From positions 30,931 through 94,930 of the forward strand of contig JAGCDH010000001.1 in NCBI GenBank assembly GCA_017651165.1: a stretch of 64,000 nt of DNA. The letters run 5' to 3'. Below the pieces are notes generated by a model. That model ran no database searches. It saw only the letters and a program-made list of their open reading frames with translations, and was not told the DNA's origin. Shown in pieces: positions 1-64,000 of the stretch; within the stretch, counting starts at the first letter, position 1, and the number at the start of each line of letters is the position of its first letter. This stretch comes from Bacilli bacterium. Lineage in GTDB: Bacteria > Bacillota_I > Bacilli_A > RFN20 > CAG-826. Position numbers and translations under genes: made by a program.

Positions 1-1
1 C

Positions 2-517
2 ATGGGTGTGGCCTGCTACTTGTTCCTAGCCTTTATCTTCGGCTTAACCGGTTTACCATCCCCAGTCACTTATATGGCGGTTCCATTATCACTTGGTTTA
101 TTAACATTCTTGTTAATTCATATCATCTCCGCGAGATTCACCAAGATTAGATATTTCAAACGTTATATCGATCCAATGCCGGTCTTCTTACCGGTTAACT
201 TATTATCTATGTGGGCGCCTCTACTCTCACTCACGTTACGTTTGTTTGGTAACGCGATTGCAGGTTGGGCATTACTCACGATTGTGGAAGTGGGCTTACG
301 CGATGCAAGCGCGGCGATATTTAGCGCTGTGCCTGCTGGTTGGAATGAAATATTCTTAGCCCCCATCCCGTTAGCGCTTTTACACGCTTATTTCGATTTG
401 TTCTCTGGTCTTATCCAAACGATTGTCTTTATCTCGTTAACCGCAATCTTTATTGGGCAAGAAATCCCAGAAGAACTCAATATTAGTCCATTACAAGAAA
501 GGAGGAAGACAACATGA
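2..517 (+). CDS. atpB: ATP synthase F0 subunit a (5' end outside window)
   Basis: Membrane stator subunit of the F-type ATP synthase; it forms the ion half-channels against the c-ring. The visible 171 residues are the C-terminal part of a protein usually about 230-270 aa. The coding frame is open at the window edge, so the Met at position 2 is probably internal. The conserved segment LTLRLFGNAIAG holds the essential arginine of subunit a, and several hydrophobic helices follow. The stop codon (TGA, 515-517) overlaps the atpE start in an ATGA, indicating translational coupling at the head of the atp operon. Identification is secure. Confidence 0.95.
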   Translation: MGVACYLFLAFIFGLTGLPSPVTYMAVPLSLGLLTFLLIHIISARFTKIRYFKRYIDPMPVFLPVNLLSMWAPLLSLTLRLFGNAIAGWALLTIVEVGLRDASAAIFSAVPAGWNEIFLAPIPLALLHAYFDLFSGLIQTIVFISLTAIFIGQEIPEELNISPLQERRKTT

Positions 518-732
518 ATTTAATGGCCGCTGCTGTTGCTATTTTAGGTGTTATGCCTAGTGCGTTAGGCGAAGGTATCGTCTGTGCTCACGTCGTAGAT
601 GGTATGTCACGTAACCCAGAAATGTATAGCAAACTCAGAACGACAATGATTCTCGCTTGTGCTCTTGTTGAGACAACAGCGATTTACTCATTGCTCATCT
701 CAATCTTAATTTTGTTTGGTATCGGAAAATAG
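514..732 (+). CDS. atpE: ATP synthase F0 subunit c (predicted Na+-type ring)
   Basis: Rotor-ring proteolipid, 72 aa, two transmembrane helices joined by the polar loop RNPE (residues 33-36). The ion-binding carboxylate is Glu53 in the second helix (VETTAIYS). Helix 1 carries a second acidic residue, Glu20 (ALGEG), at the position of Gln32 in the Ilyobacter Na+ c subunit. Thr54 and Tyr58 complete the pattern known from Na+-binding rings, and the paired Glu/Glu resembles the two-carboxylate ring of Fusobacterium nucleatum. Na+ coupling is therefore inferred, not shown. An AGGAGG site lies 8 nt before the start. Confidence 0.95.
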   Translation: MNLMAAAVAILGVMPSALGEGIVCAHVVDGMSRNPEMYSKLRTTMILACALVETTAIYSLLISILILFGIGK

Positions 733-744
733 GAGGAAAGAAAC

Positions 745-1278
745 ATGTCATTTGTATTTGCCGCAGACATTGGTGAAACAATGAAAACAATTGGTGATAA
801 ATTAATCCCAAGTTGGGTTTCTTTCGTTGTGCAATTTCTTTCCTTCCTCATTCTCTTATTAGTGGTCTTTTTCGTGGCCTACAAGCCCGTTAAAAGATTA
901 TTAAAGAAACGCTCTGATCACATTAAAGATGAGATCAATCAAGCGGAAGAGAAAAACATCTTGGCCGCTAAATCCGTTAACGAGGCTAAAGAACTCATAA
1001 GTTCTAGTAAAGTCCAAGCTAGTGAGATTATCAAAAATGCGGAAACTCAAGGTCAAGAGAAGTACGACGCTATGATCTTAGAAGCTAAACAAGAAATCGC
1101 GGAAATGAAAAAAGCCGCAGAAGAAGACATAGAGCGTGCGAAAGAGGATGCCATAGAAGACATCAGAAGCGAAATGGTGAATGTCGCCTTAAGCGCTTCT
1201 AAAGAAATTTTAAAACGCGAAGTTGATAGTAAAGATAATGTCAAACTCGCCGAGGATTTTATCAAACAATTGAATTAG
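745..1278 (+). CDS. atpF: ATP synthase F0 subunit b
   Basis: Peripheral-stalk subunit, 177 aa. A single N-terminal membrane helix (about residues 24-46) is followed by a long, highly charged alpha-helical region rich in Glu, Lys and Ala, typical of the b-dimer that holds F1 against rotation. An AGGAGG site 8 nt upstream of ATG 745 supports the start. It sits between atpE and atpH as in other bacterial atp operons. Sequence is weakly conserved in this family, so the call rests on architecture and position. Confidence 0.93.
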   Translation: MSFVFAADIGETMKTIGDKLIPSWVSFVVQFLSFLILLLVVFFVAYKPVKRLLKKRSDHIKDEINQAEEKNILAAKSVNEAKELISSSKVQASEIIKNAETQGQEKYDAMILEAKQEIAEMKKAAEEDIERAKEDAIEDIRSEMVNVALSASKEILKREVDSKDNVKLAEDFIKQLN

Positions 1279-1282
1279 TGTT

Positions 1283-1819
1283 ATGTTAGAAATAGCCCAG
1301 AATTACGCAAGTGCGCTTCTCTCAATAGCGATCGATGAAAACAAAGTCATCGACTATCAAAAAGAAGTGAAAGAATTAGCAAAGATTATCAAAGATAATC
1401 CGGACTTTCTATTACTTTTAGATTCCCGCTTTTTAACGGTTTCTGAAAGAAAAGAAAAAGTCTCAGAAATTTTGGTTAATTTCTCTATCGACATTATTAA
1501 TTTTATAAAAATTATTGTCGAGCATAACCGCGTTAATTATTTAGAGGATATCTTACAAGCTTTCAATACATTATGTAATGAAAGTAGGGATATCGTGGAA
1601 GGGCTAATCTATACCGCTTTCCCATTAGAAGAAAAAACACTTCTACAAATCAAAAAGAAAATCAGCCAAATTGAAAATCGTGAAGTGGACCTTATTACCC
1701 GTATCGACCCATCTCTTATCGGTGGTGTCAAAGTGGTGATTAATAGCCATGTTTACGATGGTTCAATCAAAAACCAAATAGAAAAGATGCAAATCAATCT
1801 TTCTAGGAAGGAGCAATAA
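1283..1819 (+). CDS. atpH: ATP synthase F1 subunit delta
   Basis: 178-aa soluble subunit linking the b stalk to the top of the alpha3beta3 hexamer. The start pattern [15 protein letters not shown] matches the usual delta N-terminus, and the C-terminal [22 protein letters not shown] is the conserved delta tail. It begins 4 nt after atpF with no strong ribosome site of its own, so it is probably translated by coupling. Length is normal for the family. Confidence 0.95.
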
Positions 1820-1821
1820 AT

Positions 1822-3330
1822 ATGAAAATCAACGCTAATGAAATCAGTGCTCTGATTAAAGAACAAATCAAAAGCTACCGCCACAAAGTTGATAGTAACG
1901 ATGTCGGCACCGTCATTTCTGTCGGTGATGGTATCGCTAATGTCTATGGCTTAGAAAAAGCGATGCTTGGCGAACTTTTGTTATTCCCAAACCAAGTCTA
2001 TGGTATGGTTATGAACTTAGAAAGCGACTCTGTCGGTGTCGTCCTTTTAGGTAACGACCAATTAGTCAAAGAAGGCGATATCGTCTCTCGAACTAAAGAA
2101 GTCATGGAAGTCCCAGTGGGCGAAAATATGCTTGGTAGAGTAGTGAACTCTTTAGGCCAACCAATCGATGGTTTAGGTGAGATTAAAACTACACGTACCC
2201 GCCCAATTGAAGTCATTGCTCCTGGTGTTATTAAAAGAAAAAGCGTTGATACTCCTTTAGAAACCGGCATCACAATGATTGATGCGATGACCCCAATCGG
2301 TCGTGGTCAAAGAGAACTTATTATCGGTGATCGTCAAACCGGTAAAACCGCGATTGCGATTGACGCCATTATCAATCAAAAAGATAAAAATGTGATTTGT
2401 ATCTATGTCGCTATTGGTCAAAAGAATAGTACAGTTGCCCAAATCGTCGACAAACTTAAAAAGTTTAAAGCGATGGACTACACAATTGTTGTGAGTGCAT
2501 CCGCGAGCGAACCAGCGCCTTTACTTTACATTGCCCCTTATGCAGGCTGTGCAATGGCGGAAGAGTTCATGTATCAAGGCAAAGACGTCTTAATCGTTTA
2601 TGACGATTTAAGCAAGCACGCTGTTAGTTATCGTGCTCTTTCTCTCTTATTAAAGAGAGCTCCAGGTAGAGAAGCCTATCCAGGCGATGTTTTCTATCTC
2701 CATAGTAGACTCTTAGAAAGAGCGTGCAAACTAGCTCCAGAATTTGGTGGTGGTTCGATTACCGCTTTACCAATTGTTGAAACACAATCTGGTGACATCA
2801 GCGCCTATATCCCAACTAACGTAATCTCCATTACCGATGGACAAATCTTCTTACAATCCGATTTATTCAACGCTGGTCAAAGACCGGCTATCGATAGTGG
2901 CCTTTCCGTATCCCGTGTTGGTGGTGATGCCCAGTTTAAAGCCACTAAACAAGTTGCTCGTAGTTTGAAGATTGAATTGGCTTCCTATTTAGAAATGAAA
3001 TCATTTTCCCAATTCGGTAGCGATTTAGATGCTTCAACATTAGCGATCTTAAAACACGGTGAAGCCTTAATGGCGGTCTTAAAACAAAAGCAATATGATG
3101 TCTATCAACTAGATAAGCAAGTCTTTGACTTGTTCGTTGCCAAAAATAACTTCTTAGACGACTTAAAGAAAGAAGAAGTGAGACCAACATTAAATAGGGC
3201 TTATGAAGTATTTAAAGCCACTCATCAAGATGTTTTAGATAACATCAATAAAAACAAAGAAATCTCTCCAGAAGATGAGAGCGCTCTTAGAAAAGAAATG
3301 CAGGAATTTTTTGAAAGTTTGAATAGTTAA
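1822..3330 (+). CDS. atpA: ATP synthase F1 subunit alpha
   Basis: 502-aa non-catalytic nucleotide-binding subunit of F1. The Walker A motif GDRQTGKT is at residues 169-176, and the signature [14 protein letters not shown] lies in the C-terminal half. Full length. The site AAGGAG shortly before ATG 1822 fixes the start. It is followed after 2 nt by atpG. Confidence 0.98.
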
Positions 3331-3332
3331 TT

Positions 3333-5580
<2,248 letters not shown>

Positions 5581-5581
<1 letters not shown>

Positions 5582-5979
5582 TGAAAACATTTCTTCTAGA
5601 AATCTATACTCCATATGGTAAATATCTCGACCGTTATGTGAATGAGTTAGTCATTCAAACGGAGGAATATGTTTTAGGTATACTACCTAACCATACTCCT
5701 TTAGTGGCTAAAGTGAAGACTTCCAAAATGGAAATCATCCAAAACGGTGAGAAAAAATGCTACGCTATTGGCGAAGGCTTACTTAATGTCAAAAAGGATA
5801 GCGTTACTTTACTTGTGGAATCAATAGAGAGTAAAGAAGAGATCGACATTGAAAGAGCAAGACAAGCGAAGAGTCGCGCTGAAGAGCGTTTAAAACAACC
5901 GCTTAATATTGACGTTGAAAGAGCAACAAAGGCTCTTATAAGAGCTAATAATCGTATTAGTATCTACGAAAACGAATAG
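5581..5979 (+). CDS. atpC: ATP synthase F1 subunit epsilon
   Basis: 132-aa rotor subunit. The N-terminal beta-sandwich includes LGILPNHTPLVAKVK, the conserved epsilon motif, and the two C-terminal helices (ERARQAKSRAEERL and ERATKALIRANNRI) form the regulatory hairpin. It overlaps atpD by one base and ends the atp operon proper. Confidence 0.95.
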
Positions 5980-5990
5980 GGGGATTAGAT

Positions 5991-6554
5991 ATGCATTCAT
6001 GGCATGATGTGAAAGCGAGTCGTGTGACTCCACAAAAGTTCTTAGCAATGATTGAAATCTCAAAAGGAAGCAAGAACAAATATGAACTTGATAAAGAAAC
6101 TGGTCATCTTCTTTTAGACCGTGTTCTTTTCACCAGCACTCACTATCCACAAAACTATGGTTTTATTCCTCGTACCTTTGCGGATGATTACGATCCACTA
6201 GATGTATTAGTTCTTTGCTCTGAATCCATTATTCCAATGAGTTTAGTGGAGTGTGTTCCTATCGGCGTCCTTATCATGACTGATAATGGCTTAAACGATG
6301 AAAAGATTATCGCTGTGGCCACGAATGACCCATTCTATAACGGCTATAAAGACATCAGTGAGGTTCCACCTCACATTATGGATGAAATCAAACACTTCTT
6401 TGCTGTTTATAAAACATTAGAAGGCAAACCAACATCAGTGGATGTAGTGAAAGATCATTTAGAAGCGGAACGCATTATTGCTCAAGCCTTAGAGAATTAT
6501 CATTCCAATATCGAACCAAAGATTACCGCTGAAAGAAAAGCCAGAGGCTATTAA
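5991..6554 (+). CDS. ppa: inorganic pyrophosphatase, family I
   Basis: 187-aa soluble Mg2+-dependent enzyme that hydrolyses pyrophosphate from biosynthetic reactions. The family signature DDYDPLDVLVL is present, together with the HYPQNYGFIP segment and the later AVATNDPFYNGY. Start ATG 5991 follows GGGGGAT. It lies 11 nt after atpC and overlaps trmL by one base (TAATG), so it probably belongs to the same transcript. Confidence 0.95.
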   Translation: MHSWHDVKASRVTPQKFLAMIEISKGSKNKYELDKETGHLLLDRVLFTSTHYPQNYGFIPRTFADDYDPLDVLVLCSESIIPMSLVECVPIGVLIMTDNGLNDEKIIAVATNDPFYNGYKDISEVPPHIMDEIKHFFAVYKTLEGKPTSVDVVKDHLEAERIIAQALENYHSNIEPKITAERKARGY

Positions 6555-7066
6555 TGATTCATATCGTTTTATATCGTCCTGAAAAACCACAAAATACTGG
6601 TAACATTATGAGGACTTGCGTGGCTATTCACGCTACTCTTCATATTATTGGGCCAATTACTTTTTCTGTTGATAACAAAGACTTAAAAAGAGTGGGAATG
6701 GATTATGTCGATGATTTGAAGATGGTTTTTCATCCAACGTATGAAGACTTTGTTAAGGACAATCCAGATGCTGATATTTACTATGTGACCAGATATGCGA
6801 AAACAGTCTATAGTTCTTACGATTTATCAAAAAATATCGAGGACGTGTATCTAATGTTCGGTCGTGAATCCACTGGAATTCCTCACGAAATATTAAAAGA
6901 GCATCAAGATAAATTGATGCGTATTCCTATGGTTCCAGAAGCGAGAAGTTTGAATTTATCAAACTGCGTTGCGTTAGTGGCTTATGAAGTTTTAAGGCAA
7001 CAAGGATTTCCTAACTTAGCCACAGAAGAAGCTATTAAAGGACCTGACTTTTTATTCAAAGAATAA
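6554..7066 (+). CDS. trmL: tRNA (cytidine/uridine-34 2'-O)-methyltransferase
   Basis: 170-aa SPOUT-fold enzyme that 2'-O-methylates the wobble base of leucine tRNAs. It starts IHIVLYRPEKPQNTGNIMRT, the TrmL N-terminus, and has the knot motifs LMFGRESTGIP and IPMVPEARSLNLSNCVALVAYE. Normal length. It overlaps ppa by one base. It converges on rqcH with only 1 bp between stop codons and no terminator hairpin. Confidence 0.95.
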   Translation: MIHIVLYRPEKPQNTGNIMRTCVAIHATLHIIGPITFSVDNKDLKRVGMDYVDDLKMVFHPTYEDFVKDNPDADIYYVTRYAKTVYSSYDLSKNIEDVYLMFGRESTGIPHEILKEHQDKLMRIPMVPEARSLNLSNCVALVAYEVLRQQGFPNLATEEAIKGPDFLFKE

Positions 7067-7067
7067 A

Positions 7068-8432
7068 CTAATTGTTTTTCAATAATTCAATAGTGGATTC
7101 TCTCACACTATTTAAGACAATCAAAGAATAGTTTTGTAAAAGCGCCTCGCCTAAAGCTTGGCCTTTTTTAACATCTTTCATAGAGGCAATCATAATTTCC
7201 CCAGCACTTTTATTGGAAAGAATTAAGCAGATTTCCGCTGCTAATAGTTTTTCCTCATTAGTCGGATTACTGTTTCTAATGATGACATGAGCGCCATGAT
7301 AATCTTTGATATGGAGATAATAATCTTCTTTATTAGCCACCTTGAACGTTAATTCGTTGTTTGAAGTAGCGTTCTTCCCATAGAGAATTTTTGTATTTCC
7401 TAAAAGGATGGTGCCAAATTTAATAGTGGCTACCTTTTTCTTTTGACTTTGCTTTGGGAGCAACTCTTGGCAAAGAGATAATAATTCATCATCGTTCATA
7501 TATTGAGACGACGCTAAAAGGTATTCTAGATAATCGCTTTCCTGTTTGGCCTTCTCTAATTCAATCTTTGCCATTTCCATCGTGCGTTTGCTCTTTTTAT
7601 AACGCTTAAACAATAGATTAGCGTTCTCAATTAAAGATTTATCTTTATCTAATTCAATTTTGTTTTCTTTAAGGTATTCATCTAGTAGTTCTTTTTCATA
7701 TTGGTACGCTAAAAGATTATTACCATGTTCTGCATCCTTTAGATGAACTTCAGCATTTTTGATTTCATTATTTAATACGCCGCTTTTCTTACCTAAGGAT
7801 TTAATACGAGTTTTGATATAGCGGTAAAGAGGTGTGAATTTCTCTTTCTTGTGAAGAGAGATAGCGTCTTGATAATACTTTTGTGCCTGCTTCTTAATTT
7901 CTTCTAAAGAAGGAATCTCTTTTTCTTCCGCCATTGAACCATGAGCAGGTAATTCATAACTAAGACCATTAAGGACTGGTCTATTAGAAGTTAAAGGCGA
8001 ATAGTGGAGTGCGTGAATAATTTGATTGTTCTCATCAACAAAGATTAGATTTGCTCTTTGTGGTATGCATTCGAGATAAATATGAGTGATGACTTTCTCA
8101 TAGTAGTCGTTTGCTTTCTGTGTGATGAAATGAATAATGCGGTCATCGTTAACTAAATCAAGATCAACAATATATGCTTCCTTGAGCATCTTTCTTAATA
8201 GTTCATTTAGTTTACCTGTAGTAGTGGCTAATCCTTCCTGAACATTGATTAAAGAAATAAAAGGATGTTGGTGATTTAAAGAGATGAGTAATTTCTCATT
8301 TTTTATCATAGATAAAGAACAAGAAAAATCATGAGAGTTAATGACAGTAATGTTGTTAATCTTACAACCAATAATTTTATCTCTCAGTTCCTCAACGATC
8401 TTTTTAAATGCAGAAACGGAATAATAGTTCAT
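7068..8432 (-). CDS. rqcH: RqcH/NFACT-family ribosome quality control protein, short form
   Basis: 454-aa NFACT protein. RqcH binds 50S subunits carrying stalled nascent chains and recruits tRNA-Ala to add C-terminal alanine tails. The N-terminal NFACT-N domain contains Asp97-Arg98 (VNDDRII), the pair needed for tRNA recruitment in Bacillus subtilis RqcH. A long charged coiled coil follows (about 180-330), then the NFACT-R domain with YYLHIKDYHGAHVIIRN. At 454 aa it is about 110 aa shorter than usual, and no helix-hairpin-helix segment is apparent between NFACT-N and the coiled coil. The start has only AAAGG directly against the ATG, with an extended -10 seven bases upstream. Confidence 0.88.
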   Translation of the reverse strand: MNYYSVSAFKKIVEELRDKIIGCKINNITVINSHDFSCSLSMIKNEKLLISLNHQHPFISLINVQEGLATTTGKLNELLRKMLKEAYIVDLDLVNDDRIIHFITQKANDYYEKVITHIYLECIPQRANLIFVDENNQIIHALHYSPLTSNRPVLNGLSYELPAHGSMAEEKEIPSLEEIKKQAQKYYQDAISLHKKEKFTPLYRYIKTRIKSLGKKSGVLNNEIKNAEVHLKDAEHGNNLLAYQYEKELLDEYLKENKIELDKDKSLIENANLLFKRYKKSKRTMEMAKIELEKAKQESDYLEYLLASSQYMNDDELLSLCQELLPKQSQKKKVATIKFGTILLGNTKILYGKNATSNNELTFKVANKEDYYLHIKDYHGAHVIIRNSNPTNEEKLLAAEICLILSNKSAGEIMIASMKDVKKGQALGEALLQNYSLIVLNSVRESTIELLKNN

Positions 8433-8439
8433 CCTTTAC

Positions 8440-8448
8440 ATCATAGCA
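8440..8448 (-). promoter_or_regulatory. extended -10 promoter of rqcH
   Basis: On the minus strand TGC followed directly by TATGAT gives an extended -10 element whose last base is 7 nt from the rqcH ATG. Transcription would start at or next to the start codon, so the mRNA is predicted to be leaderless or nearly so. No good -35 is visible. Confidence 0.5.
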
Positions 8449-8465
8449 AATATGATGATAAAAAG

Positions 8466-8494
8466 TTGCACAATGTTGGTTAATTAACTAAAAT
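8466..8494 (+). promoter_or_regulatory. sigma-A type promoter of gmk
   Basis: TTGCAC (8466-8471), a 17-bp spacer and TAAAAT (8489-8494) form a near-consensus vegetative promoter. The start would be near 8501, leaving about 8 nt of 5' UTR before gmk ATG 8509. It diverges from the rqcH promoter. Confidence 0.6.
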
Positions 8495-8508
8495 AAAAGG
8501 CAATTATT

Positions 8509-9081
8509 ATGAAAAAAGGTTTACTCATCATTCTTAGTGGTCCATCTGGAGTGGGAAAAGGTACTGTCAGAAAGTACATCATGAAACATCATAAGTTCCC
8601 ACTTGTCTTTTCTATTTCTATGACCACGAGAGAACCACGCGCTACAGAAACCAATGGTGTTGAGTATTACTTCGTTTCAAAAGAAGAATTCCAAAAGAAC
8701 ATTGATGAAGATAATTTCTTAGAATGGGCCGAGTTTGTAGGCAATAGATATGGCACTCCAAAGAGCTATGTTGAAGAGTTAAGAAATCAAGGCAAAAACG
8801 TTATTTTAGAGATTGAAATAAACGGTGCTGAACAAGTGCTAAAAAAGGTTAAAGACGATAGGGTGATATCCTTCTTCCTAAAACCGCCTTCACTTAGACA
8901 ACTTGAAGAAAGAATTAGAAAGAGAAAATCTGAATCTGAAGAAACTATCCAGAAGCGTTTAGCGAAAGGTAGAAGCGAGATGGAAAAGGCTAAAAATTAT
9001 GACTTTGTCATCTTAAATGATCGAATTAAACGTGCTGGTGACGAAATTGTTTCCATTATTAAAGGATTTGATAAAGAATAA
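8509..9081 (+). CDS. gmk: guanylate kinase
   Basis: 190-aa nucleoside monophosphate kinase phosphorylating GMP to GDP. The P-loop GPSGVGKG is at residues 11-18, the GMP-binding segment SMTTREPRATETNGVEYYF follows, and the lid region has ERIRKRKSESEETIQKRL. It leads into priA after 10 nt, the common gmk-priA neighbourhood of Firmicutes (rpoZ and coaBC, often between them, are absent). Confidence 0.97.
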   Translation: MKKGLLIILSGPSGVGKGTVRKYIMKHHKFPLVFSISMTTREPRATETNGVEYYFVSKEEFQKNIDEDNFLEWAEFVGNRYGTPKSYVEELRNQGKNVILEIEINGAEQVLKKVKDDRVISFFLKPPSLRQLEERIRKRKSESEETIQKRLAKGRSEMEKAKNYDFVILNDRIKRAGDEIVSIIKGFDKE

Positions 9082-9091
9082 AGACGGTAAT

Positions 9092-11287
9092 ATGCAAATA
9101 GTTAAAGTGTTAATTGAATACTCTAATCGCACATTGAACCGTCCTTTTTCTTATATCTATAAAGGTAGTACCAAGATTAAAAAAGGCGTCCGTGTTTTAG
9201 TGGAGTTCAATCATCGTGAGATTGTCGGCTATGTCATTGATGTAGAAGAAAGCAATCTTAAGATTGAACAAATCGAAGAACAAAGTGGTTATCAATTAAG
9301 TGAGATTATTTCTATCATCGATAAAGAACCATTATTGGATGATGAACTACTCACTCTTTTAGATGATGTTTCTTCTTATTATCTCGCTCCTAAAATCAGC
9401 GTTCTTCAAGCGATGCTCCCCCCTTCTTTATCTCCAAGAAAGTCTTCTTTGAAGGCACCGAAGATTGCTTATGACATTTATTTTGAAGTAATTGACGATA
9501 ATGAAGAAGATCTCACAAATAAGCAAATTGAACTATTGCGTTTTATTAAGCAAGAAGGCCGTGTCTTAAAAAGAGATATCAAATCAAAAAGTGTTGCCGA
9601 TAAGCTTCTAGAAGCCGGCAGAATTCAAATTATTAAAGAAGAAAAACGCAGGTTAAAAATTCCTGACTATAAATATGAGAATCCACCGAAGCTCACAGAA
9701 GACCAATTAGCGGTCATTAAAGAGTTCAACGAATCAAATGATCAAGTCTTCTTGTTAGAGGGTGTGACAGGATCTGGTAAGACTGAAGTTTACTTATCTT
9801 TATCCGAACAAGTTCTTAAACAGGGTAAGTCTGTTTTAATGCTTGTTCCTGAAATCTCTTTAACGCCAATGATGGTGGAATATTTCCTCCATAGATTTAA
9901 AGATAATGTTGCTATTCTTCATAGCGATTTAACACCAGCAGAAAAATATGACGAATACCGTAAAATCGCCAAAGGCGATTGCCGTGTTGTGGTGGGTGTG
10001 AGAAGCGCTATTTTTGCACCTCTTAAAAAGATTGGTCTCATCATCTTAGATGAAGAGCATACAGAATCATATAAACAAGACACCTTACCTTTCTATCATG
10101 CGAGAGAAGTCGCAATCATGAGAGGCAAATACAATAACGCTAAAGTGTTATTTGCTAGTGCCACTCCGTCTTTAGAATCAAGAGCGAGAGGTCAAAAGAA
10201 TGTCTATCATATGCTTTATTTAACAAAGCGTATCAATAATCAAAGATTACCAACCACTAAGATTGTTAATATGCTCGACTATCACAATATTGATAGAGAT
10301 AGTTATATTTTCTCTCACGCCTTAAGGGAAGCTCTCCATCAAACATTAGCGAAAAATGAACAAGCCATTCTCTTAATTAATAGAAGAGGTTTCTCAACTC
10401 ATGTTAACTGTCGTAACTGTGGTCATGTTTTTAAATGCCCAACTTGTGGAATTGCACTAACCTACCATAAGACTGATAATATGCTCAAATGTCACCATTG
10501 TGATTATGTTGAGCCTTACCCTGATACATGCCCTGAATGTGGATCTAATCATCTATTAAAAACAGGCTTTGGAACAGAAAAGATTCAAGAAGAAGTGGAA
10601 CGCTTATTCCCAAGCGCCAAAACATTGCGTTTAGACAGTGATTCCGCAAAGAATAAAACCAAGATTCCTGAAACCATTGAAGCTTTTAGAAAGAAAGAAG
10701 CCAACATCTTAATTGGTACACAAATGATAGCCAAAGGCCATGATTTCCCAGATGTAACCCTTGTTGGCATCGTTCTCGCGGACATTGGTTTATCGATGCC
10801 ATCTTTCCGTAGTAACGAAAGAGCATTCCAATTAATTACACAAGCAATAGGGCGATCTGGAAGAAAAGAAAAACCAGGTTTAGCTATTATTCAAACATAT
10901 ATGCCTTCTCATTACGCTATCACCTTTGCAGCCAGACAAGATTATGAACTTTTCTACCGCAAAGAAATGGAAATGCGCCGTTTACAATTTTACCCTCCAT
11001 ATTCATATCTAACTAGTGTGACTATTAGGGGCAGAAATGAAGAAAACGTCATTGAAAGCACTTATCAAATCGTCGACTTCTTAAACGAGGAGTTCTTAGA
11101 GGATGCCCAAATACTTGGTCCAACAACTCCATATATTCCTATCGATATGGGATTCCATTTAAGGAGTATCCTACTCAAGTACCGCGATCCAGAAAAAGCT
11201 CGAAAGATTCTAAACAAAATGCTTGAGCTATTCGGTAGTAATAGCCAGTACGAAATATTTGTTAATGTTGATCCATACAATTTTTAG
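9092..11287 (+). CDS. priA: primosomal protein N' (replication restart helicase)
   Basis: 731-aa superfamily 2 helicase that reloads the replisome at stalled forks. The N-terminal DNA-binding domain is followed by Walker A GVTGSGKTE and the DEEH box (LIILDEEHTESYKQ). A zinc-binding cysteine cluster of four CxxC pairs (CRNC, CPTC, CHHC, CPEC) precedes the C-terminal helicase lobe (IGTQMIAKGHDFPDV). The frame is open upstream into gmk, but ATG 9092, just after the gmk stop, gives the normal N-terminus QIVKVLIEY. Confidence 0.96.
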   Translation: MQIVKVLIEYSNRTLNRPFSYIYKGSTKIKKGVRVLVEFNHREIVGYVIDVEESNLKIEQIEEQSGYQLSEIISIIDKEPLLDDELLTLLDDVSSYYLAPKISVLQAMLPPSLSPRKSSLKAPKIAYDIYFEVIDDNEEDLTNKQIELLRFIKQEGRVLKRDIKSKSVADKLLEAGRIQIIKEEKRRLKIPDYKYENPPKLTEDQLAVIKEFNESNDQVFLLEGVTGSGKTEVYLSLSEQVLKQGKSVLMLVPEISLTPMMVEYFLHRFKDNVAILHSDLTPAEKYDEYRKIAKGDCRVVVGVRSAIFAPLKKIGLIILDEEHTESYKQDTLPFYHAREVAIMRGKYNNAKVLFASATPSLESRARGQKNVYHMLYLTKRINNQRLPTTKIVNMLDYHNIDRDSYIFSHALREALHQTLAKNEQAILLINRRGFSTHVNCRNCGHVFKCPTCGIALTYHKTDNMLKCHHCDYVEPYPDTCPECGSNHLLKTGFGTEKIQEEVERLFPSAKTLRLDSDSAKNKTKIPETIEAFRKKEANILIGTQMIAKGHDFPDVTLVGIVLADIGLSMPSFRSNERAFQLITQAIGRSGRKEKPGLAIIQTYMPSHYAITFAARQDYELFYRKEMEMRRLQFYPPYSYLTSVTIRGRNEENVIESTYQIVDFLNEEFLEDAQILGPTTPYIPIDMGFHLRSILLKYRDPEKARKILNKMLELFGSNSQYEIFVNVDPYNF

Positions 11288-11334
11288 TTATAAAAATGTA
11301 TCTTTTGTATTATAGTTAATACGAGGATATTTTT

Positions 11335-11784
11335 ATGATTACAGTTGTTATTTATGGTCTCGATCAATTTGTCGTCGGCAGATTATCGCGTGAGATGACA
11401 CCAAATCTCGCAAAGCTTTATGAATTAAGCGAAGACGATATTCTTTTTGTCGCGCCTGAGAATATGGTCTTCCATAAAGGTGTTGAACAAACGTCTTGGA
11501 ACATCATTATTCACGTACACGCCCCTAAGAAAGTTTCCGTCTTAGAAGACCAAGTGGCAAAGTTTATCTTAGAAAGTATCGGCGATGTGGCGATTAATAA
11601 GATGCTCGAATTCTATTATTATTCGCAAGACAATCGCTATAGCAAACTTAACGAGGCTTATCCGCGCTTTATTGCCGCCGATAATCTTGTGAATGTTGCT
11701 GACGAGGATTACGAAGACATGGAAGAAGGAGAAGGCGAAGATGAAATCTTCACCGGCGATATCTTCCAAGACTTCCACAACTAA
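11335..11784 (+). CDS. hypothetical protein with acidic C-terminal tail
   Basis: 149 aa, not recognised. The first two thirds look like a compact alpha/beta domain (VVIYGLDQFVVGRL, later SWNIIIHVHAPKKVSVLEDQ), with strand-helix-strand character reminiscent of small tautomerase-like folds; this is only a guess. The last 30 residues are strongly acidic (DEDYEDMEEGEGEDE), as seen in some ribosome- or polymerase-associated factors. An AGGA motif precedes ATG 11335. It occupies the place between priA and rsmB where def and fmt usually lie in Firmicutes. Confidence 0.7.
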   Translation: MITVVIYGLDQFVVGRLSREMTPNLAKLYELSEDDILFVAPENMVFHKGVEQTSWNIIIHVHAPKKVSVLEDQVAKFILESIGDVAINKMLEFYYYSQDNRYSKLNEAYPRFIAADNLVNVADEDYEDMEEGEGEDEIFTGDIFQDFHN

Positions 11785-11801
11785 AGTCAGAGGACTATTT
11801 T

Positions 11802-13058
11802 ATGGGTGCAGCATTACTAGCAAAAGACATCTTAAAAAAGATCACGGTGGAAAACGTTCCTTTTTCACTCGCTTTGAAACAAGCTTTTAAAAATGACAGT
11901 AGTGTCAGTAAGGAGGATCGTTCCGTCGTCTCGGCGGTAGTCGGCTGCTCTCTCCGCCATTATATCGTGATGGAAAGACTCTTAAAGGATGCTTATCCAA
12001 ACATTGAAAGTGAAGGTCTTTCCGCTTTACTCGTGGCATTTTCTAATGCTCTTTTCATCAAGAAAATCCCACAAGATGAATGCAATGCTTTAGCCCAATC
12101 ATTCTTAAAAGAAGAAGATACTCCTTTTAAAGATTTCTTAGCCCCATATTTAGAAGAAAAGAAACTCGTTCCAGAAGATATCGAAGTGGGTTCTTTTGAG
12201 TTCTTATCTTATAGATATAACACCCCAATGAGTGTCATTAAGATGTGGAACAAACAGTTTGGCCATATCATTACTTCTCGTATCTTAAAGGCCAATAGCA
12301 AACCCGCTCCTGTGGTATTAAGGATTAATAACACAAAAATCAGCGATGAAGATTTCTTCAATAAATACCAAGACTTTGAAAAATGTGATTTAGCAGGTAT
12401 TGCTTTATATAAGGGCCAAGATAGATTCAAAAATAGCGAAGCCTATAACAAGCAATTAGTTAGCGCTATTTCACCAGCGTTCAAAGAAATGATTGATGAA
12501 GGTGATGTTGATCTCTTTAGAGGATTAGCTGTTTATGCTGAATATCCAAATGATTTATTAACAGAGTTAATGTCCCGCTACGAATCACTTAATAACATTG
12601 AATATGTCGCAGGTTCTTATAGCGCGTTTATTAACGCGAAAAACTCTGTCGCAAAATCCGGAAGTAAAGGCGTCAATGTTTATGAAGCGGGCGCTTCTTC
12701 TATTGTCACCTGTATTTCTAAACCAGTGCATACCTTCTTAGTGATGCCTGATAGTTCTAGATTAAATCTCTTACAAGTCCTACCAGACTATTTCTTACGT
12801 TTCAACATTGAAAAGCTTGATGAATTACTCGCTAATCAAAGCAAAGCTTTAGAAGAAGCGGCTAATCAAGTCGAAGATGGTGGTTATCTCCTTTACATGG
12901 TTGATACCATCTCTAAAAAAGAATCAATGGGTTTAGTGAATGAATTCGTCAAGAATCATCCTGAATTCATGTTCATCAAAGACAAACTCTATTTCCCATA
13001 TAAGAAATTTGGTGGTTCTTATTACTTTGCAGTTTTAAAGAAAGGCACCAATGATTAA
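11802..13058 (+). CDS. RsmB-like protein lacking methyltransferase catalytic motifs
   Basis: 418 aa. The N-terminal ~125 residues fit the NusB-like domain of RsmB (16S rRNA m5C967 methyltransferase), and the C-terminus (VLPDYFLRF, then GGYLLYMVDTISKKES and YYFAVLKK) aligns in order with the RsmB catalytic domain. The defining motifs are lost. The SAM-binding DxCAAPGGKT is replaced by VDLFRGLAVYAEY, the motif IV Pro-Cys reads PDSS, and the motif VI Thr-Cys-Ser is replaced by VDTIS. Both catalytic cysteines are therefore absent. Its position directly before rlmN is the normal rsmB position. A non-catalytic RNA-binding role is inferred. It overlaps rlmN by 8 nt. Confidence 0.75.
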   Translation: MGAALLAKDILKKITVENVPFSLALKQAFKNDSSVSKEDRSVVSAVVGCSLRHYIVMERLLKDAYPNIESEGLSALLVAFSNALFIKKIPQDECNALAQSFLKEEDTPFKDFLAPYLEEKKLVPEDIEVGSFEFLSYRYNTPMSVIKMWNKQFGHIITSRILKANSKPAPVVLRINNTKISDEDFFNKYQDFEKCDLAGIALYKGQDRFKNSEAYNKQLVSAISPAFKEMIDEGDVDLFRGLAVYAEYPNDLLTELMSRYESLNNIEYVAGSYSAFINAKNSVAKSGSKGVNVYEAGASSIVTCISKPVHTFLVMPDSSRLNLLQVLPDYFLRFNIEKLDELLANQSKALEEAANQVEDGGYLLYMVDTISKKESMGLVNEFVKNHPEFMFIKDKLYFPYKKFGGSYYFAVLKKGTND

Positions 13059-14100
13059 TCTCTACGGTTTAACATTACCTAAACTTGAAGAACTCATGTT
13101 AGCGGAAGGTCAAAAGGCCTATCGCGCAACACAACTTTTCACGTGGATTTACGAAAAACGTGCACACGGGTTCGATGAAATGAGTGACATCTCCATCAAA
13201 TTCCGTGATGTTCTTAAAGAAAAGTATTGTTTGGATTTACCAACTATTCATACCAAACAAGTGAGCCAAGATGGCACAGTTAAGTTATTACTTAGTCTAA
13301 AAGATGGCTATAAAGTCGAGTGCGTCCTAATGCGCTACTCATATGGATGCGCGGCGTGTGTATCTTCGCAAGTGGGCTGCAATATGGGTTGTTCATTCTG
13401 CTCCTCTGGCATTCTTGGTAAACAAAGAAACCTTGCTCCAGAAGAAATGGTGGGCCAAATCCTTGTTTTAAACCAGCTCCTAAAGGAAGAGAATAAAGGT
13501 CAACACGTGACCCACGTCGTTGTGATGGGTACTGGTGAACCATTTGATAACTACGATAATGTCTTAGACTTTGTTCGTATCATCAATCACCCAAAAGGCT
13601 TAGCGATTGGCGCAAGACATATTACGATCTCCACATGTGGCATTGTGGAAAATATTTATAAGTACGCCGATGAACATTTACAAAGTAATTTAGCGATTTC
13701 TTTGCACGCGCCTAATAACGAACTAAGAAGCACTTTAATGAAAGTGAATAGAGCTTATCCATTAGAAAAAGTCATGGAAGCAGTAAAGTACTACGAAAAA
13801 GAAACAAAGAGACGTGTGACTTATGAGTACCTTCTTTTAGAAGGTATCAACGATACCAAAGAACACGCTCAACAGTTAATTAAACTAATTAAAGGAACGA
13901 TGGGATATGTTAATCTCATCCCTTATAACGAAACAAATAAAGACGATAAATTCCATCGTTCAAGTGGCAATCGTGTTCACGCATTTTTAGATTACCTCAT
14001 GAAGGGTGGAGTGACCGCCACAATCAGAAAAGAATTCGGTAGTGATATCGATGCTGCGTGTGGGCAACTCAAAGCCAAAGTCGAGGAGGCCGGTCTATGA
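13051..14100 (+). CDS. rlmN: dual-specificity 23S rRNA/tRNA adenine-C2 methyltransferase
   Basis: 349-aa radical-SAM enzyme that methylates A2503 of 23S rRNA and A37 of tRNAs. The Cx3Cx2C cluster is Cys110, Cys114 and Cys117 (GCNMGCSFC). Cys337 near the C-terminus (DAACGQL) matches the methyl-carrying cysteine. Also visible are GTGEPFDNYDN and SLHAPNNELR. It overlaps the RsmB-like gene by 8 nt and the prpC start by 4 nt (ATGA), so the cluster is tightly coupled. Confidence 0.97.
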   Translation: MINLYGLTLPKLEELMLAEGQKAYRATQLFTWIYEKRAHGFDEMSDISIKFRDVLKEKYCLDLPTIHTKQVSQDGTVKLLLSLKDGYKVECVLMRYSYGCAACVSSQVGCNMGCSFCSSGILGKQRNLAPEEMVGQILVLNQLLKEENKGQHVTHVVVMGTGEPFDNYDNVLDFVRIINHPKGLAIGARHITISTCGIVENIYKYADEHLQSNLAISLHAPNNELRSTLMKVNRAYPLEKVMEAVKYYEKETKRRVTYEYLLLEGINDTKEHAQQLIKLIKGTMGYVNLIPYNETNKDDKFHRSSGNRVHAFLDYLMKGGVTATIRKEFGSDIDAACGQLKAKVEEAGL

Positions 14101-14849
14101 AAAAATATTTAACTGGACGTTTCTCCTATCGCACTGATGTCGGTAAAGTCCGTTTAACTAACGAAGACCAAGCCATCGCTTTAACCAATGCCTCTGGCAA
14201 CGTTTTACTCATCGTCTGTGATGGCATGGGTGGACAAAAGAAAGGCGAATTAGCCTCTTCTTTAGCGATCACCACAATTGTGTCTTCCTTTAAAAAACGT
14301 AAAGGATTCCTTAATGCTTACTTCGCAAAAAGTTGGGTTAATAAAGTGATCCGTGAAGCAAATAGAAACATCTATGAACAATCACAAAGCAATCATAACT
14401 ACCATGGAATGGGCACCACAGTAACTTTGTTACTCATTATCAAGGATATCGCTATTTTAGCGAACGCCGGTGATTCAAGATGTTATTTCTTAAAGAATCA
14501 TCATGACTTAGTGCAAATGTCTGAAGATCAAACATATGTCGCCTATCTTATTAGAACTGGTCAAATCACCCCAGAAGAAGCGCTTACCCATCCAAAAAGA
14601 CACGTCCTTATGAACGCGCTAGGCATCTATCCAAGTGCGTCAGTGGAAATCAAGACCATTCCATATCTCAATGAAATTGTTTTGCTTTGTAGCGATGGTT
14701 TATATAATAACGTCTCTTTTGAAGATATCGCAGCGATTGTGAAAGGTAATGACTCCATTGAACAAAAGGTCAATGAATTAATTGCCGTGGCCAACAAGAA
14801 TGGTGGAAGCGATAATATCGCTGTCGTTCTTTGGGAGGCACAATCATGA
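14097..14849 (+). CDS. prpC: PP2C-family protein serine/threonine phosphatase
   Basis: 250-aa metal-dependent phosphatase that reverses phosphorylation by the adjacent kinase. Motifs in order: VRLTNEDQ (metal Asp near residue 24), CDGMGGQKKGE (41-51), GDSRCY, LCSDGLYNNV and GGSDNIAVVLW. ATG 14097 overlaps the rlmN stop; the frame is open further upstream but GAGGAGG (14082-14090) supports this start. Its stop overlaps the kinase start as ATGA. Confidence 0.95.
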   Translation: MKKYLTGRFSYRTDVGKVRLTNEDQAIALTNASGNVLLIVCDGMGGQKKGELASSLAITTIVSSFKKRKGFLNAYFAKSWVNKVIREANRNIYEQSQSNHNYHGMGTTVTLLLIIKDIAILANAGDSRCYFLKNHHDLVQMSEDQTYVAYLIRTGQITPEEALTHPKRHVLMNALGIYPSASVEIKTIPYLNEIVLLCSDGLYNNVSFEDIAAIVKGNDSIEQKVNELIAVANKNGGSDNIAVVLWEAQS

Positions 14850-15733
14850 GTTCAGTCAAAATCGGCTCTTTAGTCGATGGCCGTTATCGTATTAACGCGA
14901 GAATTGGTCATGGTGGTATGGCGGAAGTCTATGAAGCCACCGATATTATTAATAAACGTAAAGTTGCTATTAAGTTAATTAGGGAAGACGTCATGATGAA
15001 TCCAATTAACTTAAGAAGATTCCAAAACGAAGCCACAATTGCGTCAAGCTTATCACACCCTAACATAGTTAAGGTTTATAACCATGGCACGATTGAAGGT
15101 CGTCCTTATATCGCTAATGAATACGTTAAAGGACAAACGATGAAGGATATGCTCGACTTTAGAACATCGATTCCGATTGCGGAAGCGGTGGGCTATATGA
15201 CACAATTAGCGTCCGCGTTGTTCTATGCGCATCAGCACAATATTATTCACCGCGATATCAAACCACAAAATATCTATGTCATGCCTGATGGCACGATTAA
15301 ATTGGGTGACTTTGGTATTGCTCAAGCTGAAGGCATTGATGATGGTTTGACTAAAGCTAGTGAAATCGTGGGGTCCGTGCATTATTTAGCACCAGAAATT
15401 TCCCAAGGTAGACCAGCTTCTATTCAATCTGATATTTATTCAGCAGGTGTTACTTTTTATGAACTATTAACTGGCCATGTGCCTTTTGAAAAAGATACAC
15501 CAGTCAATGTCGCAGTAGCGCACGTAAAAGAAAAGTTCCCACCGGTGAAGAAGTATTTGCCATCCTGTCCAAAAGAAATTGAAAAGATTATCGCTAAAGC
15601 GACAAAGAAAAACTTAAGCGAAAGATATAAAGGAGCCGATGAGCTCTATGAAGATCTCCAAGAACTGAGCAAGAAACCTGAGGTTCTTAAAGATAAGAGA
15701 TCATTTATTGCGAGATTATTTGGTTTTAAATAA
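14846..15733 (+). CDS. prkC: PrkC-like Ser/Thr protein kinase without TM or PASTA domains
   Basis: 295-aa Hanks-type kinase. The Gly-rich loop GHGGMAEVYE is at 21-30, catalytic Lys43 is in VAIKLI, HRDIKPQN is at 135-142 with Asp137 catalytic, DFG is at 155-157 and APE at 182-184. The domain ends near residue 275 and the protein stops 20 residues later. The membrane helix and extracellular PASTA repeats of Bacillus PrkC are missing, so it should be cytosolic and cannot sense muropeptides. GGGAGG is 7 nt before ATG 14846. Confidence 0.93.
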   Translation: MSSVKIGSLVDGRYRINARIGHGGMAEVYEATDIINKRKVAIKLIREDVMMNPINLRRFQNEATIASSLSHPNIVKVYNHGTIEGRPYIANEYVKGQTMKDMLDFRTSIPIAEAVGYMTQLASALFYAHQHNIIHRDIKPQNIYVMPDGTIKLGDFGIAQAEGIDDGLTKASEIVGSVHYLAPEISQGRPASIQSDIYSAGVTFYELLTGHVPFEKDTPVNVAVAHVKEKFPPVKKYLPSCPKEIEKIIAKATKKNLSERYKGADELYEDLQELSKKPEVLKDKRSFIARLFGFK

Positions 15734-16599
15734 TGAAGGGATTAATCGTTGCTTTATCTTGTGGAGTTTATTCCGTCAGTAGTGAGGGAGTGATTTATAA
15801 TCTCACTGCGCGTGGTGTTTTCCGTAACCAAGGTGTCAAACCAATGGTGGGAGACGAAGTGGAATTCAATCCCGAAACGATGGTCATTGAAGTGATTTAT
15901 CAAAGAAGGTCATTTCTCAAAAGACCACCGATTGCTAACATTAGTCAAATCATTTTAGTGTTCTCGCTTAAAGAACCAGAATTCTCCTACCATTTAGCGT
16001 TCAAGTATTTAACCTATGCTAATATGAATGGTATCAAGGCAAAACTCGTCCTAACTAAGATTGATAAAGACATCGATCAAAACTTGATAAAAGAGATCAA
16101 AGAAGTGTTTTCTAGTGTTGGTGTTGAAACCTATTTTGTAAGCAATAAAACTAAGGAAGGTTTAGAAGAAGTTAAAGCCCTTTTTAATAACGAAATCAGT
16201 TGCGTGATGGGTCAGACTGGCGTTGGTAAATCTTCACTCATTAATGCGATTGACGAGAACTATGAAAGAGAGATTGGTGAATACTCTGTCGCCTTAGGTC
16301 GAGGCAAGCACAGAACTAAAGAAGTAGTCTTGCTTCCTTATCAAGGTGGTTATATCGCTGATACTCCTGGATTCTCATCCCTAGAATTAGACTTATTCAA
16401 GGAAGATTTAGCGGTTTTCTTCCCATCATTTAACAATTTATTCAATAAATGTTATTATACTAATTGCCTTCATGTCAGCGAAAGCAAATGCGCTGTTAAA
16501 GAAATGATTAACGAAGGGCAAATATCAAAGAAAGCTTACGAATGCTATTTAAAGCTATTAGATGAAGCGATTTTCAAAAAAGAGAGGTTCAATCGATGA
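15733..16599 (+). CDS. rsgA: ribosome small-subunit biogenesis GTPase
   Basis: 288-aa circularly permuted GTPase acting late in 30S maturation. After an N-terminal OB fold come the permuted motifs: G4 LTKID, then G1 GQTGVGKSS, then G3 ADTPGFSS. The C-terminal zinc-binding segment has CYYTNCLHVSESKC. Order and length are canonical. It overlaps prkC by one base and rpe by four (ATGA). Confidence 0.97.
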   Translation: MKGLIVALSCGVYSVSSEGVIYNLTARGVFRNQGVKPMVGDEVEFNPETMVIEVIYQRRSFLKRPPIANISQIILVFSLKEPEFSYHLAFKYLTYANMNGIKAKLVLTKIDKDIDQNLIKEIKEVFSSVGVETYFVSNKTKEGLEEVKALFNNEISCVMGQTGVGKSSLINAIDENYEREIGEYSVALGRGKHRTKEVVLLPYQGGYIADTPGFSSLELDLFKEDLAVFFPSFNNLFNKCYYTNCLHVSESKCAVKEMINEGQISKKAYECYLKLLDEAIFKKERFNR

Positions 16600-17255
16600 A
16601 AGACGTCATTATTTCTCCTAGTGTATTGGACGCTGATTTCCTCCATTTTTCAGATGAGGTAAACAAAATCAAAAATGCTGGCATCAACTGGATTCATTTT
16701 GATGTGATGGATGGACATTTTGTGAAGAACATCAGTTTTGGTAATCTCTTCTTAAAAACCATCACTAATAGAATTGACTTAATTAAAGATGTACACATCA
16801 TGATTGAAGACCCGCTTTCTATGGTCAAAAAATACCAAGAAGCAGGCGCTGATTATTTAACCTTCCATTATGAAGCATGTAGAGATGATGCTGAAGTCTT
16901 TGAAGTCATTGATAAAATCCATGAATGTGGCATGAAAGCCGGTCTTTCAATTAAGCCTGGAACACCTGTCACAAAAGTATATCCATTCCTTCATAGTTTA
17001 GATTTAGTGCTCATCATGAGCGTTGAACCAGGCTGTGGTGGACAAAAGTTTATTGAACAAACTCTTCAACGCATCTTCGCTTTAAAAACAAAGATCAGAG
17101 ATGAAGAAGTTCATACATTAATTTCCGTTGATGGTGGTATCAACGATGAAACCGGGGAGAACTGTGTTCAAATGGGCGCTGATATCCTCGTTGTGGGCCA
17201 ATATCTCTTTGGTCATGGTGACTTTAACGAAAGAGTCGAAAGGCTCCTTAAATAA
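16596..17255 (+). CDS. rpe: ribulose-phosphate 3-epimerase
   Basis: 219-aa TIM-barrel enzyme interconverting ribulose-5-P and xylulose-5-P in the pentose phosphate pathway. Motifs: ISPSVLDADFLHF, the metal-site HFDVMDGHFVKNISFG, DVHIMIEDP, MSVEPGCGGQKFIEQTL and SVDGGINDET. It directly follows rsgA as in other Firmicutes. Confidence 0.97.
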   Translation: MKDVIISPSVLDADFLHFSDEVNKIKNAGINWIHFDVMDGHFVKNISFGNLFLKTITNRIDLIKDVHIMIEDPLSMVKKYQEAGADYLTFHYEACRDDAEVFEVIDKIHECGMKAGLSIKPGTPVTKVYPFLHSLDLVLIMSVEPGCGGQKFIEQTLQRIFALKTKIRDEEVHTLISVDGGINDETGENCVQMGADILVVGQYLFGHGDFNERVERLLK

Positions 17256-17923
17256 TGCAAAATCCAGCGTTAGTTACTGTTGCTTTTATCGCGCTTTTTG
17301 TCTTCACTGTTTTTAATATTGTTTCTCGTATTTTCTATAAGAAACGTCATAAAACTACATATCACTTTTATCAGATGTTCCCATATGAGTTTAATTACCC
17401 TGCCATTTTCAAAGAAAACCCATATGGTAATTTCCTATTCCTTTTTAGTGGTTTTGCGGTCTGCGCTTTTTATATCCTAAATCCTTATGATTCTATATAT
17501 AAGGTCTTTAGCTTAATCATCGCGATTGTTTTTACGATGATTATTCTTTGTTTAACAATGATGCCAATGACCTATTTAAGAACCCATATCTTTTTAGCTT
17601 GTGTTTCGATGGGTTTAGCAATGGCTTTACCTTTATTTAATTTCTTCTTAGCTTTTAATCAATATCGTATCGAAACCAATCAATTAAAAAGAGCTTTATG
17701 CATTGCTTCTTTAGCGATATCAGCCCTCTTAGCCTTAACGATGATGACATTAATTCTTAATCCTAAATTAACATTTAAGATTTATTATCGTAAGGAAATT
17801 GGTTTAAATGGTAAGGAAGTTTTAAAACGCCCTCCAGTGATCTTCTTAGCGATGACTGAGTGGATGGCAATATATACATATTTCTTATCGATTATTCCAG
17901 TAACACTAATCTGTTTACTGTAA
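17255..17923 (+). CDS. integral membrane protein of unknown function
   Basis: 222 aa with about six hydrophobic segments (roughly residues 3-24, 45-65, 70-90, 98-125, 143-165 and 200-222). I do not recognise a family. The ATG overlaps the rpe stop (TAATG), making it the last gene of the priA-rpe cluster, where thiN is usual in Firmicutes. A bidirectional terminator follows. Confidence 0.75.
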   Translation: MQNPALVTVAFIALFVFTVFNIVSRIFYKKRHKTTYHFYQMFPYEFNYPAIFKENPYGNFLFLFSGFAVCAFYILNPYDSIYKVFSLIIAIVFTMIILCLTMMPMTYLRTHIFLACVSMGLAMALPLFNFFLAFNQYRIETNQLKRALCIASLAISALLALTMMTLILNPKLTFKIYYRKEIGLNGKEVLKRPPVIFLAMTEWMAIYTYFLSIIPVTLICLL

Positions 17924-17935
17924 GTAACAAAGCAC

Positions 17936-17965
17936 AAAAAAACGACCATCTCGGTCGTCCTTTTT
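17936..17965. terminator. bidirectional rho-independent terminator
   Basis: ACGACC (17942-17947), a 5-nt loop and GGTCGT (17953-17958), flanked by A7 on the left and T5 on the right. It can end both the plus-strand rpe cluster and minus-strand rpmB. Confidence 0.85.
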
Positions 17966-17980
17966 ATCTAAATTCGTGAA

Positions 17981-18175
17981 TTAGCGATCCTTGTATTGCT
18001 TGTTGAGGCTACGATAGGCCCTAGTAGACATACGGATACGCATTTCTTTACCGTCAACAACGACAGTACGAACTTGGAGATTTGTGTTCCATCTACGGCG
18101 TGTTGCTCTTAAACTGTGGGAGCGGTTATTGCCACTTAATGGACCTTTTCCTGTAACTGGACATACTCTTGACAT
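17981..18175 (-). CDS. rpmB: 50S ribosomal protein L28
   Basis: 64-aa basic ribosomal protein. The N-terminus SRVCPVTGKGPLSGNNRSHS is the L28 signature, and RRRWNTNLQ follows. AGGAGG lies 8 nt before the start. Single-gene transcript with its own promoter and terminator. Confidence 0.97.
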   Translation of the reverse strand: MSRVCPVTGKGPLSGNNRSHSLRATRRRWNTNLQVRTVVVDGKEMRIRMSTRAYRSLNKQYKDR

Positions 18176-18204
18176 ATCTTAGTCCTCCTAATTGCGACCA
18201 GTAA

Positions 18205-18233
18205 ATATTACCACGATGCAAAAATCTAATCAA
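18205..18233 (-). promoter_or_regulatory. promoter of rpmB
   Basis: On the minus strand TTGATT (18233-18228), a 17-bp spacer ending in TGG, and TAATAT (18210-18205) form a good sigma-A promoter with an extended -10. It predicts a leader of about 22 nt containing the ribosome site. Confidence 0.65.
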
Positions 18234-18322
18234 CAAATAATTTCAATTATTTTTTAATGCTTTTCTGTGCGATAAATAAATTTCGTTTTAAAAACAAAAT
18301 TTTAGGCGATAAAGTCACCGAT

Positions 18323-18360
18323 AAAAAATAACCTTCAAAACTTATATGTCTCAAAGGTTA
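18323..18360 (-). terminator. probable terminator of the small membrane protein gene
   Basis: On the minus strand TAACCTT (18360-18354) pairs with AAGGTTA (18335-18329) and is followed by a run of T (18328-18323). The loop is long (18 nt) and the stem includes the stop codon of the upstream gene, so confidence is moderate. Confidence 0.5.
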
Positions 18361-18807
18361 AAACTTAATATTTGGATATTTTCTTTTCAATTCTTCTTTT
18401 TCTAATAAATTGTGGCATCTTTGCAAGAATGTCCTGTATATCTTGCCCTCTTTATCAAATGGTAAGTAGCGGATGTGGCCTTTATTTGTGTAAAAAATCA
18501 GTGTTCTTTTTCTTTCAGTTTGTTCCTTATCTATATACACTACATCTTCATAGTTGTAAAACATGTTTTTGCTACCTTTAACCACAACGAGATATTTCTT
18601 TTCAATGACGTAGAAATTGCGTGTTAAAGAAAGGACCAACATCACAACGCTAACCACGACAAAGAGACCGATAATCGCAAATTGTAAGACATTCCATTTC
18701 TGAAAAACAAAAAGATTAATACAAGATAAAAAGAGAATTACCGCAAAGGCTAAATCTGCAATTATGAATGTGATAATTGTTCTTTTTCGATCGACTGTAA
18801 CTTTCAT
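18358..18807 (-). CDS. two-TM protein with PH-like C-terminal domain, function unknown
   Basis: 149 aa. Two membrane helices (about residues 10-32 and 40-61) are followed by a soluble part of alternating strands (FYVIEKKYLVVVKG, VVYIDKEQTERKRTLIFYTNKG) and a final helix, resembling small bacterial PH-domain (YdbT/YvbH-type) proteins. No enzymatic motif. No Shine-Dalgarno is present; an extended -10 ends 7 nt from the ATG. Confidence 0.7.
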   Translation of the reverse strand: MKVTVDRKRTIITFIIADLAFAVILFLSCINLFVFQKWNVLQFAIIGLFVVVSVVMLVLSLTRNFYVIEKKYLVVVKGSKNMFYNYEDVVYIDKEQTERKRTLIFYTNKGHIRYLPFDKEGKIYRTFLQRCHNLLEKEELKRKYPNIKF

Positions 18808-18814
18808 AGTTAAT

Positions 18815-18823
18815 ATTATAGCA
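18815..18823 (-). promoter_or_regulatory. extended -10 promoter, predicted leaderless start
   Basis: Minus-strand TGC plus perfect TATAAT; the -10 ends 7 nt before the ATG at 18807. Transcription should begin at the start codon itself. Confidence 0.6.
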
Positions 18824-18871
18824 AGATAGAAAAATAGAGGTAAAAAATCTCTTTATGCGCGTATATATGCT

Positions 18872-18880
18872 TGTTATAAT
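18872..18880 (+). promoter_or_regulatory. extended -10 promoter of the glgC run
   Basis: TGT plus TATAAT (18875-18880). The start near 18887 gives a leader of about 24 nt that includes AAAGGAG before glgC. No clear -35. Confidence 0.6.
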
Positions 18881-18910
18881 TAAAAAGCCGAGAGCAGAAA
18901 GGAGCAACTT

Positions 18911-20035
18911 ATGTCACATAATGTCGTTGCTATGATACTTGCTGGTGGTAAAGGTACAAGATTAGGTCTTTTAACCAAGAAGATGGCTAAACCTGCTGTA
19001 AGCTTTGCTGCAAAATATCGCATTATCGATTTCCCTTTAAGTAACTGCGCTAATAGTGGTATCAACACTGTTGGTGTTCTCACCCAATATGAACCAACAT
19101 TATTAGATAGTTATATCGGTAATGGTGAAAAATGGGGTTATAACGGGGTACACGCCCTCTTAACTTCCATTGCACCCCGTCAAACAGATGAAGGTGCTAA
19201 CTGGTATAAAGGTACCGCTGATGCGATCACTCAAAACATTGAGTTTTTAGATGGTGTTAATCCTGATTATGTTTTAATTCTTTCAGGTGACCACATCTAT
19301 AAAACCACTTATAACGAAATGATTGATTTACATATCGACAGCAAAGCTGACGCAACCATTTCTGTCATTGAAGTTGATCCTAAAGAAGCTAGTAGATTTG
19401 GTATTATGGCGGTTGATTCCACTGACCGTATTACCGAATTCCAAGAAAAGCCAAAGAAACCAAAGAGCAATTTAGCCTCGATGGGTGTCTATGTTTTCTC
19501 TTGGAAAGTATTAAGAAAATATTTAATCGCTGATAAGAATGCTGATACAGACCATGACTTCGGTGGTGATATCATCCCAACGATGCTAAAAGATGGTCTT
19601 AAACTCCAAGCCTATCGTTTCAAAGGTTATTGGAGAGATGTCGGCACTCTTTCTTCTTTACACGAAGCGAATATGGACGTCGCTTTAAATAGAAGTGATT
19701 TGAACTTATACAACGATTCTTCTACAAGAATCTTCACTGAAGATACCTATTCCTTACCACACTATTTAGGTAAGGAAGCTTCCATTGTTTCTTCAATCGC
19801 TAACCAAGGCGCTATTATCTTAGGCCATGTTAAATCATCCGTCATCTCAAACGAAGTTTTAATTGAAGAAGATGCTGTGGTGGACCGCTGCGTGGTTATG
19901 GAAGGCTCTATCATTAAAAGAGGAGCCAAACTCTATAACACCATTGTGGCGCCTTACACCGTCATTGAAGCGGGTGTAGAAGTCAATCTTAAACAAGAAG
20001 AAATCGCCCTCGTTGGTGGAAAGGTGGTGCGTTAA
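18911..20035 (+). CDS. glgC: glucose-1-phosphate adenylyltransferase, catalytic subunit
   Basis: 374-aa ADP-glucose pyrophosphorylase, first committed step of glycogen synthesis. The N-terminal nucleotidyltransferase domain has MILAGGKGTRLGLLTKKMAKPAV, then LSGDHIYKT and EFQEKPKKPKS; a left-handed beta-helix domain follows (SVISNEVLIEEDAVVDRCVV). AAAGGAG precedes ATG 18911. It pairs with glgD immediately downstream. Confidence 0.96.
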   Translation: MSHNVVAMILAGGKGTRLGLLTKKMAKPAVSFAAKYRIIDFPLSNCANSGINTVGVLTQYEPTLLDSYIGNGEKWGYNGVHALLTSIAPRQTDEGANWYKGTADAITQNIEFLDGVNPDYVLILSGDHIYKTTYNEMIDLHIDSKADATISVIEVDPKEASRFGIMAVDSTDRITEFQEKPKKPKSNLASMGVYVFSWKVLRKYLIADKNADTDHDFGGDIIPTMLKDGLKLQAYRFKGYWRDVGTLSSLHEANMDVALNRSDLNLYNDSSTRIFTEDTYSLPHYLGKEASIVSSIANQGAIILGHVKSSVISNEVLIEEDAVVDRCVVMEGSIIKRGAKLYNTIVAPYTVIEAGVEVNLKQEEIALVGGKVVR

Positions 20036-20036
20036 T

Positions 20037-21149
20037 ATGGCAAAAGTATTTGGTCTTTGTAATATGCATGACTCGCCAAGTCTTGGCAAATTAACCGAAA
20101 AGCGTCCAATTGGTACCTGTTCCTTCTTAGGTAGATACGGTCTCATGGACTTCGCTCTTTCTAATTTCTCCAACTCTGGCATTGACCGTGTTGGTATTCT
20201 CGTTGATAAGACAATGCACTCGGTTATCTCCCATGTCCGTGATGGTAGTATTTGGATCAATAACACCAAAACTGGCTCACAACGTATTTTCTTTAACGAA
20301 AATATTCCAAGCAAAAAGTTTAATACCGATATTAATAATCTCTTAGCCAACCGTTTGCACTTCGAAACAGAGGACGCCGATTATGTCGTCGTCGCTCCTG
20401 CCTTCTTCTTAATGTCAATCGACTTTAGAAAGTACATCGAAAAGCATATCGAATCTGGTAGAGATATTTCCATCATCTATAAGAAAGTGAAAAACGCTAA
20501 AGAGGCTTTCTTTAACTGCGATGTTCTCAAAGTGGAAAATCACACCGTTAAAGATTTCTCCGTGAACTTCGGTAGAGCCAAAGAAGCCAATATCTCTCTA
20601 GAGACATTCATTTTCACATTTAAAACATTCGTGCAATTAATTAATCACGCTCGTGAGATTTCTACATTGTTTAACATTCGTGATTTAGTTAATTATGTCG
20701 CCACAAATAACTTATATGAAGTTAATGCCTTCTCCTTTGATGGCTATGTAGCCCCAATCTTGACCTTTGATGATTACTGTAAATACTCTATGGATTTACT
20801 TTCCTATGAAGTGAGAAAAGAACTCTTCAAAGAAGATTGGCCAATTTACACAACTACACATAACACGCCTCCGGCGATTTATGGCGCTAACGCAAAAGTA
20901 TGCAATTCATTTATCGCTAATGGTAGCAATATCCAAGGCACTGTCATCAACTCCATCATCTCTCGTGATGTGGTGATTGAAAAAGGCGCAACGGTGAAAA
21001 ACTGCATCCTCTTCAGTGGCACAAAAGTTGGTAAAGATAGCCAACTTGAATATGTCGTTTCTGATAAGAACGTCAAAATCAAAGAAATTAAAGAACTTCG
21101 TGGTGAAGAAGATCACTACATGTACATTAGTTTTGGAGCAAACATTTAA
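20037..21149 (+). CDS. glgD: glucose-1-phosphate adenylyltransferase, GlgD subunit
   Basis: 370-aa GlgC paralogue that forms a heteromeric ADP-glucose pyrophosphorylase with GlgC in Firmicutes and modulates activity. The nucleotide-binding loop is altered (GLCNMHDSPSLGKLTEKRPIG instead of AGGxGTRL), as is normal for GlgD. The C-terminal beta-helix domain includes NSIISRDVVIEKGATVKNCI. ATG 20037, one base after the glgC stop, is chosen over the in-frame ATG at 20013 because GGAAAGGTGG lies upstream. It overlaps glgA by one base. Confidence 0.95.
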   Translation: MAKVFGLCNMHDSPSLGKLTEKRPIGTCSFLGRYGLMDFALSNFSNSGIDRVGILVDKTMHSVISHVRDGSIWINNTKTGSQRIFFNENIPSKKFNTDINNLLANRLHFETEDADYVVVAPAFFLMSIDFRKYIEKHIESGRDISIIYKKVKNAKEAFFNCDVLKVENHTVKDFSVNFGRAKEANISLETFIFTFKTFVQLINHAREISTLFNIRDLVNYVATNNLYEVNAFSFDGYVAPILTFDDYCKYSMDLLSYEVRKELFKEDWPIYTTTHNTPPAIYGANAKVCNSFIANGSNIQGTVINSIISRDVVIEKGATVKNCILFSGTKVGKDSQLEYVVSDKNVKIKEIKELRGEEDHYMYISFGANI

Positions 21150-22585
21150 TGAAAATAGTCATGGTAGCCAGCGAATCCCGCCCGTTTTGCAAAACTGGTG
21201 GTCTTGCTGATGTCGTTTATTCCCTTTCTAAAGAACTCGCTGTTTTAGGTGAAGACGTTTCCATCATCATTCCTTTCTATGACAGCGTTCGTCGTCAACT
21301 GGCTAACGAGCCTTTGAAAAAGGCTGCCTCTTTTAAGACACATATGTCTTGGAGACAACAATCAGTGGACGTCTATCAAGTCAATAGAGATGGCATTAAG
21401 TTTTATTTCATTGAAAATCAACAATACTTCGAAAGAGGTCACATCTATGGTGACTTCGATGATGGTGAAAGATTTGGTTTCTTCACCATGGCGGCGAAAG
21501 AGTTCATGCTCGCTAAAAAGCTTTACCCACACATCATCCATGTGCACGATTGGCAAGCAGGTATGCTCCCATGCATAATCAAAATCGATGAAGAAGCGAG
21601 AATTAAATTCGCGAAGACAAAATTTGTTTTCACCATTCATAATCCCGCTTTCCAAGGTTTGATGCCAAAATTCACCCTAGGTGATTTCTATAACTTAACT
21701 GATGAGCTATTTGATAATGGTTCAGTCCGTTTCAAAGATCAAGTCTCCACTTTAAAAGCGGGTATTGTCTATTCAGACAAGATAACCACTGTTTCACCAA
21801 CCCATCATTTAGAACTCTTAACTCCAGAAGGTGGTATGGGCCTAGACAGTGTTTTGCGTTTCCGTGAATGGGATTTCTCGGGTATTCTTAATGGCATTGA
21901 TTATTTGGAATTCAATCCAAGTAATGATCCACAAATTGCCTTGCCATATAGTGACAAAAACTTAGTTTCTGGTAAAAGAGCCAACAAAGAAGCTTTGCTT
22001 AAACAAATGAACCTTAAACCAAATAAAGGTCCACTTTATTCATTAGTGACTAGAATTACTTGGCAAAAAGGTTTTGATATCATCTTCCCAGCAGTGGAAG
22101 AGTTAGTAAACCGTGGTGCTTCCGTTATTATGCTCGGTAGTGGTGAACGCCAATACGAAATGCAATGGGAGAACTTAAGAAGTAGATACCCAGATAAGAT
22201 TGGTATTTATATCGGCTATAGCGATGCTCTAGCGCATAAGATCTACGCTGCGAGTGATTTCTTCATCATGCCATCCTTATTCGAACCATGTGGCTTAGGC
22301 CAAATGATTGCGCAACGTTATGGCACGCTTCCAATCGTCAGAAGAACGGGTGGCTTAAAAGACTCAGTCATCTGTTATGACGGAGGTAATGCTGAAACAA
22401 GTAATGGTTTTGGCTTTGACGCCTATAGCGTGTACGAGATGAAGCGCACATCGCATTATGCTTTCGATGTTTATCAAGATAAAAAGCTATTGCATAAGCT
22501 CATGAAAAATGCGATGCTTACAGATAATTCTTGGCAGAAATCAACCCAAGAATATTTAAAAGTTTACAACCAATTAATTAAATAG
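21149..22585 (+). CDS. glgA: glycogen synthase (ADP-glucose dependent)
   Basis: 478-aa GT5-family enzyme extending alpha-1,4-glucan from ADP-glucose. The substrate loop KTGGLADVV is at residues 15-23, [10 protein letters not shown] follows, and the C-terminal domain has the acid motif [20 protein letters not shown]. Full length. It overlaps glgD by one base (TAATG). Confidence 0.97.
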
Positions 22586-22601
22586 AAAGAAGACAACATT
22601 T

Positions 22602-24998
22602 ATGGGATTTAATCATCGTGAAATTGAAGCCAAATGGCAAAAGTATTGGGAAGACAACCAAACATTTAAAACTGATGTTTGGGACTTTTCTAAGCCAAAG
22701 TTCTACGCTTTGGATATGTTTCCTTATCCAAGTGGTGTCGGTTTACACGTTGGTCACCCAGAAGGCTATACCGCCACTGATATCGTCAGCCGTATGAAAA
22801 GGATGCAAGGCTTTAACGTCCTTCACCCAATCGGTTATGACTCATTCGGCCTACCTGCAGAACAATACGCGATTCAAACCGGCAATAACCCAGATGGTTT
22901 TACCCAAAAGAATATTGAATACTTTACTACACAGCTTAAACGTATCGGCCTAGATTATGACTGGGACAGAATGATCCTCACTAGTGATCCAAGTTTCTAT
23001 CATTGGACCCAATGGATTTTTAAAGGCTTATTCTTAGATGGCTACGCTAAATACGTTGATATGCCAGTTAACTGGTGTGAAGAACTCGGTACCGTTTTAA
23101 GTAATGACGAAGTCATTGATGGTAAGAGTGAACGTGGTGGTTATCCTGTCATTAGAAAGAATCTCAAACAATGGGTAATTGATCAACCTAAGTTTGCGGA
23201 ACGCTTACTTGAAGGCTTAGATAGAATCGATTGGCCAGAAAGCACAAAAGAAATTCAACGCAACTGGATTGGTAAATCCATCGGTGCGGAAATGACTTTC
23301 AAAGTGGCGGATAGTGATAAATCATTCGTGGTCTTTACCACCCGTTGCGATACGATTTTTGGATGCACGTACTGCGTGCTTTCACCTGAACACGCTCTCG
23401 TGAAAGAGATTATGAGCAAGGAACAAGCTCCCGCGGTCCTTGCCTATATCGAAGAAGCGAGTAAGAAAAGCGAAATTGAAAGAACATCTTTGAATAAAGA
23501 TAAGACTGGTTGCTTTACTGGTGCTTATGCCATTAATCCAATCACTGAAAAGAAAGTTCCAATCTTCATTTCAGACTATGTCCTTTCCTCGTATGGTACA
23601 GGCGCTATTATGGCCGTTCCAGCGCATGATTCACGTGACTATGCGTTTGCGAAAAAATATAATCTCGACATCATCCAAGTCTTAGATGGTGGTGATGTTT
23701 CTAAAGAAGCTTTTGAAGAAGATGGTCCACACATTAACTCTGATTATCTCAACGGCTTAAATAAAGAAGACGCGATTAATAAGATGCTCGAAATCTTAGA
23801 AGAAAAAGGCATCGGCAAAAAGAAAGTAAACTATAAGTTTAGAGAATGGATTTTCGCTAGACAAAGATATTGGGGCGAACCAGTCCCAGTTGTCCATTTA
23901 GATAACGGTGAAGTCCACGCTTTAGATGATGATGAACTTCCACTTGTCTTACCAGAACTTGATGACTATAAAGGTCATAACGGTAAAGCGCCACTAGAGA
24001 ACGCTACTGAATGGAAAGAGTATAACCGTAATGGCTTACATGGTAAACGTGAAACAAGCACAATGCCAGGTAGTGCGGGTTCTTCATGGTATTTCTTAAG
24101 ATATGTTGATCCACACAATGACAAGATGTTCTGTGACAAGAAACTCGCTGATCACTGGTTACCTGTTGACTTATATATTGGTGGTCCAGAACACGCGGTT
24201 GGTCACTTAATCTATTCCCGTATTTGGACTAAATATCTTTATGATAAAGGTTGCATTTCCTTTGATGAACCATTCAAGAAACTCGTTCACCAAGGTATGA
24301 TTTTAGGCGCGAATAACATTAAGATGGGTAAACGTTATCCAGAATTCGTCGTTAACCCATTAGATGTGTGCGAACAATACGGCGCGGATACATTACGCTT
24401 ATACGAAATGTTTATGGGCCCACTTGAAGCCAGTAAGCCTTGGAGCAATCAAGGTGTCGAAGGCGCGAGAAGATTCTTAGACCGTGTCTATAGAATCATC
24501 GTGGAAAACGGTATCGTCACTAGTGAAGCCACTCCTGAATTAGATTTGATTTATAATCAAACAGTGAAGAAAGTCAGCGAAGATTTTGAAAATCTCGCTT
24601 TCAATACTGCGATTAGCCAAATGATGATTTTCATCAATGAAGTCTATCGTGTGAATAAGATCAGCAAGGAATATGCTGAAGGATTTGTCAAACTCATTTC
24701 CCCAATCTGTCCTCACCTCGGTGAAGAAATGTGGGAGAAGCTTGGTCATACAGGTACAATCGCCTTTGAGTCATGGCCAAACTTTGATTCATCTAAATTA
24801 GTTGTTAACACTGTCAAAATGGCGGTCTCAGTGAACGGCAAACTTAGAGGTGAACTAGAAATCGCTAAGGATGAAGATGATGAAGTGGTGAAGAAAGCCG
24901 CTCTTGAACTTGAAGGTGTCCAAAGAAACATCGAAGGTAAAGAGATCAAAAAGATCATCGTTGTGAAAAATAGAATCGTAAATATCGTGGCGATTTAG
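22602..24998 (+). CDS. leuS: leucyl-tRNA synthetase
   Basis: 798-aa class I synthetase. The HIGH region is [17 protein letters not shown]. The editing domain includes [19 protein letters not shown]. The KMSKS loop reads [13 protein letters not shown], a variant I recall from several Firmicutes LeuRS, so probably functional. The C-terminal anticodon domain is complete. No T-box lies upstream; the gene sits in the glycogen transcript 16 nt after glgA. Confidence 0.97.
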
Positions 24999-25006
24999 GA
25001 GAAGAT

Positions 25007-25777
25007 ATGAACATTTGTATTGATGTTGGTAATTCCACAATTGGAATTGGTGTTTTTAAAGAGAACAAACTCATTGAAAGAAAGATTGCTGATACCAATC
25101 TTGATTATACAGTTGAAGATTTCTACGAAATCTTTAAGAAACCATTTGCGGTTGCTTTAGATGATGAAGAACTAGTAAATATTATTTATTCTTCTGTCGT
25201 GCCACAAATTAATGGCAATTTGTTGATGGCTATTAAAAAGTTCACGGATGTTGAACCATTACTAATCAACCCTAAAACTGTTACTGATTTAGCAGTGGAT
25301 GTTGATAATCCTTCTGAAATTGGTAATGACCTCATTGCCGATTTAGTGGGCGCTAAAGAAAAGTACCGTTTCCCTTGCTTAATCGCTGACTTAGGTACCG
25401 CTAGTAAAATCCTTTTACTTGATGAATCAGGCACATTCACAAGTTGTCTCATTATGCCGGGATTAACTCTCAGTGCGGAATCATTAAGCAACAAAGCGGC
25501 TTTGCTTCCTGAAGTTCCATTAACCATGCCAAAGTCCATCATGGCAAGTAACACATTAAGCGCGATGAACGCAGGTATTATCTATGGGCACGCTGATATG
25601 ATTCTTGGTTTAACAAAACGTTATGAAGATGAATTAGGCTATCCGTGTACTCATATTTTGACCGGTGGTGGCGCTGTTTATCTTAAGGATATTCTCCAAA
25701 ACGATTTTGTTTACGATCAAAATCTCAACCTTGATGGTTTAAACATCATCATTAGTAAAAACATCAAAGAGGAATAG
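25007..25777 (+). CDS. coaX: type III pantothenate kinase
   Basis: 256-aa ASKHA-fold enzyme, first step of CoA synthesis. Motifs: ICIDVGNSTIGIGVF at the N-terminus, EIGNDLIADLVGA, IADLGTASK and LTGGGAVYLKDIL. AGGAGA precedes ATG 25007. The last CoA enzyme, CoaE, is encoded in this window as a MutM fusion. Confidence 0.95.
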   Translation: MNICIDVGNSTIGIGVFKENKLIERKIADTNLDYTVEDFYEIFKKPFAVALDDEELVNIIYSSVVPQINGNLLMAIKKFTDVEPLLINPKTVTDLAVDVDNPSEIGNDLIADLVGAKEKYRFPCLIADLGTASKILLLDESGTFTSCLIMPGLTLSAESLSNKAALLPEVPLTMPKSIMASNTLSAMNAGIIYGHADMILGLTKRYEDELGYPCTHILTGGGAVYLKDILQNDFVYDQNLNLDGLNIIISKNIKEE

Positions 25778-25779
25778 TT

Positions 25780-27150
25780 ATGGCAAAAGATAACTTTTAT
25801 CAAAATTTAGTCAAACCTTATCAAGAAGAGATGATGAAGTCTCTTAAAGAATTAATCGCGATCGATTCCACTTATGACGAATCCACTCGCGATGCACAAA
25901 ACCCCTTTGGTAAGGGTGTTTCTAAAGCATTACAATACATTGCTGATTTAGCAAAGAAAGACGGCTTTATTGTAAAGAATTACGATAATTACGTCGTTGA
26001 AATCCTAACAAATGAATTAGAGCCAAATATCACCATCATGGCGCATACAGATATTGTGCCTGTCGGTACAGGATGGCCACAGAGTCCATTTGAAATGGTG
26101 GAAAAAGATGGCACATTATACGCCCGTGGTGTCGCGGATGATAAAGGCCCATTGATGTCTGCTTATTATGGTCTTAAAGCCTTAAGAGATAACCACTTAT
26201 TAGGTAACTATCAAGTCCGTTTCTTAGTGGGCGGTAATGAAGAAAGAGGTTCCTTATGTATGGAACACTATTTCAAAACCCTCAAAAAGAAACAACCAAC
26301 CTATGGTTTCTCTCCAGACTCTTCATATCCATTAACATACGCGGAAAAAGGCATCATCGGGTTTAAAGTTAAAGCCAACATCGATTTACCACAAGTGGTA
26401 TCAATGAAAGGCGGTGTCGCTTCTAACTCCGTCATCGAAAAATGCGAAGTTCTTCTAAAAGAAGATGACTTTGATTTAGTCACTTTCTTAAACGAAAAAG
26501 AAGCGGATTACTCCTACATCATTAAAGGTCATAAACTAGTTTTAACTTTCAATGGTGTGGCCGCACACGGATCATTACCATGGCAAGGTAAGAACGCTGC
26601 AATGTCCGCCATCAAATATTTAGGCGAGTATTATCACAATGCCGACTTATTAAAACTTTACGATTTATATAATCCAACTAGAGGCGAAGGCGTTAACGCT
26701 GCCGCCCATAGTGATGATATGGGTACCAACTCCTTAAACGTTGGTTTATTCTCTTTAGAGAATGGTAAACTCGAAATAACGGTTAACTATCGTCATGTTG
26801 AGACAGTGACTGCTGAACAAATGATTAATAACATCAAAGAAGCTTCTAAACCATACGAAATAGAAGTCTTAGGCATCTCACCATTACTCTATTATCCAAA
26901 GGACTCCGAACTAATTACGACATTATTAAAAGTTTATCAAGAAGAAACTGGTGACTATGAAACACCAATCATCGCCGCTGGTGGTGGTACCTACGCTAAA
27001 GAAGCTGATAATGTCGTCGCTTTTGGTATGGAATATCCTGGATATGACTGCAAGATGCATGGCGTTAACGAATGTACTGAAAAGAAGTACTTATTTGAAT
27101 CCATGGGCATTTATGCCCACGCTATCGTGGAATTAGGAAAGAAGATCTAA
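25780..27150 (+). CDS. pepV: M20-family dipeptidase (PepV/Sapep-like)
   Basis: 456-aa zinc dipeptidase. Metal-binding motifs are IMAHTDIVPVGTGW, ARGVADDKGPLMS (bridging Asp), GGNEERGS (catalytic Glu and metal Glu) and the C-terminal KMHGVNE. A lid domain is inserted between the halves. It should release amino acids from dipeptides in the cytosol. It is 2 nt after coaX and overlaps trmB by one base. Confidence 0.92.
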   Translation: MAKDNFYQNLVKPYQEEMMKSLKELIAIDSTYDESTRDAQNPFGKGVSKALQYIADLAKKDGFIVKNYDNYVVEILTNELEPNITIMAHTDIVPVGTGWPQSPFEMVEKDGTLYARGVADDKGPLMSAYYGLKALRDNHLLGNYQVRFLVGGNEERGSLCMEHYFKTLKKKQPTYGFSPDSSYPLTYAEKGIIGFKVKANIDLPQVVSMKGGVASNSVIEKCEVLLKEDDFDLVTFLNEKEADYSYIIKGHKLVLTFNGVAAHGSLPWQGKNAAMSAIKYLGEYYHNADLLKLYDLYNPTRGEGVNAAAHSDDMGTNSLNVGLFSLENGKLEITVNYRHVETVTAEQMINNIKEASKPYEIEVLGISPLLYYPKDSELITTLLKVYQEETGDYETPIIAAGGGTYAKEADNVVAFGMEYPGYDCKMHGVNECTEKKYLFESMGIYAHAIVELGKKI

Positions 27151-27758
27151 TGCGTACAAAGTTTAAAGTCTGGGCCGAACCATTTATCAATGAACATCCA
27201 GAAGTGATGTGTCCTTTTGATAAGCTCAATGAACAAGGCTCTTACTATTTGGAAATTGGTTCTGGTAAAGGACAATTCCTTTTAGATATGGCTTTAAAAT
27301 TCCCAGAACTCAATTTTATTGGTGTTGAGAGAAATGTCACATGTGCAGGCTTTACCGCAAAGAAACTCGTGGAAAACGAAATCAAAAATGCGAAGCTTGT
27401 GTTCGCTGATGCTGGTCAGATTACTCCGAGCATTAATAGTGGTTCTATAGAAGGTATTTTCTTAAACTTCTCTGACCCATGGCCAAAGAAAAGGCACACT
27501 AAAAGAAGGTTAACTTCTGAATCGTTCCTAAAAGAGTATTACCGCATCCTCAAAAGTGGTGGTCATTTAGTGTTCAAAACCGATAATTATGATCTTTTTA
27601 CATACTCATTAGAGGTCATCAGTGATTCATCGTTCAAACTATTAGAGGCAAATTATTCTTATGACGGCAAAGATGAATTCGACGCCACAACAGAATATGA
27701 GAAAAGTTTTAGAGAAGAAGGCCAACCTATCTATCGCTTAGTATTGGAGAAAGTATGA
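27150..27758 (+). CDS. trmB: tRNA (guanine-N7-)-methyltransferase
   Basis: 202-aa Rossmann-fold enzyme forming m7G46 in tRNA. Motifs: YLEIGSGKGQFLLDMA (SAM site), FIGVERNVTCAGF, LNFSDPWPKKRHTKRRL (family signature) and TEYEKSFREEGQPIYRL. Normal length. The ATGA overlap with the next gene indicates coupling. Confidence 0.97.
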   Translation: MRTKFKVWAEPFINEHPEVMCPFDKLNEQGSYYLEIGSGKGQFLLDMALKFPELNFIGVERNVTCAGFTAKKLVENEIKNAKLVFADAGQITPSINSGSIEGIFLNFSDPWPKKRHTKRRLTSESFLKEYYRILKSGGHLVFKTDNYDLFTYSLEVISDSSFKLLEANYSYDGKDEFDATTEYEKSFREEGQPIYRLVLEKV

Positions 27759-28252
27759 TTGCTAAATACGGATTGATTAACCATTTTGAAAAGGTCAACG
27801 CTTATCTTAGTATCATACTAGATGAGGTGCCCATTAATCTTCTTCCAAAGCAAGATGAGGATCTTTTAATTTATGAGAAAAGTGGTAAGATCTACCGCAT
27901 TGATATTTATAATCTCAAAAAGTATGTGAAGATCAAAATTCAAGGCTTAGTCTATTTACCAAACTATGAACTTATTGCCATCCTTAATGGCTATCTTGGT
28001 AAGTATGATGTCATGTTACTAAGCAAAAAGGAATCAGGCTTCTATATTGTCAAAGACAATAATGAATATAAAGTCATGGTCAAAAAAGACACATTAGTGG
28101 CGTCAGGCACATTTGTTAAAGAAGACCGTTTTGCCACATATAAAGACCTTGGTATCAACGATAAAGATGAAGAAATCATTCTCAGTAACGACGAAGTATC
28201 TGATGATGATATCAATAAAGATTTTTTCCAAATGGAGGAACAACAAATATGA
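27755..28252 (+). CDS. hypothetical protein between trmB and pncB
   Basis: 165 aa, not confidently recognised. The middle is beta-rich (KIYRIDIYNLKKYVKIKIQG, GYLGKYDVMLLSK, GFYIVKDNNEYKVMVKK), and the C-terminus is acidic and probably disordered. Some Firmicutes carry ytpR (a tRNA-binding-domain protein) near trmB, so a diverged YtpR-like N-terminal domain is possible but not shown. It overlaps both neighbours by 4 nt (ATGA), so it is surely translated. Confidence 0.7.
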   Translation: MIAKYGLINHFEKVNAYLSIILDEVPINLLPKQDEDLLIYEKSGKIYRIDIYNLKKYVKIKIQGLVYLPNYELIAILNGYLGKYDVMLLSKKESGFYIVKDNNEYKVMVKKDTLVASGTFVKEDRFATYKDLGINDKDEEIILSNDEVSDDDINKDFFQMEEQQI

Positions 28253-29346
28253 TAGAAGTTGAACTTAAAAAGCAAGGTAAGATTTCACGTCTAACCAATA
28301 AAACATTTAACTTTCCAAAAGAATTAGGTGAAGGCTTTTATAGCGCGAATTATTTTTTAAAGTCTCATAAGATTGTGAGTGAGAATCTCCCAAATCACAT
28401 CGTCACTATGCAGTGGTTTCAAAGAAGAGATAACTCCATGTTATGTGGTATTGATGAAGCGATTGCCATCCTCCATACTTTCGCTATTCATCCAGAAAAC
28501 CTTTTAATTGAAGCTTTAAATGATGGTGATATCATTCAAGCTAATGAACCAGTTTTAAAAGTGACTGGCAAATATGAAGATTTTGGCTTTTTAGAATCTG
28601 TTATTGATGGTGTGCTTGCCCGCAGAAGTAGTGTAGCCACAAACGTCAAAGAAGTGCTTGATGCCGCAGGTGATACACCAGTCTTCTCCATGGCGGACCG
28701 TCAAGATGATTATCTCACTCAAGTGGGTGATGGTTATGCCACATATGTTGCAGGTATTACAAGAGTTAGCACAGACGCTCAAGGCTTATGGTGGGGTGGG
28801 AAAGGTATGGGCACCATGCCACACGCCCTCATCCAAATCTGTGGTGGTGATATATGTAAAGCCGCGGATATGTATCTAAAATCATTCCCAGATGAACAAG
28901 TGACAGCGTTAATTGACTATCATAACAATGTTGTGAGAGACACATTAATTATCGCAAGACATCTCGGTCATAAATTAAGAGGTGTACGCGTGGACACGTC
29001 AAAAGCCTTAATTGACCATTATTTTGACGATAAAGACACCAGTGGTTTTGATCCTCATGGTGTGTGCAAGGAACTCATCATTGCTTTAAGAAAAGCCCTT
29101 GATGATGAAGGCTTCAACTATGTTGGTATTACTGTTTCTTCTTCGTTCTCCGCGGAAAAGATTAGAGAATGGAAGAAATATAATGTCCCAGTCACCATAT
29201 ATGGTGTGGGTACATCATTTGTCAATAATATGACTTGTGGTTTCACGGGTGACTTAGTCATGTTAGACGGTAAAGCCGAAGCAAAAGAAGGCCGCGCTAA
29301 TTATCCAAGCGATAGGCTTAAGAAAGTCCCATATCCAATCTACTAA
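28249..29346 (+). CDS. pncB: nicotinate phosphoribosyltransferase
   Basis: 365-aa enzyme making nicotinate mononucleotide from nicotinate and PRPP, the salvage entry to NAD. Supporting segments: LLIEALNDGDIIQANEPVLK, FGFLESVIDGVLARRSSVAT, GIGTMPHALIQ-like GMGTMPHALIQICGGD, LRGVRVDTSK and VTIYGVGTSFVNN. The length is that of the shorter Firmicutes/archaeal type. Last gene of the glgC run; a terminator follows. Confidence 0.9.
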   Translation: MIEVELKKQGKISRLTNKTFNFPKELGEGFYSANYFLKSHKIVSENLPNHIVTMQWFQRRDNSMLCGIDEAIAILHTFAIHPENLLIEALNDGDIIQANEPVLKVTGKYEDFGFLESVIDGVLARRSSVATNVKEVLDAAGDTPVFSMADRQDDYLTQVGDGYATYVAGITRVSTDAQGLWWGGKGMGTMPHALIQICGGDICKAADMYLKSFPDEQVTALIDYHNNVVRDTLIIARHLGHKLRGVRVDTSKALIDHYFDDKDTSGFDPHGVCKELIIALRKALDDEGFNYVGITVSSSFSAEKIREWKKYNVPVTIYGVGTSFVNNMTCGFTGDLVMLDGKAEAKEGRANYPSDRLKKVPYPIY

Positions 29347-29372
29347 TAACAAAATTACCAATAATTATGAGA

Positions 29373-29413
29373 AAGAAGGAATGTTAAAAGCATTCTTCTT
29401 TTTACTTTTATTT
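29373..29413 (+). terminator. rho-independent terminator after pncB
   Basis: AAGAAGGAATG pairs with CATTCTTCTT (one bulged base) across a 7-nt loop, followed by T-rich sequence. It ends the long glgC-pncB run. Confidence 0.7.
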
Positions 29414-29456
29414 TTTTCCTGTATTATATGTATTTAAATAAAGAAAGGAGAGCAAC

Positions 29457-32369
29457 ATGAAAAGACATTTAAGATTACTCCCCATCCTTGGAATTGTTTC
29501 CATTATTTTATCGAGTTGTGGGCATGGCACTAAATCTAGTAGTGTTGCTAGCTCCTCGTCTTCTTCCGAATCATCATTTTCATCATCTTCCGAATCATCA
29601 ACATCGATTGCCCCTAAAACATATACTGTCACTTGGAAAAACTCTGATGGTGCAGTTTTAGAAACGGATTACGAAGTAGTGGAAGGAACCACCCCGACAT
29701 TTGATGGTGATGAACCAAGAAAAGATAGTGATGCTCAATATAATTATGTCTTTTCAGAATGGGTGCCAGCCATAGGACCAGTTAATGCTGACATAGAATA
29801 CGTTGCTTCCTATCATGAAGAATTAAGAAAGTATACAGTCATCTGGAAAGATGAAGATGGTACAGTTTTAGAAACAGATAACAATGTTCCTTATGGAACA
29901 ACTCCTGAATATAACGAAGATGAACCCACTAAAGAAATGACAAAAGAAAACGTCTATTCCTTTAAAGATTGGGAACCAAAAGTGGATAAAGTCGAAGGCG
30001 ATATCGTCTATACCGCTACTTATCAAGAAGACGTTAGAAAGTACATAGTTACTTGGAAAAACGAAGATGAATCCGTCATCAAAGAAGATGAAGTCCCATA
30101 TGGAACATTACCTCAATATGAAGGACAAGACCCATCCAAAGAAAGTACAGTCGATAAAGTCTATACCTTTGATGGCTGGTCACCAAACATTAAAGAGGTT
30201 GAAGGCGACGCTACATACGTTGCTACCTTTAAAGAAGAAACAAGAAGTTATAAAGTCACTTGGTTAAATGATGATGGCTCCACTTTAAGAGTGGATGATG
30301 TCTTCTATGGTGAGACTCCAAGCTATGGCGAAGAAAACCCTACTAAAGAAAATAGAAGGGGCGTGACATATTATTTCGCTGGTTGGAGTCCAGAAATCGT
30401 GCCTGTGGAAAGTGATCAAACCTATACCGCAGAGTACACATATGAAGCCACTTTCTTGTTTGATAGAATGCACTACGAATTAGAAGATGGTTATCAAGAA
30501 AGCGACTTACTTGGTGCTCCTTGGGTTAACGTTAACGCCAAAGGCCAAATTGATAAAATTAAACAACCATCTTTAAAAGATGATTTCTATGCTTCCATTA
30601 ACTATGACAACATCAAGAATCGCATTCCTGGTCCTTTTGATATTAGCAAAAATAATGTTTCAGAAGCCATAAGCAGTATTTTTGATGGCACAAGTGAAAC
30701 CACTAATGGTGCAGTAGCTAATAAGGCACATAACAAGATTTTAAACGGCGATGTTGAAAATATTACTACTTCTTTAAATAACATCGATGTCACTTCTTAT
30801 CTTACCAGCAAAGATCTATTCTTATCTTCATCCTCACTTTTACAATTAGTCACATCAGAAGACGCTGAATCCGGTTATGAAATCGTCGTTAATGATGGTT
30901 ATACAGGTGGTAATACCGGCCTACATACCCTTTTCTTCTTTGCTAAATACTATTCAGAGTATGCAGGATTTGCTAATAACATCGCTAATAAATTAAAAGA
31001 AGTTTATGGCTTAAATACCAGTAGTAGTGATGTTAATAATGTCCGTGAATTTGAAGCTAAAATCGCTGATTACAATTATCAAGCCTACTATACTTCTGGA
31101 ACAGGTTTAGAAACCTATGTAATTGATGAATTGCCATGGTCAAATGTGAAATCAGCCTTATTAGATTTAGGTTTTACATCTAATGATAGTATTTCTATTA
31201 AGAAATACTTTGCTAACGCGATGAACTATATTTTCAACGATAGTTCTTCTAGTAAAAAGGCCATCATTAAAAACGCTGTCAAATATCGTTTAGCGTTTGA
31301 CTATCGTTGCTATATGGGTCTAGATAACTATCGTAGTATCTACTCTTCTATTGAAGGATCTGGTTTATTCAATAACGAAAGAAATCTCGGTGGTTTAGAA
31401 GATGAAAGACTAGCGAGGAATCTCGTCTCAGTTTGCATGCCGCTCGTTTTAGAACAATCCTACCTTGAACTAGATAGTAGCGAAGAAACTAAAGCGCAAG
31501 TCGCTAGCATCATTGAAAGTGTCCTTAATGGTTATAAAGAAATCCTCAATGATTCAGAATGGATGACTAAAAATAGCAAGAATAAAGTCATCAATAAACT
31601 CAACAAGATGAAATATGAATCTTGCTACCCTGATGAATACTTACATTTTGCCAAGTTAGATCAAAGCAATATTGAAAGTGCATCCGCAGTTGAATTAAAC
31701 GCTATCTATAACAAAGGTGTTGTTAATAGTGCGATTGCTGGTGAGTTAAATAATAGTCCACTCTGGGGCTATATGAGCACTTATACCATCAATGCTTTCT
31801 ATACTGCTGGCTACAATTCCTTTGTCATTTTAAATGGTTTGGTCAGTGGTTTCTTAAGTGAAAGTATTGAAGAAACATATGCTGGAATTGGTTTTGTTAT
31901 CGGTCATGAAATTACGCACGGTTTTGATAGTAATGGCGCTAACTATGACGCTGAAGGTAAAAACAATCCCGTAATGACAGTTGTGGACCGCAAAACATTT
32001 GGTCAAAAAGTTGATAAGATGATTGCTTTCTATAATCAAATCAATCTCTATGATGGGGCGATGGTGAATGGTAATAATGTCAATGGCGAAGCTACTGCCG
32101 ATATGGGTGGTATGAAAGTGATGCTCAAATTAGCGGAGTCCATTCCTGATTTTGACTATGACTTATTCTTCCGTTCCTACGCTAAAACATGGATGGAAAT
32201 GCCATATGATATTAGCTATCTCCCAGCAAGAGCGGAAAACGAACACCCATTTGAATATTTAAGAGCGAATGTCACTCTTGCTCAATTCGATAAGTTCTAC
32301 GAAACATACGACATCGGTCCAGGAGATGGCATGTACATTCCAGAAAACCAAAGAGTGGCCATCTGGTAA
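29457..32369 (+). CDS. surface lipoprotein: four B-type repeats plus M13 (PepO/neprilysin) metallopeptidase
   Basis: 970 aa. A lipoprotein signal peptide ends in the lipobox LSSC (Cys21), followed by a Ser-rich linker (26-51). Four repeats of about 70 aa (54-330), each with YTVTWKNEDG-like start, PYGTTP middle and WxPxxxxVEGD end, resemble InlB B-repeat/Listeria-Bacteroides repeat modules. The rest is an M13 peptidase: INAFYTAGYNS (substrate-binding), zinc motif HEITH at 817-821, third ligand Glu878 with Asp882 (GEATAD) and RSYAKTW near the end. It should be membrane-anchored outside the cell and cut peptides. GAAAGGAG precedes ATG. Confidence 0.92.
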   Translation: MKRHLRLLPILGIVSIILSSCGHGTKSSSVASSSSSSESSFSSSSESSTSIAPKTYTVTWKNSDGAVLETDYEVVEGTTPTFDGDEPRKDSDAQYNYVFSEWVPAIGPVNADIEYVASYHEELRKYTVIWKDEDGTVLETDNNVPYGTTPEYNEDEPTKEMTKENVYSFKDWEPKVDKVEGDIVYTATYQEDVRKYIVTWKNEDESVIKEDEVPYGTLPQYEGQDPSKESTVDKVYTFDGWSPNIKEVEGDATYVATFKEETRSYKVTWLNDDGSTLRVDDVFYGETPSYGEENPTKENRRGVTYYFAGWSPEIVPVESDQTYTAEYTYEATFLFDRMHYELEDGYQESDLLGAPWVNVNAKGQIDKIKQPSLKDDFYASINYDNIKNRIPGPFDISKNNVSEAISSIFDGTSETTNGAVANKAHNKILNGDVENITTSLNNIDVTSYLTSKDLFLSSSSLLQLVTSEDAESGYEIVVNDGYTGGNTGLHTLFFFAKYYSEYAGFANNIANKLKEVYGLNTSSSDVNNVREFEAKIADYNYQAYYTSGTGLETYVIDELPWSNVKSALLDLGFTSNDSISIKKYFANAMNYIFNDSSSSKKAIIKNAVKYRLAFDYRCYMGLDNYRSIYSSIEGSGLFNNERNLGGLEDERLARNLVSVCMPLVLEQSYLELDSSEETKAQVASIIESVLNGYKEILNDSEWMTKNSKNKVINKLNKMKYESCYPDEYLHFAKLDQSNIESASAVELNAIYNKGVVNSAIAGELNNSPLWGYMSTYTINAFYTAGYNSFVILNGLVSGFLSESIEETYAGIGFVIGHEITHGFDSNGANYDAEGKNNPVMTVVDRKTFGQKVDKMIAFYNQINLYDGAMVNGNNVNGEATADMGGMKVMLKLAESIPDFDYDLFFRSYAKTWMEMPYDISYLPARAENEHPFEYLRANVTLAQFDKFYETYDIGPGDGMYIPENQRVAIW
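29616..30446 (+). repeat. four in-frame tandem protein repeats (~70 codons each)
   Basis: Coding repeats at residues 54-121, 124-190, 194-259 and 263-330 of the M13 lipoprotein. Each contains a TW(K/L) strand, a PYGxxP-type turn and a WxP...GD segment. DNA identity is moderate, so the repeats are old rather than freshly duplicated. Confidence 0.8.
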
Positions 32370-32383
32370 ACAAAACAAACAAC

Positions 32384-32413
32384 AAAAAAGACCATCCACT
32401 TGGATGGGCTTTT
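32384..32413. terminator. bidirectional terminator between M13 gene and rpsD
   Basis: CCATCC (32392-32397) and GGATGG (32402-32407) with loop ACTT, A6 on the left and T4 on the right. It serves both convergent genes. Confidence 0.8.
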
Positions 32414-32426
32414 AATTTGCTTGATA

Positions 32427-33032
32427 TTAGAGCTTACGGTTGTAGTATTCAACGATTTGTGATTCGGTGATATCTTGTGGCAATTCTTTACGTTCGACTT
32501 CACGAATGTATTTACCAGATAACTTTTCCGCATCCACTTCGACCCAACCGACTTTTGTGCCGACTGTTTCGAGAGATTCTTTAATCACTTTGAGGTCTTT
32601 ACTATTTTCTCTGACACTCACGACATCACCAACGTTTAATAACGCGGATGGGATGTCTAACTTTTTGCCATTAACTTCGATGTGGCCGTGGTTGACGAGT
32701 TGTCTTGCGCCTCTTCTTGTTCTAGCGAAACCCATTCTGTAGACAAGATTGTCTAAACGGGATTCGAGTAACTTCATGAAAGCGACACCAGTGACTTCTT
32801 TACTACTTAAGGCAAGCATGAATAAGCGACGGAATTGTCTTTCGTTAACACCATACATTTGTCTTAATTTTTGTTTTTCGATCAATTGTTTGCCGTATTC
32901 AGAATTCTTTTTACGACGAGTGTTACCGTGTTGGCCTGGGCCATAAGGACGTTTCGCTAATTCTTTACTAGTTTCGAGTGTAGAAAAACCAAGTCTTCTT
33001 GATCTTTTCCAATCTGATCCTGTGTATCTCAT
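32427..33032 (-). CDS. rpsD: 30S ribosomal protein S4
   Basis: 201-aa primary 16S rRNA-binding protein. N-terminus RYTGSDWKRSRRLGFS, then YGPGQHGNTRRKKNSEYG, and the S4 RNA-binding domain with RLDNLVYRMGFARTRRGARQ and VNHGHIEVNGKKLDIPS. No zinc-binding cysteines (C-minus type). GGGAG precedes ATG. It has its own promoter and a structured 160-nt leader, as expected for S4 autoregulation. Confidence 0.98.
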   Translation of the reverse strand: MRYTGSDWKRSRRLGFSTLETSKELAKRPYGPGQHGNTRRKKNSEYGKQLIEKQKLRQMYGVNERQFRRLFMLALSSKEVTGVAFMKLLESRLDNLVYRMGFARTRRGARQLVNHGHIEVNGKKLDIPSALLNVGDVVSVRENSKDLKVIKESLETVGTKVGWVEVDAEKLSGKYIREVERKELPQDITESQIVEYYNRKL

Positions 33033-33039
33033 GTTCTTC

Positions 33040-33190
33040 TCCCTTCTTTATTTTTCTTTCGCAAAATAATGAATGGTGTGAATTCCTTTTCCCGGATGTT
33101 TGATTAATCTTTTCACCGTATAGCTTAGGTTACTTAGTCACAGCCGTATCAAACGTCGGACGGATTGTATTCACATGCTGCATTACATGC
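33040..33190 (-). promoter_or_regulatory. structured 5' leader of rpsD (probable S4 autoregulatory leader)
   Basis: Two nested long-range helices are visible on the minus strand: GTGAAT (33174-33169) with ATTCAC (33083-33078), and GTTTGAT (33154-33148) with ATCAAAC (33104-33098). A 5' hairpin built on TGCAT/ATGCA precedes them. Autogenous control of rpsD by S4 binding its leader is established in Bacillus; the same role is inferred here by position and structure, without a consensus match. Confidence 0.6.
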
Positions 33191-33197
33191 AGTTAAT

Positions 33198-33226
33198 AAT
33201 ATATAGAAAATCAATAAATCCGTCAA
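33198..33226 (-). promoter_or_regulatory. promoter of rpsD
   Basis: Minus-strand TTGACG (33226-33221), exactly 17 bp, then TATATT (33203-33198). The predicted start is near 33190. A perfect inverted repeat TCAACT-N4-AGTTGA (33223-33238) overlaps the -35. Confidence 0.7.
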
Positions 33227-33266
33227 CTAAAAAGTTGATAAAAGTGGTCAGCACATTTATATGGAT

Positions 33267-33290
33267 AAAAAAAGTGCCCTTTCGGACACT
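33267..33290 (-). terminator. terminator of the orphan RNA
   Basis: Minus-strand AGTGTCC-GAAA-GGGCACT (7 bp, one G-U) followed by T6-T7. Textbook intrinsic terminator with a GNRA loop. Confidence 0.85.
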
Positions 33291-33427
33291 GTTTCGTTAC
33301 CAACTAGGCCAGCGTAACCCTAGATCGCATTGTACCACCCTTGCGGGTGCGCCGTGGTCGTACGCTGACGTTACCTCACCGGAAGAAAATCTAACGGGAG
33401 AGGACGTACATCTCCACCCTTGGTAAC
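33267..33427 (-). ncRNA. orphan structured RNA, about 160 nt, unassigned family
   Basis: The region between rpsD and the next minus-strand ORF has no coding potential but a full transcription unit. An extended -10 promoter sits 7 bp before GTTACCAA (33427-33420), which pairs perfectly with TTGGTAAC (33303-33296) to close the molecule. Inside are a GGAGA/TCTCC hairpin, a CGTTA/TAACG helix and a long arm closed by CAGCGTA (33367-33361) with TACGCTG (33316-33310), which contains CACCC-GCAA-GGGTG (33349-33336). It ends in a strong terminator. It does not match my knowledge of SRP RNA, RNase P, tmRNA, 6S or riboswitch consensus. Confidence 0.65.
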
Positions 33428-33433
33428 AAAACT

Positions 33434-33461
33434 ATTATAACAACTATTAATCTAGTTGAAA
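33434..33461 (-). promoter_or_regulatory. promoter of the orphan RNA
   Basis: Minus-strand TTTCAA (33461-33456), 16 bp, TGT and perfect TATAAT (33439-33434). The start falls at the first base of the closing helix (33427). Confidence 0.7.
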
Positions 33462-33464
33462 TAA

Positions 33465-33840
33465 TTATTTGATGCTATCGGTGATAAATATGGTTTTTAT
33501 TGTTGCTTTGTTTGACTTATCAAATTCAATTTTCACTGAGATTTTAATAAACTGCTTTTGATAATTGTTTCTTTCGATATAAAAGTTATATGTATCTTTT
33601 CTTTCCTTATCTTTCTTGAAGATTGCCTTTTCAATCTTCTTAGGAATTCGCTTGATATCGCTAGGTTTTAAATCGTGTCTAGAATTAATTATGTGTTCAA
33701 TTCGACTCTCATTACTTCTCGCTCTATCGTTTTCAAGCACAATGACGATGCCGTGTTTTTTTATCTACCAATGGGGAAGGAAATGAATTCAATGCCGCAA
33801 TCATTTTCTCTTCATAAGTTGATTCTTTTTTCTTCGCCAT
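33465..33840 (-). pseudogene. frameshifted small ORF, toxin/nuclease-like
   Basis: From ATG 33840 a frame encodes MAKKKESTYEEKMIAALN and runs to DKK at an A7 tract (33762-33756 on the minus strand), then shifts. In the -1 base register the protein continues as HGIVIVLENDRARSNESR to the stop at 33465, 124 aa in all. Only the second part (91 codons, from GTG 33740) is open as it stands. The pattern RIEHIINSRHDLKPSDIKRIP resembles the C-terminal domains of phage/polymorphic-toxin nucleases (PBECR-like), but this is a weak guess. It may be a pseudogene, a sequencing error, or expressed by slippage on the A tract. Confidence 0.55.
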
Positions 33841-33890
33841 AAAGTGACTATATGTTAATGGTGATTATTGTCAGTTTCAACGATTATTTT

Positions 33891-33899
33891 TTATCCACA
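33891..33899 (+). promoter_or_regulatory. DnaA box (perfect TTATCCACA)
   Basis: Exact consensus match in a gene-free AT-rich stretch (33841-34187). A second near-match, TTTTCCACA, is at 33981-33989, with very AT-rich DNA between them. Two boxes are few for an origin, and no dnaA or dnaN is nearby. Confidence 0.5.
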
Positions 33900-33980
33900 A
33901 AAGTATCCCTATATTTATATTTAGTTATAACTGAAAGATATAAATAAATAGAAATAAATAATATAAATATTGGGATAAAG

Positions 33981-34034
33981 TTTTCCACATTTTTCTTGGT
34001 GGAAAATGAGACTTTTTTGGTTAATGTGAGACAT
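33981..34034. repeat. inverted repeat plus 20-bp-spaced direct repeats
   Basis: TTTTCCAC (33981-33988) and GTGGAAAA (33999-34006) are perfect inverted copies. TGAGAC occurs at 34007 and again 20 bp later at 34027, each followed by a T-rich run. The arrangement recalls the multiple end repeats of IS21-type elements, but no transposase is present. Origin unknown. Confidence 0.4.
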
Positions 34035-34131
34035 TTTGCATTTAAGCCGATGATATAGGCATCTTTATGAAATAGAAATATTTCGTAAAAACGCTTTTAT
34101 CTTGATTATAAAAATCGCTACAATATATGTG

Positions 34132-34143
34132 TGACAACTGTCA
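34132..34143. promoter_or_regulatory. 12-bp palindrome at the ezrA promoter
   Basis: TGACAACTGTCA is a palindrome (TGACA-AC-TGTCA is inverted, apart from the 2-bp centre) located just after a TACAAT -10 candidate (34119-34124) and before ezrA. A repressor site is possible; no cognate regulator is encoded nearby. Confidence 0.35.
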
Positions 34144-34187
34144 TGGCTTTTTAAGTAACGAATTAGACTAAAAAGGAGGATCTTTTT

Positions 34188-35900
34188 ATGAACGTAGGCT
34201 ATATACTTCTCATTATCGCTGGTGTTCTTTTAGCAGTAGTGGGTTTATTCCTTCTTTACCATTTCGTCATCTCCCGTAATAGAATCAAACACCAAGTCCG
34301 TGAATTAGAAAAGAAATACTCTTATTTAGATGCTTTACTTATCGGCCAAGACTCCCAATACATTCACCGTTTAGAAATCATTTCTCGAACAAATCTTCTT
34401 TACGTTGATAAACACGAGAAGTTCTCTCGCCGTTTTAAAGAAGTCTATGAAAACGATGATAAGTTTGCCGAATCTATGATTAGGCAACTCAACGCTTTAA
34501 TTAATAACAAGCAATATAAAAACATCAAATCAGTCATCGTGGACGCTAAAAAAGCGATGAGCGTTTTTGAAGAGAAAGTGAACAATCTTGATAATGACTT
34601 ATACGTCTTAATTAAGCCAGAAGAAGATTCTCGTCAATCGATCTTAAAGCTTAAAGAAAACTATCGTCGTGTGAAACAAACATTCTACGCTAACTCTAAT
34701 GACTTAGACTTAGTGAGTGCGTCCATTAACCAAGTGTTTGATAAGCTCGATCAAATGTTTGTTGATTTTGAAACACACATCGAAACCGCGGAATATGACG
34801 AAGCGCAAGCCTTATTACCAACTATTGGTAAAGTGGTATCCGCTTTAGAAAGTGCTTTATCGCAGCTTCCAAATCTCTGCATCTTAGTGAATACAGTCGT
34901 ACCAGAAAAGATTGAAAACCTGAAAAAGAACTATGAAGAAGTGGAAGCGCAAGGGTTACCATTATATAACCTTTCCTTCTCCGTTCATTTAGGGGAATGG
35001 AATGATGATTTAAAAATCATTCGTCAAAAACTCACCAAGTTAGAAATTACCAATATCATGGAATCTTTAGATGTCCTTCAATCTGAGATTGAAGAAATCC
35101 AATATCAATTAAACGGCGAACAAGCGGATAAGAAATATTTCGAAGAAAATAGTCAAATCGTTTATAACCACGTCATTGAATTAGAAAAAGTGTTCTTAAA
35201 GATTTGTTCTCTGCTTCCTGACGTCTATAAGACCTATGTTGTCACAGACGATCAAAAAGAGAAAGTGGAACAATTAAAACAAACGATGAATGTATTAGGC
35301 ACAGTTAAACAAGCTTTAGATAACTATGTCCATTCATCATTTAAACAACCATTCTCCACATTAAGAACGAAACTCGACGAATTAAAAGAACAATATGAAA
35401 AGGCCAAAGAAGGCATTGATGAATTCAAATCCTATGTTGAATTCTTAAAGAATAGTAGCCAAGAAGCCTATAGTTTAGTGTTCATTTATTACTATCGTTT
35501 GAAACAAGTGGAAGCCTTATTAAGAGAAATCGATCTTCCATTGTTCTCTCAACAATATAACGTTCGTATTGAAGACTGCTACGACTTATTAAATGAAATT
35601 GATAAGGCGGTGAAAGTGCAACCAATCGCGGTCGATGATATCAATGAAAAAGTGGAAGTCTTAAAGTCCACGGCGAACGCTTTATTCGACGAAGTTGAAA
35701 ACAAGTTCCGTGAAATGCAACTTGCAGAATCCGCAGTGGTCTATGTCAATAGAGACAGGAACCATCAAGATGATGTCCATCAACAATTATGCGTCTTAGA
35801 AGATGGCTTCTATCATGGTGACTTTGTGAAAGTCTATCATGACGCGAATGCCTTATTCAAACGCATGCACGTTGAGGACGCTGGTAACGCGAATGGATAG
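34188..35900 (+). CDS. ezrA: septation ring formation regulator EzrA
   Basis: 570 aa. One N-terminal membrane helix (residues 5-26) is followed by a cytoplasmic region almost entirely of spectrin-like coiled-coil repeats, the EzrA architecture. Length matches the family. In Firmicutes EzrA tethers and restrains FtsZ rings. The neighbours nifZ and thiI, with rpsD close by, reproduce the Bacillus order, supporting the call. AAGGAGG precedes ATG. Its presence argues for FtsZ-based division. Confidence 0.92.
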   Translation: MNVGYILLIIAGVLLAVVGLFLLYHFVISRNRIKHQVRELEKKYSYLDALLIGQDSQYIHRLEIISRTNLLYVDKHEKFSRRFKEVYENDDKFAESMIRQLNALINNKQYKNIKSVIVDAKKAMSVFEEKVNNLDNDLYVLIKPEEDSRQSILKLKENYRRVKQTFYANSNDLDLVSASINQVFDKLDQMFVDFETHIETAEYDEAQALLPTIGKVVSALESALSQLPNLCILVNTVVPEKIENLKKNYEEVEAQGLPLYNLSFSVHLGEWNDDLKIIRQKLTKLEITNIMESLDVLQSEIEEIQYQLNGEQADKKYFEENSQIVYNHVIELEKVFLKICSLLPDVYKTYVVTDDQKEKVEQLKQTMNVLGTVKQALDNYVHSSFKQPFSTLRTKLDELKEQYEKAKEGIDEFKSYVEFLKNSSQEAYSLVFIYYYRLKQVEALLREIDLPLFSQQYNVRIEDCYDLLNEIDKAVKVQPIAVDDINEKVEVLKSTANALFDEVENKFREMQLAESAVVYVNRDRNHQDDVHQQLCVLEDGFYHGDFVKVYHDANALFKRMHVEDAGNANG

Positions 35901-37029
35901 GATTATCTATTTAGACAACGCTAGCACTAGTAAAGTTAATCCTGAAGTTTTAGAATCATTCAACCAAATTACCTTAAAGTACTTTGCTAATCCTAGTAGT
36001 ATTCATCGTTTAGGCCAAGAAAGTAATCGCTTGCTTGAGAAATCTCGTGAGCAGATTTTAAGTTTGCTTAATTTGAATCACCACGAAGTTATTTTCACCA
36101 GTGGTGCAACTGAGGCTAATAACCTCGCTATTAAAGGCTATGCCTTGGCTAATAGAAATCGTGGTAATCATTTAATCACAAGCGCGACCGAGCACCCATC
36201 TGTCTTAAATACCTTTAAGCAACTCGAAAAGAACGGTTTTGAAATCACTATCTTACCCGTTAATGAAAAAGGCGTGGTGGAGGTTAATTCTTTAAGGGAC
36301 GCGGTTAAGGAGAATACCATCCTTGTTTCCATTATGTCAGTTAACAATGAAATTGGGGCCATTAACCCAATTAAAGAGATTGGTGAATATTTAAAGAAAT
36401 ACCCAAAAATTGCCTTCCATGTCGATATGACGCAAGCCATTGGAAAAGTCGACATCCCATTAGAAAATGTTAATATGTTCTCTTTTGCGGGACATAAGAT
36501 ACATGGCTTATTAGGCAGTGGTGCTTTAATTAAAGAAAAGAAGATTATCTTAGAAGCCCAAAATAGTGGTGGCGGGCAAGAAAATAACTTAAGAAGTGGC
36601 ACTAATACTGTCGCTTTATCCGCTTCTTTAGCGAAAGTTCTTCGATTAGCGGTTGATCATCAAATAGAAAACTATCAAAAAGTCTCAGAGTTAAGAGACT
36701 ATTTAGTCAGTTATCTAAAAGATAACGATGATAAATACATCCTTAATTCCTTAGATAAGAATAATCCATATATCGTTAACTTCTCTTTAAAAAATAAAAA
36801 GGCTAGTGTTCTAGTGGAAGCCTTATCCAATAGAGGTATTATGGTTTCCTCATTATCCGCTTGTCATAGCAAGAATGAAGACTATAGTTATGTAGTCTAT
36901 GCGCTCAACCATGATATGTGTTTAGCCCATAATACAGTAAGAGTTTCTTTCTCTTACGATAATACCTTAGAAGAAGTTAAAGAATTCATCAAAGAATTAG
37001 AATCCATTATGAAGGAGATTAAGCAATGA
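35893..37029 (+). CDS. nifZ: cysteine desulfurase, ThiI partner (NifS-like)
   Basis: 378-aa PLP enzyme supplying persulfide sulfur. N-terminus IIYLDNASTSKVNPEV; HVDMTQAIGKVD; PLP lysine Lys202 in FSFAGHKIHG; catalytic Cys324 in SSLSACHSKNED. ATG 35893 (overlapping the ezrA stop by 8 nt) is preferred to the upstream in-frame start at 35839, which lies deep inside ezrA. It overlaps thiI by 4 nt, consistent with dedicated sulfur delivery for s4U. Confidence 0.94.
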   Translation: MDRIIYLDNASTSKVNPEVLESFNQITLKYFANPSSIHRLGQESNRLLEKSREQILSLLNLNHHEVIFTSGATEANNLAIKGYALANRNRGNHLITSATEHPSVLNTFKQLEKNGFEITILPVNEKGVVEVNSLRDAVKENTILVSIMSVNNEIGAINPIKEIGEYLKKYPKIAFHVDMTQAIGKVDIPLENVNMFSFAGHKIHGLLGSGALIKEKKIILEAQNSGGGQENNLRSGTNTVALSASLAKVLRLAVDHQIENYQKVSELRDYLVSYLKDNDDKYILNSLDKNNPYIVNFSLKNKKASVLVEALSNRGIMVSSLSACHSKNEDYSYVVYALNHDMCLAHNTVRVSFSYDNTLEEVKEFIKELESIMKEIKQ

Positions 37030-38216
37030 TTAATTACGATCACATCATGGTGAGATTCGGCGAATTAAACACCAAAGGTAAGAACAAAAAAGAATTCATT
37101 AAGACCTTAGCAAACAATATCAAAGCCGCATTAAAAGAGTGGCCTAATCTCACATTAGAAAATAGATATGACCACATTTATGTAGGTTTAAATGATACGC
37201 CATATCAAGAAGTGATGGAGAGACTACAAGAAGTCTCAGGTATCCACGCTTTATCTTTAGTGTATAGATGTGAAAAAGACGTTAACGCAATGAAAGAAAA
37301 CGCTCAAGCGTTAATCCGTGAAGAAGAAGGCAAGACCTTTAAAGTTAAAGTCAAAAGAGGCGATAAAACCTTCCCTCTCATCTCTGATGAAATTACTCGT
37401 ATTGTCGCAGGTCACATCTTAAGAAATTCACCAGACTTAAAAGTGGATGTCCATAATCCTGATATCCTTCTTTCGATTGAAGTGAGACAAGAAGCTTCTT
37501 ATATCTTTACTAAGACAGTTTTAGGCGCAGGTGGCTATCCTTTAGGTGTCGGCGGTAGAACCATGCACATGCTTTCAGGCGGCATTGATTCACCAGTTGC
37601 TGCTTATCTCATGATGAGAAGAGGCGTCAGCATTGAATGCATCCATTTTGCTTCTCCTCCATATACCCAAATGGGTGTCATCTATAAACTCGAAGACTTA
37701 TTAAAAGTCTTAAATAAATATCAACCAAGAATTAGATTACATATTGTTCCATTCACCAAAATACAGGAAGCAATCTATGATAACGCTCCGGAAAGCTACT
37801 GCATTACCTTAATGCGCCGTATGATGTTTAGACTCGCTGATGCGTTAACAAAACGCAGAAATTGTCCAATCATCAGTAGTGGTGAATCTATTGGACAAGT
37901 GGCTAGCCAAACAATCCAATCCATGCATGTTATTAATGCGGTCACTAATACACCAGTTATTCGTCCGTTAGCGACCACTGATAAAGTGGAAATTATTAAG
38001 ATCAGTAAAAAGATTGGCACGTTCGATATTTCCATTAGGCCATATGAAGATTGTTGTACAATCTTTACACCAAAAGCCCCTAAGACAATGCCACATTTAG
38101 ATGAAGTGGAAGCCTTAGAAAAGAAGTGGGATTATGAGTCATTAATTAAAGACGCTCTTAATAATATCGAAGTCAAAATAATCTCGTTAGAAGAGAACAA
38201 AGACGAACTTTTGTAA
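37026..38216 (+). CDS. thiI: tRNA 4-thiouridine synthetase
   Basis: 396 aa. An N-terminal ferredoxin-like and THUMP domain (1-165) is followed by a PP-loop ATPase with SGGIDSP at 184-190. The C-terminal rhodanese domain of the E. coli enzyme is absent, as in most Firmicutes, so it uses the adjacent desulfurase directly. It makes s4U8 in tRNA and may also serve thiamine thiazole synthesis. Confidence 0.96.
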   Translation: MINYDHIMVRFGELNTKGKNKKEFIKTLANNIKAALKEWPNLTLENRYDHIYVGLNDTPYQEVMERLQEVSGIHALSLVYRCEKDVNAMKENAQALIREEEGKTFKVKVKRGDKTFPLISDEITRIVAGHILRNSPDLKVDVHNPDILLSIEVRQEASYIFTKTVLGAGGYPLGVGGRTMHMLSGGIDSPVAAYLMMRRGVSIECIHFASPPYTQMGVIYKLEDLLKVLNKYQPRIRLHIVPFTKIQEAIYDNAPESYCITLMRRMMFRLADALTKRRNCPIISSGESIGQVASQTIQSMHVINAVTNTPVIRPLATTDKVEIIKISKKIGTFDISIRPYEDCCTIFTPKAPKTMPHLDEVEALEKKWDYESLIKDALNNIEVKIISLEENKDELL

Positions 38217-38224
38217 TATAAATA

Positions 38225-38245
38225 GGCCCAAGTAAAGGGCCTTTT
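38225..38245 (+). terminator. terminator after thiI
   Basis: GGCCC (38225-38229), 7-nt loop, GGGCC (38237-38241), then TTTT. Short but GC-rich. Confidence 0.7.
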
Positions 38246-38265
38246 ATTTCGTTTTTAAATGATGG

Positions 38266-38274
38266 TGGTATAAT
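38266..38274 (+). promoter_or_regulatory. extended -10 promoter, predicted leaderless start
   Basis: TGG plus perfect TATAAT (38269-38274), only 9 bp before ATG 38284. The mRNA would begin about 2-3 nt upstream of the start codon, with no ribosome site. Confidence 0.6.
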
Positions 38275-38283
38275 TTTTTCACC

Positions 38284-38871
38284 ATGTTCAAAAAGAATAT
38301 TGCTAACTTTATTACATTAATTAGAATCTTCGGCGCTATTGCATTAATCTTCTTAGAGCCGCTTTCTTTACCATTCTTTATCGTTTATGGTGTCTGTGGC
38401 TTTAGCGACGCTATAGATGGCTTAGTGGCGAGAAAACTCGGTATTCAATCAGCGTTAGGTTCCGCTCTTGATAGTTTTAGTGATCTTTTATTCTATGGCG
38501 TGATGGCGGCCAAGATTTTTCCAACCTTACAAAGGTTACTTACTCCATTCCAATGGGTCATCATTGCGGTACCAACCGCCTTACATTTAATCGCTTACAT
38601 TGTTTGCCTATTCAAGTTTGGTAAATTCAGTGCGATTCATACTTACGCTAATAAAGTATTAGGCGCATTAGTGTATGCCTATCCATTCTTCTTCATTGGC
38701 GAGATTGAATTGCTTTATAGCTTATACATGTATATCGGTGGTGTCTTTGCTTTATGGAGTTCAGTAGAAACAAATCTTATTCATATCGTTGCAAAACGTT
38801 ACGATGTACGAAATAAATCCATCTTCCTTGTGAAGAGAAATGAATCTAGACCGTTAGAAGAACAAGAATAA
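38284..38871 (+). CDS. CDP-alcohol phosphatidyltransferase family protein
   Basis: 195-aa membrane enzyme with a complete CDP-alcohol motif: Asp42, Asp45-Gly46, Ala49-Arg50, Gly59, Asp63, Asp67 in the order DxxDGxxAR-x8-GxxxDxxxD. About five to six membrane helices. It transfers a phosphatidyl group from CDP-diacylglycerol to an alcohol. The substrate (glycerol-3-P, serine or another) cannot be told from sequence alone. No Shine-Dalgarno is present. Confidence 0.88.
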   Translation: MFKKNIANFITLIRIFGAIALIFLEPLSLPFFIVYGVCGFSDAIDGLVARKLGIQSALGSALDSFSDLLFYGVMAAKIFPTLQRLLTPFQWVIIAVPTALHLIAYIVCLFKFGKFSAIHTYANKVLGALVYAYPFFFIGEIELLYSLYMYIGGVFALWSSVETNLIHIVAKRYDVRNKSIFLVKRNESRPLEEQE

Positions 38872-38900
38872 AAAAGAACTGCCACGTGAGCAGTTCTTTT
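38871..38900. terminator. strong bidirectional terminator
   Basis: AAAGAACTGC (38873-38882) pairs perfectly with GCAGTTCTTT (38890-38899) over a 7-nt loop, with A and T runs on the two sides. It separates the phosphatidyltransferase from convergent rplT. Confidence 0.9.
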
Positions 38901-38917
38901 AATTACTAATTATTCAA

Positions 38918-39268
38918 TTAGGCCTTTTTGGCGGTCTTCACTAAATCAGTGAAGGCTTTTGGATCATTGATGGCTAATTCAGATAACATCTTACGGTTGA
39001 TGTTGATGTTAGCTTGCTTTAATCCAAACATGAATTTGCTATAGGAGATATCGTTTAATCTGCAAGCAGCGTTGATACGTCTGATCCATAATTTACGATA
39101 ATCTCTTTTGATGTTTCTACGAGAGACGTACGCGTAGCGTAAGCTGTGCATAACTTGTTCTTTCGCAGTTTTGAATAATAAGTGTTTGCTACCGAAATAA
39201 CCGGAGGCTCTCTTTAATACTCTTTTACGACGGGCGTGTGTGACTGTGCCACCTTTAACTCTTGCCAT
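38918..39268 (-). CDS. rplT: 50S ribosomal protein L20
   Basis: 116 aa. N-terminus [46 protein letters not shown] in the middle. Last gene of the infC-rpmI-rplT operon and the likely autogenous repressor acting on the infC leader. Confidence 0.98.
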
Positions 39269-39283
39269 ATTCTAGTGTCCTCC

Positions 39284-39478
39284 TTATTTAACGATGAGAT
39301 ACTTAATTCTCTTGTAGTCTGATTTGTGTAAGACAGCAGACTTCATTAAGTGTCTCTTTTGTTTTGTGGTTTTGTGTGGGGCTAAATGTGAAACATAGGC
39401 GTGATGTCTGACGACTTTGCCTGTGCCGGTAACTTTAATTCTTTTCATTAAAGCTCTTTTGCTTTTCATTTTTGGCAT
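39284..39478 (-). CDS. rpmI: 50S ribosomal protein L35
   Basis: 64-aa basic protein. PKMKSKRALMKRIKVTGTGK and SHLAPHKTTKQKRHL are the L35 signatures. It lies between infC and rplT with short spacers and good ribosome sites. Confidence 0.97.
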   Translation of the reverse strand: MPKMKSKRALMKRIKVTGTGKVVRHHAYVSHLAPHKTTKQKRHLMKSAVLHKSDYKRIKYLIVK

Positions 39479-39490
39479 AATAATTTCCTC

Positions 39491-40051
39491 CTACTTCTTC
39501 TTTGGGGCGAGAATCGCGTACATCCAACGACCTTCCATCGCGGATGGTTTTTCAATACTCGCATAATCACTCAAGAGGGCGATGAACTTATCCATGACTT
39601 CTTGACCAACTTCAATGTGGGTCATCTGTCTGCCGCGGAAGCGCACACCAACCTTAACTTTGTTACCCGCTTCTAAGAATTTAGTCGCGGCTCTCGCTTT
39701 GGTTTCCATATCATGGCCACCAATTTGAGGGGTTAGTTGAACTTCTTTAACTTCAACAACATGTTGATTCTTTTTAGCCTCTTTGGCTTTCTTTTGCTGT
39801 TCAAAACGGTATTTGCTGTAATTAATAATTTTGCAGACTGGAGGTTTAGCATTAGGGGCAACACATAATAAGTCTAAATCATATTCATTAGCCTTAAATT
39901 GCGCTTCACGTGAGGTCATCACGCCTAATTGTTCACCTGTTGGTCCGATTAATAATACTTCTGGGAAACGAACGTTTTCGTTCACTAGATCTTTGTTTTG
40001 ATTGCCTTTGTTCTTGTTATTGTTATTAGCGGCAAAGCGATTGTCTACGAT
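39491..40051 (-). CDS. infC: translation initiation factor IF-3, probable AUC start
   Basis: 186 aa from the proposed start. After an Asn-rich N-terminal extension come the usual NENVRFPEVLLIGPTGEQLG, KPPVCKIINYSKYRFEQQKK and the C-terminal domain with KVKVGVRFRGRQMTH. No ATG is available. TTG at 40060 directly abuts the site AAGGAG (40066-40061), leaving no spacing. The in-frame ATC at 40051 is 9 nt from it, comparable to other genes here. Rare AUU/AUC start codons are characteristic of infC, where IF-3 discriminates against its own start. The TTG start remains the alternative. Confidence 0.93.
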   Translation of the reverse strand: MVDNRFAANNNNKNKGNQNKDLVNENVRFPEVLLIGPTGEQLGVMTSREAQFKANEYDLDLLCVAPNAKPPVCKIINYSKYRFEQQKKAKEAKKNQHVVEVKEVQLTPQIGGHDMETKARAATKFLEAGNKVKVGVRFRGRQMTHIEVGQEVMDKFIALLSDYASIEKPSAMEGRWMYAILAPKKK

Positions 40052-40060
40052 AAGTATCAA

Positions 40061-40190
40061 CTCCTTTTTTTGTTAAAAAACGGGTGCATATTGCACCCGT
40101 TAACATTCTTAGCCCATAAGAAGTAGCGTTAGCCAACCAATATTTATCGGTCTGGCGAGAAGCGGGTGCCTCTGCTTTCTACGTTTTTGC
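40061..40190 (-). promoter_or_regulatory. infC leader with attenuator (L20-type leader)
   Basis: The transcript starts near 40190. A terminator hairpin ACGGGTGCA-ATA-TGCACCCGT (40100-40080 on the minus strand) with a following T run lies just before the infC ribosome site. An upstream segment GCACCCG (40169-40163) can pair with CGGGTGC of the terminator as antiterminator. This is the arrangement known for L20-controlled attenuation of infC operons in Bacillus. Confidence 0.8.
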
Positions 40191-40196
40191 GTTAAG

Positions 40197-40225
40197 ATAT
40201 TATCATTATTATTATAATGTGTCAA
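40197..40225 (-). promoter_or_regulatory. promoter of infC operon
   Basis: Minus-strand consensus TTGACA (40225-40220), 17 bp, TGA and TAATAT (40202-40197). The best promoter in the window. Confidence 0.85.
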
Positions 40226-40230
40226 ACACT

Positions 40231-42174
40231 TTATTTATTAGTGACTTCAAAGAAACTCGATAGTTTTTCAATTGGAATTGGTTTGGAATATTTAAAGCCT
40301 TGCAAATACTTCGCAGACATTTCTAAGCAGCGACTTTCATCTTCAACATTTTCCACGCCTTCAAATAGAACGCTGTAGTCAAAATCAGTAAACATTTTGG
40401 CTAAATCTTTGACAATATGTAATGAGCGAGTATCTTGTCCCGCTGCAATGACCATCGAACGGTCGAATTTGATAATATCAAATGGTAATTCCAAAATACG
40501 TTCCATATTGGAGTAACCAGTTCCAAAATCATCAAGATAGAATTTAATACCTTCTTCACGGAGTAATACGATTTTATCTTTCATAATTAAGAAATCTTCT
40601 TCACTTTGTGATTCGGTTAATTCTAAGGCGATTTTATGACCAGGAACATTGTTGTTATAAAGGATGCGGTTAATTTCACTACAGAAACCTTCTTTTTTAA
40701 TTTCAGTGATGGAAACATTAATACTGATACGCTTAAAGTCGTAGTTTTGATCAAGCAAATTACGAATAGTTTGACATGTCTTATTCAAGATAATTCTAGT
40801 GAGGGCGTGTATTAATCCCAGACTTTCAGCGATTGGAATAAAGAGGTTTGGACCAACTAAACCAGCATCATCTAAAACAAGACGCATCAAAGCTTCAGCG
40901 GTATCAAATTTCTGACTTTTAATGTTATAAACAGGTTGACAATACACCAAAACTCTCGGATCGTTTAAATCGCCTTTTTTAGCGATATCTTCGAGCTCAC
41001 TAACGATGTATTGTTTTTGTTTGAAGCGGTCGATATCTCTGACATCGATACGGTGCATCGTATTAACAGGAATATTGTTATCAATACTATCAATCAAACT
41101 AATATATTCGTTATAGTTAATTAAATCTAAGAAAGAATCACCATAAACGATTTTAAATGGAATCTTATGGATATTAAATTGCTCAGTAAAAGCATTAAGG
41201 ATTGTTTGCATCCAATCGTTATAGTCAGGATTTGAATCTTTTCTAGCAATCATGACAATTTGTCCGTTTCCGACTTGAAACAACGTGCCGTTTCTAAAAT
41301 ATTCAGAGGTGAAACGACGGACTTGATTTTTAACGACATCCGGTAATGATTTTCCTTCACCAACATAGTCCGGAAGTAGCATGCTCATCACAATGAATGT
41401 TTTCCTTCTTGCATAAAGGTTTTTAGTCATGTCTTCAAAGGCAAACGAACTAAGTGTACCAGTGCTAACGTTATAAGGATTGATATGCATGGTATAAAGC
41501 ATCGCTAAAGCGGGAATAAAGAACGCTAAGGTTGTTAATGATGTTTCGTGGATAAAATATTGCGCGACACGAATAACAACCGCGAGAATCATCGTGAAAT
41601 AAAAGCCCCAGAAAACACGTTTGTAAACTAGTTTTCTGACTCTAAACATCAAGATACCCAAGAAGAGGACGAATACACCATAACCAATCATGAAAATGTC
41701 AAATTGTTCAGAGGCTATACCGGTTGGGATATCAATATTAAAACCAATACCTGATATAGTTAAACCAATATCAGCGGACGCAAAGCCAATAAATAAAATC
41801 GTGGCAATAATCGCAATTGTACGCGCCCTTCTATGCTCCATATTAGTTATTACAACTATATAAAGCGCATATGAGAAAAAGACGTTAAATAACATCATGT
41901 GATATAAGACACGTAGTAAATATAGTAGACCAGCGATATAGTGGTTATTTTCGATATGTAAAACTAGTATCTCATTAAAACCAATATTGATAATTGCGGA
42001 TATTAAAATTAAGCCAATAATTGAACAGAATATGCGATAGCTTTTATTACGGACGACATATGATGTACCGATCAAAATAAAAACAACAGCACAAAGAGCG
42101 ATGACACCAACGTCACCCATTCGACTGTATTTACTAAGGCTGGCTTGAAAATTTAATGCTGTAAATAATGACAT
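40231..42174 (-). CDS. membrane protein with degenerate GGDEF-like region and EAL domain (c-di-GMP phosphodiesterase)
   Basis: 647 aa. About seven membrane helices (20-235) are followed by a middle region (240-380) where a GGDEF domain would be but without the GGDEF motif. The C-terminal EAL domain (395-640) keeps its catalytic set: EALMRL, INVS, ALELTES, LDDFGTGYSN, IKFDRS, FEGVE and YLQGFKYSKP. It should hydrolyse c-di-GMP in response to a membrane signal. No diguanylate cyclase is seen in the window. No clear ribosome site precedes the ATG. Confidence 0.88.
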   Translation of the reverse strand: MSLFTALNFQASLSKYSRMGDVGVIALCAVVFILIGTSYVVRNKSYRIFCSIIGLILISAIINIGFNEILVLHIENNHYIAGLLYLLRVLYHMMLFNVFFSYALYIVVITNMEHRRARTIAIIATILFIGFASADIGLTISGIGFNIDIPTGIASEQFDIFMIGYGVFVLFLGILMFRVRKLVYKRVFWGFYFTMILAVVIRVAQYFIHETSLTTLAFFIPALAMLYTMHINPYNVSTGTLSSFAFEDMTKNLYARRKTFIVMSMLLPDYVGEGKSLPDVVKNQVRRFTSEYFRNGTLFQVGNGQIVMIARKDSNPDYNDWMQTILNAFTEQFNIHKIPFKIVYGDSFLDLINYNEYISLIDSIDNNIPVNTMHRIDVRDIDRFKQKQYIVSELEDIAKKGDLNDPRVLVYCQPVYNIKSQKFDTAEALMRLVLDDAGLVGPNLFIPIAESLGLIHALTRIILNKTCQTIRNLLDQNYDFKRISINVSITEIKKEGFCSEINRILYNNNVPGHKIALELTESQSEEDFLIMKDKIVLLREEGIKFYLDDFGTGYSNMERILELPFDIIKFDRSMVIAAGQDTRSLHIVKDLAKMFTDFDYSVLFEGVENVEDESRCLEMSAKYLQGFKYSKPIPIEKLSSFFEVTNK

Positions 42175-42293
42175 AAATACTACTTCACAATTTTTAAACG
42201 GTTATGAAAAATGATTTAAATAATTTGCAAAATGTTTTTAACTGCTTTTTTAATTATATTAAATAGTTTTTAATGTGCAACTAATAAAAAAAG

Positions 42294-42310
42294 TCACTAC
42301 AAAGTAGTGA
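42294..42310 (-). terminator. second of tandem terminators after thrS
   Basis: Minus-strand TCACTAC-TTT-GTAGTGA followed by C and T7. Perfect 7-bp stem. Confidence 0.75.
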
Positions 42311-42323
42311 ATTAAAAATAAAA

Positions 42324-42342
42324 AAAGGCCCAGAGGACCTTT
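42324..42342 (-). terminator. first of tandem terminators after thrS
   Basis: Minus-strand AAAGGTCC-TCT-GGGCCTTT (8 bp, one G-U) followed by a T run. It lies 22 nt after the thrS stop. Confidence 0.8.
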
Positions 42343-42364
42343 ATTATGGTTTGTTGTTTAAATT

Positions 42365-44164
42365 TTATTTTTGTTCAGGATTATAGAACAATTTATTCTT
42401 AATTTCTTCATCGATGAGCTTTAAAAATTCGTCGATAGAAACAGTGATTTGTTCATTAACACCAAAGCGACGATAAGTGACGGTCTTATTATCTCTTTCT
42501 TGATCACCTAAAACGAGAGTAAATGGGATTTTACGCATTTGGCTACTTCTCATACGATAACCAAGTTTCTCATTGCTATCATCCATTTCCACGCGTAAGC
42601 CGTGTTCTTTGAACTTAGCTAATAATTCTTGAGCGTATTCTAAGTGATAGGCGTTATTGACAGGTAAGATGTTGACTTGAAGTGGGGCAAGCCACACTGG
42701 GAAAGCACCCTTTGTTTCTTCGATTAAGAAAGCGATAAAACGATCTAACGAACCTAAGATTGCGCGGTGAACAACAACTGGACGAGCCTTTTCACCTTTT
42801 TCGTCAATATAAGTAAGTTCGAATCTTTCTGGTAATTGATAGTCGAGTTGAATAGTGGACAACGTGACATCGTGACCGATTGCGCTTTTAACCTGCACAT
42901 CGAGTTTTGGTCCATAGAACGCAGCTTCGCCAATTGCCTCGTAATATTCAACGCCTAATTCTTTCAAAACTTCACGTAATTGGTTCTCGCTCTTTTCCCA
43001 GAGTTCATCATTACCGAAGTATTTTTCAGTATCGTTAGGATCTCTTAAAGATAAACGGAATTCATAGTTTTGGAAGCCAAAGTCATGGTAGACATCAAGG
43101 ATGAGTTTGGTGACTTCTTTGAAAACATCACCAATTTGACTTGGCATGCAGAAGATATGGGAGTCGTTTTGATAAAACGCTCTTGTTCTTTCAATACCAG
43201 TTAAAGCACCTGATGCTTCAAAACGGAAGTCAGCGGCAATCTCCGCAATCCTTAAAGGTAATTCACGATAGGAGTGCAAAGCACTTCTATACATGATCAT
43301 ATGATGTGGACAGTTCATTGGTCTTAAGACGTATGATTCATTATCAACATCCATCTTTGGGAACATATCTTTTTGGTAGTGGGCCCAGTGACCAGAAGTC
43401 TTATATAATTCGACATTGCCTAAACATGGAGTTAAGACGTGCTTATAGCCTAAGGCTATTTCTTTATCCATAATGTAGTCGCTTAATAAACGTCTCACGA
43501 TGAAACCATTTGGCAACCACATTGGTAAACCTCTACCAACGAGGTCATCATACATAAAGATGCCTAATTGTTTACCTAAGATACGGTGGTCTCTTCTTTT
43601 TCTTTCTTCAAGAATTTCGAGCCATTTATTTAAGTCTTCAGCGGTAAACCAAGAAGTACCATAAATTCTGGTTAATTGTTTATTTTTGCTATCGCCTCTC
43701 CAATAGGCTCCAGCGAGTGATAATAGTTTAAAATGCTTAATTAAACCAGTGGACATAATATGTGGTCCGCGGCATAAATCCACGAAATCACCTTGTTTGA
43801 AAGTGGTGATACTTTCGTTAATGTCTTTGATTAATTCAATCTTATATGGATTATTTTTAAATAATTCAAGCGCTTGCTCTTTAGAGAGTTCTTCACGGAC
43901 GATTCTTAAATCTTTGCCCGCTAATTCTTTCATCTTCTTTTCGATAGTAGGAAGATCATTTTCGGTAATGACATCATCACCGAAGTCGATGTCATAATAG
44001 AATCCGTTTTCAATCGCAGGTCCAAAGCCAAACAAGGCTTTTGGATAGAGTTCTGTAATAGCTTGCGCTAATAAGTGAGAAGTAGAGTGGTTTAAAACCT
44101 CTAAGGCTTCTTTACTAGTTTTTTCCATTTCAATAATGGAACCATCATGTTGTTGTACTTTCAT
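42365..44164 (-). CDS. thrS: threonyl-tRNA synthetase with truncated TGS domain
   Basis: 599-aa class II synthetase. The editing domain begins almost at once (HSTSHLLAQAI at residue 26; DLCRGPH later), whereas most ThrRS carry about 60 residues of TGS domain first; only its first strand (KVQQHDGSIIEM) remains. The catalytic core is intact: RPMNCPHHMIMY, FRFEASGALTGIERTRAF and the motif 3 region ending RAILGSLDRF. The start ATG overlaps the stop of a 3-codon ORF that has the better ribosome-site spacing. No T-box is found. Confidence 0.96.
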   Translation of the reverse strand: MKVQQHDGSIIEMEKTSKEALEVLNHSTSHLLAQAITELYPKALFGFGPAIENGFYYDIDFGDDVITENDLPTIEKKMKELAGKDLRIVREELSKEQALELFKNNPYKIELIKDINESITTFKQGDFVDLCRGPHIMSTGLIKHFKLLSLAGAYWRGDSKNKQLTRIYGTSWFTAEDLNKWLEILEERKRRDHRILGKQLGIFMYDDLVGRGLPMWLPNGFIVRRLLSDYIMDKEIALGYKHVLTPCLGNVELYKTSGHWAHYQKDMFPKMDVDNESYVLRPMNCPHHMIMYRSALHSYRELPLRIAEIAADFRFEASGALTGIERTRAFYQNDSHIFCMPSQIGDVFKEVTKLILDVYHDFGFQNYEFRLSLRDPNDTEKYFGNDELWEKSENQLREVLKELGVEYYEAIGEAAFYGPKLDVQVKSAIGHDVTLSTIQLDYQLPERFELTYIDEKGEKARPVVVHRAILGSLDRFIAFLIEETKGAFPVWLAPLQVNILPVNNAYHLEYAQELLAKFKEHGLRVEMDDSNEKLGYRMRSSQMRKIPFTLVLGDQERDNKTVTYRRFGVNEQITVSIDEFLKLIDEEIKNKLFYNPEQK

Positions 44165-44172
44165 AAATTCAT
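44161..44172 (-). promoter_or_regulatory. three-codon upstream ORF (Met-Asn-Leu-stop) coupled to thrS
   Basis: GGGAGGG (44183-44177) is 4-5 nt from ATG 44172 but 12-13 nt from the thrS ATG 44164. The short frame ends in TGA overlapping the thrS ATG (ATGA). Ribosomes loaded at this site would read three codons and could reinitiate on thrS. Confidence 0.5.
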
Positions 44173-44224
44173 CTTTCCCTCCCTAATACAATAAGGGGCT
44201 TATCATTTGGCTTTTCGCCTAAAA

Positions 44225-45187
44225 TTATTGCAACATATCGATTAAGTCTCTTAATCCATGTGTGTGCCTATGTTTCATTTCCACAGCTTCATCGATTGGG
44301 AAATCAACAATTTCATTTTGTTTGACACCAACGATGCGGCTGTCTGGTTCTTTTCTGCAAAGGACATCGACTGCTCTAGCAGCTAATCTAGCCGCCAAGA
44401 TTCTATCGTGAGCGGTAGGGCTACCACCTCTTTGAAGTCTACCGAGAACTTCGGTTCTGGCTTCAAAGCCTGTTTCTTTCGCGATCTTCTTTGCTAATTC
44501 ATTAATATCTAATAAGTTTTCACTGACGATAATAATCGCGTGGCTCTTATTTTGGGCTTTCATCTTACGAAGTTTTCTAAAGAGCACATCTTCTTTAAGC
44601 GGGTGTTCAACACAGATGACACCTTCCGCACCTTCTGCTAAAGCAGCGAACATCGCAAGGTCACCACAGTGACGGCCCATAACTTCGATAAGGGAACATC
44701 TTTGATGTGAACCAGATGTATCTTTGAGTTTGTCGACGCATTCACAGATGGTGTTAAGCGCAGTGCTGAAACCGATAGTTTCATCAGTGCTACCAACGTC
44801 GTTATCAATTGTGCCAGGAATACCGACACAGATGATGCCATGTTTGCTTAAAGCTTGTAAGCCTTTGAATGTGCCATCGCCACCGATACCAATGAGGGCG
44901 TCGATTTCAAAGTCTTTTAAGTTATCCGCGGCTTTCTTATTGACTTCTAATTCCTTGAATTCTGGAAGTCTAGCACTTCTAATGATGGTGCCACCTCTAT
45001 TGATAATGTCTTGGGTAAATTCTTTGTTAACTTGATGGATGTCGCCTTCGACTAAACCACGTAAGCCATCATAGACCACATACATCTCTTTACCGTTATA
45101 TAAACCGGCTCTGATACACGCTCTTAAAGCGGCGTTCATGCCAGGGGCGTCACCGCCACTTGTTAAGACTGCAATTTTTCTAATCAT
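44225..45187 (-). CDS. pfkA: ATP-dependent 6-phosphofructokinase
   Basis: 320-aa glycolytic enzyme. N-terminus IRKIAVLTSGGDAPGMNAA, then GGTIIRSAR, the substrate site IGIGGDGTFKGLQ, and GIPGTIDNDVGSTDETIGF with the catalytic Asp. The second Met (45187) is chosen: AAGGAG is 8 nt away from it but only 2 nt from the upstream ATG 45193. Co-oriented with thrS 60 nt downstream. Confidence 0.97.
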   Translation of the reverse strand: MIRKIAVLTSGGDAPGMNAALRACIRAGLYNGKEMYVVYDGLRGLVEGDIHQVNKEFTQDIINRGGTIIRSARLPEFKELEVNKKAADNLKDFEIDALIGIGGDGTFKGLQALSKHGIICVGIPGTIDNDVGSTDETIGFSTALNTICECVDKLKDTSGSHQRCSLIEVMGRHCGDLAMFAALAEGAEGVICVEHPLKEDVLFRKLRKMKAQNKSHAIIIVSENLLDINELAKKIAKETGFEARTEVLGRLQRGGSPTAHDRILAARLAARAVDVLCRKEPDSRIVGVKQNEIVDFPIDEAVEMKHRHTHGLRDLIDMLQ

Positions 45188-45226
45188 AGTCATTTCTCCT
45201 TAATAATAAGTATTATTACCGTAAAC

Positions 45227-45232
45227 ATTATA
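45227..45232 (-). promoter_or_regulatory. -10 element of pfkA
   Basis: Minus-strand TATAAT; it predicts a leader of about 33 nt with a standard ribosome site. No convincing -35 at 17 bp. Confidence 0.45.
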
Positions 45233-45267
45233 CGCCCTTTTATTATTTTTGGTTTCCAAAAACAATC

Positions 45268-45362
45268 TTTTCCACAATTTTTTCTGTGGATAACTCGCTA
45301 TTTTACCCACATTTTTGACTTATTTATATTTATATAAATGTCTATCAACATAATGTGGATAA
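45268..45362. promoter_or_regulatory. DnaA-box cluster between pfkA and dnaB
   Basis: Two perfect boxes (TGTGGATAA at 45285-45293 and 45354-45362) and two one-mismatch boxes (TTTTCCACA at 45268-45276; TTACCCACA at 45303-45311) lie within 95 bp, with an AT-rich block between them. The density is origin-like, but no dnaA, dnaN or rpmH is near. DnaA control of the downstream dnaB-dnaI operon, or a DnaA-titration site, is the simpler reading. Confidence 0.6.
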
Positions 45363-45415
45363 CTTTTTTATAAAAAATGTGCATATCTTTTTCATTTTAT
45401 TTTGCTTTTTCTTCG

Positions 45416-45424
45416 TGCAATAAT
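45416..45424 (+). promoter_or_regulatory. possible extended -10 of dnaB
   Basis: TGC plus AATAAT (45419-45424), 13 bp before ATG 45438. No Shine-Dalgarno lies between, so the mRNA would have a leader of only 6-7 nt. Confidence 0.4.
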
Positions 45425-45437
45425 ACACTCACCGATT

Positions 45438-46730
45438 ATGAAAGTTTTAGCCAACCAAGATTTCCTAGAAGTTAGATTAGCCTCCCTGATTGCGGACTAT
45501 GACCGCGATACATTGAGCAATCTTTATCAGCCGATGATCGGCTATGAAGCTTTAGCGCTTTATATGACTTTATGGAGTGAGGCTAATAACGAAAGAATCT
45601 CCCCGTTATGCACCCATGAACAAGTGTTTTTAAGAATGCGTATCCCAGCGGGCGCTTATGTGGAAGCGAGAAAATACTTAGAAGCCACTGGTCTATTAAA
45701 GACCTTTGTCTCACAAGGCCAAGACTTCAAAGTGTACCATTATGAACTTTATGCGCCAAAGTCCCCAAGAGGGTTCTTTGATGACGCATTATTATATGGC
45801 ATGCTCATTAAGAGCATTGGTGAGAGTAACGCTAATCGATTAAAAAACATTTATCTCATCGAACCAAAACATGACTATGGTGAAGAAATCACCACGAAGT
45901 TCGCCGAAATGTTCCATCCAGAATTCAACGATGAAGCGTTCATTACCGCGAGCGATGGACAAAACGGTATCAAAGGTCGTAATAGTGGAAAGATCAAAGG
46001 TCAGTTCTCCTATGAACAGTTCTTCAAGTCACTAAGTGAAATCTCACAAATCAAAGATAGCGCATTCAATAAGAATGAAATGAAAGAAATTGAGCGATTA
46101 GCGACACTCAATGGTGTCAAAGAAGAAGACACCGCTAAACTAGTCAATCAGTTATATAGTCCTGAACAACCTAAGGGTCAAAGAATTGACTTTGATAAGT
46201 TAGCCAAAATCATGCAAGAAAAGACGGATTATAAATACCGTCGTGGAAGAGCCAATCAAAGCGAACCAAATCTCATGAGTGGGACGAGTGATTTGGCCAG
46301 AAAGATCAATCTCATGGAAACAAAATCGCCTAAAGATTATCTCTCATACTTACAAAACGGTACAAAACCCGCTGCAGCGGACTTAAAAGTCATTAATGAC
46401 TTAAGTAAGAATTATCACTTACCAAATCCGGTCATTAATGCGGTCGTGGACTACGTTTTATATAAAGCCGATAACGTCTTAAGTAGACCATATGCAGAAA
46501 AGGTCGCGGTCTCATTAGTGAGAGAAAACATCTTGACCGCAGTGGATGCGATGAACTATCTGAAGAAAGTGGATAAGAAATCGCACAACAAGAGAGCCAA
46601 TAAATCATTTATTAAAGTATTAGAAACAGAAAAGAAAGACACCAAAGATGGTGACAATAAAGATTGGGAAATGGACTGGGATCGAATCCTAGATGAAATC
46701 AATGGAGGTAATGACGGTGGAAAAGCTTAA
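45438..46730 (+). CDS. dnaB: replication initiation and membrane attachment protein DnaB
   Basis: 430-aa Firmicutes helicase-loading protein (not the helicase). The N-terminal winged-helix part begins LANQDFLEVRLASL and the C-terminal DnaD-like region has PVINAVVDYVLYKADNVLSRPYAEKVA. ATG 45438 is preferred to the upstream in-frame ATG 45402 because it gives the usual N-terminus and lies below the putative promoter. dnaI follows with overlap. It acts with DnaI and DnaD at oriC and in PriA-dependent restart. Confidence 0.92.
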   Translation: MKVLANQDFLEVRLASLIADYDRDTLSNLYQPMIGYEALALYMTLWSEANNERISPLCTHEQVFLRMRIPAGAYVEARKYLEATGLLKTFVSQGQDFKVYHYELYAPKSPRGFFDDALLYGMLIKSIGESNANRLKNIYLIEPKHDYGEEITTKFAEMFHPEFNDEAFITASDGQNGIKGRNSGKIKGQFSYEQFFKSLSEISQIKDSAFNKNEMKEIERLATLNGVKEEDTAKLVNQLYSPEQPKGQRIDFDKLAKIMQEKTDYKYRRGRANQSEPNLMSGTSDLARKINLMETKSPKDYLSYLQNGTKPAAADLKVINDLSKNYHLPNPVINAVVDYVLYKADNVLSRPYAEKVAVSLVRENILTAVDAMNYLKKVDKKSHNKRANKSFIKVLETEKKDTKDGDNKDWEMDWDRILDEINGGNDGGKA

Positions 46731-47619
46731 AATCAAAAACCTTGACATTCATAGTGATGACACTCTTATTCAGCAAATGAAAGAGGCGCTTTACGCTTGT
46801 CCAAGCGCACTCAAGTTTCTTAAAGAATTAGGCATGAGCGAAGAAGTAATGGATAGAAATATCACAAAAATCTATGATTTTGTGAGAGATATCAATTACT
46901 GTCGTAAATGCCCAGGCATTAAGAAATGTAAAAAGGACAATGCCTACGTTATTTCGAAAGTCACTTATTCCTATGGAGTAGTGGAAAACCAACTCATCCC
47001 TTGCCCAGAAATCTTAAAGCGTGTTTCTTTTGAAAGACAGTTCTTAGTCAAAGACTTCTCTGATGAATGGCTCGACACCATTATGAGTGATGTCAATAAG
47101 TCCAAAGCTAAAACTGAAGCGATGGAAATATACATGAAGTACTTGAGAAACGAGAGCACTGATTGGATCTATCTCACCGGTGGTATCGGTTCTGGTAAAT
47201 CATACTTCGCCGCTGCTTTATCAATTGACTTAGCGAAGCGTGGCCTTAAAGGCAAATCACCAATTTGTTTCATTAATTCCTCAAAGAGAATTCTTGAATT
47301 AAGTGATTTAAATAAGCAAAAGAGTGATGAGTTTAAAAAGAAACTTGAACTCTATAGCACAGTGCCAGTTTTAGTCATTGATGACTTCGGTCACGAATTC
47401 AAAAACGACTTCATCAGAGACGCAATTATCAACGAGATTATTACAACTCGTTGTAATAAAAAGTTATTTACTATTATTACAAGTAACTTTACATTAGACG
47501 AAATTGAAGTCCTTTATAGCACATCAAATGCCGGGGCAATTATGTCCAAACAAATCGTTAAAACCATCAAAGCGATGTGCAAGAAGGAAATTAATTTAGG
47601 CGATCTAAAACTTTATTAA
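46717..47619 (+). CDS. dnaI: primosomal protein DnaI (helicase loader)
   Basis: 300-aa AAA+ ATPase that loads the replicative helicase. The N-terminal domain has a zinc-binding pattern CRKCPGIKKC with a later Cys (IPCP), and the C-terminal ATPase has Walker A GGIGSGKS and Walker B VLVIDDFGHEF. GTG 46717 is proposed as start: GGAGG (46704-46708) is 8 nt from it and only 2 nt from the ATG at 46711. It overlaps the dnaB 3' end. Its own 3' end overlaps the convergent mutM-coaE gene by 29 bp. Confidence 0.92.
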   Translation: MEKLKIKNLDIHSDDTLIQQMKEALYACPSALKFLKELGMSEEVMDRNITKIYDFVRDINYCRKCPGIKKCKKDNAYVISKVTYSYGVVENQLIPCPEILKRVSFERQFLVKDFSDEWLDTIMSDVNKSKAKTEAMEIYMKYLRNESTDWIYLTGGIGSGKSYFAAALSIDLAKRGLKGKSPICFINSSKRILELSDLNKQKSDEFKKKLELYSTVPVLVIDDFGHEFKNDFIRDAIINEIITTRCNKKLFTIITSNFTLDEIEVLYSTSNAGAIMSKQIVKTIKAMCKKEINLGDLKLY

Positions 47620-48997
47620 TAATCGAGTGTGTCTTATTTGCTAGAGAAGGCATATCCTCGTTATTATCGATGATGAAATCGATTTCACTTCGATGCTCAT
47701 CGAAATAATTATTTACATCATTAATGCGCTTTAGAAAAGCGCTTTTTTCTTTGTCGCGAATATTTAATCTTTCAAGTTGTTTCTTTTCAGAGATATCCAC
47801 ACCGATAATCACGTCAAACATATTTTCCATGTGCGCCTTGAACAATAAAGGAACTTCAGCGACAAGTAATTGGCTATGAGACTTTTTAAAAGCATTCTCA
47901 ATTTCTTTTTTGACTAATGGATGAATAAACTTTTCAAGAGATTCTAAGTCTTTTGATTTAACCTTCAAATGCTCTCTCACGGCAGAGAGGAAATCCTGAT
48001 TATGATCAAGTATATATTTCTTAATGAGTTTCTCTTGGATTTCTTTTCTTTGATAGAGCTCATGAACAATCTCATCTGACGAGACAGTTAAGTAGCCGGC
48101 TTTATTAAAAATGTCTAAGACTCCAGTTTTTCCAGAAGCAATTCTTCCAACGATTGCTATTCTTAAAGGCGCTCCTTTTTTGATCTGGCAGTGTGGGCAG
48201 AAAGTTGTTCCACGGCCATTAACTTTGATAAAACGCATTTTTGTGTGACATTCGACACACTTTTCGTCTTTTTTACCATATGCCTTTAAAGAAGTCTGGA
48301 AATTGCCGTCGATATCTTTGCCTGGGTGATAGCTCTTAATTGTGGAGCCACCCGCTTTAATAGCTTCATTTAAAATGCGGCAAGATTCTTTAATGATGGT
48401 TTCCCATTCTTTCTTAGTAATCATCTTAGCTGGAGTCAAAGGATGAATCTTGCTAGCAAACAAAACTTCATCAACGTAGATATTTCCTAGGCCTGTGATA
48501 ATTTCTTGACTCAATAAGGCTGTTTTAATAGGAAGAGATAGTCTCTTAGCCTTAGCGAGCATTTGATTAACGTCAGTAACATTAAATGGTTCTGGCCCTA
48601 ATTTTGCGATTTCTTTTCCTTTTCTAAAGGAATTTTCATCGCTAATAACCATACGTCCAAAGGAACGTGAGTCGTCATAACATAATTTATGATTATTGTC
48701 TAAATGGAACACGACGCGTGCGTATTTTGTGTTTGGTTCATTTTCTAATAATTCAATATATTTACCTTCCATCCTTAAATGGGAGATTAGGACTTTATTA
48801 TTAGTTAAATGGAAAATTATAAATTTTCCAATTCTTGAAACAGAGATAAATTCTTCACCTTTAAAATAGGCGATAAAAGCATTAGTTTGATTGTTAACAA
48901 TAGTCGCTCTTAAAACATCAATGTTGTTAATTTTACGACCAATGACAATCGGTTCCAATACTCTTTTTACTGTCTCAACTTCTGGTAGTTCTGGCAT
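47591..48997 (-). CDS. mutM-coaE: fused formamidopyrimidine-DNA glycosylase / dephospho-CoA kinase
   Basis: 468 aa in one unbroken frame. Residues 1-272 are a complete Fpg: PELPEVETV with the catalytic Pro2-Glu3, Lys58, SHLRMEGKY, TGLGNIYVDE, and a zinc finger with Cys247, Cys250, Cys267 and Cys270. Six residues later CoaE starts (LRIAIVGRIASGKTG, P-loop 284-291; SSDEIVHEL; HPLVKKEI; VAEVPLLFKA) and runs to the end. Separate adjacent mutM and coaE after polA are common in Firmicutes, so the fusion arose by loss of the intergenic stop/start. It joins DNA repair to the last step of CoA synthesis with no evident functional link. Confidence 0.93.
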   Translation of the reverse strand: MPELPEVETVKRVLEPIVIGRKINNIDVLRATIVNNQTNAFIAYFKGEEFISVSRIGKFIIFHLTNNKVLISHLRMEGKYIELLENEPNTKYARVVFHLDNNHKLCYDDSRSFGRMVISDENSFRKGKEIAKLGPEPFNVTDVNQMLAKAKRLSLPIKTALLSQEIITGLGNIYVDEVLFASKIHPLTPAKMITKKEWETIIKESCRILNEAIKAGGSTIKSYHPGKDIDGNFQTSLKAYGKKDEKCVECHTKMRFIKVNGRGTTFCPHCQIKKGAPLRIAIVGRIASGKTGVLDIFNKAGYLTVSSDEIVHELYQRKEIQEKLIKKYILDHNQDFLSAVREHLKVKSKDLESLEKFIHPLVKKEIENAFKKSHSQLLVAEVPLLFKAHMENMFDVIIGVDISEKKQLERLNIRDKEKSAFLKRINDVNNYFDEHRSEIDFIIDNNEDMPSLANKTHSIINKVLDRLN

Positions 48998-49005
48998 ATC
49001 TTCTC

Positions 49006-51603
49006 CTATTTAGCACTGTACCAATCACGGCCAAAGCCACCATCAACTAATAATGGGACATCAATGTTTAAAGCGTTCTCCATAATATCCTTAATTAGTT
49101 TATAGGCTTTGTCTTTTTCGTTCTTAGGGACACGGAAGATTAATTCATCGTGAATTTGTAAGATCATTCTTGTTTCTAGCTTGTTGTCTATTAAAGCTTG
49201 ATGAACTTTGTTCATCGCTAATTTGATTAAATCTGCTGCTGTTCCTTGCACAGGAGCGTTCATCGCTGCGCGTTTCGCGGATTCTCTGACTTGATAATTA
49301 GAATCGTGGAGTTCGCGTAAATAACGTCTTCTTCCTAAAAGTGTCGAAACATAGCCATCTTTCATCGCATCGTTAATAATCTTTTGGAAGAAAGTGGCAA
49401 CTTCTGGGAATGATGTATAGAAGGAATTGATAATCTCTTTTGCTTCTTTTGGATTAATCTCAAGTTGCTCCGCTAAGCCCCAATCAGAGATGCCATATAC
49501 AATACCGAAATTGACTGTTTTTGCGCGTCTTCTTTGTAAGGATGTTGGTTCTCCTTGAAGGTTAAATATCTTTTTCGCGGTAGCCGCGTGAATATCTTCG
49601 TTAGAAAGGAAGATGTCTTTGAGGGCTTGGCAGTTAGAAAGCGATGCTAAAACACGTAGTTCAATTTGGGAGTAATCCAAAGAAAGAATCTCGTAGTTTT
49701 CATCTGGATAATAGAATGCTTTTCTAATCTGCTTACCTTCTTCATCTCTAACCGAGATATTTTGTAAGTTTGGCTCTGAACTAGATAAGCGACCAGTAGT
49801 GGTCAACGCTTGATTGAATTTAGCGTGGATTTTGCCATCTTTATGGATGTGGTTTTTAAGACCTTCAACATAGGTCGTTAACAACTTGAAGTACTTGCGG
49901 TATTCAAGGATCTTATTGATGATTGGGTGTTCGCCCGCTAACTCTTTTAATGAGTCGACGGAAGTGGACATCTTTTTATTCGTGGATAAGCCTAATTTGT
50001 TATATAAGATTTCGCCAATTTGCTTTGGTGAAGCAAGATTAAATTCCTCGCCCGCCAAAGCATAAATCTCTTCGGATAAGTCTTTAATCTTTCTCTTATA
50101 TTCATCACCGAATTCGTCGAGTATTTTTGCGTCAATTGGGAAACCTTCAATTTCCATATCGGCTAATGTATCAACAAGAGGAATTTCTAATTCGTTATAT
50201 AGTTTTAAAGTGGAGATTTTTTCTAAATCTTCTGTCACTCTCTTATAGAGATTATAGGAGAAGTAGGCAATCTTGCCTGTCTTTTCAGGATCTTCATTAG
50301 AGAATAATGATAATGATTCGCTGTTAGAAAGAATATCAATACCATAGAGGTTCATCACGATTTCGACATCGTTTTTAAGTGAACTATCCACTAAATAGGA
50401 AGCGATGAGTAAATCAAAGAATAAGCCGTTTATTTCAATGCCATTTTTCGCCAAAGCAACTTTAATAGCCTTATAGTCAAAGCAATACTTTTTAACACCT
50501 TTATCTTTTAATAACGCTAAGCCATATTTATCGTTTTGTAAGTCTTCAAAACTGATGTAATAGACATCCTTTTTAGTGGAAACCGCTAAACCATAGATAA
50601 GACCTAAAGTATAGTTTTCATCTTCATAATCGAGAGCTAAACCGATTTCTTTTTCATCTTTAATAGTTTCTAAGTCTGGGACTTTTTTGACATCAATTTT
50701 TGCCTCTTTTAAATCGGCAATTTTCCATCTTTGGACGAGTTTGCTCATGAATTGTTTGAGCCCATACTTTTGGCAGAAATCACTAATCGTAGCGAATTCA
50801 TAGCCACGATAAATCGTGTCATCGACAGTAAATGGTAAAGGTACATCTGTTTTAATAATGGCTAAATCACGGGATAATCTACCCATCTCTTGATCTTCTT
50901 TTAAGGCTTCACCAACTTTACCTTTAATCTCGTCAGCGTGAGCAATAATATTGTCAAAATTATCGTATTCTTGAATGAGTTTTACCGCAGTTTTTTCACC
51001 AATACCTTTAATACCTGGTAGGTTATCACTTGCGTCGCCTCTTAATCCTTTATAATCAATGATTTGAAGAGGTCTAAAACCATATGTTTCCATGACTAAT
51101 TCTGGGGTCATAGGAACGACATCTGAAAGGCCTTTTCTAATGATGTTAACAGTGACTTTATCATCCACTAATTGGAGGAAGTCCCTATCAGATGTATAGA
51201 TAGTAACTTTGTGTCCTTCTTTTTCTGCTAAACGAGCCACCGTACCGGCGATATCGTCGCCTTCAAAGCCTTCTTCTTCAAATTGGAAGATATTAAGTGC
51301 TCTTAAGAAATCTCGAGCGATAGGGAACTGCGTGACTAAATCTTCTGGTGTTGGTTTTCTATTAGCCTTATAAGATTCTAATTGTTCCTTACGGAAAGTT
51401 TGTTTTCCAGCGTCAAAAGCGACCATGATTCTTTCGTCTTCTTTTAAGTCGGCGAGAATCTTATTGATCATATTAGAGAAAGCAAAAATAGCGTTAGTCG
51501 GAATACCTTCCTTATTACGCATGATTTCAACGCCTGGATAGGCTGTGGCAAAATACGCTCTAAAGAGCAATGAGTTACCATCTATGATTGTAATTTTAGC
51601 CAT
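49006..51603 (-). CDS. polA: DNA polymerase I
   Basis: 865 aa. The N-terminal 5' nuclease domain has TIIDGNSLLFRAYF, YTSDRDFLQLVDD and GLRGDASDNLPGIKGIGEKTA. The middle exonuclease domain seems inactive: an Asp-x-Glu may remain (LDYED) but the exo II Asn and exo III Tyr/Asp residues are not found, as in Bacillus. The polymerase has motif A DYSQIELRVLA, motif B RRRAKTVNFGIVYG and motif C QIHDELIF. It follows dnaE by 1 nt. Confidence 0.97.
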   Translation of the reverse strand: MAKITIIDGNSLLFRAYFATAYPGVEIMRNKEGIPTNAIFAFSNMINKILADLKEDERIMVAFDAGKQTFRKEQLESYKANRKPTPEDLVTQFPIARDFLRALNIFQFEEEGFEGDDIAGTVARLAEKEGHKVTIYTSDRDFLQLVDDKVTVNIIRKGLSDVVPMTPELVMETYGFRPLQIIDYKGLRGDASDNLPGIKGIGEKTAVKLIQEYDNFDNIIAHADEIKGKVGEALKEDQEMGRLSRDLAIIKTDVPLPFTVDDTIYRGYEFATISDFCQKYGLKQFMSKLVQRWKIADLKEAKIDVKKVPDLETIKDEKEIGLALDYEDENYTLGLIYGLAVSTKKDVYYISFEDLQNDKYGLALLKDKGVKKYCFDYKAIKVALAKNGIEINGLFFDLLIASYLVDSSLKNDVEIVMNLYGIDILSNSESLSLFSNEDPEKTGKIAYFSYNLYKRVTEDLEKISTLKLYNELEIPLVDTLADMEIEGFPIDAKILDEFGDEYKRKIKDLSEEIYALAGEEFNLASPKQIGEILYNKLGLSTNKKMSTSVDSLKELAGEHPIINKILEYRKYFKLLTTYVEGLKNHIHKDGKIHAKFNQALTTTGRLSSSEPNLQNISVRDEEGKQIRKAFYYPDENYEILSLDYSQIELRVLASLSNCQALKDIFLSNEDIHAATAKKIFNLQGEPTSLQRRRAKTVNFGIVYGISDWGLAEQLEINPKEAKEIINSFYTSFPEVATFFQKIINDAMKDGYVSTLLGRRRYLRELHDSNYQVRESAKRAAMNAPVQGTAADLIKLAMNKVHQALIDNKLETRMILQIHDELIFRVPKNEKDKAYKLIKDIMENALNIDVPLLVDGGFGRDWYSAK

Positions 51604-51604
51604 A

Positions 51605-54600
51605 TTATTCTTCCTCTAATGGTTCAACTTGATTACATATGTAATCAATGTCATCGTTTCTTCTTTCTTGTTTAATACTAGCAATAATGAGCTTGTTCTT
51701 TTCTAATAAAGCGATGCTCTTTGCGTAGTTTTCAGAGAAAATAGTTAATTCTATTTCGTCTGTTTCATCGGCGATTTTAATAAACGCCATTGTGGTGCCT
51801 TTCTTAGTAGAAATAGTCTTCACACTTCTCACTAATCCTGCAATTTTAGCAGACTTCATTTCTTTAGCGTCACTAATAGTGCTAATCTTTTTAGCGCGTA
51901 AGATATCAGCTTTATAGTGGAGTGGACTATTTGAAAGCATGATGCCTAAGGCTTCATATTCTTTATCAAGATTCTCTAGCGGATCATCATAATCATTGAT
52001 TAAATAAGGCGCTAGATAACTAGAAACACCTAAATCTAGTTGTCCATCTTCACGATATGTTAGTTCCGCATATTGAAGAGCGCTTTTCACACTTGCTCTA
52101 AACGACGCTCTAGAAGCATTAAATAAATCAAAGCATCCAGAGTCAATTAAGCGAATTATTTGTGTTTCACTAATCTTGTAATTAAACATCCTTGAGACAA
52201 AATCAAAGAAGTCTTTAAACTCACCGTTATTTCTTTCAATAATTATATTATTGACTAATAACTCATTGATGCCATGAATAGCGCTTAATGGGAATAAAAG
52301 CGTATCGTCTTTAACGATAAATTCTTTCTGCGACAGATTAATATTTGGAGAGACAATCTTAATGTCTCTTTTTCTCATTTCGCTGACGTATTCATTAAAC
52401 TTAGTATCGTTTGTAGATGAACTGGTCTCAAGAATAGCGGAATAGAACTCTAATGGATAATAGGCCTTTAGATACGCCATTGAGCAGGCAATGATGGAAT
52501 ATGCCACAGAGTGGGATTTATTAAAGCCATAGTCGGCAAATCTTTCAATTAAGTCAAAGACTTTAGAAGCAGTCTTTTCATCGTGACCGTTTTCTTTAGC
52601 GCCTTTAATAAAAGTTTCACGGCTATTAGCCATTTCTTCTCTCTTTTTCTTACTAACAACACGACGGAACATATCCGCTTCGCCCATGGTATAGCCAGCA
52701 AAAGTGGTGGCGATTTGGTTAATCTGCTCTTGATAAGTCAAAATGCCATATGTTGATTTCAAGATTGGCTCTAATGATGGATCAATATATTCAACTTTTT
52801 CTAAACCTTCTTTACGCTTAGCGTAATTTGGAATGAACGCCATTGGGCCAGGTCTATTTAAGGCTAATAACGCTACGACATCATCAAAGCAGTTTGGCTT
52901 GATAATTTTAATCGCACGTTTCATCGCCATTGTTTCAATTTGGAATAGACCCATTGTTTGGCCAGAACAGATTAGTTCGTAGACTTTTGGATCGTCATAT
53001 GGAAGATGCTGTGCGTCTAACTTAGCATCGGGATAACGCTCGTTAACAAGGGAAACAGCTTTAGCAATAGTGGTCAAATTTCTAAGGCCAAGGAAATCCA
53101 TTTTAAGGAAGCCTTGTTCTTCTAAACAGCCCATTTCATATTGAGAAATGTAGTGACCTGAGAAATCCACTGAGACAGGTAGAGCGTTCTCCAAAGGAGA
53201 ATTATTCAAAATAATACCAGCAGCGTGTAACCCGCTTTGTCTAATTAAGCCTTCAATCTTACTAGCCAGTGAGACAATTTGTAAGAAGTATGAATCACTG
53301 TCCACTAAGCTCTTAAACTCTGGAAGCGTTTTGTATGATTCTCTTAAAGAGGCATCTTTCTTGGTGAGGCGTTTTGATAGTAAATCAATATGGTTGGTTG
53401 GGAAACCATAGACACGGCCAATATCTCTAAGAGATTGTTTGGCTTGAATGGTTTGGAAAGTGACGATATTAGCCACTCTTTCATTGCCGTATTTTTCTCT
53501 CATATATTGGACGACTTCATCTCTTCTAATATCCATAAAGTCAACGTCAATATCTGGCATTGTTTTACGATATGGATTTAAGAATCTTTCAAATTGTAAA
53601 TCGTTTTTAATTGGATCGATCTGGGTAATATCTAACAGATATGAGACTAAGCAACCAGCAGCGCTACCACGGCCACAACCAACGATAATATTGTGCTTTT
53701 TAGCAAAGCTAACATAGTCTTGAACAATTAAGAAATAATCAGCATAGCCAAGAGAAATAATGACTTCCAATTCTTTATCAAGCCTACTAGTGTAAGCTTC
53801 ATCTTTATCGAGTTTGAGTTTCTTTAAAGCCTTGAGACATTTTTCTTTTAGAGTTTCTTCGCTATTCTCAACTGGATAGTGGAGCATTTCGCCTCTTTTA
53901 CTATGGAAATCGAAAGTAGAAGACTGCAATAGTTTTTGGGTATTATTGATTTCCACTTTGGTGTAAATCTTTTCGTAAGAAGTGATCGGCATGAAATATT
54001 GTTGCCCATCCATCTTCTTTTCTTCGAGTGTTTCTTCGTTAGCAATAGCTTCCACAATCTTTAAGACAATTGCGTCGTCTTTCTTTTGGTAAAGGATGGT
54101 AGGGAATGCGATACATTCATAAGTGTATTCATTAGCAAAGTGTCTAACGTTGTTAGCAAAGCTAACATCTTCTTTCTTAATGACTTCAATGCCTAAATAG
54201 AAGCCATCTTTAAAGACCTTGCTAACATTCAATAAGTAGCGATTAAATGTTGTATCGTGAGTAGTGAATAGTTCATAGAATTTGCCTTTGTTTGTTTCAA
54301 TGATGGCCACTAAACCAGAGGCTTTTTCTTTAAGCAAATCAAAAGACATTTCTTCTTTTTGGATAGCAGTGCTGATTTCCATTAAGTGGTGGTAGCCTTC
54401 TTCGTTAATGGCGTATAAGCATAAGAAGTCATCATCCACTTTAACTTCAATACCGATGATATAAGGACGTTTGATTTGTTCGCTTGCCTTCACAAAAGAA
54501 GGGACACCAAACATCACACCGTTGTCACATAGGCCCATACCAAAATATTCATTTTTAGCAACACTAGCCTGAATCTTTTCAATTGTGAGTCCACTTTGCA

Positions 54601-54646
54601 AAAAAGAATAGCAAGAGACAATATGTAATGGGACGAAATTGTTCAT
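51605..54646 (-). CDS. dnaE: DNA polymerase III subunit alpha, DnaE type
   Basis: 1013 aa. The N-terminal PHP domain looks metal-free: the usual HxH is LHIVS, and the DHG position reads CDNG. The catalytic palm has GCGRGSAAGCLVSYLL and PDIDVDF; later SGLHAAGIIL, PLENALPV and the FNKSHSVAYS motif. A C-terminal OB fold follows (KIAGLVRSVKTISTKKGT). In Firmicutes DnaE usually works beside PolC, which is not in this window. No ribosome site precedes the ATG; possible -10 elements abut it. Confidence 0.95.
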   Translation of the reverse strand: MNNFVPLHIVSCYSFLQSGLTIEKIQASVAKNEYFGMGLCDNGVMFGVPSFVKASEQIKRPYIIGIEVKVDDDFLCLYAINEEGYHHLMEISTAIQKEEMSFDLLKEKASGLVAIIETNKGKFYELFTTHDTTFNRYLLNVSKVFKDGFYLGIEVIKKEDVSFANNVRHFANEYTYECIAFPTILYQKKDDAIVLKIVEAIANEETLEEKKMDGQQYFMPITSYEKIYTKVEINNTQKLLQSSTFDFHSKRGEMLHYPVENSEETLKEKCLKALKKLKLDKDEAYTSRLDKELEVIISLGYADYFLIVQDYVSFAKKHNIIVGCGRGSAAGCLVSYLLDITQIDPIKNDLQFERFLNPYRKTMPDIDVDFMDIRRDEVVQYMREKYGNERVANIVTFQTIQAKQSLRDIGRVYGFPTNHIDLLSKRLTKKDASLRESYKTLPEFKSLVDSDSYFLQIVSLASKIEGLIRQSGLHAAGIILNNSPLENALPVSVDFSGHYISQYEMGCLEEQGFLKMDFLGLRNLTTIAKAVSLVNERYPDAKLDAQHLPYDDPKVYELICSGQTMGLFQIETMAMKRAIKIIKPNCFDDVVALLALNRPGPMAFIPNYAKRKEGLEKVEYIDPSLEPILKSTYGILTYQEQINQIATTFAGYTMGEADMFRRVVSKKKREEMANSRETFIKGAKENGHDEKTASKVFDLIERFADYGFNKSHSVAYSIIACSMAYLKAYYPLEFYSAILETSSSTNDTKFNEYVSEMRKRDIKIVSPNINLSQKEFIVKDDTLLFPLSAIHGINELLVNNIIIERNNGEFKDFFDFVSRMFNYKISETQIIRLIDSGCFDLFNASRASFRASVKSALQYAELTYREDGQLDLGVSSYLAPYLINDYDDPLENLDKEYEALGIMLSNSPLHYKADILRAKKISTISDAKEMKSAKIAGLVRSVKTISTKKGTTMAFIKIADETDEIELTIFSENYAKSIALLEKNKLIIASIKQERRNDDIDYICNQVEPLEEE

Positions 54647-54686
54647 ACTATATTTAATATAATTAAAATCACATCAAATATAAAGA

Positions 54687-54715
54687 AAAAAGGTACTCAA
54701 TTGAGCACCTTTTAT
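54687..54715 (-). terminator. terminator after nrnA
   Basis: Minus-strand AAAGGTGCTC-AATT-GAGTACCTTT (one mismatch) followed by a T run. It ends the ackA-nrnA transcript before dnaE. Confidence 0.8.
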
Positions 54716-54717
54716 CG

Positions 54718-55710
54718 TTATCTGAATAACTTATCTAAGTCGTCAATGAACTCGGGCAAGAGATCCAAATTCTTAATCTTCGCGCCACTGGCTTGAGCGT
54801 GACCTCCGCCTTCCCATTTCGCGGCCACCTCGTTAATAGGAGTGGTTCTGCTTCTAATGGAAATACGCCAGCAATTATCTTTTGGATCTTCGGTAATTGA
54901 ACACCAAGCATTGATTCCTTCAATGTTAGAAAATAGGTTAACGTTCTCTTTACCACGTTCTGTGGTGATGTTGAGTTCTTTTTGAATCGCATCATCTAAG
55001 ACGTAATAAGCAACACCGTGTTCTGACACTGAGAAGTGATTCAAAATATACGCTGTCACTTTGAGATCATCGATCTTCTTTTGATACATTCTGTTATAAA
55101 CATCAGTGAGTTCAATACCAGCCGCTAATAAATAGGAAGCAGTGATGAAACTTGCTTCAGAAGTGGAGGAGTATTGGAATCTACCAGAATCACCAGCAAT
55201 ACCAGAATATAAATAGGAAGCTGCTTCTTTGCTTAAAACATAGTTTCCTTTGAATGAAAGAAGAATATCGGTAATGATTTCGGCAGCGGCACAAGCGTTA
55301 GTCTTAACAACTTGAATCTTACCAAACTTTTCAACTTCTGGATGATGGTCAATCTTGATTTTGAATTTAGCTTTTTTAAAGCGTGGGTCCGCAACACGGG
55401 CAGTGTTCGCAGTATCTAAAATTATGGCTAAGAATGGTTCATTAAACCAAGATTCTGACAAACGGTCCATTTCTGGGTATAAGCGTGGTGTGAATGTGAC
55501 GTGATTATCACCCAAGACACGGATTTCCTTATTTGGGAAGTTATCTTTTAACCAGGTCGCTAAACCCATTTGCGAACCAAGAGCATCAAAGTCTGGTTTT
55601 TCGTGACGGAAAATCGCGATTCGATCATAACGCTTAATCGCGCTTAAAATACGAGACACGTCTTTCTTATTTGGGGCTAAAAACTCAGCAATTTTTGGAT
55701 TCAATTTCAT
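54718..55710 (-). CDS. nrnA: DHH/DHHA1 phosphoesterase, NrnA-like (nanoRNase / pAp phosphatase)
   Basis: 330 aa. DHH-family metal motifs in order: HEKPDFDALGSQ, LDTANTARVAD, KIDHHPEVE and IAGDSGRFQYSS, with the DHHA1 substrate motif GGGHAQASGA near the C-terminus. NrnA degrades 2-5-nt RNAs and pAp; the related GdpP/PdeL functions are less likely because no sensory domain is present. The start overlaps the ackA 3' end by 26 bp. Confidence 0.92.
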   Translation of the reverse strand: MKLNPKIAEFLAPNKKDVSRILSAIKRYDRIAIFRHEKPDFDALGSQMGLATWLKDNFPNKEIRVLGDNHVTFTPRLYPEMDRLSESWFNEPFLAIILDTANTARVADPRFKKAKFKIKIDHHPEVEKFGKIQVVKTNACAAAEIITDILLSFKGNYVLSKEAASYLYSGIAGDSGRFQYSSTSEASFITASYLLAAGIELTDVYNRMYQKKIDDLKVTAYILNHFSVSEHGVAYYVLDDAIQKELNITTERGKENVNLFSNIEGINAWCSITEDPKDNCWRISIRSRTTPINEVAAKWEGGGHAQASGAKIKNLDLLPEFIDDLDKLFR

Positions 55711-56911
55711 AATATTTTCCTACGATGCACATATTGTAAGCATCACGTGCAATCATGACTTCTTCGTCGGTTGGAATAACCGCTACTTTGATCTTGCTAT
55801 CAGGAGTGGAGATTAAAGCCTCTTTACCACGAATGCTCATATTGAGTTCTTCGTCGATCTTCACGCCTAATGCGCTTTCAAGCAAGTGAGCAACATCCCT
55901 ACGTGTACGTGGTTCGTTTTCACCAATACCAGCAGAGAAGACGATCAAATCACAACCACCTAATCTCACATAATATTGACCGATAAAATCGGCAATACGT
56001 CTATTGAAAATTTGGTTTGCTAAGACGGCATGTGGTTCACCTTTTTCAGCAGCGGCCAACACGTCTCTACTATCATTTGAAATACCAGAAACGCCTAAGA
56101 AACCAGATTTCTTATTAAACATTTGATAAACTTCTTCAGCGCTCTTACCAGTAACGGAAACAACATAGTTGAAAACGGATGGATCCATATCACCAGTACG
56201 TGTGCCCATCATGATACCACCCAAAGGTGTTAAGCCCATTGATGTAGCAACGCACTTACCATTTTCAATCGCGGTAATGGAAGCGCCAGAACCGATGTGA
56301 CAGGAGATAATACGTGGGTTTTTGACGCCCTCTAAATACTTAATACCTTCTTGGGCTAAGTACTTATGGCTTGTACCATGAGCGCCGTATCTTCTAATGT
56401 CATATTTCTCAGTTAATTCATAAGGAATTGGGAAAGTATAATCCGCTGGTGACATCGTTTGATGGAAAGCGGTATCAAATGTCGCGATTGCTGGACAGTT
56501 TGGAAGCACTTCTTTGAAGGCTCTGAAACATGTTAAGTGAGCGGCATTGTGAAGTGGGGCAAGTGGTACTAATGATTCAATTTTAGCTTCTGTATCTGCA
56601 TCAAACATCGCGGAAGCAGAGAAGTATTTACCACCTTGAACGATACGGTGGCCAATTGCCTTAATTTCATTAAAATCTTTAATAATACCTTTCTCAATGA
56701 AGGATTGGACCACTAATTTAGCGGCCACACCATGATTTGGGAAAGATGGGTTTGTGACATCCTTTTTGTCACCATACTTAATAGTGAAAATTCCATCTGG
56801 TAAACCGATTCTTTCACAGTTTCCAGAACAAAGAACTTTTTCTTCAGGCATTTCGTATAATTTGAATTTCAATGAGGAACTGCCTGAGTTTATTGTCATT
56901 ACTTTAGCCAT
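55685..56911 (-). CDS. ackA: acetate kinase
   Basis: 408-aa ASKHA-fold enzyme making ATP from acetyl phosphate at the end of fermentation. VMTINSGSSSLKFKLY at the N-terminus, HRIVQGGKYF, FDTAFHQTM, HGTSHKYLAQEG, GGIMMGTRTGDMDPS and GIGENEPRTRRDV. AAAGGA precedes ATG. pta is not in the window. It diverges from glgB. Confidence 0.97.
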   Translation of the reverse strand: MAKVMTINSGSSSLKFKLYEMPEEKVLCSGNCERIGLPDGIFTIKYGDKKDVTNPSFPNHGVAAKLVVQSFIEKGIIKDFNEIKAIGHRIVQGGKYFSASAMFDADTEAKIESLVPLAPLHNAAHLTCFRAFKEVLPNCPAIATFDTAFHQTMSPADYTFPIPYELTEKYDIRRYGAHGTSHKYLAQEGIKYLEGVKNPRIISCHIGSGASITAIENGKCVATSMGLTPLGGIMMGTRTGDMDPSVFNYVVSVTGKSAEEVYQMFNKKSGFLGVSGISNDSRDVLAAAEKGEPHAVLANQIFNRRIADFIGQYYVRLGGCDLIVFSAGIGENEPRTRRDVAHLLESALGVKIDEELNMSIRGKEALISTPDSKIKVAVIPTDEEVMIARDAYNMCIVGKYYEIESKNC

Positions 56912-56939
56912 AATAATATCCTTTCAAAAACCATTTGTT

Positions 56940-56968
56940 ATTATGACATATTATCGGCCTCTATTCAA
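56940..56968 (-). promoter_or_regulatory. promoter of ackA
   Basis: Minus-strand TTGAAT (56968-56963), 17 bp, TGT and CATAAT (56945-56940). A 16-bp palindrome covers the -35. Confidence 0.6.
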
Positions 56969-56978
56969 TTAATTGAAT
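56963..56978. promoter_or_regulatory. 16-bp perfect palindrome over the ackA -35 (candidate operator)
   Basis: ATTCAATTAATTGAAT is identical to its reverse complement and occupies the -35 hexamer and upstream edge of the ackA promoter. A bound dimeric regulator would block the polymerase. Confidence 0.5.
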
Positions 56979-57099
56979 GAATAAATAATAGTGATTTTTC
57001 GTCAATTTGCTATTTTTCTCATTTTTAAAAGGCAAAATTATTTGAGAAAAGTAATTCTAGTAGGTTATTTTATAGTGAAAAAACCACTGTAAATAATAG

Positions 57100-57115
57100 T
57101 TAACAATATTGTTAA
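57100..57115. promoter_or_regulatory. 16-bp perfect palindrome upstream of glgB (candidate operator)
   Basis: TTAACAATATTGTTAA is a perfect palindrome 66 bp before glgB. It differs in sequence from the ackA palindrome, so two different regulators are possible. Confidence 0.45.
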
Positions 57116-57180
57116 AAACTAACAAAAAACTACAAATTATCTTCTTTTTATTTAATAATAAATGCGTTGGAGTTGATATT

Positions 57181-59013
57181 ATGGCATTTGGTTTACTTTA
57201 CGACTTCTTAAATGGTCAATGCATTGAAGCTCACAATTACTTCGGTGCGCATTTCTCAGAAAAAGACGGACAATCGTTCGTCACATTCCGTCTCTATGCT
57301 CCTATGGCAGAAGATGTCTCCGTTATCGGTGAATGGAACAATTGGGACGTGACAAAAGATAAGATGAATAAAATCGATATGGCGGGTGTTTGGGAAGTTA
57401 CGATTCCAAATCTCCAAAATTATCAATGCTATAAATTCCATTTTAAGAATGCCAAAGGTAGATACGTCGATAAAATCGATCCATATGCTTTTTGCTCAGA
57501 ATTAAGACCTGGCACTTGTTCACGTCTTTTTGATAATCGTAATTTCGCTTGGCACGACAATCCATGGCTTAAAAAACGCACAAGAAACTTTGATAAACCA
57601 ATGTCAATTTATGAAATGCATTTAGGTTCTTGGAAGGGCTTAGCGGAAGACGGCCATAAGTATTCTTATGAAGAAATCGCTGATTTCCTCATTCCATATA
57701 TTAAAGAAGCTGGTTTTACCCATGTTGAATTCATGCCGTTAGTGCAATATCCGTTCGATGGTTCATGGGGTTATCAAGGAACCGGCTTTTTCTCTATCGA
57801 TTCCCGCTATGGTAATCCTTTCCAATTAATGTCTTTAATCGACCGCTTACACCAAGCTGGTATCGGTGCGATTATTGACTTTGCGCCCGTTCACTTTGCA
57901 ACAGATAAATGGGCATTAGCCGAATATGATGGCTCTTGTTTATACGAATATTCAAACGAGCACCGTGTTTCACCATGGGGTAGTTATCAATTTGATTTAG
58001 GCAAAGATCCAGTTCGTAGCTTCTTAATGAGTGCGATGAACTACTTTGTAGATTACTTCCATTTTGATGGTGTTAGAGTGGACGCTGTTAGTAACATTAT
58101 TTACTATAACGGCGATAGTTCAATCGGTGAGAACAGTGGGGCTATTGAGTTCATTAAACGTCTCAATGCTAAACTCCATATCGCTCATGATTCGGTCATG
58201 ATGATTGCTGAAGATAGTACCGCATTTGCGGGTACCACCAAACCAACCGAATATGGTGGCTTAGGCTTTGACTATAAATGGGATTTAGGTTGGATGAATG
58301 ATACTTTGAAGTATTACTCCAAAGACCCAATTTATAAGAAATGGGAACATCACAATATCACGTTCAGTATGGCCTATTTCTATAGTGATAACTTCATGCT
58401 TCCTTTATCTCACGACGAAGTCGTTCATGGCAAAGGCACGATTATTAATAAGATGTGGGGCGATTATTATCAAAAGTTCGCTCTCATCCGTAACTTATAC
58501 ACATATCAATTCGCTCACCCAGGCAAAAAACTCAACTTCATGGGTAACGAATTAGCGTCATTCGATGAATGGAATGAGAATAAATCATTACCTTGGAATC
58601 TTAAAACTTTCCCAGCGCATGATAGCATCTCGCGCCTCATCCGTGATTTAAATCGCATCTACGCTCATGAAAAAGCGATGTATTTTGAAGAGCATAATCC
58701 CGATCACTTCCGTTGGCTGATGGTGGACAACGCTAACGATAGTGTTTATGCTTTCCAAAGAACTGTTGGTGATGAAACACTCGTCTTTGTCTTCAACATG
58801 ACCACCAATTATTTTGAATATTTTGCCATTCCATTAATGCAAGATGGCGTTTATGAGGAAATCTTTAACTCTGATAAAGATGTCTATGGAGGAGCCAACC
58901 AATACAATGGTTTACCAATTGAAAGTGAACCAGGTAGTTTTGAAGGTCTTCCATATCATTTCACAATCAAATTAGGATGTTTTGCCGCTTGTATTTTCAA
59001 GAAAATAAAGTAA
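57181..59013 (+). CDS. glgB: 1,4-alpha-glucan branching enzyme
   Basis: 610-aa GH13 enzyme. N-terminal CBM48 (FRLYAPMAEDVSVIGEWNNW), then the barrel with EMHLGSWKG, the nucleophile region FDGVRVDAVSN, general acid MIAEDST and LPLSHDEVVHGKG. ATG 57181 after TTGGAG gives the usual N-terminus; the upstream in-frame ATG 57109 lies inside the palindrome and adds 24 unusual residues. It adds alpha-1,6 branches to the glucan made by GlgA. Confidence 0.96.
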   Translation: MAFGLLYDFLNGQCIEAHNYFGAHFSEKDGQSFVTFRLYAPMAEDVSVIGEWNNWDVTKDKMNKIDMAGVWEVTIPNLQNYQCYKFHFKNAKGRYVDKIDPYAFCSELRPGTCSRLFDNRNFAWHDNPWLKKRTRNFDKPMSIYEMHLGSWKGLAEDGHKYSYEEIADFLIPYIKEAGFTHVEFMPLVQYPFDGSWGYQGTGFFSIDSRYGNPFQLMSLIDRLHQAGIGAIIDFAPVHFATDKWALAEYDGSCLYEYSNEHRVSPWGSYQFDLGKDPVRSFLMSAMNYFVDYFHFDGVRVDAVSNIIYYNGDSSIGENSGAIEFIKRLNAKLHIAHDSVMMIAEDSTAFAGTTKPTEYGGLGFDYKWDLGWMNDTLKYYSKDPIYKKWEHHNITFSMAYFYSDNFMLPLSHDEVVHGKGTIINKMWGDYYQKFALIRNLYTYQFAHPGKKLNFMGNELASFDEWNENKSLPWNLKTFPAHDSISRLIRDLNRIYAHEKAMYFEEHNPDHFRWLMVDNANDSVYAFQRTVGDETLVFVFNMTTNYFEYFAIPLMQDGVYEEIFNSDKDVYGGANQYNGLPIESEPGSFEGLPYHFTIKLGCFAACIFKKIK

Positions 59014-59026
59014 GGAGATTATTCGT

Positions 59027-61432
59027 ATGTTTGAAAACAAACAATCATTCAAAGAAGAATATGCTCGACGTCTTTTAGAAACATATGGTGTGACAGTGGA
59101 ATCTTCACACATTACCGAACGCTACGCCGTTTTAGGCGAGATGGTACGCGACTATGCGAATGTTGACTGGGGACGTACACACGATAAATCCATCGAAGCC
59201 AAACAAAGGACACTCATTTATTTCTCCATGGAATTCTTAATTGGTCGACTTTTAGTCAACAATTTGCAAAACATGGGAATTTATGAAATCGTCAAAGACG
59301 GTCTTAACGACTTTGGTATCGATATTAACGAGCTCGAAGAAGAAGAAAGTGATGCTGGTCTTGGCAATGGTGGCCTCGGTCGTTTAGCGGCTTGCTTCTT
59401 AGATAGTATTGCCTCTTTAGGCTATGTCGGTCATGGTAACTGTATCCGTTATGGTTATGGTTTCTTCCGTCAAAAAATCGTTAAAGGCAAACAAACCGAA
59501 TTACCAGATCAATGGTTAACCAACGGTTATGTTTGGGAAAATAGAAGAGCGAAATACGCTGTAGAAGTGAAATTCTATGGTACCCCTGAAACATATATGA
59601 AGCCTGATGGTACATACGCCATTCGAACCGCTCATACAGTTAATGTCCGTGCGGTTCCATATGATGTGCCTGTCGTGGGCTATCGTAATCACGTCACAAA
59701 CACATTACGCTTATGGAACGCTGAACCATCATCTCACCATCTTCCAAAGAACATGTCCTTTAAGGAATACTGTGTGGCGCTTGAAGAATTAACACATGGT
59801 TTATATCCAGACGATAGTACCGAAGAAGGCCGTATCTTAAGATTAAGACAACAATACTTCTTAGTGTCCGCTGGTTTACAAGCCACTTTAGCGTCATATT
59901 ATCGTCACCATGGAACCTTGAAAGGTATCCATGAACAATACGTCTTCCAACTCAATGACACTCACCCAATCTTAGCGATTCCAGAAATGATGAGAATCAT
60001 GATGGATGAATATGATATGGGCTGGGATGAAGCTTGGGAAGAAGTGACCCAGTCTATGGCGTTCACTAACCACACTGTTATGCCAGAAGCCTTAGAAAAA
60101 TGGCCAGTGAGATATGTGCAAGATCTCATTCCACGTATCTTTATGATTATCGAAGAAATCAATCGTCGTTTCTCTATTGAAATGAATGAAAATAATGTCC
60201 CTAATGATCAAAGATGGCAAATGAGCATCATCAAAGATGGTCAAATCCATATGTGCAACTTAGCAATCTACACCTGTTATAGCGTGAATGGTGTCGCGGC
60301 TTTGCACACTCAAATTCTTAAAGACATCACCTTCAAAGATTTCTATAGCTATATGCCAGAGAAATTCAATAACAAGACCAATGGTGTCACCCATCGTAGA
60401 TGGTTGCTTTATGCTAATCCAAAACTCGCTAACTTAATTACTGAAAAGATTGGCGATAGTTGGATTACCAACATGGACGACATCAAAGCGTTCGAGAAGT
60501 TTAAAGATGATGAAAAGGTCTTAAACAAACTCGGTGAAATCAAACGCGAAAACAAAATTGCTTTAGCAAAATATATCAAAGAACATAACAATATCGATGT
60601 CGATGTCGATAGCATCTTTGATGTCCAAATTAAGAGATTGCATGCCTATAAGAGACAACTTTTAAATGTCTTCCATATCATTTATCTCTACCAAAGAATG
60701 AAATCTGATCCAAACTTCAGAATCTTCCCACATACATACATTTTTGGCGCGAAGGCTGCGCCTAGCTATACGTACGCAAAGAAGATTATTGAACTCATCC
60801 TTGCGGTTGCAGAAGTAGTGAATAACGACGAAGAAACAAATAAGTATCTCAAAGTCGTCTTTATCGAAAACTATGGTGTCACCTTAGCCGAACTCATTAT
60901 TCCTGCTGCTGATGTCAGTGAACAAATTAGTACCGCTGGTAAAGAAGCAAGTGGTACATCCAATATGAAACTCATGATGAATGGGGCCATTACCTTTGGT
61001 ACGATGGATGGCGCAAACATCGAAATCGTCCAAAGAGCGGGCAAAGAAAACGCTGTCATCTTTGGTTTAACCGCGGAAGAAGTGGAACGTCATTACGCCA
61101 TGAATGATTATAATCCATGGGATGTTTATAACGATGACTACCGCATTAAAGGAATCTTAGATTCATTATTCAATAGTGAATGGTCTGGTTTCCGCCATGA
61201 TCGTTTCACCATGATTTTTGATGAAATCATGAATAAGCGTGACGAGTATTTCATCCTTGCCGACTTTGATAGCTACGCTAAAGGTCAAGAAAAGATCCAA
61301 GAACTCTATCAAGATCAAAAACTTTGGAACAAGATGTGCTTAATGAATATCGCTAACTCTTCATTCTTCACTAGTGATAGAACTATCAAGAGTTACGCTG
61401 AAGAAATCTGGCACTTAAAAGAGGTGAAATAA
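59027..61432 (+). CDS. glgP: glycogen phosphorylase
   Basis: 801-aa PLP enzyme releasing glucose-1-phosphate from glycogen. GLGNGGLGRLAACFLDS near the N-terminus, RYGYGFFRQ, QLNDTHPILAIPEM, RRWLLYANP and the PLP-lysine region EASGTSNMKLMMNGA. Full length. AAGGAG lies 9 nt before ATG. Paired with glgB; biosynthetic glg genes are 36 kb away. Confidence 0.97.
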   Translation: MFENKQSFKEEYARRLLETYGVTVESSHITERYAVLGEMVRDYANVDWGRTHDKSIEAKQRTLIYFSMEFLIGRLLVNNLQNMGIYEIVKDGLNDFGIDINELEEEESDAGLGNGGLGRLAACFLDSIASLGYVGHGNCIRYGYGFFRQKIVKGKQTELPDQWLTNGYVWENRRAKYAVEVKFYGTPETYMKPDGTYAIRTAHTVNVRAVPYDVPVVGYRNHVTNTLRLWNAEPSSHHLPKNMSFKEYCVALEELTHGLYPDDSTEEGRILRLRQQYFLVSAGLQATLASYYRHHGTLKGIHEQYVFQLNDTHPILAIPEMMRIMMDEYDMGWDEAWEEVTQSMAFTNHTVMPEALEKWPVRYVQDLIPRIFMIIEEINRRFSIEMNENNVPNDQRWQMSIIKDGQIHMCNLAIYTCYSVNGVAALHTQILKDITFKDFYSYMPEKFNNKTNGVTHRRWLLYANPKLANLITEKIGDSWITNMDDIKAFEKFKDDEKVLNKLGEIKRENKIALAKYIKEHNNIDVDVDSIFDVQIKRLHAYKRQLLNVFHIIYLYQRMKSDPNFRIFPHTYIFGAKAAPSYTYAKKIIELILAVAEVVNNDEETNKYLKVVFIENYGVTLAELIIPAADVSEQISTAGKEASGTSNMKLMMNGAITFGTMDGANIEIVQRAGKENAVIFGLTAEEVERHYAMNDYNPWDVYNDDYRIKGILDSLFNSEWSGFRHDRFTMIFDEIMNKRDEYFILADFDSYAKGQEKIQELYQDQKLWNKMCLMNIANSSFFTSDRTIKSYAEEIWHLKEVK

Positions 61433-61923
61433 TGGCGATTGATTTAAGTAACCTCTATCAAAAACAAGCGGAATTAGACCAAAGAATCGCTGATAACCAT
61501 CACATTAGCTATGCTACCACTAGAGAAAGACGCATCTTAGCCCTTCTCGTGGAGTTTGGTGAATTCGCTAATGCGACAAGATGCTTTAAATATTGGTCAA
61601 ACAAACCAAGTGAAGCCCAAGATATCGTCTTGGACGAATATGTTGATGGTTTACATTTCTTCTTATCTTTGGGTATTGATATCAAAGTGAGCAAGAAACA
61701 ATATAACTACACAAAGCACGCTGATAACTTGACCAAACAGATCTTAGAAGTTTACCGTTTAGCGGCCGTCTTCTATAAGAAACAAGATGAAAAATCTTAC
61801 ATCAAAGCTTTTCAAGCTTTCATCAATATCGTTCCTCTTTTAAAAGTGAGATGGACCACAATTGAAAAGGCCTATTATAAAAAACTTGGCGAGAATTATC
61901 ACCGCCAAGACACTAACTACTAA
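61432..61923 (+). CDS. dimeric dUTP diphosphatase (dUTPase_2/MazG-like)
   Basis: 163-aa all-alpha enzyme. LLVEFGEFANATRCFKYWSN supplies the metal-binding Glu residues and VDGLHFFLSLGI the EYVDG part of the family motif. It removes dUTP and supplies dUMP. It overlaps the glgP stop by one base (TAATG), so it is co-transcribed although functionally unrelated. Confidence 0.88.
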   Translation: MAIDLSNLYQKQAELDQRIADNHHISYATTRERRILALLVEFGEFANATRCFKYWSNKPSEAQDIVLDEYVDGLHFFLSLGIDIKVSKKQYNYTKHADNLTKQILEVYRLAAVFYKKQDEKSYIKAFQAFINIVPLLKVRWTTIEKAYYKKLGENYHRQDTNY

Positions 61924-61932
61924 GATAGTTAA

Positions 61933-62370
61933 TTAATCGTTAAGTAAGGAATCGATCTCGTCTTCGTTATAGACTTCGATTCCTTTTTCTTTTAAGTATT
62001 CTGCAGTCACGCCCATTCCAGGAATCACTCTGCTAGAGAATGAGCCATCATAGATTTCTTTACTGCCGCAAGAAGGAGATCTTTCTTTTAGAATGACCTT
62101 TTTGATTTTTAAGAATAGGCAGATATTAAAAGCTAATTCAGCGCCTCTTTCAAAAGCAGTAGTGACATCATCTCCGGCTTGATTGATAACTCGTCCATCT
62201 TTTCTTTCTGATGGTGAACGTGGAATTCTTAGTCCACCTTCAACTTCAGGACAAAAAGGGATAAGCTCATATTTCTCTAGAAGCTTCTCAATAAGAGGAG
62301 ACTTATTGTTGCCTCCGTTATATTTAACGTTGTCACCCACTAAACAGGCCGAGATGAGAATTCTTTCCAT
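61933..62370 (-). CDS. DUF523 protein, TudS-like [4Fe-4S] desulfidase
   Basis: 145 aa. Three conserved cysteines, Cys9 (SACLVG), Cys40 (PFCPEVEGGL) and Cys101 (SPSCG), match the cluster ligands of thiouracil desulfurase TudS. RIPRSPSE is another family mark. A role in removing sulfur from thiolated bases is established for one member and inferred here. It is convergent with the dUTPase. It has its own promoter and a predicted leader of only 4-5 nt. Confidence 0.85.
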   Translation of the reverse strand: MERILISACLVGDNVKYNGGNNKSPLIEKLLEKYELIPFCPEVEGGLRIPRSPSERKDGRVINQAGDDVTTAFERGAELAFNICLFLKIKKVILKERSPSCGSKEIYDGSFSSRVIPGMGVTAEYLKEKGIEVYNEDEIDSLLND

Positions 62371-62381
62371 AAGACGAAACT

Positions 62382-62410
62382 ATTGTAATTGTTATTTCTT
62401 TTTTCTTCAA
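62382..62410 (-). promoter_or_regulatory. promoter of DUF523 gene, predicted near-leaderless
   Basis: Minus-strand TTGAAG (62410-62405), 17 bp, TACAAT (62387-62382). The -10 is 11 bp from the ATG and no Shine-Dalgarno intervenes. Confidence 0.6.
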
Positions 62411-62458
62411 TAACTAGGGACAAATCATAAAATATTATGATTATTTGTAGTTTTAAGG

Positions 62459-62464
62459 TAAAAT
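62459..62464 (+). promoter_or_regulatory. -10 element adjoining the YgjP-like gene
   Basis: TAAAAT with 6 bp to ATG 62471; no ribosome site. Transcription would start on the A of the ATG. No good -35. Confidence 0.4.
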
Positions 62465-62470
62465 AAACGC

Positions 62471-63109
62471 ATGGATGCAAAAATGACTTACGAACTTGAT
62501 GGACAAATTTACGAAGTGGAAATAATCTACAAAAGAATTAGAAATATTCACTTCCGTTTTGAGAATGAAAAATACCTTATTTCTTGCCCAAAAAGAACGC
62601 CAGTAAGCATGATAAAAAGTGGGTTAGATAAATACGCTAGAAAACTCCGTGATAGAAGCACTAAAACTCAGGCTTTTGGAGATGATTATGTCTATTTATT
62701 TGGCCAAAAAGTAGCGGTTTCTTATCCTGGCTCTTTGTTTTTAGACGCTGAGACAAAAATCAATTTTAAAGACCAGGACGATTTGATCAAAAAGGCGAGG
62801 AAATATTTCCTAAATTATATGCAGGGTCGCACGCTTTACTACGAAGAATTCATGAAAAGTCCCCATTATTTAGTAAAGGTGAGACAAATGAAATCTAGAT
62901 ATGGTTCAAATAACCGCCACGCTAAGACAATTACATATTCTTTGACTCTGCTACATTATTCACCAGAAATCATTGATTCTGTGATAGTCCATGAATTAGC
63001 TCATTGCTTCGTTTATAACCATAGCGATAAATTTTATCGCGTTGTATATAATTACTGTCCGCGGTATGATGAATTCAGAAAAAAACTGATCAAGGCGGTA
63101 TTTGCATAA
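62471..63109 (+). CDS. YgjP-like (DUF45) zinc metalloprotease family protein
   Basis: 212 aa. The zinc motif is His174-Glu175-x-x-His178 (VIVHELAHCF) with third ligand His184 in NHSDKF, the YgjP/SprT-like pattern. The middle has QMKSRYGSNN, like the family WGSC/S segment. Biological role in bacteria is unclear; some family members neighbour restriction genes, but here it is followed by a SpoU methyltransferase that it overlaps by one base. Confidence 0.87.
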   Translation: MDAKMTYELDGQIYEVEIIYKRIRNIHFRFENEKYLISCPKRTPVSMIKSGLDKYARKLRDRSTKTQAFGDDYVYLFGQKVAVSYPGSLFLDAETKINFKDQDDLIKKARKYFLNYMQGRTLYYEEFMKSPHYLVKVRQMKSRYGSNNRHAKTITYSLTLLHYSPEIIDSVIVHELAHCFVYNHSDKFYRVVYNYCPRYDEFRKKLIKAVFA

Positions 63110-63831
63110 TGCTCGAGATTTTATCGAAGAATAATCAAAAGGTTAAAGATGCTTGCGCTCTTAGAATGAAAAAGGTGCGTCAAGAAAAAGGTCTTTTCCT
63201 TATGGAAGGTATCAAAAATCTCGACATGGCTTTAAGATTTGGCATAGTGAAACAAATCTTTACTTCGATCGGTCTTCCAAAGCTCAAACAAGATATCGAA
63301 TGCTACAAAGTTAATGATGAAGTATTACATAAGTTATCCAGTTCAGAAAACCCTGAAGGTGTCGTCTTTGTATGCGAACAATTGAAGCCTAAAAAAGACA
63401 AGAAAGATTATCATAAAATTGTTTATCTTGATCAGATTAATGATCCAGGAAACTTAGGCACTATTTTAAGGACCGCAGTGGCATTTAATTATGACGCAGT
63501 GATCTTAAGCAAAAGTAGTGTAGATTTATATAACGAAAAAGTCGTTGCCGCAAGTAAAGGTGCTTTGTTCTTAATCGATGCGTTTTATGATGACATCGAA
63601 AACTACGTTAACGGATATCAAATAATTGTTAGTGCCCTAGATGAGGCAGTGTCTTTAGATACAATCAAAAAACCAAAGGATTTTGTGCTAGTATTGGGAA
63701 ACGAAAGCCATGGTGTTTCATCTGAGACACTTAAACTAGCCAATACGATTGTAAAAATCGATATGAATGATGATATTGACTCTTTGAATGTTGCTGTCGC
63801 AGGTGGCATCCTGATGAATTATTTCAAATAG
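63109..63831 (+). CDS. SpoU/TrmH-family RNA 2'-O-methyltransferase
   Basis: 240 aa. An N-terminal substrate-binding domain (FLMEGIKNLDMAL) is followed by a SPOUT domain with LDQINDPGNLGTILRTA (motif 1), LVLGNESHGVS (motif 2) and DSLNVAVAGGILMNYF (motif 3). The target, a 23S rRNA ribose or tRNA, cannot be decided. It overlaps the upstream gene by one base. Confidence 0.93.
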   Translation: MLEILSKNNQKVKDACALRMKKVRQEKGLFLMEGIKNLDMALRFGIVKQIFTSIGLPKLKQDIECYKVNDEVLHKLSSSENPEGVVFVCEQLKPKKDKKDYHKIVYLDQINDPGNLGTILRTAVAFNYDAVILSKSSVDLYNEKVVAASKGALFLIDAFYDDIENYVNGYQIIVSALDEAVSLDTIKKPKDFVLVLGNESHGVSSETLKLANTIVKIDMNDDIDSLNVAVAGGILMNYFK

Positions 63832-63832
63832 T

Positions 63833-64000
63833 ATGGGTATTTGTTCACACGTTTACGTTAAAAGATTTGTGTGCCGCTATGATAAAGAAGTCGGCGTTCC
63901 TTATTATGTGGCGGAAGATTTTAATGGTCTTCATCGTGAGGCATTTTCGTTTAACAATTCTAAAAGAATTGAAATACGTTATTTCTTTTATTACTACGAT
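63833..64000 (+). CDS. start of an unidentified gene (runs off the window)
   Basis: ATG 63833 lies 1 nt after the preceding stop, and the frame is open for 56 codons to the window end: MGICSHVYVKRFVC, then KEVGVPYYVAEDFNG and IEIRYFFYYYD. No family recognised. Tight spacing suggests co-translation with the methyltransferase. Confidence 0.6.
   Translation, partial: MGICSHVYVKRFVCRYDKEVGVPYYVAEDFNGLHREAFSFNNSKRIEIRYFFYYYD

Follow-up and report, generated by a model that had tools for sequence, protein, structure and literature searches.

A predicted double-pseudoknot RNA family of uncultured Bacilli, probably acting as antitoxin to an adjoining putative RelE-like toxin family

A structured RNA, predicted by covariation to fold into a double pseudoknot, was identified on the minus strand of the window (the whole stretch of 64,000 nucleotides analysed) and probably serves as antitoxin to the product of the gene directly upstream on the same strand, itself a probable RelE-like ribonuclease toxin. 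The RNA belongs to a family with covarying helices and promoter- and terminator-like flanks, it is tightly linked to one protein family, and toxins of that family are rarely found without it. The RelE/BrnT-like fold of the partner protein is predicted. Beyond the linkage, the structure and the predicted fold, we infer a mechanism in which the RNA would be made in excess from its own promoter and would bind the toxin directly and block it; were transcription to fall, the RNA would decay ahead of the toxin, which would then cleave the RNA of the cell. The RelE superfamily is one of the largest toxin families. If the proposal is correct, an RNA-antitoxin branch would be added to it. The pseudoknotted RNA itself is well supported, and two short genes in a laboratory strain would suffice to examine what it does. 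The features of the window copy are as follows (all on the minus strand).

33267..33427, long-form RNA transcript (predicted; a core of ~130 nt followed by the terminator), from the R1 match and a fold z of −3.25
33434..33442, extended −10 (TGT-TATAAT) of the RNA, read from the sequence
33420..33427, P1 5' strand, GTTACCAA, pairing with 33296-33303
33296..33303, P1 3' strand, TTGGTAAC, pairing with 33420-33427
33414..33417, P2a 5' strand, GTGG, pairing with CCAC at 33354-33357
33354..33357, P2a 3' strand, CCAC, pairing with GTGG at 33414-33417
33363..33368, P3 pseudoknot 5' strand, TCAGCG, pairing with 33309-33314
33309..33314, P3 pseudoknot 3' strand, pairing with 33363-33368
33336..33349, P5 hairpin, CACC...GGTG, from the alignments of the long and short forms
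33319..33323, second pseudoknot helix 5' strand, CTAGG, pairing with 33304-33308
33304..33308, second pseudoknot helix 3' strand, CCTAG, pairing with 33319-33323
33267..33290, intrinsic terminator, 7-bp stem and T tract, from the terminator scan (stem 33290-33273, T run to 33267)
33465..33840, partner toxin-family gene, frameshifted (frames 33465-33764 and 33733-33864)
33847..33874, promoter-like site ahead of the partner gene, with CTGACA and TATAGT boxes 16 nt apart and the ATG a further 6 nt on

A covariance model (R1) was built from 19 distinct aligned sequences, after removal of one sequence cut at its locus end (L048) and three duplicates. R1 matched the window at 33297-33426 on the minus strand with 122.5 bits, the window sequence being one of the 19 used to build it. 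The 163-nt RNA strand folded at −60.1 kcal/mol (z −3.25; 0/200 shuffles as stable), and the opposite strand also folded well (z −2.38). The initial annotation had described a GC-rich element in AT-rich flanks, which was borne out (GC 0.53 vs 0.33 in the 500-nt flanks), and its promoter, closing helix, inner arms and terminator were all located in the sequence, as was its capped CACCC/GGGTG hairpin. The −10 box, which it had placed 7 bp before the closing helix, was found at 33442-33434, but the true gap is 6 nt. Its CAGCGTA/TACGCTG arm is likewise present; CAGCG/CGCTG, however, is not nested with the other helices and is one of the two pseudoknot helices. The −35 of the RNA is poor, and the promoter scan did not return this promoter among its sites; promoter-like sites in the 1.4 kb scanned numbered 9 (shuffle mean 5.4). 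The terminator was the sole terminator-like site in the 1.4 kb, where shuffles gave a mean of 0.8, so that taken alone it is not above chance.

Two helices could not be nested with the rest: P3 (TCAGCG/CGCTGA) crosses P2, and the second pseudoknot helix (CCAGG/CCTGG) encloses the 3' strand of P3. In the long form 94.6% of pairs across the 19 sequences were standard, with both-side changes in 10 of 37 pairs; covariation was 0.182 against a shuffle mean of 0.088 (0/500 as high) and at most 0.059 when the structure was slid, a comparison in which the structure is favoured, having been drawn from the same 19 sequences. The same double pseudoknot was recovered in 70 distinct short-form sequences, with 93.3% standard pairs, both-side changes in 21 of 25 pairs, and a covariation of 0.428 (0.206 in shuffles, 0/500 as high; at most 0.147 when slid). 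Within the short form both-side changes were seen in all seven pairs of P1, in 5/5 pairs of P3 (87.7% of cells paired) and in 5/5 pairs of the second pseudoknot helix (94.0% paired). The corresponding values in the long form were 2/6 pairs for P3 (96.5% paired) and 2/5 for the second helix (100% paired), while P2a was invariant in 19/19 sequences and hence without covariation; 98.6% of its cells were paired in the 70 short forms. On these alignments both pseudoknot helices are supported in the short form and also, with fewer changes, in the long form. The initial annotation had proposed an independent structured RNA, and that proposal is supported by the compensatory changes in the homologues and by the lack of an Rfam match described next.

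No Rfam family reached its gathering cut-off anywhere in the window. A relaxed cmscan of 33000-33600 (E≤10) returned two chance-level matches only, Atu_C8 (E 3.9, mainly on the terminator) and sR44 (E 8.4, other strand), and among relaxed Rfam searches of this segment and 11 further loci none matched the RNA. The abiF covariance model (RF03085) had no match in 33000-33600 (E≤10) or in the loci of nine relatives (E≤1). These results agree with the initial annotation, in which the RNA could not be matched to SRP, RNase P, tmRNA, 6S or known riboswitches. A published description was not found in a literature search restricted to open-licence PubMed Central papers; those toxin-linked candidate RNAs that are shown in PMC8040213 adjoin ToxN.

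rpsD follows the RNA on the same strand after ~235 nt, as would suit a cis-regulatory leader (e.g. of rpsD) or a riboswitch. The probability of such a role is close to nil: the terminator of the RNA precedes the rpsD promoter-like site, R2 detected none at the five same-genus rpsD loci searched, and homologues adjoin unrelated genes (among the matches listed). The rpsD leader had already been dismissed in the initial annotation, and was rejected here on the position of the terminator and on the absence of the RNA from the five readable same-genus rpsD-ezrA regions. As a separate observation, the ~160-215 nt directly 5' of rpsD (window 33033-33233) were 87-94.5% identical in five same-genus genomes, had no Rfam match, and are a possible candidate for an rpsD leader.

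The family is a recurrent RNA of uncultured Bacilli, some of them from ruminant stomachs by their record titles, and no Rfam model covers it. A DNA search of 59 genomes (own genome included) matched three. Scanning of genome contigs with a conserved 18-base pattern gave 51 stretches, 17 of which carry the rest of the core; all 17 are recorded as Erysipelotrichaceae, Bacillales or Bacilli. Of 279 genomes of the order, 67 were matched by R1, with up to 7 copies per genome; the search filters used discard weak matches. Re-searching the stretches fetched around these matches gave 129 RNAs (119 + 10) in 109 sources, the window included; one L097 match from the genome search was not reported again. 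Three forms were distinguished: long (28 copies), short (~90 nt, 74 copies) and medium (27 copies of ~137 nt that carry an additional domain). Copies are mostly single and about 90-190 nt long, with 8 neighbouring pairs no more than 60 nt apart among the 129. A −10 of at least 5/6 lies within 30 nt upstream of 110/129 copies, at one position in 91 of these, and a terminator-like hairpin follows 121/129. Among 395 genomes of the class, R2 matched 8 of the same family (own genome included) and gave three weak matches elsewhere, two of which overlap long ORFs; the third is the L237 RNA described next.

Several individual loci deserve mention. Tandem RNA copies with spacers of 0-44 nt stand behind one toxin gene in L158 (3032-3217), L090 (4693-4886) and L091 (5604-6015), those of L091 being different RNA forms. 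Near position 1501 of L237, from another family of the order, a diverged RNA with a similar motif (GGTGGAAA...CGACCACGG; R2 E 2.7e-5) looks like a cousin of the family; no toxin gene was seen beside it. Three copies of cow-rumen-1 RNA (RF02946), ~300 nt apart, lie within ~5 kb of a family RNA in L045 (1669-2359, plus strand) and in L137 (3630-4321, plus strand). A phage or plasmid element was considered and rejected: the 18-base pattern had three matches in viral contigs, all without the rest of the core, the short-form pattern had no viral match, and tblastn of one long-form toxin in phages and of one short-form toxin in plasmids gave no match. These searches rest on few queries, and mobile copies may exist.

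Clustering of the proteins near the first loci yielded one family of 25 proteins in 24 loci, encoded on the same strand as the RNA; the distance from the end of the gene to the core motif of the RNA is 20-50 nt for 24 of the 25 and 172 nt for the other. With the family profile, 60/129 RNAs were found to have a same-strand partner frame that stops 12-42 nt ahead of them; in 13 more the frame lies 61-500 nt upstream, in 2 it lies downstream, and 54 had none within 500 nt; five RNAs without a partner upstream have less than 400 nt of sequence there. Conversely, 53 of 54 full-length toxin frames in RNA loci have an RNA 14-42 nt downstream, and the 54th (L097) had an R1 genome-search match 29 nt downstream. 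Other ORFs of at least 80 aa in the same loci had an RNA within 60 nt in 10/621 cases.

Genome-wide, the toxin profile gave 69 matches (some being pieces of one gene) in 51/279 genomes, and 65 of them fall in RNA-bearing loci. The remaining four were in G168, G231, G020 and G202. The G168 toxin is near-complete, with a stop ~five model positions early; no RNA was found in the ~130 nt remaining before the contig end, and the genome has an RNA on another contig (L174). The G231 match covers 30 residues. G020 and G202 encode diverged, full-length toxins, and in an unfiltered search weak R2 matches adjoined both, just downstream (E 4.9e-4) and on the opposite strand (E 0.022), respectively. Among 392 genomes of the phylum the profile matched 9, all of the same family. 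RNAs without toxins are thus common and toxins without RNAs rare, as one would predict for an antidote. Near the diverged G202 module, at L229 4012-4201 (plus strand), a T-box leader was matched with a score under the gathering threshold (77.6 bits, E 8.9e-16).

The same linkage could be read differently, with the RNA serving the protein as cofactor or guide in a ribonucleoprotein effector, e.g. against phage, and not as its inhibitor. Any RNA and protein that depend on each other would show close linkage and correlated divergence, and a simple inhibitor would hardly need so large and elaborate an RNA. This reading is nevertheless unlikely, for the RNA persists without the protein (54/129) and beside broken copies and the protein is rarely without the RNA, the reverse of a cofactor's need; moreover, no variable spacer-like stretch was seen in the alignments inspected. 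Somewhat less likely still is a stand-alone regulatory or housekeeping RNA linked to the toxin through a shared mobile or horizontally moved segment. Many copies do stand alone beside unrelated genes (among the matches listed), the copy number varies, and five same-genus genomes have no copy between rpsD and ezrA, but the nearly constant spacing to the toxin given above and the presence of other RNA copies behind other RelE/BECR-type genes speak against it.

Returning to the RNA as antitoxin, its partner is a putative RelE-like ribonuclease toxin, with a predicted RelE/BrnT-like fold at modest Z. Residues R41, H49, H55, D61 and R90 of the toxin are invariant. No ToxN-like folds were among the structure matches listed, nor were the ToxN, CptN or TenpN families among the Pfam or structure matches listed. 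At a limit of 0.1, Pfam gave weak matches in a minority of members, to MuF_C in 10/48 (best 1.7e-5) and PBECR3 in 6/48 (best 2.4e-4). A PDB sequence search with the toxin profile found nothing relevant (best E 0.3), NCBIfam gave nothing below E 0.016 for seven proteins, and the strongest matches in PADLOC and PHROGs, IetA (E 0.0016) and phrog_21006 (E 0.0032), were weak. A Shine-Dalgarno-like motif precedes 1/49 toxin genes compared with 80/145 other ORFs, and a −10 box lies 4-12 nt before the ATG in 22/49 compared with 25/145; the toxin may be made from a leaderless, weakly translated mRNA. Toxin promoters of one subgroup (e.g. L172, L177, L186) carry the inverted repeat AAGAC...GTCTT, perhaps an operator, between a −10-like box and the ATG.

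Toxin and RNA distances correlate over 49 pairs (r 0.69; 0/2000 permutations), a correlation that could be explained by co-inheritance alone. Seven of eight toxin clusters have a single RNA form, and 48/49 pairs carry the majority form of their cluster. A small RNA adjoining a toxin gene also recalls a type I antitoxin, which would act by base pairing with the toxin mRNA. That possibility is very improbable: the RNA is encoded downstream on the same strand, and the duplex energy of RNA and toxin start had a mean of −28.99 kcal/mol for cognate and −29.08 kcal/mol for non-cognate combinations over the 49 pairs. The lack of special complementarity to the RNA's own toxin start argues against antisense action, and the type I candidate was set aside as unsupported.

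The module would work in the manner of a type III antitoxin and departs from the classical systems in two features tested, gene order and repeat array. As in type III, a structured noncoding RNA adjoins the toxin gene (the toxin itself being predicted), and by analogy with the type III definition the RNA would neutralise the toxin by direct binding. ToxIN, CptIN and TenpIN resemble it in having a pseudoknotted RNA beside a ribonuclease toxin gene (here predicted), with a terminator, and some RNA copies are tandem here. In those systems, as described in PMC5086642, the RNA precedes the toxin under one shared promoter with a terminator between them, whereas here the RNA follows the toxin and has its own −10. 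Mostly single large copies replace the short-tandem-repeat array, and the toxin resembles RelE in its predicted fold. The ToxN fold is PemK/MazF-like. In AbiF/RCd22 (abiF motif RF03085) the toxin is of the Abi_2/AbiD/F family and the RNA, which holds abiF motifs of about 33-35 nt, is upstream and co-transcribed; the RNA described here gave no abiF match in the loci searched. AvcID shares an RNA antitoxin, but its toxin is a deoxycytidylate deaminase; it is described as type III, its RNA decaying after transcription stops and so freeing the toxin (PMC10511110). RelE, YafQ, HigB and BrnT have protein antitoxins as partners. The likeness to these RelE/ParE type II toxins lies in the predicted fold and in one RNA directly behind a YafQ gene. 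Type II toxins of the RelE/ParE superfamily are described as paired with protein antitoxins in PMC11980606, in the main text of which a term search found neither 'type III' nor 'RNA antitoxin'.

Other genes were also found ahead of the RNA. Among the matches listed, a PBECR4 protein (E 7.3e-19) is encoded 22 nt ahead of one RNA lacking the 125-aa gene, and a YafQ toxin (E 2e-31), itself preceded by an HTH protein gene, 6 nt ahead of another. MuF_C-like genes lie 119-121 nt upstream of the RNA in L089, L097, L131, L134 and L160. Pfam MuF_C matched L097 above the cut-off (1.2e-6) and L089 (2.3e-5) and L160 (7.4e-6) below it, and L131 was unmatched; the L131 and L134 proteins are 90% and 94% identical to that of L097. 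Profile comparison of the 125-aa family with the MuF_C-like partners found nothing, and common ancestry of the two was not retained. The genome of the window has a second RNA copy, of the short form, behind a MuF_C-like gene. It is plausible, at a little short of an even chance, that a single family of double-pseudoknot RNAs, transcribed from a promoter of its own downstream of the toxin gene, neutralises several ribonucleases of the RelE/BECR fold (those of the 125-aa family, PBECR4, MuF_C-type and perhaps YafQ), that solitary copies are anti-addiction antitoxins, and that these modules form a new toxin-antitoxin class. RNA would in that case be an interchangeable antidote to a fold whose antitoxins have until now been proteins. 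If the RNA is an antitoxin, its solitary copies offer a natural experiment on the survival of RNA antitoxins after their toxins are lost.

The window copy was initially called an orphan, a description that did not hold, as the same-strand frameshifted gene at 33465-33840 adjoins the RNA and intact relatives of that gene are likewise placed beside the RNA elsewhere. The gene was matched in the genome profile search with E 1.0e-34, has stops inside (intact copies exist in relatives) and ends 38 nt upstream of the RNA match on the same strand; its two frames cover model positions 28-125 (33465-33764) and 2-32 (33733-33864). Provided that the frameshift did not arise in assembly, the window RNA may by now be an antitoxin on its own. 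Comparison of regions next to rpsD and ezrA had been suggested as a source of homologues. Of 16 genomes of the genus, 11 yielded rpsD, and in five of these, not counting the own genome, the sequence retrieved also reached ezrA; the RNA was absent from these five, in which both genes are readable, and its homologues sit elsewhere. The stretch from ~33245 to 34060 had no counterpart in the five rpsD-ezrA regions and R2 found no RNA there; the simplest reading is that the module was inserted as an accessory element. In L261, L265 and L267 the rpsD-ezrA site is occupied by other inserts, the small ORFs of which are hydrophobic and apparently encode membrane proteins, and from these sequences the intergenic site looks like an insertion hot spot.
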